Source of the DNA: a virus
Virus record (IMG/VR): IMGVR_UViG_3300049216_000317
Location: 1-20,960 of that record
Reading direction: 5' to 3' (one strand)
DNA: 20,960 nt
The notes below the pieces were generated by a model, which saw nothing but the letters and a program-made list of their open reading frames with translations, searched no databases and was not told the origin of the DNA. This document shows positions 1 to 20,960 of this stretch, one piece after another (position 1 is the stretch's first letter; each line of letters starts with the position of its first letter). The position numbers and the translations under genes were made by a program.

Positions 1-52
1 GCAAAACTTTCAGTTGTTTCGAAATAACTCTAACTTTACTAGGTGGTGACTT

Positions 53-331
53 ATGGAACGCGATACAGAACAAACCCCGGTTATTTTCCGGGTCTTTAAA
101 GACGGTGGGGACGTGGTCGCTTTGTTTCCTGAATTCGTTAACTATCCAGACGGTTGCGTTGAATCTTATCAGCGCATGGGTCAACACGGTGCCGCTAATT
201 ATTCTCATTGCATGAAGGTATCACGCCCCGCAACGGCTAACGAATCGGCGGCGCTAAAACGTGAGCTTGAATCAATCGGCTACAACTTGAAAGTTCAAAC
301 GCGTTCAAAATTCGTGCCGGGAAGGGCCTAA
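53..331 (+). CDS. Small phage/plasmid-type protein of unknown function
   Basis: A 92-residue soluble protein with an ATG start preceded by GGTGG about 7 bases upstream. The N-terminal half alternates beta-like segments (VIFRVFKDGGDVVALFPE), followed by a QHGAANY stretch and a C-terminal helix (ESAALKRELESIGY) with a basic tail. From memory this matches a family of small proteins common in phages and plasmids (a beta-rich start, a GQHG motif and a closing LESIGY helix) that has no assigned function. It is the first of a run of rightward small genes; the next gene starts 3 bases after its stop, which suggests one transcript. No catalytic residues or membrane segments are visible. Confidence 0.8.
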   Translation: MERDTEQTPVIFRVFKDGGDVVALFPEFVNYPDGCVESYQRMGQHGAANYSHCMKVSRPATANESAALKRELESIGYNLKVQTRSKFVPGRA

Positions 332-334
332 GCC

Positions 335-571
335 ATGACGACTCAAAACAAGAATCTCGAAACGGCACTAGAGCGAAACTCCGGCTATAACCCGGAGCGC
401 GCTGCGGATCATGGCGACTATCACTTATCAGCGGATCGCAAAACGCTAATGATAGGTGACCACGCTTTCAGTCTGACAGACGCAACGTCGATGCTTGACT
501 ATGTTACCCGTTACCCGCGACGTTTTGGCCTAACAGTCGGCAACCGTTTTTATATTGAAGACGAAATTTAA
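335..571 (+). CDS. Hypothetical small protein
   Basis: A 78-residue protein whose ATG lies 3 bases after the previous stop; GAAGGG inside the end of the upstream gene is the probable ribosome site, so translation is likely coupled. The N-terminus is polar, then comes a compact domain with the run KTLMIGDHAFSLTDATSMLD and an acidic end (YIEDEI). I do not recognise the family. Codon use and tight packing with both neighbours support a real gene. A role in early takeover of the host would fit its position, but this is inference from location only. Confidence 0.72.
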   Translation: MTTQNKNLETALERNSGYNPERAADHGDYHLSADRKTLMIGDHAFSLTDATSMLDYVTRYPRRFGLTVGNRFYIEDEI

Positions 572-591
572 CTTTAACAAAGGATTAGGAA

Positions 592-819
592 ATGAAACCG
601 CTTAATAAAATACAGAATCCAGAACGGAACGAACTTCTAGACCTTGTGCGCGCTGACTTCGTGAATACTTCGCGAGCCGAACTCGCTAAACTTCTAGACG
701 TTCACTTGGATAACATGACCTTAACTTTCGGTGACGAAAGGGTTTTGGAATACCTCAAGGCAAAATTCAACCTTGAGGCTGTACCAGCCCCGTCCCCTTT
801 ATTTAGACGCGTGGCCTAA
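592..819 (+). CDS. Hypothetical small helical protein
   Basis: A 75-residue protein behind the ribosome site AAAGGATTAGGA. It looks mostly helical: RNELLDLVRADFV, then SRAELAKLLDVHLDNMT, then ERVLEYLKAKFNL, ending in a Pro-rich basic tail. The SRAELAKLLDVHLDN segment could be read as a helix-turn-helix-like element, but it is too short to be sure. The gap from the previous gene is 20 bases. The next strong ribosome site is 27 bases downstream, in a leader sequence that recurs before the gene at 1611. Function unknown. Confidence 0.72.
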   Translation: MKPLNKIQNPERNELLDLVRADFVNTSRAELAKLLDVHLDNMTLTFGDERVLEYLKAKFNLEAVPAPSPLFRRVA

Positions 820-832
820 TAGTGTTTTTCGA

Positions 833-857
833 GAAGTATTTTTCACATAGGAGTTAA
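833..857 (+). repeat. Recurrent leader motif, copy 1 (ribosome site)
   Basis: GAAGTATTTTTCACATAGGA followed by GTTAA sits just before the 15-codon reading frame at 862. Nearly the same sequence (GAAGTGATTTTTCGATAGGA) sits directly before the gene at 1611 (1585-1608), and decayed pieces occur at 1795-1822 and 1870-1880. The TAGGAG part is a strong ribosome site; the GAAGT-ATTTTTC part upstream is conserved beyond what a ribosome site needs. Confidence 0.5.
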
Positions 858-861
858 CCAA

Positions 862-909
862 ATGGACTACGGTAAAGCGAAAGCCGCGAAACGAAAGGCC
901 CGAAAATGA
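862..909 (+). CDS. 15-residue basic leader peptide (candidate)
   Basis: A very short frame encodes MDYGKAKAAKRKARK, with 8 Lys/Arg residues among 15. It has the best ribosome site in the area (ATAGGAGTTAACCAA before the ATG), and its stop overlaps the start of the next gene as ATGA. The next gene has only a weak site of its own, so ribosomes probably reach it through this peptide. That arrangement fits a translated leader that couples or regulates expression. It could also be a small nucleic-acid-binding peptide. The start signal is seen; the regulatory role is inferred. Confidence 0.45.
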   Translation: MDYGKAKAAKRKARK

Positions 910-1244
910 AACGCAAAATCGAACCGACTAATGGTGAATGGAGCGCAGGTGTTTACAATACGACTGAGACCATGGTGGAGCGCTTGAAGCACAAGCCTCA
1001 GTCCTGCGTCTGTGTTGTCGAGCATGGAATGCCCGGCATGGTCGTGGCTTTATGCGGTGACGCTGATGACGTCCAGTCTCAGCGTGATGCCGACTTGATG
1101 TCAGCGGCTAAGGAAATGTTTGCGGCTCTAGAAGCAAACGAGAGGGCCATAGGCGCTGGTATTGAGGCCGATCCTGAACTATGGAGTGACGCCGCTTTAA
1201 AGACGCAAGCGGCCTTAAAGAAGGCGAGGGGGACGCATGGATGA
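906..1244 (+). CDS. Hypothetical phage protein with C-terminal helical AAKEMFAALEAN domain
   Basis: A 112-residue protein starting inside the ATGA overlap with the leader peptide at 862-909. Residues 1-55 form an unassigned domain containing two Cys (QSCVCVVEHGMPGM). Residues 60-112 (ADLMSAAKEMFAALEANERA ending in ALKTQAALKKARG) resemble, from memory, the small helical module found in many phage hypothetical proteins, where a leucine/alanine-rich helix is followed by a short loop and a closing KARG helix. No enzymatic motif is visible. The end overlaps the next gene by 8 bases, which suggests coupled translation. Confidence 0.72.
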   Translation: MKRKIEPTNGEWSAGVYNTTETMVERLKHKPQSCVCVVEHGMPGMVVALCGDADDVQSQRDADLMSAAKEMFAALEANERAIGAGIEADPELWSDAALKTQAALKKARGTHG

Positions 1245-1491
1245 CCGTTTAAAGGCACTGCGTAAAGCAGGCGAGACGTTTTTAATTGAGCTTCCCGAAT
1301 TGGAACAGAATGGTGTTTTCAATTGGGATGATGTTGAGACATTGATGAATCGCTTCGCTACGGAATTGAGCGCCGAAGGTGTGCGCACACGAGATACTAT
1401 TAACTATTTTTGGGGGTTGATCGATGAAGGCGTTAGAGAAGCAATGGCCGAAAGAAATGCCGATGAACCTATACATTCTCAGGCTTCATGA
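1237..1491 (+). CDS. Hypothetical acidic protein
   Basis: An 84-residue acidic protein that begins 8 bases before the upstream stop. It appears all-helical, with ERLKAL-type and DDVETLMNRFATELSAEGV segments and a Trp-containing loop (FWGLIDEGV). I do not recognise the family. Its last third overlaps another frame (1424-1591), which looks like a separate small gene. The overlaps at both ends place it in a single translated chain of small genes. Confidence 0.7.
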   Translation: MDDRLKALRKAGETFLIELPELEQNGVFNWDDVETLMNRFATELSAEGVRTRDTINYFWGLIDEGVREAMAERNADEPIHSQAS

Positions 1492-1591
1492 TTGCGCTGT
1501 ACGTTTTGAATCAATGGGCGCATGGTACTTAGCTATGGTATGCCGGGGGTTAATAGAAGACGAAATAAGGCGAACACTTCCCCGGAAGTGA
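1424..1591 (+). CDS. Nested 55-residue small protein
   Basis: This frame starts with ATG inside the preceding gene, with GGGGG centred about 9 bases upstream as a plausible ribosome site, and runs 100 bases beyond that gene's stop. The protein begins MKALEKQWPKEMPMNLYILR and ends LIEDEIRRTLPRK. It has a moderately hydrophobic core (VRFESMGAWYLAMVCRGL) flanked by basic residues. A later in-frame ATG at 1457 would give 44 residues. Without it the stretch 1492-1610 would be empty, which is unusual in this packed block. Its stop lies inside the second copy of the leader motif at 1585. Confidence 0.5.
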   Translation: MKALEKQWPKEMPMNLYILRLHDCAVRFESMGAWYLAMVCRGLIEDEIRRTLPRK

Positions 1592-1608
1592 TTTTTCGAT
1601 AGGAGTTA
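1585..1608 (+). repeat. Recurrent leader motif, copy 2
   Basis: GAAGTGATTTTTCGATAGGA followed by GTTA lies immediately before the ATG at 1611. It matches the leader before 862 at nearly every position, including the T-run and the TAGGAGTT ribosome site. Confidence 0.5.
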
Positions 1609-1610
1609 TT

Positions 1611-1808
1611 ATGATACGAGATGAAACGAAAGCAGCTGTTGACCGAATCATGGCAGACATTCAAAAAGAAGCCGAAGCTTTGTATGGGCCTTTGTCTAGC
1701 GAAGAGTCTGTCCAGCGCATACGCCGTGAGCTTCGCGCAAAGATCTACGCTCTGTTTTTAAAGCAGGCCCACGTGGTCGGCAAGGCCGGTCCCAGAAGTG
1801 AATTCTGA
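1611..1808 (+). CDS. Hypothetical helical protein
   Basis: A 65-residue protein with a strong ribosome site (ATAGGAGTTATT then ATG). It looks like a single long amphipathic helical hairpin: KAAVDRIMADIQKEAEAL, then EESVQRIRRELRAKIYALFL, ending in a basic tail. No family is recognised. It is the last gene of the first rightward cluster; about 350 bases without a clear gene follow, beginning with another partial copy of the leader motif. Confidence 0.65.
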   Translation: MIRDETKAAVDRIMADIQKEAEALYGPLSSEESVQRIRRELRAKIYALFLKQAHVVGKAGPRSEF

Positions 1809-2025
1809 GAAGCATTTTTCGAGCCCCTACCCCATCTAAAATCAAGTCCAGATTTGCCCATCTCTTCCAGAAGTGATTTCGGGCATCGCTCTATGCAGGA
1901 CAGAACATTTAAGATTTTGTTTGAACTTATTGCAAAGTCTCGTTCTAATATTCTTCACAAGGGAACGAACTGTCACGCTATTAGCACCAGCATGATCGGT
2001 ATGTAATTAAGAGGGGAATTGGGGT
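1809..2025. other. Gene-free stretch with decayed leader motifs and a TATTAGC box
   Basis: I see no convincing reading frame here. The stretch holds partial copies of the leader motif (AGAAGCATTTTTCGAG at 1808-1822 and GAAGTGATTTC at 1870-1880), which could mark a lost gene. It also holds GCTATTAGCACCAG at 1978-1990, a 9-bp palindrome (GCTA-T-TAGC) that recurs at 5194, followed by CAGCATGA at 1988-1995, which is a half-site of the palindrome at 2109-2125. Confidence 0.4.
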
Positions 2026-2089
2026 TTGGCACGGATGCCAATGAGGGCCACGGACGGCCCGCTATGTTTAAGCCTTTGACACCGTCAAA
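2026..2089 (+). ncRNA. Three tandem hairpins, two with CGGA loops (possible leader or small RNA)
   Basis: Three perfect short stems follow one another. TTGGCA/TGCCAA (2026-2031 with 2036-2041) closes a CGGA loop. GGGCC/GGCCC (2045-2049 with 2056-2060) closes ACGGAC. TTTGAC/GTCAAA (2075-2080 with 2084-2089) closes ACC. Showing a GGA in the loop of a short stem is the known hallmark of CsrA/RsmA binding sites, and ACGGATG in the first hairpin is close to the selected CsrA consensus core. This could be a protein-binding leader for the 2155 gene or a small RNA. No T-run terminator follows directly. Confidence 0.35.
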
Positions 2090-2104
2090 AAGTTCGCCAG
2101 AATT

Positions 2105-2125
2105 TTGACAGCATGACTCATGCTG
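2105..2125 (+). promoter_or_regulatory. TTGACA box overlapping a 17-bp perfect palindrome
   Basis: A perfect -35-like TTGACA (2105-2110) overlaps CAGCATGA-C-TCATGCTG (2109-2125), a perfect palindrome of 8-bp arms around one base. A partial -10 (TCTTAG) lies 17 bases after the box, so the -10 is weak. The palindrome is a good candidate operator. A shorter version (CAGCATG-T-CATGCTG) occurs at 5246-5260 and a degenerate one at 3246-3260. Confidence 0.45.
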
Positions 2126-2154
2126 AGTCTTAGCTAATAACAACAAGGACGTTT

Positions 2155-2316
2155 ATGATGGTTCTGTTAATAGCGCCGGTTGATTTCTTATGCCCGACAG
2201 GCCAAGTGATCATTGCGCAAGGCACCGAAATCTATGTGGATTTAGATAAGATGATTGGCTACTATGACGGCCATCACTTCATGGTATTCCCAGACGAATT
2301 CGTGCCCATAAATTAA
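2155..2316 (+). CDS. 53-residue hypothetical protein
   Basis: A short gene with a clear ribosome site (AAGGA at 2145-2149, 5 bases before ATG). The protein opens MMVLLIAPVDFLCPTGQVII and ends MVFPDEFVPIN. Its alternation of hydrophobic and polar residues suggests a small beta barrel rather than a membrane segment. I do not recognise the family. It is preceded by the hairpins at 2026-2089 and the palindrome at 2109-2125, so it may be regulated by both. It is followed by a GCTAATA motif and then the next promoter. Confidence 0.6.
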   Translation: MMVLLIAPVDFLCPTGQVIIAQGTEIYVDLDKMIGYYDGHHFMVFPDEFVPIN

Positions 2317-2363
2317 GCTAATAAAGAAATTTCTGCCCTATTAGTTTGAAAATTGGGAAATTG

Positions 2364-2397
2364 TTGACAAGTTCTACGCACCTTTGTGATACAAAGG
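2364..2397 (+). promoter_or_regulatory. Candidate promoter with 17-bp operator palindrome
   Basis: A perfect TTGACA (2364-2369) is followed after 18 bases by GATACA (2388-2393), a weak -10 preceded by TG. The perfect palindrome CCTTTGT-GAT-ACAAAGG (2381-2397) lies over the -10, the classic place for a repressor operator. The transcript would lead to the gene at 2488 after a leader of about 85 bases that contains TTATTAGCATTAG (2439-2451) and GCTAATAGG (2468-2476). Confidence 0.5.
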
Positions 2398-2487
2398 CCT
2401 TCCAGCTATGAGTTAATTGCTTATTGACCCTGGCATGTTATTAGCATTAGTAATCTGCGGGACGTAAGCTAATAGGAAGGAAAACGT

Positions 2488-3015
2488 ATGATGACAACTA
2501 TCAATGGCAAAAAGCTAAATGAGATCTTTAACGCGACTCCAACGTCGAGGGCCGTCTTGAAGTATTTGCTGAACCGAGACAGAGACCGGACCTTCATCGA
2601 TATTCGGCGCCTGCACCTTAAGATCGTTCAAGAGCACCGCATCGTCGAGCAGGACTGGGACCAGCTATGGACCGACCTTATGAAGAACAAAGTCGGGTCG
2701 TTCGTGGTGGGACGCCGCAAACAGCCGTCGCGTTTCATTTTGGATTATAGCCTTAAAAAGTTTGCAGAAGCGGCAAAAGAAGGTCGGGATCTTGAAATTC
2801 AACGTGTTTCAAAACGCATTATTCCAGCTGATTCCCTTGCTAAGAAGCCCGACGCACAAGCTCCCGTAGCTTCTGTGGCCACGCAAACGGCGCAGGACGT
2901 GTTTATTCTTCAGATTCCATACAATGGCAAAATGGCAACGCTTCGAGTTGGTTCGGATGTCTCAAGAGAAGAACTGATTCAAGTTGCCCAATATATCCAA
3001 GAGAAGTTTGGGTGA
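2488..3015 (+). CDS. Putative DNA-binding or regulatory phage protein
   Basis: A 175-residue basic protein with a strong ribosome site (AGGAAGG) before a double ATG. Residues 1-95 look like a winged-helix-type domain: helices around LNEIFNATPTSRAVLKYLLN and FIDIRRLHLKIVQEH, then VGSFVVGRRKQPSRFIL as a beta wing. A Pro/Ala-rich linker (about 115-135) leads to a small C-terminal domain (FILQIPYNGKMATLRVGSDV, then EELIQVAQYIQEKF). The family is not recognised with certainty. Being preceded by an operator-like palindrome would suit an autoregulated transcription factor, which is inference. The stop is 3 bases before the next gene. Confidence 0.65.
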   Translation: MMTTINGKKLNEIFNATPTSRAVLKYLLNRDRDRTFIDIRRLHLKIVQEHRIVEQDWDQLWTDLMKNKVGSFVVGRRKQPSRFILDYSLKKFAEAAKEGRDLEIQRVSKRIIPADSLAKKPDAQAPVASVATQTAQDVFILQIPYNGKMATLRVGSDVSREELIQVAQYIQEKFG

Positions 3016-3018
3016 TTT

Positions 3019-3222
3019 ATGAAACAACAACACGAAGTCTTCGAGCCAGAGTTATTAGGCTATAAGGTCCTGTGCGAATGCTGCGGGGCAGAAGTCGGTA
3101 AGGTTCTGATAGTTGAAGGCTCTTACATTGGCGAATGTTGTGCTGATAAGCGCGAGTTCAAGCCAAAAGTGATTCCTGAGACGTCAATGGGGCGCCTGCG
3201 AATCCTCAAGCCCGCAGCTTAA
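3019..3222 (+). CDS. Small Cys-rich (zinc-ribbon-like) protein
   Basis: A 67-residue protein starting 3 bases after the previous stop. Cysteines are arranged as CECC near residue 19 and GECC near residue 40, separated by a beta-like stretch (GAEVGKVLIVEGSYI). This is the layout of a small zinc ribbon, with the C-terminal half basic (KREFKPKV). Such proteins often bind nucleic acid or modify polymerase, but no specific function can be assigned. It is probably cotranscribed with the gene at 2488; a new promoter-like element follows. Confidence 0.65.
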   Translation: MKQQHEVFEPELLGYKVLCECCGAEVGKVLIVEGSYIGECCADKREFKPKVIPETSMGRLRILKPAA

Positions 3223-3230
3223 TTGCGATA

Positions 3231-3277
3231 TTGACAATAGCTATTAACATGAATCATCCTGGTATGGAAACCATATC
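3231..3277 (+). promoter_or_regulatory. TTGACA box, degenerate operator and leader hairpin before the RNA ligase
   Basis: TTGACA (3231-3236) is followed by AACATGA-A-TCATCCT (3246-3260), which matches 12 of 14 arm positions of the 2110-2124 palindrome. A convincing -10 is not present. GGTATGG-AAA-CCATATC (3261-3277) can form a 7-bp RNA hairpin with one G-U pair, ending one base before the ribosome site AAGGA (3278-3282). The hairpin could modulate ligase translation. Confidence 0.4.
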
Positions 3278-3288
3278 AAGGATGACTC

Positions 3289-4155
3289 ATGGAATTCAAA
3301 AGCTTTTCTAAGATCGAATCTCTTCGCAATGTGCGCATGCAAATCACGCAAAAGATCCACGGCACCAACGCGCAAATCATGATCGTCCCACGCGACGGTG
3401 AGGGCGATTACCTCGATATAGTTCGCGTGGACGACAAAGAATACTATGTTCGCGCTGGATCGCGCACTCGCTGGATCACGCCGGGTGACGACAATTATGG
3501 TTTCGCTGCCTTTGTCCATTCCAATGCTGAAGCGATTGTTCGCAGTTTAGGTCCTGGCCAACATTTCGGGGAGTGGGCGGGTCTTGGAATCAATTCCGGC
3601 GAAGGGCTAACTTCAAAAGTGTTTTGCCTGTTCGATTACTGGCGTTACGACAAAGAACTGCCGCCTCAATGCGTGCTAGTGCCTGTGCTTTACGAAGGGC
3701 CTTTCTCGCTGGAGAAGATTAACGAGGTCATGGCAGAATTGAAGACCGGGGGGTCGAAATTATCGCCCGGATTTATGCGTCCCGAGGGAATAGTGATTTC
3801 TTTCATGGGCAAGCGGATCAAGAAAGTTTTCGAAGCCGAAGAATCTGCATGGAAGGGCGGTGATCCGATGGCTCGTGCGCTCAAAGATAAGATGCGCATG
3901 GAAGATAAGAGCTTTGAATTAGTTGAACATCTCTTGCAGCCGGTACGTTTGGAGAAGCTATTGTCGCGCGACGAACGTTATTTAATCAGCTACCCGAAGT
4001 CTTTGCCCATGATCTGCAAAGACTACACTCAAGATCTTTTGGATGAAGGACAGATCACTGGTGATGAGAGTCAGGTTTCTTCAATGAAGAAGATTCTTGG
4101 GAAACATTTGTTTCCTTTCGTGAAGGCGGAAGTGAATCGTCTTTCCGGTATCTAA
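3289..4155 (+). CDS. RNA ligase (Rnl2/PF09414-like nucleotidyltransferase)
   Basis: A 288-residue ATP-dependent RNA ligase. The motifs are in order: motif I KIHGTN with nucleophile Lys22; a SRTRW segment near 58-62; motif III GEWAG at 94-98; motif IIIa VFCLFDYW at 111-118; motif IV PEGIVI at 165-170; motif V KRIKKVF at 175-181. Residues about 190-288 form an extra C-terminal domain. Enzymes of this type join RNA ends through a ligase-AMP and an RNA-adenylate intermediate. In phages they repair host-cleaved tRNAs, usually with a polynucleotide kinase/phosphatase, which is not seen here. The ribosome site AAGGA lies 6 bases before the ATG. The last 100 bases are overlapped by a leftward frame. 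Confidence 0.88.
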   Translation: MEFKSFSKIESLRNVRMQITQKIHGTNAQIMIVPRDGEGDYLDIVRVDDKEYYVRAGSRTRWITPGDDNYGFAAFVHSNAEAIVRSLGPGQHFGEWAGLGINSGEGLTSKVFCLFDYWRYDKELPPQCVLVPVLYEGPFSLEKINEVMAELKTGGSKLSPGFMRPEGIVISFMGKRIKKVFEAEESAWKGGDPMARALKDKMRMEDKSFELVEHLLQPVRLEKLLSRDERYLISYPKSLPMICKDYTQDLLDEGQITGDESQVSSMKKILGKHLFPFVKAEVNRLSGI

Positions 4156-4240
4156 ACTTCCAATGGCCCCACATGATTTTGAAATAGATGATTGCGGCGA
4201 GAAGGAGCCAGCCTAAGCGAATTCCTTCTTCCCAATTCAC
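4055..4240 (-). CDS. Small single-span membrane protein (candidate)
   Basis: A 61-residue frame starting at GTG, overlapping the stop of the upstream leftward gene as GTGA. The N-terminus carries one clear hydrophobic helix (IRLGWLLLAAIIYFKIMW, residues 7-24) followed by a basic stretch (HWKFRYRKDD) and a polar tail, giving an N-out/C-in topology by the positive-inside rule. Its last third is antisense to the end of the RNA ligase. The GTGA coupling, also seen in this operon at 4659-4662, and the membrane segment argue for a real gene. Function unknown. Confidence 0.45.
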   Translation of the reverse strand: MNWEEGIRLGWLLLAAIIYFKIMWGHWKFRYRKDDSLPPSRKETNVSQESSSLKKPDSHHQ

Positions 4241-4446
4241 GGAAGTTCATTCCCTTCAAAGTCTTCTGGATTTTCAAATGTAAGCGTCTGAGGGCCATCA
4301 ATTCGATAATCGGCGAAGGTATCTTCGAATTCCTCGTGATCATCGTTCTCATTTGCTTCTTCGATTTTTTGATCAAACTCTTCGGCCATTGAAGTTGGTA
4401 TAAGATACCAATGGGCGTCGTCGTCTTGCTTTAAGCATTGTCTCAT
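4237..4446 (-). CDS. Acidic phage protein with DDDAHWYLIP motif
   Basis: A 69-residue strongly acidic protein with an excellent ribosome site (GGGAGG, 4 bases before ATG). The N-terminal KQDDDAHWYLIP is, from memory, a recurring start of small hypothetical phage proteins in which aspartates and HWY precede a hydrophobic strand. The rest is acidic and probably helical (EEFDQKIEEANENDDHEEFE). Function unknown. It lies in the middle of a leftward operon and is coupled to the membrane protein downstream. Confidence 0.72.
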   Translation of the reverse strand: MRQCLKQDDDAHWYLIPTSMAEEFDQKIEEANENDDHEEFEDTFADYRIDGPQTLTFENPEDFEGNELP

Positions 4447-4482
4447 TTAGCCTCCCGAAGGACGAAAACTCCCATGCGATTC

Positions 4483-4662
4483 TTAGGATGTCAATTTTGA
4501 TGGCGAAGCGGCGACAATTTCATGGGTTTTTAAAAGATGTTCGCGAACGTCATAGCATTCGATGACCGCAACAAACGTCTTAAGATCTTCGTCCCACTTA
4601 AGTTCTTTGGCGCGCTTGCCCGTATGCAGTGAGGCCATTCTTTCAAATTGCTCGCGTGTCAC
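4483..4662 (-). CDS. Hypothetical 59-residue protein, GTG start
   Basis: I start this gene at a GTG that overlaps the stop of the upstream gene as GTGA, giving VTREQFERMASLHTGKRAKE and a C-terminal FVAVIECYDVREHLLKTHEI. The open frame continues upstream to 4833, but that part lies opposite a better-coded gene and has a random composition, so the short form is preferred. The protein is mixed helical and strand with no known motif. The ribosome site is weak, so translation probably depends on the upstream gene. Confidence 0.55.
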   Translation of the reverse strand: MTREQFERMASLHTGKRAKELKWDEDLKTFVAVIECYDVREHLLKTHEIVAASPSKLTS

Positions 4663-4889
4663 TTTTCTCTTTTGCCTTTGACCCTGAGCTTCACCAGTTT
4701 TAGTTCGACCTCTACTATTCCACAATAACGCGAGCACTTGCGCTCCTTCCTTAGAGCTTTCATTGTTCGATACAATTCGGGGAACCCTACTTCTGGTCCC
4801 GAAGGCATTTCGATGAACCAATCCGTCGCACACATAAACGCTTTGGTTGGTGCTTTTGGTTTTGGCTTGTTTCTTTTTGCCTTTTTCAA
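4659..4889 (-). CDS. Hypothetical basic protein, probable TTG start
   Basis: A 76-residue basic protein. The frame is open from 4907, but the ribosome site GAGGTGG sits just upstream of a TTG at 4889, and the upstream gene stops at 4901, so TTG 4889 is the best start. After a Lys/Pro-rich beginning, the core reads FMCATDWFIEMPSGPEVGFP followed by a helix (ELYRTMKALRKER), a CSRYC pair and a strand-rich basic end (ELKLVKLRVKGKREK). It is not a recognised family. The CxxxC pair could bind metal or form a disulfide. Confidence 0.6.
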   Translation of the reverse strand: MKKAKRNKPKPKAPTKAFMCATDWFIEMPSGPEVGFPELYRTMKALRKERKCSRYCGIVEVELKLVKLRVKGKREK

Positions 4890-4900
4890 AACCACCTCTA

Positions 4901-5074
4901 TTAGCAACGCACGAGACTATTTGAGCCTGGTTTCATATGATCAGGCAACTGATTATGTATATCGTTGAGCGCATTTTGGACTTCAGCCCCACCGTAGCTC
5001 GGATCAATCTCGTGTTTGAAAACCATATGTAAGTGATTTGCAATCACGAGAACTTGTCCATGGTCTAGCTCCAT
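4901..5074 (-). CDS. Hypothetical 57-residue protein, first full cistron of the leftward operon
   Basis: This frame begins with ATG 5074 (MELDHGQVLVIANHLHMVFK) and ends SLVRC. It reads like genuine protein, with a strand (QVLVIANHLHMVF) then helices. The frame stays open and protein-like for about 10 codons before the ATG (YENEVSIGD), yet no start codon lies there. The only strong ribosome site (GGGGAG) feeds another frame at 5100 that encodes 11 codons and ends just past this ATG. So either translation passes from that leader peptide, or a one-base frameshift has separated the true start from the body. Confidence 0.5.
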   Translation of the reverse strand: MELDHGQVLVIANHLHMVFKHEIDPSYGGAEVQNALNDIHNQLPDHMKPGSNSLVRC

Positions 5075-5100
5075 GTCCCCAATTGAAACTTCGTTTTCAT
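5065..5100 (-). CDS. 11-residue leader peptide MKTKFQLGTWS (candidate)
   Basis: ATG 5100 is preceded by GGGGAG at ideal spacing, and the promoter at 5124-5153 would put the transcript start about 17 bases upstream. The frame closes after 11 codons, 7 bases beyond the start of the next gene, an arrangement suited to translational coupling. It parallels the 15-codon leader at 862. A frameshift in the 4901-5074 gene is the main alternative. Confidence 0.35.
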   Translation of the reverse strand: MKTKFQLGTWS

Positions 5101-5123
5101 ATTCTCCCCTTTGCGTGCTTTTG

Positions 5124-5153
5124 ATTAGAAAATGTTCTTACATAATCAGTCAA
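5124..5153 (-). promoter_or_regulatory. Sigma70-type promoter of the leftward small-gene operon
   Basis: On the minus strand TTGACT (5153-5148) is followed after 18 bases by TCTAAT (5129-5124). Each hexamer matches consensus at 5 of 6 positions. The predicted start near 5117 leaves a short leader to the ribosome site GGGGAG at about 5104-5109. This is among the best conventional promoters in the window. Confidence 0.6.
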
Positions 5154-5171
5154 AAACCAAATGCTCATTGT

Positions 5172-5260
5172 GTGCTGAATCATTGAGCACGTCGCTATTA
5201 GCATTGGTATCTTGCGTCACAGCTATTTTCCGGTGATCAATGATTCAGCATGTCATGCTG
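5172..5260. promoter_or_regulatory. Compound operator region: inverted 14-mers, TATTAGC box and CAGCATG palindrome
   Basis: TGCTGAATCATTGA (5173-5186) is repeated exactly in inverted orientation as TCAATGATTCAGCA (5237-5250). The first copy is also inside an imperfect palindrome GTGCT...AGCAC (5172-5190). The second runs into CAGCATG-T-CATGCTG (5246-5260), related to the palindrome at 2109. Between them is GCTATTAGCATTGG (5194-5207). The block lies just upstream of the leftward promoter and could control transcription both ways, or it could fold as a long-range RNA stem. Confidence 0.5.
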
Positions 5261-5299
5261 ACAGCCCTTGATGATAGAAGGCTTGAGCAGTTGTCTGCC

Positions 5300-5324
5300 T
5301 GTGGATAAGTCAAAGTTACCCACA
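5300..5324. other. Convergent pair of DnaA-box-like 9-mers (possible replication origin)
   Basis: TGTGGATAA (5300-5308) is a perfect reverse complement of the consensus DnaA box TTATCCACA. It faces TTACCCACA (5316-5324), which differs by one base. The two are 7 bp apart and can also pair as a hairpin. An origin would fit the position between early-like and late gene blocks and the change in gene direction. Two boxes alone are weak evidence. Confidence 0.4.
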
Positions 5325-5329
5325 TTGAA

Positions 5330-5419
5330 GTGAAAAATCCTGTTGTCTTCGATTTAATTGAAGTTCAGCCTGAATGTGCTTTTGAAAAAGAAAAAGCCTG
5401 GTTGGTCCCAGGCTTTTAA
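5330..5419 (+). CDS. Possible 29-residue peptide ending in a terminator
   Basis: A GTG-initiated frame overlaps the stop of a 20-codon frame as GTGA, the same coupling used by nearby genes. The peptide reads VKNPVVFDLIEVQPECAFEK and ends AWLVPGF, with its stop in the T-run of the terminator at 5391-5417. The composition is protein-like, but there is no good ribosome site. Upstream, another short frame in the same phase (ATG 5240) ends at a TAA at 5306, so these pieces could be the remains of one broken gene. Confidence 0.22.
   Translation: MKNPVVFDLIEVQPECAFEKEKAWLVPGF
5391..5417 (+). terminator. Bidirectional intrinsic terminator
   Basis: AAAAGCCTGG (5392-5401) pairs perfectly with CCAGGCTTTT (5408-5417) around a 6-base loop. 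The stem ends in A-runs on the left and T-runs on the right, so it can stop RNA polymerase in both directions. On the plus strand it ends transcripts started in the 5190-5330 region; on the minus strand it shields the leftward operon from the structured region. Confidence 0.75.
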
Positions 5420-5439
5420 AAATGACGGGAAACACTCTT

Positions 5440-5720
5440 GAAAAAAGAAAGGTAACCGATGCCCGTCACTTTGCTTGGGAATTCATCCCGAGTCAACCAA
5501 AAGTACGAAACAGTATCGACCGTGAAGAAGCGGCCAAGGCACCTACATGGGCGTGGGGTAAAAACTCACGCACGAGTCGGACGACATCGCCCCACCCGAG
5601 AGGGAAGATGACTGAGCACCGAGGGAATATGGGCTCAGCGGGAGGCGATACTGGGAGAAAATGGCGTGTGCGTCTGTTTTCTCTTCGGCTTATAGGCACC
5701 GAGGAACTAAATTAACTCGG
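5440..5720 (+). ncRNA. Candidate structured noncoding RNA
   Basis: The only long open frame here (5422-5715) gives an implausible protein, while many compact local stems occur: CTTGGG/CCCGAG (5474-5492, one G-U), GCGTG/CACGC (5551-5571), CATC/GATG enclosing CCC-GAGA-GGG with a GNRA loop (5585-5610), CTGAGC/GCTCAG (5612-5638), GAGAAAA/TTTTCTC (5655-5683) and CCGAG/CTCGG (5699-5720). The GNRA loop is formed only by the plus-strand RNA. No known class (RNase P, tmRNA, group I or II intron) could be matched by conserved motifs. The ends are uncertain. Confidence 0.4.
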
Positions 5721-5723
5721 CAA

Positions 5724-5772
5724 AATACCCAAAACGGGTATTGAGATACCTAATTTGGGTATCTGCTATAAA
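5724..5772 (+). promoter_or_regulatory. Extended -10 promoter with tandem GGGTAT inverted repeats
   Basis: AATACCC-AAAAC-GGGTATT (5724-5742) and GATACC-TAATTTG-GGTATC (5745-5763) are two adjacent inverted repeats sharing the ATACC/GGTAT half-site. They abut TGCTATAAA (5764-5772), a strong extended -10. The sequence TG-N-TATAAAGGT-Y-TTA recurs at 7761, in front of the gene at 7786. The repeats would cover the -35 region and look like an operator pair. Confidence 0.6.
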
Positions 5773-5778
5773 GGTCTT

Positions 5779-5821
5779 AAAAAGGACAGTTGTCGCGTCA
5801 TCACGCGTTTAACTGTCTTTT
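5779..5821. terminator. Bidirectional hairpin terminator directly after a promoter
   Basis: AAAAGGACAGTT (5780-5791) pairs with AACTGTCTTTT (5811-5821) with one bulged G, and an inner CGCG/CGCG stem (5794-5797 with 5804-5807) lies in the loop. The minus strand ends in five Ts, suitable for ending the late operon; the plus strand ends in four Ts. On the plus strand it begins at the predicted start of the 5767-5772 promoter, which would give an RNA of only about 43 nt unless read through. Confidence 0.55.
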
Positions 5822-5835
5822 CGAGAGATTTTATA

Positions 5836-6000
5836 ACGCCCTGCTACGTCCCGAACGGCAGCGCAATCCGCGCGGACGATAGTCACTGCTTTGCCTTCTG
5901 AGATCGGGCGACCGCCCGTCGCCCGCAACCACCCACCGGGTACTTTCGATTGAGTACAATCGAAAGTCCTTTCGGAGCCCAGTGGTCTTAAGACGCTGGG
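5836..6000. ncRNA. Cluster of strong stems between the terminator and the late operon end
   Basis: This gene-free stretch holds CTGC-TA-CGT/ACG-GCAG (5841-5861), TCCGCGCGGA (5867-5876), GGGCGAC/GTCGCCC (5906-5924), ACTTTCGATTG/CAATCGAAAGT, a perfect 11-bp stem with a 4-base loop (5942-5967), and CCCAG/CTGGG enclosing the palindrome GTCTTAAGAC (5978-6000). None is followed by a T-run. It could be the 3' part of an RNA from the 5764 promoter, the 3' end of late transcripts, or DNA sites for replication or packaging. The strand is undecided. Confidence 0.35.
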
Positions 6001-6061
6001 AGAAGAGCTTCTAGGCTTTCACCTTCAAAACGACAAGAAGAAAATTGTTATGAATTTGAGA

Positions 6062-6523
6062 CTAACGCTCGTTGTCTAATTTTTCGAGATAAGCGAGGTT
6101 CAGTCCGCCACTCGTTGGCATTTCAGGCGGAATCGGATCAATCTTTGGTTTTGCCTGAACTTTTTGACCAATACGTCGGCCTTGGGCCAAGCGCTTCTTT
6201 TCTTCTTCTTCTGCGAGCATGATGAAGTCTTCGACGTCTTGAGCAACCTTATCGTCATATTCAGGGTCTTCAATTTGATAAATCATATGCAAAAGGTCTT
6301 CGGTGTGCTCGTCCAAATCTAAATCATCCATTTCATGTTCGAAAACATTCAGGATCACATGTTCTGGACTGAGTTCAAAAACTTCCGAAAGAGGCGTATG
6401 AAACGCGACCGAGTATCGTCGGCAAAAGTTTCGGTAGACTGATTCTTGAGTTGGCAAAAGGGCATTAGCAATCGCTAAGGCTTTTGTCGTGTTGATCATC
6501 TCAGTCAACGTAATGCCGTCCAC
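6062..6523 (-). CDS. Putative second tail-assembly-chaperone-like protein
   Basis: A 153-residue acidic protein with a GTG start, located just after tandem stops (TGA TAA) of the upstream gene and in the same frame; AGAAGGG is its ribosome site. It is helical at the start (TEMINTTKALAIANALL), has a middle acidic region (HEMDDLDLDEHTEDLL) and a disordered basic/Pro end. Following the 162-residue protein, it occupies the usual place of the second chaperone or T-like cistron, but I cannot confirm homology. It is the last gene of the late block; the terminator at 5779-5821 lies about 240 bases downstream. Confidence 0.5.
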   Translation of the reverse strand: MDGITLTEMINTTKALAIANALLPTQESVYRNFCRRYSVAFHTPLSEVFELSPEHVILNVFEHEMDDLDLDEHTEDLLHMIYQIEDPEYDDKVAQDVEDFIMLAEEEEKKRLAQGRRIGQKVQAKPKIDPIPPEMPTSGGLNLAYLEKLDNER

Positions 6524-6526
6524 TTA

Positions 6527-7015
6527 TCAGCCCTTCTTGATTTCTTCTTCTTTTTCTTTTTGACGACGGGCTAGAGCTTCTTCAGCGGCCTTTTTAGCGC
6601 GCTCCACGGCCTCTATACGACGTTGCTCAAGAACCTTCTTGTACTTGAGTTCAGATTGAATTGCGGCCTCTAAAACCTGGGCTACGATGTTGTCATCCTC
6701 AATGTCTCCTGCAAAACCAGAAGTGGTTGAGTTCCAAAAAGGGGGGGCCTCAATAATTCGCTGTTTAAGTTGAGTTAAGCAGTAAGTCACAAAAGTGATG
6801 TGCTCATCCGCCATGGTGATGTTCTGACCTAAAAGTTCACGATATTCGCGATTGGCTGCAATCTGTTGCAAAGGAGTCAGGTAGCATCTGAACTTGAAGA
6901 GTCCAGTATAAAGGCCTTTGATCGGACCATGCTGCGAAATCATCCAAGTCGAAGTTCCATCAACGTTGATCGTGATGTCTGGACGTTCGTCTTCAATCTT
7001 TTTCTTTTTTGCCAC
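6527..7015 (-). CDS. Putative tail assembly chaperone
   Basis: A 162-residue protein starting at GTG with a strong ribosome site (AAGAGGT). The N-terminal segment carries strands around the GLYTGLFKFRCYLTPLQQ motif. Next is REYRELLG, then a helix ending in LTQLKQRIIEAPPFWN, and finally a long Ala/Glu/Lys helix with a charged tail (from about residue 120). From memory this matches phage proteins placed before the tape measure and annotated as tail assembly chaperones, which fold or spool the tape measure protein. No slippery heptamer for the usual frameshift is seen. Its leader carries the pentamer repeat at 7102-7166. Confidence 0.55.
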   Translation of the reverse strand: MAKKKKIEDERPDITINVDGTSTWMISQHGPIKGLYTGLFKFRCYLTPLQQIAANREYRELLGQNITMADEHITFVTYCLTQLKQRIIEAPPFWNSTTSGFAGDIEDDNIVAQVLEAAIQSELKYKKVLEQRRIEAVERAKKAAEEALARRQKEKEEEIKKG

Positions 7016-7101
7016 GCTTACCTCTTAAACTTCTATCACGTCGCTGAACTTTAGTTTTTGGTGCAAAGGGAAAATCAGGGATTGATCTATTTTTGACGCA
7101 G

Positions 7102-7166
7102 GACTGACATTCAATGTACTAGACTCAACTGTACTCTACTCTGATCGACTGAACTCGCTTCTACTG
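7102..7166 (-). repeat. Thirteen-unit degenerate pentamer repeat (NAGTN on the minus strand)
   Basis: Read on the minus strand from 7166, the sequence divides without any insertion or deletion into thirteen pentamers. Position 2 is A in all 13, position 3 is G in 9 and position 4 is T in 10. Examples are CAGTA, GAGTT, GAGTA, CAGTT, GAGTC and TAGTA. A -10 box at 7179-7174 places the transcript start at about 7167, so the array would form the very 5' end of the RNA. NAG triplets with 2-base spacers resemble targets of the ring-shaped TRAP RNA-binding protein, but only five of the triplets are GAG or TAG. Confidence 0.75.
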
Positions 7167-7173
7167 AAGCTAT

Positions 7174-7203
7174 ATCATATCTTTTTGATCGTAATTTTTG
7201 ATC
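7174..7203 (-). promoter_or_regulatory. Promoter of the chaperone operon with GATCAAAAA direct repeats
   Basis: On the minus strand, two copies of GATCAAAAA (7203-7195 and 7190-7182) spaced 13 bp apart lie upstream of TATGAT (7179-7174), which matches the -10 consensus at 5 of 6 positions. No recognisable -35 hexamer exists at the normal distance. The repeats may therefore be sites for an activator that replaces it, which would suit a late phage promoter. Confidence 0.45.
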
Positions 7204-7301
7204 TAAGAGCGAATTAGGCTTTTATTTCTTTGCTGAAATATAAAAATATGGCAAAACGCGATAGATTTCATCTATTTACAATTTTGCAAATTATTTTCAG
7301 A

Positions 7302-7682
7302 TTATTTTACGTGAGCGATGAATTCGCCGATAACTTTCCAAGCAGCAATAAACGCTTCGGAAGTAATGATCGTGATCATCAGTAAGGCGAGTTTCCAATA
7401 GGCGACGATGAATAACGATTGCTTTTCAAGCGGACGAAAGCGGTTTTCATAGACTTCGACCGATTTTTTACGATCTTCTTTGATTTCTTTGACCACTTCT
7501 TCGAGGAGTTCGGTCCTGCGAATGTGCTCTTCAAGGCTGATCGTATTTTGGGTGAGAACTTTGGACATGGCTTTTTGCTCGTCCGTGATTTCCTTTTGGT
7601 CCTCACGCACGCCTTTAACCTCATCCAAGATGTGCTTAAGCCAGTCTTTCCACTCTGTGTTGCTGTCGTTCGGTCTGCTCAT
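7302..7682 (-). CDS. Holin-like protein (coiled coil plus C-terminal membrane helix, XhlA-like)
   Basis: A 126-residue protein. Residues 10-80 form a charged amphipathic coiled coil (WLKHILDEVKGVREDQK, then HIRRTELLEEVVKEIKEDRKK). Residues about 92-115 are a single membrane helix (FIVAYWKLALLMITIITSEA), with a short basic tail after it. This layout, and a place two genes after a cell-wall-type hydrolase, resembles the XhlA/hemolysin family of holin-associated phage proteins. The alternative is a membrane-anchored structural protein. It begins with ATG at 7682; the ribosome site is weak. A rightward gene lies between it and the hydrolase, so the two lysis genes are not directly adjacent. Confidence 0.6.
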   Translation of the reverse strand: MSRPNDSNTEWKDWLKHILDEVKGVREDQKEITDEQKAMSKVLTQNTISLEEHIRRTELLEEVVKEIKEDRKKSVEVYENRFRPLEKQSLFIVAYWKLALLMITIITSEAFIAAWKVIGEFIAHVK

Positions 7683-7760
7683 TGATCATCTCTAAATTCT
7701 TAGCCAGCTGCGTCTACAATTAAGATTGCCGGATAGCCCTGATTCCGCTGTTTTCCTCTA

Positions 7761-7769
7761 TGATATAAA
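7761..7769 (+). promoter_or_regulatory. Extended -10 promoter for the rightward gene at 7786
   Basis: TGATATAAA is followed by GGTTTTAGAGG. It is the same pattern as at 5764-5772 (TG-N-TATAAAGGT-Y-TTA). Seventeen bases upstream of each TATAAA lies a similar hexamer (GATTCC here, GATACC at 5764), which could be part of a phage-specific promoter. The predicted start is near 7776, in or just before the ribosome site, so the mRNA leader would be very short. Confidence 0.5.
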
Positions 7770-7785
7770 GGTTTTAGAGGTACAC

Positions 7786-7980
7786 ATGAAAATCAGGGGC
7801 GCAATCTCTGCATTTCGAAAAAAGTTAAGTGAATTTGAAGCTTCGGTGCTTTGCAGGTCGGGGAGCGGAGAAATCCTATCCCCTTTGGACGCAGTCACGT
7901 TCTGCATTGTTTTTTACCACGTCAAACTCTCTGTTTGGCTCCAGAAGGCGCGCAAAAAGAGTTCAGGACCCGACGTTTAG
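7786..7980 (+). CDS. Small rightward protein inside the leftward lysis genes
   Basis: A 64-residue protein with ribosome site AGAGG 5 bases before ATG and an extended -10 promoter just upstream. It starts with a basic amphipathic segment (MKIRGAISAFRKKLSEFEAS), has a hydrophobic stretch (LDAVTFCIVFYHVKLSVWL, residues about 33-51) and ends with basic residues, so it may associate with membranes. It reads against the late genes, and its last 18 bases overlap the 3' end of the hydrolase gene. A regulator of lysis or an antisense function is conceivable; nothing in the sequence proves it. The family is not recognised. Confidence 0.5.
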   Translation: MKIRGAISAFRKKLSEFEASVLCRSGSGEILSPLDAVTFCIVFYHVKLSVWLQKARKKSSGPDV

Positions 7981-8484
7981 GTCTTTAGGCAGCTGCGATA
8001 CGATCGCCAGCATGTTCTTTGGCGTCGCATTGGCCAAGTCGAATAAAATGTTCTTTTGGCTTAAATCGTCCAGAGCCGCGGCCACAAAGACAGAGCATAC
8101 AAACCCGGTGTTATCGCTGAATGGATTGTTAATTGATACCCCGAAATAGGAAAGGATCTGGACGATAGCCAAGCCTAAAACTTCTTTTAAGCTATAAGCC
8201 TTCCCCATGTTGTCCATGACGAATTTCTTCATTTTTTCAAATGCCGCATCGGAAATCGTAAAATCATATTCGTGAATGACCTTTTCCTGCGAGAGAAAAA
8301 CCTGTTCAGTCATCAGGTTTACCAAATCATGACTTGCTTGGTAATAGACCCATTCCTGAATTTCATCATCGAAGGCTTTGATGTAGACGTGTGAAAAGTC
8401 CACGTTTTCTGCCGCCATGATGATCCAAGAGAAAATTGGTAAAGCCATTGTGGATCTGGAAAAGCCGACTACGATTTGTTTCAT
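7963..8484 (-). CDS. Permuted papain-like (NlpC/P60 superfamily, YiiX/YebB-type) hydrolase
   Basis: A 173-residue protein in which the catalytic order is permuted: His32 in FSHVYIK comes first and Cys130 in FVCSVFVAAAL comes last, with YYQASH (His52) between. This is the arrangement of YiiX-type amidases/peptidases related to NlpC/P60. The loop NPFSDNTGFVC before the Cys matches phage relatives that I remember. The likely role is cleavage of an amide bond in peptidoglycan or a lipid/peptide substrate, during lysis or by the virion. No signal peptide is present, so export would need the holin or the tail. The start overlaps the upstream gene as ATGA. Confidence 0.65.
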   Translation of the reverse strand: MKQIVVGFSRSTMALPIFSWIIMAAENVDFSHVYIKAFDDEIQEWVYYQASHDLVNLMTEQVFLSQEKVIHEYDFTISDAAFEKMKKFVMDNMGKAYSLKEVLGLAIVQILSYFGVSINNPFSDNTGFVCSVFVAAALDDLSQKNILFDLANATPKNMLAIVSQLPKDLNVGS

Positions 8485-8978
8485 GAGTTATTTTCTGCCG
8501 CCAAATAAGCCTGCATCTGCTGCACATAGCTATTGATCGTGGCTTGCGGTAAAAGAGTCGAGGGTGTCATATTTTGGATTGCAGCTAAGGCCGTCGTGAT
8601 TGAGCCAGACAAAAGTAGCGATTGCAGCGGAGCGAGTTGTTGAGAAATCTGAATGATCTGCGTTGTGCTGAGATTGGCCGATCGATTCGCTGCTCCGAAC
8701 TGAGCGATCAGATCCAGTCCGAACTGAATATCTTTATACATTTTGTTAATTTGAACGGTCGAATTCGGCAGGGCATCAACGTAAGAGGCCATTAGCGAAG
8801 TTAAAGTCGTTTGATCTTCATCTGAAAGAACGTCGGAAAACCAAAGTAAAACTGTTCCATCCCCTGGGATTTCGATATAAGCGAGTGAAGGTGCGATTGT
8901 GCTGCTTTGGATCGCAAGAGTAAGAACGTCTGGATGGTCGATTTTTTGTGTGAATGAATAGCTGGTTTGTGTTGCCAT
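8481..8978 (-). CDS. Fibre-associated phage protein with N-terminal beta domain
   Basis: A 165-residue protein. Residues 1-70 hold a small alpha/beta domain (YSFTQKIDHPDVLTLAIQSS, then LAYIEIPGDGTVLLWFSDVL, then SDEDQTTLTSLMASYVDAL). From memory this is a recurring domain in phage genomes next to fibre genes. The rest is helical and Gln/Ala-rich. It lacks enzyme motifs. It begins where the fibre gene ends (one-base overlap) and ends at the start of the hydrolase, so it is translated within this operon. It may be a virion component or a fibre assembly factor; the assignment is tentative. Confidence 0.55.
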   Translation of the reverse strand: MATQTSYSFTQKIDHPDVLTLAIQSSTIAPSLAYIEIPGDGTVLLWFSDVLSDEDQTTLTSLMASYVDALPNSTVQINKMYKDIQFGLDLIAQFGAANRSANLSTTQIIQISQQLAPLQSLLLSGSITTALAAIQNMTPSTLLPQATINSYVQQMQAYLAAENNS

Positions 8979-10567
8979 TATGCGAGCCTCACGACGTCGA
9001 AATTTAAGCCGGTGACTGTGATCGTACCGGCACTTGACACGGCTTCAGCTGCGATTGCTTGGCTGCCATTCACGGTGACAATTTTATTGAATGCTACGTT
9101 CATGTTTTGAAAAGCGGCGCCAAAAGCTGTTCCCGTTGGCATTGCTTGTCTTTTGGTGTCTGCGACTGCGGTTCCACCAACATACAATTGGAAGGTAAGA
9201 ATATTACCACCTGCGCTTGAAGCGGTGATATTGGCACTGCCGATGACGAGATAGGTTCCTGCGGCTGGCGTGACGGTTGCTCCGCCAATTACCGCAAGTG
9301 TTGTGCTTACCGTAATAGCAGAAGAACTGCTAAGATCGTAGTTTGCGACCCCGTATGTTAAAACCTGCCCCGACGTAATAGTTAATGGAGCTCCGGAAGC
9401 AGAGGCTGGAATTCCAGTATCGGTCAGATTTATTGCGGTTAGCCCGTTGGTCGTCGCTTGCGCGGTGACGTTATTATAACCACCGACCGAGAAGACAATA
9501 GGATCTGTACCACCGCTTGCATTGTTGACGTCGCTTGCAAGCCATAGCGCGTTTGTGCCAGACAATCGAGTGGCATTGCTTAGGTAAGAAGCAACAAAAT
9601 TATTGGCAAAAATCGTTAGGGCGCCGCTTGCACCGTTTTGATTAGTTACGCTGTAAAGCGCACTGGCTGATGTGCTTGCGTTTGAATTAGTGAGATTTGC
9701 TGTGATCGTTCCAGCTGCATTTTGCACCATTTGGAGCAAACTCGTCGGCGTTGCGGTTCCAATCCCGAGCCTGAAATTGGTATTGTCCCAGAAAAGGTTT
9801 GAATTGTTTTGAGTTAGAGCCGAACCATTTGAGAAAATGACTGATCCTGCGGTGTAAGCAGCAGAATTGTTAGTTCCCCCGTTAGCAATTGGAAGAATAC
9901 CTGAAACGTCAGTGGTTGCTGTTAATACGATTGGACCGTTGGACAAAAGGCCAGCAGCGCTTGAACGAACAGGCGAAGCGCTAGTCAGTCCGTTGATCGT
10001 AACGCCACCGTTTTGGTCAATAGTCAGGCGAGGAGAGGATGCTCCAACTGTTCCGCTTGGTCGCGTAAAAAACTGTAGCATTGCGGCGCCAGTCGAATCA
10101 GAGAAGTTCTCTGCGGCCATTGAAACGATCTTCGATGCGCCTAAAGCTTGATAAGCAGTAGCACCATAGCCGTAGAAAACGTATTGACCTAAAATATCTC
10201 CACTTTGAACCGCTGATGGAGAAGCGTTAGTTCCATCGGCGCGACGTAAAACCTGTTGCGGGACACCTCCGAATGCATCGTAAAGAACTGTGTTCGGTAC
10301 TCCATCAAGGGAGCCTGTGTGAATTGTATTGTAGCTGCCAGCAATTGCGGCGGGCAGTGTGGTTGCGTTGCCGCTAATCGTAAGAGAAGAATCGGGAAGA
10401 TTAGTTCCAATTCCCAACCGATAATTCACATCGTCCCAAAACAAATGAGTATTGTCTTGAGTTAAAGCTGTGCCTGTTCCCTGAAAAACAATCGATCCAG
10501 TGGTGAAATTGCTGAAAAGAGATTGAATCGTTTGGGTTGAAGAGAAGTAGCCACTTGAATTTGGCAT
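8978..10567 (-). CDS. Tail fibre protein with two LGIGT repeats and a jelly-roll-like C-terminus
   Basis: A 529-residue Ser/Thr/Ala/Gly/Asn-rich protein with few charged residues, typical of fibres. Two copies of a roughly 38-residue repeat occur at residues 24-62 and 241-278; each has a GSIVF/GSVIF start, ALTQ(D/N)N, LFWD and RLGIGT followed by Pro. Between them is GILPIANGGTN, a motif common in phage fibres. The last about 130 residues alternate strands (YLVIGSANITASSAGGNILT, then LTFQLYVGG) like a TNF/C1q-type jelly roll and probably bind the host receptor. The N-terminus (MPNSSGYFSS) would attach to the tail. Ribosome site GAAGGAAG. Confidence 0.75.
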   Translation of the reverse strand: MPNSSGYFSSTQTIQSLFSNFTTGSIVFQGTGTALTQDNTHLFWDDVNYRLGIGTNLPDSSLTISGNATTLPAAIAGSYNTIHTGSLDGVPNTVLYDAFGGVPQQVLRRADGTNASPSAVQSGDILGQYVFYGYGATAYQALGASKIVSMAAENFSDSTGAAMLQFFTRPSGTVGASSPRLTIDQNGGVTINGLTSASPVRSSAAGLLSNGPIVLTATTDVSGILPIANGGTNNSAAYTAGSVIFSNGSALTQNNSNLFWDNTNFRLGIGTATPTSLLQMVQNAAGTITANLTNSNASTSASALYSVTNQNGASGALTIFANNFVASYLSNATRLSGTNALWLASDVNNASGGTDPIVFSVGGYNNVTAQATTNGLTAINLTDTGIPASASGAPLTITSGQVLTYGVANYDLSSSSAITVSTTLAVIGGATVTPAAGTYLVIGSANITASSAGGNILTFQLYVGGTAVADTKRQAMPTGTAFGAAFQNMNVAFNKIVTVNGSQAIAAEAVSSAGTITVTGLNFDVVRLA

Positions 10568-10569
10568 AG

Positions 10570-10980
10570 TTAACTTCCTTCAAAAATATTTACGGTCGTG
10601 CTTGCCGCTGCAATTAAATAAGGTGTGACGTTTGCCGAAAAAGCAAACGAGATGACTTGGCCAGGATAAATTGGGAATCCATTGGAAACTGTCACCGAAC
10701 TCGATGCGCCTAAATAGACAATGCCGCCCGCAGGTGCAGGAGAAATCATCAGCATTTTGCGATTGGCCAAATTGGCGGAACTCACACGCGCAGCAATAGC
10801 AGTCGTGGAAACTGTGATGCTTCCACTGCTAATCGCGTTTTGAATTGTATCGACGGCATACATGTTACCGTCGCCGTCAGCATTGACATAGTTTCCATTC
10901 GGAACGCCGGTAGAATTTAGACCTGCGATTCCCGATGGCTGTTCTTGTATTTGCTGACGATCAGTTCCTGGAATCGCCAT
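10570..10980 (-). CDS. Small virion structural protein sharing the MAIPGTD start
   Basis: A 136-residue beta-rich protein starting MAIPGTDRQQ, the same first seven residues as the 441-residue protein directly upstream. The C-terminal half (MLMISPAPAGGIVYLGASSS, then NGFPIYPGQVISF) resembles the small beta-sandwich capping domains found on phage fibre and baseplate proteins, where a surface turn contacts another subunit. It is predicted to attach next to the fibre. It has ribosome site AAGGA and a 2-base gap to the fibre gene. It could have arisen by duplication of the start of its neighbour. Confidence 0.6.
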   Translation of the reverse strand: MAIPGTDRQQIQEQPSGIAGLNSTGVPNGNYVNADGDGNMYAVDTIQNAISSGSITVSTTAIAARVSSANLANRKMLMISPAPAGGIVYLGASSSVTVSNGFPIYPGQVISFAFSANVTPYLIAAASTTVNIFEGS

Positions 10981-10988
10981 TTATATCC

Positions 10989-12314
10989 TTAGTTTTCAGT
11001 TCCCGAAATCGTCGATGAGATACCGAAGGTTTGACCAACTTCTTCGTTGTAACGGATAATCTGGACAGCAGCGCCAGTTCCGGAATCTGAAACAGCGAAT
11101 TCGTTCATATCGATCGAAATGTTAGGATTTACGGTCGAGTTATATCCGGTGAAGACGGTTGTGAATGTCGAACCGTTGGTAGAAACCTGAACATCAATAC
11201 GAATGCGTCCGGAAGCAGCAGCCCAAAACTTTTTAATATTAAACGTTTTGCCCGAAGTGATCGTGTAAAGATGGGTATCAGACGCACCATAGGCTAAATT
11301 CGTAGTCGACATGAAATAGTTGTTAACTGGATTTCCAGGCAACGACGAAGAAAGAATCACGGGAACAGGATTGGTTACGCTGACAGGAGCACTTGCAACT
11401 TGTAAGTTTGCAAGGACTGAACCGATTGCGTTGGTTCCAGCAGGCAATGGACTATTTGGAGAAAGAGCGACTACAGCTGAGGTATCGGTAGCAGCCGCAG
11501 CAGTAGAAGCTGACTTGATCGTAAGAGTATTGGTCGAAGTTGCGGAAGATCCATCAACAAGCTTAATTGCATTGGCAACATAAACGCTCGAAGGATTAAG
11601 CGATTCGATAACCTTAATCGTCGCGCTTCCAGTCATGGCGGCAGTCGAACGAATACGGAAAGTCGTTTTTGCTGCGGCGTTTAGAGATCCAATTGCGTTT
11701 GAAGTAAAGCTAGCAATGAAAAGTGGCGTTCCAATCAAGTGGATCGCATGGGTAATCCAGGTCGTACCACCATCAACTGAGATTTCCGATTGCAACGTAC
11801 CAGTCCAAGTTCCGGTAATTTCGACCATCAAGGTCTCTTGCGAGGCCAAGGTAAAGACCGCTGCTGAGCCAGCCGTTGGAGTTCCAGTGACGAAAGTCTG
11901 CGTTCCAGAAACTGTTGAAGTCGAAGCAATATCTTGAGTCGTAACGCTTAAGGTAGAAGGAAGGGTATCTCCCACACTTGCGGTATAAAGAACGCCGCTT
12001 GCGTTTAGTTGTGGGCTAGCAAATGTGCCGCTGCTGAGTGTAGGTAGAGCACTGTTGTATTGACCGACCGCTCTAGGATCAATTTGAACCCCAGCTACGT
12101 TGATGCCAATATCTAATGCGCGCTGAGTACCGTTAACTTGTGATGTAACTAGGTTACCACTACCATCATCTAGTTTGATGGTAATACGTCCTGAAGTATC
12201 AACGCCTAATCCCTGGGAAGGGGTTGTTGCGTCGACAATTTTAGCGGCGACATCGCCGGGGCTAATTGTTCTTACGCCTTGACCTTGTGCTGAGTCAGTT
12301 CCTGGGATTGCCAT
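10989..12314 (-). CDS. Virion structural protein (baseplate or fibre-base type), beta-rich
   Basis: A 441-residue Ser/Thr-rich protein starting MAIPGTDSAQ. It has a short head (VDTSGRITIKLDDGSG), a central beta domain (residues about 130-230, with ETLMVEITGTWTGTLQSEIS and GGTTWIT like carbohydrate-binding or adhesion sandwiches) and a C-terminal beta domain (KTFNIKKFWAAASGRIRIDV). No enzyme residues are evident. The exact role is unknown; its place before the fibre suggests part of the baseplate or fibre base. Its ribosome site is AAAGGAAA, and its start overlaps the stop of the coiled-coil gene. Confidence 0.6.
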   Translation of the reverse strand: MAIPGTDSAQGQGVRTISPGDVAAKIVDATTPSQGLGVDTSGRITIKLDDGSGNLVTSQVNGTQRALDIGINVAGVQIDPRAVGQYNSALPTLSSGTFASPQLNASGVLYTASVGDTLPSTLSVTTQDIASTSTVSGTQTFVTGTPTAGSAAVFTLASQETLMVEITGTWTGTLQSEISVDGGTTWITHAIHLIGTPLFIASFTSNAIGSLNAAAKTTFRIRSTAAMTGSATIKVIESLNPSSVYVANAIKLVDGSSATSTNTLTIKSASTAAAATDTSAVVALSPNSPLPAGTNAIGSVLANLQVASAPVSVTNPVPVILSSSLPGNPVNNYFMSTTNLAYGASDTHLYTITSGKTFNIKKFWAAASGRIRIDVQVSTNGSTFTTVFTGYNSTVNPNISIDMNEFAVSDSGTGAAVQIIRYNEEVGQTFGISSTISGTEN

Positions 12315-12523
12315 TATTTATTTCCTTTTTCTTTAAGTTCTTTTTCCATCTCGGCAACCTTTTCGGAAACCTCGGCTTCTTGTTTCAATTGCAGTTCAAG
12401 CGTTGGCTTGAGCCGTTCCGCATTGTCCAAGAATTCCTCAATGCGGAATTCCGTCTGAGCGCGCCCAGTCGCAATTTGCATGAGTTGCAGTTTTAAACGT
12501 TTCAGTTCCAATGCATTCGACAT
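12314..12523 (-). CDS. Small coiled-coil protein
   Basis: A 69-residue protein that is almost entirely amphipathic helix: LELKRLKLQLMQIATGRAQT, then FRIEEFLDNAERLK, then a Glu/Lys heptad region ending KEKGNK. Small helical proteins with an ELKRLKLEL-type start occur in many phage tail clusters, from memory, but have no proven function; assembly aid or structural spacer are options. Ribosome site GAAGGAA. The stop overlaps the next start by one base. Confidence 0.65.
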   Translation of the reverse strand: MSNALELKRLKLQLMQIATGRAQTEFRIEEFLDNAERLKPTLELQLKQEAEVSEKVAEMEKELKEKGNK

Positions 12524-12554
12524 TAAAGATTCCTTCGATACTTTTAAGATTGGC

Positions 12555-13439
12555 TTAGGTGGAAAGCTGACTTACCTGGATTCTGGCTTCAAATTCAGCC
12601 GAAGAACCTGATGGCGAGTTGTTCAAAACAATGACCGTAACGATGTCGTTTGGGTTTAGTGGATAGCCACCATTTGATTGATCCGTCATAAAGTTGAAGA
12701 CCGTATTGAGAGATCCCCAATAGGTTCTTTGGGTTTCAATCGTGTTTCCGTTCACTTTCACGTCGTAACGGGCCAAATTCTCGCCAGAAACGGCAATTCT
12801 CTGCAAATTTGCAGAAGTTATACTTCCTGGAACGGAATAAGTGATAATTGTGGCGCTCGTCCCTGATGGAACGGCTGCTGCGACAGCATAGAAATTGTTA
12901 ATCGTATTAAGGGCGCTTCCGCCATCTAATACGACGTTAATTGAACCGTCAGCATTTGGTTCAATGGTGTTTCCATTAGTTCCCTGGACCGTGACGTCAC
13001 CGATGCTGACGCTGCCAGAGAACTGAATTGGAATGGGGTGAGTTTCGGTATATTTGTCCCCGTGCTCATCGACGAGGATGACTCGGTCAGCGGCGATTGG
13101 ATCACCCTCATAGACCGCCATATAATGGTCTTTATCAGGCACATTGGATTTGTCTTGCTCACCAGCAGAGATTTGAGAATTATTCGCTAGCGTGAAAGAA
13201 GAGACATCGACGCCAAAATTGCGTCCAACTTTTTGATCGACTAGACCTAAGACGAGTTGGGTATCACTAAGAACCCACTTTACTTGAAATTGCTGAGGAG
13301 TAAGATTTTGCCCTGTAAGGGCTACGACTTGCTTGACGTAGAATCCGGCAGTGTCGGCGAGCGTGACTACTCCGAGCGTACTGCCATTTTGCGTAAAACT
13401 AACGGGCGCTACTGCTGCCCATTTTCTTTCGAACGCCAA
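12555..13439 (-). CDS. Phage virion structural protein (FERKW-type)
   Basis: A 294-residue protein starting at TTG behind AAAGGAT. The opening FERKWAAVAPVSFTQNGSTL and the following VVTLADTAGFYVKQVVALTG, together with VKWVLSDTQLVLG and VYEGDPIAADRVILVDEHGD, match from memory a family of structural proteins in large myoviruses whose N-terminal beta barrel is followed by a conserved ERPAVALRSILVD-like segment. The C-terminal 120 residues are a separate beta domain. It is likely part of the baseplate or tail collar. It is the first gene after the peptidase, and two hairpins in the 73-base gap may shape the mRNA. Confidence 0.6.
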   Translation of the reverse strand: MAFERKWAAVAPVSFTQNGSTLGVVTLADTAGFYVKQVVALTGQNLTPQQFQVKWVLSDTQLVLGLVDQKVGRNFGVDVSSFTLANNSQISAGEQDKSNVPDKDHYMAVYEGDPIAADRVILVDEHGDKYTETHPIPIQFSGSVSIGDVTVQGTNGNTIEPNADGSINVVLDGGSALNTINNFYAVAAAVPSGTSATIITYSVPGSITSANLQRIAVSGENLARYDVKVNGNTIETQRTYWGSLNTVFNFMTDQSNGGYPLNPNDIVTVIVLNNSPSGSSAEFEARIQVSQLST

Positions 13440-13455
13440 GCTATATCCTTTGATT

Positions 13456-13491
13456 GTCGCCCATGCGACGGCCCCTTAGCCGATCTAGGGG
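13456..13491 (-). other. Two intergenic hairpins between the peptidase and the FERKW-type gene
   Basis: GTCGC-CCAT-GCGAC (13456-13469) and CCCCTTAG-CCGAT-CTAGGGG (13472-13491, one bulge) lie side by side upstream of the TTG start. Neither has a T-run, so they are more likely mRNA processing or stability elements than terminators. Confidence 0.35.
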
Positions 13492-13512
13492 ACAACCTAA
13501 AGATTGCTTTGA

Positions 13513-14328
13513 TTAATCTTGATCTGGATCGGGATCTGAATCCGATTTTTTAATAGGAGCAAACCAACATAAAGGGCGGGAGCCTTCGGAATATGTCTTT
13601 TTGGTTGGATATTGGTAGCAGCTATTTACTTTCGGATTAGCATCTGACATCAAACCGATAGAGATCGGGCATGTCATAGCCGACATATAAGTATCAAACC
13701 GGCATTGTGCGGCAGGATGATCTTCATAGACTTTTTTAACGACGCTTTTGTCTTGGGTGGCAACAGAAGGATTTGCACTACCTTCCAACGAAGCAAGAGT
13801 ATTAGACAGAACCTGAATAGCTGCTGCTTGGTTTTGTGGATCAAGACGCTTCATGCAAATAAGTTCCGACCAATAATCGGCTTCTCCTTCTACGGCAGGT
13901 CCCCCGCCTCCCCATGCTGTTTGATCGGAGAATAAGGGCGCTCCTCCCATGTGATGACCAAGTTCATGGCAGGCAACGGCGAGGTAGCCTGACGGAGTCA
14001 TGCCTGCGTAACGTGCGAGTCCACCATAAGAATTGATGACCCAGTTTTTTCCTTCGGTATCTGTGTCCGAATTGACCGTATCATCTGACCAAAGACGGTT
14101 GATGACAAGATGATAGCCCATCGCTTCAACTTCGGGACCATACGCTTTAACAAGAATATCAAGCTCTGCATTGAACTGATCTTCGGAGATTCCCGTTGTG
14201 TCGGTCGACATAAGAACACGATTAAAAGAAGACTCGGATTGCTCAGGAAAGCAGGAAGCGTAGGTTTGAGTCGAGAAGGCGAAGCAAGAGAAAAGAAGAG
14301 CTAAAAGAAGAGCTAAAAGATATTTCAG
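13513..14328 (-). CDS. Secreted zinc metallopeptidase (HELGHH...EGEAD), probable CTG start
   Basis: A gluzincin-type peptidase with CHELGHHMGG as the zinc-binding helix and VEGEADYWSE carrying the third ligand, like the ExEAD motif of M48 peptidases. The first ATG is at 14211 (232 residues), but the frame stays open for 39 more codons that encode a signal peptide: KYLLALLLALLFSCFAFS, then TQTYA as a likely cleavage site. The only plausible start for it is CTG at 14328, 5 bases after GGGGG. The mature protein has several Cys (SCF, ICM, QCR, TCP, SCY, LCW) that could form disulfides in the periplasm. It ends in an Asp/Pro tail. This is unusual between tail genes; lysis, host damage or exclusion are possible roles. 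Confidence 0.65.
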   Translation of the reverse strand: MKYLLALLLALLFSCFAFSTQTYASCFPEQSESSFNRVLMSTDTTGISEDQFNAELDILVKAYGPEVEAMGYHLVINRLWSDDTVNSDTDTEGKNWVINSYGGLARYAGMTPSGYLAVACHELGHHMGGAPLFSDQTAWGGGGPAVEGEADYWSELICMKRLDPQNQAAAIQVLSNTLASLEGSANPSVATQDKSVVKKVYEDHPAAQCRFDTYMSAMTCPISIGLMSDANPKVNSCYQYPTKKTYSEGSRPLCWFAPIKKSDSDPDPDQD

Positions 14329-14334
14329 AAAAAC

Positions 14335-14369
14335 CCCCGATGTATATGACTTTCCTTAAAGATTCGGGG
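14335..14369 (-). promoter_or_regulatory. Promoter/operator before the peptidase
   Basis: On the minus strand TATACA (14346-14341) is a fair -10 with no clear -35. It lies inside an inverted repeat CCCCGA...TCGGGG (arms at 14364-14369 and 14335-14340). The stretch sits between the terminator at 14374-14400 and the peptidase, so the peptidase is probably transcribed separately from sheath and tube. Confidence 0.4.
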
Positions 14370-14373
14370 AAAT

Positions 14374-14400
14374 AAAAAAGGGACCCAAAGAGTCCCTTTT
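14374..14400 (-). terminator. Intrinsic terminator after the tail tube gene
   Basis: On the minus strand AAAAGGGAC pairs with GTCCCTTTTTT around a 7-base loop, with six Ts. It is 26 bases beyond the tube stop codon and would end the highly expressed sheath-tube message. The stem is also flanked by Ts on the plus strand, so it may work in both directions. Confidence 0.75.
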
Positions 14401-14426
14401 AGCGATCATAAATTTTCTGGATCTTG

Positions 14427-14879
14427 TTACGGGAGCGAAACTCCGTCGCCTTCTGCTTGCGCACCTGACTCATCAGACATTATGGTTCCGATATAATTCA
14501 CGGTGACTTTTGAGGTCGCTCTCGCGTTGACTCCGCCATTATCGCCATTCGGAACGACACCAATCAAAGTCATGATTGTGCTGCCAGATTGACGGTCGAC
14601 GACTGTCAAGGTGAGTGCTTCAAAATTCAGAAGATCTTGGACCATTGGAACTGCGGGCAAGACGTGAACGCCCTGGCCAACGACGCGGAAACCTGAGCAA
14701 GAAACCGTGATAGCTTCTGAACTGGTGATCGCGATTTCATCGGGTGAGTAGCGACCCAGCAAATGAATCGCTTCTGTTCCGTATGAACGGTTCCAAGTGC
14801 AGGATTCGAAAATCCCCACCAAGTTATTGTTCACGTAAACTTTCGCTCGCGCGCCTGTAAGTGTTTTAGCTGCTGCCAT
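14427..14879 (-). CDS. Tail tube protein
   Basis: A 150-residue protein of the size and fold expected for the inner tube of a contractile tail, which stacks as hexamers inside the sheath. It starts with GARAKVYVNNNLVGIFESCT, followed by IHLLGRYSPDEIAITSSEAI and CSGFRVVGQG, a strand pattern that matches phage tail tube proteins from memory. The gene follows the sheath after 13 bases with a strong ribosome site (AGGAGTT), the standard sheath-tube order. The short acidic C-terminus is probably exposed. It is followed by an intrinsic terminator, consistent with high expression. Confidence 0.75.
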   Translation of the reverse strand: MAAAKTLTGARAKVYVNNNLVGIFESCTWNRSYGTEAIHLLGRYSPDEIAITSSEAITVSCSGFRVVGQGVHVLPAVPMVQDLLNFEALTLTVVDRQSGSTIMTLIGVVPNGDNGGVNARATSKVTVNYIGTIMSDESGAQAEGDGVSLP

Positions 14880-14892
14880 TGTTAACTCCTAA

Positions 14893-17037
14893 TTACCCAG
14901 CGCTCTGAGTGATTTGTGAAATGTTGAAGTTGATCGGGATGAAGTAAACAGCCGTTGCAAGCTTCACTTCCACGCTCACGCTCATAGTCGGAGCCTGGAT
15001 GTCGACTTTCGCATTTTTGAATCCGAGCGGAGCATCTGAAGACGCACCGATAAGTTTCTGTTTGCGGTAAGCGTCCATTTTTTGTCCCAAGAAACTCAAC
15101 GCGATTGCTGCATTCACATCTGCCAAAGACTTTCCGACGAAAGCTTGTTGGAATGATTGAGCAAGGTCGATTTCAAGGATGTCCGAGCAGTACACGGCCT
15201 GCATCGAGTTGTAGACGAAGTTCGTATCCAAACCGTAAGTAGTTTGGTCAGAAACCCAAGTCACACCTGCATTCAGAGATTGCAAGATCAGCATTCCGCC
15301 ATCCAATGCATCTTCGACGTCGCCGGGCGAACCTGAATCGAATCCAACTGGATCAATAACGCTTGAAACGTTTGCGATCTTATTGGTGATTGACTGATAG
15401 AATCCGCCAGCCTGCATACCAGCTGCGACAACAGCTGCATACCAAGGCTGGAACGTAGTAACTACGCCAGCAGAGTTAAGCTGTTGAGTGCTTTGGAAGG
15501 TGAAGCTGATTCGGAAATCTGCCAATGCCTGTGCTCGCGCCTTAGCATTGTCGTAAGTATCCAGGTTCGAAAGAACCGCAATACGATTACGTTTCAGCTT
15601 AGGAGTCGAGTATTGCAAACAGTGGTTTTTAACTGCCAAGTTGATCGCATCAATCGTGTAAGTCGAAGAAGAATCAGTAACACCAGCTGCGATGTCTTTT
15701 GATGCATCTTGCGAAAACAAAGGGACCAAGATATTGCACTGAATACCAGCCAGTTGCGCAATTGCGGCTACGACATCAGCTGCCAAGGTTCCACCGCGCA
15801 AACCACCTGCGAGGTAGGTAGCTGCTTGGACGTTTGGAAGTCCAGCGGTTGCTTGAGGAGTGAATGTCAAAACAGTCGAGTTGCCAACGGCACCTGCGAA
15901 TGAAGAAGCTGCATCTTTGATACGTCCCGGTTGTCCTGTTGCCGAAGCGATACCGATTGCAGAAACAGAATCCAGAACTGAAGGGGCAGATTGCTGAGCC
16001 TGAGCAATAACAGAAGCCGAATAACCAGTTTGGCTGTTAATGTAAGCGGCGAGATCTGCGACAGTTGAGTAAGCCGAAAGTTTGAGCGAAAGGTTTGCGC
16101 CAGATCCGCCAGTAACAGTCGTAGTTAAGGTGCCAGCCGCTTGGTTGATCGTGAGAGTTCCGGTCGTACCATTGTAACCAACGGTCATAGCGATTTCCGC
16201 TTGCACATCGATAGTTTCGTTTACGCCAGTATCTGCGCGCACGATTGAAACTTCGACTTCTGGTTCTTCTGAAGAAACAGTAAGTCCTGCGCTCAATCCA
16301 AGTGCGGCGAGGTCACCGGAAGTAGAATCGATCAGTTCAAACGATTTTCCATAACCAATGTGGTTTGCGTTTGCGTCAGCCGCCATCGTCAAAACGATAG
16401 TTCCCGTAACAGTTCCAGCTGAGGCCGCAATTCCCGAAGGAAGAAGACTGTTCAGTTCAGTTGCTAGGGTGGCCGCGCTTGAATGGTTAGCGGAAACGCT
16501 GCCAAGAGTAACGACGCTCGCGACACCACCATTTAAACGGATGCTGAATGAGCAACCGTTAAGAGGTGCGCCAAAGGCAGGAATTGCAGTACCAGTGATG
16601 GTCGGTGCAACTTCTGACTGGAGTTGAGTAATCGTGAACTTATATTTATTGCCCGGAAGGCCGTAGTTCTTATCTTGGAACTTACCATAGTTGGTATCGA
16701 CCAATGCCGAAGCTTGCGTTCCAGTGTTCGTTTTCACGATATACACCGTATTCGCAGTAGCTTGGATCGCCGGATCAGCAGATGGAGCAGCCAAAGCTGA
16801 CATTGCATCCACGATCGGGCCGCTAATATAAGCCTGAGCAACGTTCGATAGTTGATCGGGTGTGAATGAGTTATTTTTAAGGACTACGCTTTGATAGCTC
16901 GGTCCGCCATCGGCTTCACCAATGATGACGATAACGCCAGAAGCGCCAGCACCAACAGGCAAGCTGATAACGTTAGGCTTAACGTATGCCCCAGGAATCG
17001 GCGTTGTGACGAAATCTGTGGTTAAAAGTTGTGACAT
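14893..17037 (-). CDS. Contractile tail sheath protein
   Basis: A 714-residue sheath subunit. The start TTPIPGAYVKPNVISLPVGA is typical of sheath N-termini, which link neighbouring subunits. Residues about 150-400 are a variable, beta-rich region exposed on the outside (RLNGGVASVVTLGSVSAN, then LTMAADANANHIGYGKSFEL). The conserved core begins near AAIAQLAGIQCNILVPLFSQ, and the C-terminal about 100 residues (DILEIDLAQSFQQAFVGKSL through AVYFIPINFNISQITQSAG) form the domain that binds tube and neighbours. Low charge and Ala/Ser richness are usual. The ribosome site AGGAGAAT is strong. This protein fixes the particle as a myovirus. Confidence 0.85.
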   Translation of the reverse strand: MSQLLTTDFVTTPIPGAYVKPNVISLPVGAGASGVIVIIGEADGGPSYQSVVLKNNSFTPDQLSNVAQAYISGPIVDAMSALAAPSADPAIQATANTVYIVKTNTGTQASALVDTNYGKFQDKNYGLPGNKYKFTITQLQSEVAPTITGTAIPAFGAPLNGCSFSIRLNGGVASVVTLGSVSANHSSAATLATELNSLLPSGIAASAGTVTGTIVLTMAADANANHIGYGKSFELIDSTSGDLAALGLSAGLTVSSEEPEVEVSIVRADTGVNETIDVQAEIAMTVGYNGTTGTLTINQAAGTLTTTVTGGSGANLSLKLSAYSTVADLAAYINSQTGYSASVIAQAQQSAPSVLDSVSAIGIASATGQPGRIKDAASSFAGAVGNSTVLTFTPQATAGLPNVQAATYLAGGLRGGTLAADVVAAIAQLAGIQCNILVPLFSQDASKDIAAGVTDSSSTYTIDAINLAVKNHCLQYSTPKLKRNRIAVLSNLDTYDNAKARAQALADFRISFTFQSTQQLNSAGVVTTFQPWYAAVVAAGMQAGGFYQSITNKIANVSSVIDPVGFDSGSPGDVEDALDGGMLILQSLNAGVTWVSDQTTYGLDTNFVYNSMQAVYCSDILEIDLAQSFQQAFVGKSLADVNAAIALSFLGQKMDAYRKQKLIGASSDAPLGFKNAKVDIQAPTMSVSVEVKLATAVYFIPINFNISQITQSAG

Positions 17038-17046
17038 CGTATTCTC

Positions 17047-17355
17047 CTACTTAACTTTCTGAAGTCCGAAGTGTTTGATCCCTTGGTCGAACTGGCTCGG
17101 GTGATCCAATCCAATTGCTTTCAAGTGCGCCCAAATAATCGGCTCATATTCTTTTCCTTGGCCGAACGAAGCTTTGTGCTGCGCCCAGTATTTGCGGAAC
17201 TCTTCGCGCTTTTGCTCTTCAGGGAGTTCCTGCTTTTTCGCTTTCGCGAGTGAGAGTCGGAATGCGCGAGCTTCTTCAAGAGTCATCTCTTGTGGCTCAT
17301 CGGCTACCTGAATCTCTTCCATCTCTTGGTCTTCGAATTTTTTGTTCTTACCCAT
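17047..17355 (-). CDS. Hypothetical small protein before the sheath
   Basis: A 102-residue protein, charged and helical at the start (EMTLEEARAFRLSLAKAKKQ), with a compact C-terminal domain (FRKYWAQHKASFGQGKEYEP, then IIWAHLKAIGLDHPSQFDQG and IKHFGL) that looks like a small helical fold. I recall similar domains near phage tail genes but no function. Its ATG overlaps the stop of the upstream gene (TAATG), so the two are coupled. Confidence 0.6.
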   Translation of the reverse strand: MGKNKKFEDQEMEEIQVADEPQEMTLEEARAFRLSLAKAKKQELPEEQKREEFRKYWAQHKASFGQGKEYEPIIWAHLKAIGLDHPSQFDQGIKHFGLQKVK

Positions 17356-18092
17356 TACTTCGACTCTTTTTTCGTGAGTTTTGGCTTAGGCATTGATTTC
17401 AATTCAGCGAGCTTTTCCTTGTGAGCGTCACGTTTTGGCTGAGGATCGTGCTGACCCTTGGCTTTCAGTTCAGCTTTATATTCGTGTGAACCTTCGCTCG
17501 CTTTTCGGCTTGACCAAGGCATGTGAACGCCCTTTTGGCTCAAGTGATTGTCGAACTCTTTTCCTGATGAAATGCTTTGCGGGATGAAAGAGCCTTTTTT
17601 AGGAGCGGCTTTCTTGCCTGCGATTTCAGCTTTCTTTTGCTTTTCGCCTTTTGAAAGATCACCTTCAGGTTTTTCGCCTTCTGGCTTTTTCTCTTTAATT
17701 TCTTGGGCAGGCTTATCTTCTGGAGCTTTGCCTTCGCGTTTATGTTCCATGCGGCCCATAAACTTCGCGAGCTTCATATGGCCCTTAAGATTTGACTCTT
17801 TTTCGCCATCGCCTTCTTCAGCTTTTTCATGACCATGTTCGGCCAGATGCTGTTCGACGACTTCATTTACTTTTTCGCCAAGTGTCTTCTCACCAAGATC
17901 TTGTTCGCCATTGCCCTCTTTTGGAGCTTTGTCGGGGTTGTTACCCTTAACGCCATCTTTTGGAGTGTCATTTGGTTCGTCAGCAGCGAGCTTCTTGCCT
18001 GGCTCTTTTTCTTCAGACTTCTTGAGAACTTCGACGCAAGTTTTCAAAACTGCGTAGGCTGCCTCTTTTGCTGTGTACTTTTTTTGATCCAT
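17355..18092 (-). CDS. Highly charged, disordered Lys/Glu/Pro-rich protein
   Basis: A 245-residue protein with ribosome site GAGGAA. Residues 1-28 form a short helix (AAYAVLKTCVEVLKKSEEKE). Residues 30-160 are low-complexity, rich in Lys, Glu, Gly, Asp and Pro (EKKPEGEKPEGDLSKGEKQK). Residues about 165-205 form a small ordered element (GSFIPQSISSGKEFDNHLSQ, then KGVHMPWSSRKASEG), and the end is basic. It may be an internal or scaffold-like virion component or bind nucleic acid; no function can be assigned. The composition is unlike its neighbours. Confidence 0.6.
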   Translation of the reverse strand: MDQKKYTAKEAAYAVLKTCVEVLKKSEEKEPGKKLAADEPNDTPKDGVKGNNPDKAPKEGNGEQDLGEKTLGEKVNEVVEQHLAEHGHEKAEEGDGEKESNLKGHMKLAKFMGRMEHKREGKAPEDKPAQEIKEKKPEGEKPEGDLSKGEKQKKAEIAGKKAAPKKGSFIPQSISSGKEFDNHLSQKGVHMPWSSRKASEGSHEYKAELKAKGQHDPQPKRDAHKEKLAELKSMPKPKLTKKESK

Positions 18093-18146
18093 TAAAGGTT
18101 CCTCGTGGTTACGCTAAAGATTGGTTCAGGGATTGTTTTCAAAATT

Positions 18147-18395
18147 TTAACTATTTGTTTTCCCAGAGCTTTTTCCCTTACCCCGTTGTTTTTCGAGGAA
18201 AGAGCGAAGACTTTCGATACTGGGTCGCTTGATCTCTTCAAAATCTTCGCTTTTAAAGAAAAGGCTCTTTTTGCCAAACGGATCGGCAGGCTTTTTAGCC
18301 TTTGGAGTCTTTGTCGCAGTCGCTTGAGTTCCGACCTTAGTAGGCGCAGGAATTGGCGATTTTAACTTTAGTTTGGGGAGCAAGCTCATACCCAT
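18147..18395 (-). CDS. Hypothetical basic, Lys/Pro-rich protein
   Basis: An 82-residue basic protein. The first 40 residues are Pro/Lys/Thr-rich and disordered (KLKLKSPIPAPTKVGTQATA). A short ordered patch follows (KSLFFKSEDFEEIKRPSIES, then LRSFLEKQRGKG). There is no good ribosome site; a second ATG lies two codons in. Small basic proteins like this occur near head-tail genes and may bind DNA or capsid, but the role is unknown. A 54-base gap separates it from the charged protein downstream. Confidence 0.5.
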   Translation of the reverse strand: MGMSLLPKLKLKSPIPAPTKVGTQATATKTPKAKKPADPFGKKSLFFKSEDFEEIKRPSIESLRSFLEKQRGKGKSSGKTNS

Positions 18396-18408
18396 AAGAT
18401 TGGTTCAG

Positions 18409-18573
18409 CTATTCGTCTTTGGGCTCACAAAGACGTTTGGCTTTTTGTCTTTCGGATTTCTTTGAGGGTCTGGGTGGGACTAAAGCTTGGTCGCAGGAAT
18501 CGCACCAGCACTTCTTACGGACAGCACCATAGGGTATCTTTTTTGGCTTTCGATGCCCTTTATGACAGCGCAT
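18409..18573 (-). CDS. 54-residue zinc-finger-like protein
   Basis: A short gene filling the gap between two structural genes. The protein starts MRCHKGHRKPKKIPYGAVRK and continues with KCWCDSCDQALVPP, so Cys3, His4, His7, Cys22, Cys24 and Cys27 could hold one zinc ion; the rest is strongly basic. It resembles small treble-clef or HNH-like zinc modules but is too short for a nuclease. The ribosome site is weak, and the start lies 8 bases after the neck protein stop. The size and Cys pattern support a real gene of unknown role. Confidence 0.55.
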   Translation of the reverse strand: MRCHKGHRKPKKIPYGAVRKKCWCDSCDQALVPPRPSKKSERQKAKRLCEPKDE

Positions 18574-18581
18574 GAGTCGTA

Positions 18582-19589
18582 TTAGTCTTCGTTGAAATCC
18601 GCTTTGGCAGTCGCAATGGTATCGGTGTACCAGGCGTCTTCAAAAGAATCGGCGTCCAGGTTCGACAAGATAGAAACTCCACCAATGTAACCAGATCCCC
18701 GTTTTTCACGCAGGGCTACGGTTTCAACCAAGCGTTGCGGTGATTTGATCCAGGTCATTTCAACCTGTGCAGAAATGCTAATGGTTCGATCAAATACCAG
18801 ATCGCCGCCATCATTGGTTAGTTCTTCGGATGGCTTTAGTGGTCCGCTTTGGAAGGTCGTTTCGGCCATTCCATTAGCTTCGAGCAATGACTCTCGGTAG
18901 CGATATAGACCATATAAAACGATGTCGTGAAGCCAAATGGTCGACTGAGGGTCGCCATGGCATGAGCAAATGATATTATAGCTAGCTTGGCTGAAAGAAT
19001 GCTCAACGCGGGCAACATAGAATTGGTTAGCAGGAACTACGGCCAGCTGCGTCGCATTAATCTCAATTCCGGGTTCAAGAATAATCGTATTGTCTGTGGC
19101 ATCTTGGATAGCCCATCCTTGACCCGTTGCTGGATTGACGAGAATCATGCCAGCAGCAATAAGGGTGTCGCCCAATACGTTTGGATCAAGGGTAACAGTG
19201 CCCGTGCTTTGATTATAGCTAATAGGCGAAAATGGTTTGATGATGTATGGAATTGGCTTTTTGATCTGTTTAGGCAGAAGCTTGACCGTATCAGTGCTAG
19301 CGTCTCCAAGCAGTTTCATTTCGGTCTTTTCGTTTTGACCCCCCAAGACAATGGCAATGTGGGGAAATTCCATTCGGTCCGAAACATAAGCCAAAGAGAT
19401 ATTGATTTTATTGTTTTTGAACCACTCTTTAGCTGCCTGGACCTGTTTTTTACCGTATTTTTGATTCAAATATGAATTGGTCACAAGATCAGAGAAAATA
19501 TCGTCGATTAACCATTCGTTGGCTCGAAGATCGTCCAAGAAGAGTTCAATTGCCGTTTTAAGAATCGCGTCAGCTGAGATGATGCCCAT
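18582..19589 (-). CDS. Putative neck / head-tail connection protein
   Basis: A 335-residue protein. The N-terminal helix (ILKTAIELFLDDLRANEWLI) and GKKQVQAAKEWFKNNKINIS are followed by a beta-rich centre. The last third contains WLHDIVLYGLYRYRESLLEA, NGMAETTFQSGPLKPSEELT and RTISISAQVEMTWIKS, a helix plus strand pattern known to me from phage neck or tail terminator-like proteins in large myoviruses. Its place between the tail-completion-like protein and the sheath supports a role at the head-tail joint. The assignment is from position and partial memory, not proof. Confidence 0.5.
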   Translation of the reverse strand: MGIISADAILKTAIELFLDDLRANEWLIDDIFSDLVTNSYLNQKYGKKQVQAAKEWFKNNKINISLAYVSDRMEFPHIAIVLGGQNEKTEMKLLGDASTDTVKLLPKQIKKPIPYIIKPFSPISYNQSTGTVTLDPNVLGDTLIAAGMILVNPATGQGWAIQDATDNTIILEPGIEINATQLAVVPANQFYVARVEHSFSQASYNIICSCHGDPQSTIWLHDIVLYGLYRYRESLLEANGMAETTFQSGPLKPSEELTNDGGDLVFDRTISISAQVEMTWIKSPQRLVETVALREKRGSGYIGGVSILSNLDADSFEDAWYTDTIATAKADFNED

Positions 19590-19600
19590 ATTAACCTATA

Positions 19601-20401
19601 TCATTCCCACTTCGTCCAAGACTCGATGTTCTTCAAAGCCTCTGGCAGGACCTGAGATTCCCAAATCGCCATGGCATGTTCTTTCGCGCGCTCAAAGAAG
19701 TTCTTGGCCTGAAGTCCAGGGTGAATCCATTTGCCTTGGCTTTTAGGTCCTGAAGTGACGGTGCGGAAGGTTTTTACCGAAAGGGTTCCGGTGCGCTGCC
19801 CTTTTTTGTTTTGGCCCGTTACGCGCTGAAAGGCGTTTACGTTTTGGCCGATTGGCGTGTTGCCACGCCCAGGGATTGGACCACCAAGATCTAGATCTTT
19901 GATGGTGCGGCCATGTTTTAGGTTTCCTGCGCCGTCAGTTGTTTTACCGAAAAGACTTGCGCCTTTACCAAACTTCTCTTTATAGCCCTTTTGAAGCTGT
20001 TCGCGCATGTTACTCATATTGACTGTACGATCCTGTGCTGGACCATTGTGTTCGAAGGGGATGATTCGATACCGAATGCCATTTTTCCCGACCTTGCCGT
20101 TTTTTAAAAGTCCCGGCTTCATGTCGAAATTTTCTGGCAAACCATCTTCAATAAAAATTGCCGATTGCTCTAAGGTGCAAACGAATACGCCGGGCGCGAT
20201 TTCTTTAAATGGAGTTAAAGCCTGCAAATAGGTATTACGAGTTGAGTGAAGTTCGTTTTGAACCATTTCAAGAAGGAAGGTGTAAGTTTGGTTCGCGAGA
20301 TTTCGAGCCGCTTCGTTAAGTTCTTGCTCAACCTCTTGCCGAAACAAATGAAAAGTCTCGGCAATTTCGTCCGTATTTAGTGAAAAATGAACGTTTGGCA
20401 T
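19601..20401 (-). CDS. Putative tail completion / head-tail joining protein (HK97 gp10-like)
   Basis: A 266-residue protein. It starts with a helical region (EIAETFHLFRQEVEQELNEA, then ARNLANQTYTFLLEMVQNEL), followed by beta strands. Near the end is KWIHPGLQAKNFFERAKEHA, which resembles the WxHPGxxxxxFF signature at the C-terminus of HK97 gp10-like tail completion proteins, and then a final helix. The middle (residues about 130-210) is Gly/Lys-rich and longer than usual for the family. The start lies 1 base after the stop of the preceding small gene; the ribosome site is GAAAGGG. These proteins join the finished tail to the head. Confidence 0.6.
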   Translation of the reverse strand: MPNVHFSLNTDEIAETFHLFRQEVEQELNEAARNLANQTYTFLLEMVQNELHSTRNTYLQALTPFKEIAPGVFVCTLEQSAIFIEDGLPENFDMKPGLLKNGKVGKNGIRYRIIPFEHNGPAQDRTVNMSNMREQLQKGYKEKFGKGASLFGKTTDGAGNLKHGRTIKDLDLGGPIPGRGNTPIGQNVNAFQRVTGQNKKGQRTGTLSVKTFRTVTSGPKSQGKWIHPGLQAKNFFERAKEHAMAIWESQVLPEALKNIESWTKWE

Positions 20402-20402
20402 A

Positions 20403-20579
20403 TTACCCTTTCGAAGGGTTAACAGGCACTCCGGAATCGCCCATCACTCGCGGCTTTTTCATATCGATGAAGCGGACTTTACCCTGTGCATCGGTAACCT
20501 TTTGTTGGCCTTTGCCATTAATGCCACCGTCCGGGATCACAGTCCGCGCGATATGTTTGGTCGTATGTTTCGCGGACAA
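20403..20579 (-). CDS. Hypothetical 58-residue protein with uncertain start
   Basis: An open frame fills the gap between two genes. It encodes TTKHIARTVIPDGGINGKGQ, then QKVTDAQGKVRFIDMKKPRV and ends VPVNPSKG, which reads like a genuine beta-type small protein. The best start is TTG at 20579, 5 bases after the upstream stop, with AAGG about 10 bases before it; a GTG within the frame is another option. The frame also stays open upstream, overlapping the preceding gene. Function unknown. Confidence 0.45.
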   Translation of the reverse strand: MSAKHTTKHIARTVIPDGGINGKGQQKVTDAQGKVRFIDMKKPRVMGDSGVPVNPSKG

Positions 20580-20584
20580 CTTGC

Positions 20585-20960
20585 CTACGCCTTGGCCGAT
20601 TGTCCCTTGGGCTTTGGGGGCGGGGCACCGCCCTCTTTTGCTGGAGCAGCCGACTGCTCTTGTGGAACTTGTTTTTCAGGCGCTTGCGCTTCGTCAGGAC
20701 CATTTTCTTGAGTTGGAACTTCGTCATCACCACTGAAACCCAACATTTTGGCCATTTCAATCATTGAACGCAGCATGGCAATTGACGCCTGATAAAATTC
20801 AGGAGCCTGTTCTTTTGCCATTTCGAGGACCTTCTTCTGGGATTTGAATCCTTGAAGAGCTTGTCCTACCATTTGCGAGACTTTTTCTTTTTGAATATTT
20901 TGAGCGTGGTTATCTAATCCGTCTTTTAGAACAGAACCTAGGTCTGGACCTTCGTCATCT
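20585..20960 (-). CDS. C-terminal part of a phage protein, cut by the window edge
   Basis: The frame is open to the right end of the window, so only the last 124 residues are visible. They consist of helices (NIQKEKVSQMVGQALQGFKS, then LEMAKEQAPEFYQASIAMLR and MIEMAKMLGF) and a Pro/Glu/Gln/Ala-rich disordered tail ending KPKGQSAKA. An internal ATG at 20872 has no ribosome site and is unlikely to be the start. Its position upstream of head-tail genes would suit a head-associated or scaffold-like protein, but the visible part does not identify it. Confidence 0.6.
   Translation of the reverse strand, partial: DDEGPDLGSVLKDGLDNHAQNIQKEKVSQMVGQALQGFKSQKKVLEMAKEQAPEFYQASIAMLRSMIEMAKMLGFSGDDEVPTQENGPDEAQAPEKQVPQEQSAAPAKEGGAPPPKPKGQSAKA

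Follow-up and report, generated by a model that had tools for sequence, protein, structure and literature searches.

Which kind of element is the run of thirteen pentamers that precedes a tail-chaperone gene in this virus, and is it read as RNA, as DNA or not at all? The run lies at positions 7102-7166 of the window, by which we mean the whole stretch of 20,960 nucleotides that was analysed. The window belongs to a 164.5 kb virus contig with a distant relative in Myxococcus phage Mx1, whose sheath is 39% identical. The features discussed below are collected in Table 1.

Table 1. Leader features and downstream genes, in window coordinates.
Feature	Positions	Strand	Remarks
AT-rich stretch 5' of the box	7180..7300	minus	no sigma-70 -35 match
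P1, TATGATATA box, presumed phage promoter element	7171..7179	minus	ATGATA in all long leaders
Inverted repeat GCTTC-AGTA-GAAGC	7157..7170	minus	directly 3' of the box; 5' hairpin or start-site dyad
NAGTN array, 13 pentamers in one register	7102..7166	minus	strong core 7118-7155 (units 3-10)
CCCTTTG	7064..7070	minus	weak; roughly half the relatives have CCTTTGG/CCTTGG/CTTGG at similar positions
P2, degenerate second box GTGATAGA	7032..7039	minus	24 nt upstream of the start codon
g6527, tail assembly chaperone-like protein, 162 aa, GTG start	6527..7015	minus	homologs, predicted fold
g6062, second gene of the two-gene operon, 153 aa	6062..6523	minus	adjoins g6527 also in relatives

Read from 7166 to 7102 on the minus strand, the array consists of the pentamers CAGTA GAAGC GAGTT CAGTC GATCA GAGTA GAGTA CAGTT GAGTC TAGTA CATTG AATGT CAGTC, with A at the second position in 13/13, G at the third in 9/13 and T at the fourth in 10/13. 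The counts, the single register and the coordinates of the original prediction proved exact on recount, and the pentamer array is thus confirmed as a real observation. At the array, 29/60 positions match at lag 5 (window mean 14.8, sd 3.4), and the locus scores highest in the window at each of lags 5, 10 and 15. Nowhere else in the window, nor in the approximately 161 kb scanned of the record, does one base recur 13 times in succession at spacing 5. Moreover, the shuffling that had been proposed as a check for chance registers produced no 13-unit run of a single base, at any period from 4 to 9, in 100 dinucleotide shuffles of the window. A search across the record for other copies of AGTNNAGTNNAGTNNAGT with at most one mismatch found none. 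Units 3-10 are the strongest part and the robust core of the array, units 1-2 overlap the inverted repeat and units 11-13 are weak. Taken alone, the local periodicity score of the array is unusual, but not unique genome-wide.

The gene behind the leader had been called a chaperone, and modelling favours a tail assembly chaperone. Close homologs of g6527 show 40-54% identity, and an AlphaFold model built from 12 homologs (pLDDT 85) retrieved viral tail assembly chaperones from BFVD with Foldseek (S5M8F1, E 0.005, probability 1.00, and others), the predicted fold thus matching phage tail assembly chaperones; searches of g6527 against PDB, Pfam and PHROG gave no match. In the relative G004, g6527 and g6062 form an isolated two-gene operon with flanking genes on the other strand. 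In the window there is a convergent junction 3' of the pair, and several relatives have divergent genes on either side of the locus. Within g6527, CCCCCCCTTTTT (about 6733-6745, minus) looks slippery; programmed slippage was rejected since the site is not kept in the relatives, among which the codons vary. Elsewhere in the window, positions 3289-4155 (+) encode an RNA ligase (PHROG 548, E 1e-24) and positions 14291-14320 hold a perfect 12-bp tandem repeat, AAAAGAAGAGCT, in 2.5 copies.

The array was also said to stand directly behind a promoter-like box, and close relatives do keep this box ahead of the gene. All 15 long leaders that precede homologs of g6527 contain ATGATA, the box by which they were delimited, and 12/15 contain ATGATATA. 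The genome of the window holds 7 copies of ATGATATA versus 0 for the reversed control. The P1 box is a putative promoter, from which the tract would be transcribed, with a transcript start that is placed from the box alone. The 75 nt upstream of the box have a mean GC content of 24% over the 15 leaders (27% in the window) versus 39% in the tract, and no sigma-70-type site was found upstream of the g6527 leader in the window. The arrangement resembles the T4 late promoters (TATAAATA, gp55) in its short -10-like box without a -35 element and in the tandem placement before one gene, as in T4 gene e, which has two late promoters just ahead of its ribosome site (PMC3014915). It differs from them in that the phage box is ATGATATA, in that this box has only 7 genomic copies and in that no sigma-70 region 2 homolog was found in the six phages searched.

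Other boxes were noticed in the genome. The sole other exact TATGATATA is located at 7759-7767 (+), 18 nt ahead of a 64-aa ORF (7786-7980, +) which has no family match and whose end overlaps the end of the minus-strand gene 7963-8484. ATGATATA-like boxes with one mismatch to TATGATATA are present at 19597-19605 (-) and at G000:C1 54140, 94305, 106082 and 129575. Such boxes lie 5-8 nt ahead of gene starts, one of them ahead of a tRNA-like sequence, and they may be promoters of the P1 class whose leaders are very short. Upstream of the P1 box, CGCTCTTA appears at 7204-7211 (-); we take it to be the lambda nut boxA sequence, and its presence here is probably due to chance.

Immediately past the box, a perfect stem of at least 4 bp beginning within 0-3 nt is present in 9/15 leaders, compared with 12% of control positions (binomial p ~1e-5); an earlier, looser hairpin test had given a combined p of 1.7e-4. 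The stem sequences are unrelated among leaders (GCTTC, GCGTTT, ATACA, CTCAC, CTCC, CACG, GTTC and ACTC). In other systems, a hairpin at the 5' end hinders RppH and makes some messages more stable (PMC3997798). If transcription began at the usual distance from a -10 element, the start would fall inside the inverted repeat, and the hairpin would then not be an RNA structure. Closer to the gene, 9/15 leaders carry a second TGATA box, 93-142 nt past P1 and 16-44 nt ahead of the start codon, and in about half of the leaders a CCTTTGG-like motif sits between the two boxes. The second box near the start codon, this motif or both were seen in L214, L215, L216, L217, L218, L219, L247 and L248. The leader RNA folded no better than shuffles, and the folding z was about 0 in most leaders, that is, the tracts are not less structured than shuffled sequence; a reading of the tract as an unstructured spacer was dropped for this reason. 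An Rfam search of the window gave no match.

Whether the period belongs to the locus rather than to one phage was addressed with g6527 homologs, gathered by protein similarity only and blind to repeats, whose upstream DNA was then read. The sample comprises 15 long leaders behind an ATGATA box, the window included; a search of IMG/VR for strain-level relatives of the window found none. For the stretch 8-83 nt past the box, the best local score at lags 4 and 5 exceeds that of dinucleotide shuffles with a combined Fisher p of 2.7e-12, in a test that treats the phages as independent, the leaders being too diverged for alignment yet the phages related. Individually, 7/15 leaders reach p<0.05 in this segment and the remaining 8 are not significant. 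The same test yields p 0.2 in the 75 nt before the box and 0.85 in the stretch 83-158 nt after it. Since lags 4 and 5 had been picked after L214 and L218 were seen, all lags from 2 to 25 were checked with a plain identity count, and the excess is limited to 4, 5 and harmonics of 4 (lag 4, Stouffer z 5.2; lag 5, 5.0), with values around zero or negative at lags 2, 3, 6 and 7. The leaders also exceed 834 non-coding control segments of the same phages (Mann-Whitney p 1.7e-9, a conservative test as the controls contain the leaders of the window and L213). When 68 ATGATATA sites were ranked by periodicity, the top seven were all leaders of g6527 homologs, and the excess peaks in 40-nt segments that start 10-30 nt past the box. 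A chance alignment in one phage would agree with Tandem Repeats Finder, which makes no call on the array, and with three other genome places of comparable local score (the one read in context, G000:90876, is inside an ORF). However, chance is refuted by the relatives, with Stouffer z of 5.5 and 4.3 when the window is left out, and we consider it highly improbable.

The unit itself is not maintained. It is NAGTN in the window, NTT(C/A) with period 4 in L218 and NTGN with period 4 in L214; L247 carries the pentamers TAGTT CATTA CATTT CAGTT CATTT CAGAA TAGGA (NAKTN), and the units of L248 and L231, the latter with period 4, are pyrimidine-rich. The period is kept from phage to phage and the unit sequence is not. 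Hence, the expectation of a 5-nt period before the same gene in related phages held only in part: a 4-5-nt period recurs at the same place in the long leaders as a group, but the unit and even the period change. Loss of the period with promoter and gene retained, named in the original prediction as evidence against it, is not the rule among the long-leader relatives, which keep the period as a group, but four relatives (L043, L229, L230 and L232) have box and gene with a short leader and no array.

The internal structure of the arrays bears on whether selection or mutation maintains them. In the window, identity between units is 0.48, 0.53 and 0.58 at lags 5, 10 and 15, and from lag 5 to lag 25 it is flat or rising; it is also flat in L214 and L218 and falls only in L247. 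This speaks against a decaying microsatellite in the window, L214 and L218, where adjacent units are not more alike than distant ones. The positions of the unit are unequally conserved in the window (p 0.002; 0.03 when the ends are set by the periodicity score), in L218 (p 0.0006) and in L214 (p 0.048), but equally in L247. Uneven conservation and the lack of decay with distance fit spaced contacts better than a decaying microsatellite. Ordinary slippage is also disfavoured, since the signal is sharply localised and other lags are absent. That the phages have no unit in common, and that some tracts have period 4 and others period 5, speaks against a single conserved binding protein.

Our preferred explanation, put forward tentatively, sees in the array this phage's own form of a leader element of its lineage, read as RNA by some oligomeric RNA-binding protein. 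This element would stand at the very start of the P1 transcript, ahead of the isolated two-gene tail-chaperone operon, in the order ATGATATA box, small hairpin, about 60 nt of 4-/5-nt recurrence, often a second ATGATATA-like box, ribosome site and gene. The box recurs, a hairpin tends to follow it and the 4/5-nt period is localised; the tract may act as RNA, with evenly spaced contacts for an oligomeric protein. The reader would be a ring- or filament-forming RNA-binding protein, a candidate other than TRAP, whose base preference would evolve in step with the tract. By covering the long P1 leader, this protein could slow or reduce production of the chaperone or shield the message. P2, which is 3' of the tract, could give a short-leader message free of the control of this protein. 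A bolder version, which we consider unlikely, is a rhythm code in which only the contact spacing of 4 or 5 nt is selected while the contacted bases drift, a co-evolving phage oligomeric RNA-binding protein timing tail-chaperone synthesis. A leader read as RNA is preferred because the periodicity is confined to 8-83 nt past the box and to lags 4 and 5, and because of the hairpin in 9/15 leaders. There is a precedent in the T4 gene 32 leader, where gp32 binds cooperatively to a 5' pseudoknot followed by UUAA(A) repeats (PMC3014915). Both are phage leaders in which a 5' structure, repeats and the ribosome site follow one another, but the array is strictly 4-5-nt periodic, its tract is no less structured than shuffles and the gene is different. 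Against the RNA reading stand the lack of a common unit, the fact that a binder of fixed geometry should not permit both periods, the 8/15 leaders without individual significance, the even conservation of L247 and the finding of no ring-forming RNA-binding family in the phages searched.

The original prediction had compared the array with the target of TRAP (MtrB) in Bacillus trp leaders. The B. subtilis trp leader shares with it the 5-nt period, the NAG triplets and the position in a 5' leader, and TRAP binds 11 (G/U)AG repeats (PMC4027176). A TRAP site has spacers of 2-3 nt, giving a period of 5-6; the period is exactly 5 in the window and 4 in L214, L218 and L231. The comparison breaks down on the triplets, which are mostly not (G/U)AG, with only 5/13 being GAG/UAG in the window, and on the relatives, in which period and unit change and which have NTTM, NTGN or pyrimidine units; moreover, the gene is that of a phage tail chaperone. 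The search for a TRAP-like (mtrB) protein came back empty, with no TrpBP (PF02081) above cut-off in the genomes of the window phage and nine relatives (the B. subtilis control was positive and only phage genomes were covered). A TRAP target is accordingly scarcely credible. Hfq, CsrA and TROVE were likewise not found above cut-off in the window phage and seven relatives, apart from one sub-cut-off Hfq match, with a stop, in G004.

Two further rivals dispense with a protein that reads the RNA. In the main one, which we consider somewhat less likely than the RNA reading, there is no read-out. Duplications of 4-5 bases would arise again and again just past the start and then decay, through a mutational process linked to the strong P1 promoter (template slippage, R-loops or topoisomerase-linked short duplications). 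It would explain why the unit is different in every phage, as though regenerated many times, why L214 is a nearly perfect (TATG)n and why the fourth base of L218 shifts from C to A along the array, as expected from stepwise duplication; near-perfect pentamer repeats also exist in other viral contigs, where exact arrays are mostly simple microsatellites and are uninformative for the locus. However, slippage normally also gives lags 2, 3, 6 and 7, which show no signal, the flanking non-coding DNA and the other boxes show none either, and the window array pairs an invariant column with fully degenerate ones. The other rival, quite unlikely in our view, places the function in DNA, as iterons for a replication or packaging protein or as an R-loop origin made of the promoter and the downstream tract. 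DNA-binding subunits lined up on one face of the helix would need a longer pitch than 4-5 bp, which counts against it, as do the units, which are not conserved, and the GC content of the tract, which is not that of an AT-rich unwinding element. The location between divergent genes in several relatives speaks for it. The compositional skew shifts near the locus are explicable by gene-strand switches. Its model is T4, where oriF and oriG combine a promoter with a functionally needed A+T-rich downstream unwinding element without common sequence, and where oriE has 12-nt iterons whose role is unknown (PMC3016281). The phage locus shares with these origins a promoter with a sequence-variable downstream stretch, and repeats with oriE, but its tract is not AT-rich and its repeats measure 4-5 nt instead of 12.

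If the element is selected, it would be a regulatory element conserved in period and place and not in sequence, invisible to ordinary alignment, and it would point to a new oligomeric protein that binds nucleic acid, in a group of phages that has hardly been studied. If it is mutational, it marks a promoter-linked duplication process restricted to 4-5 bases.
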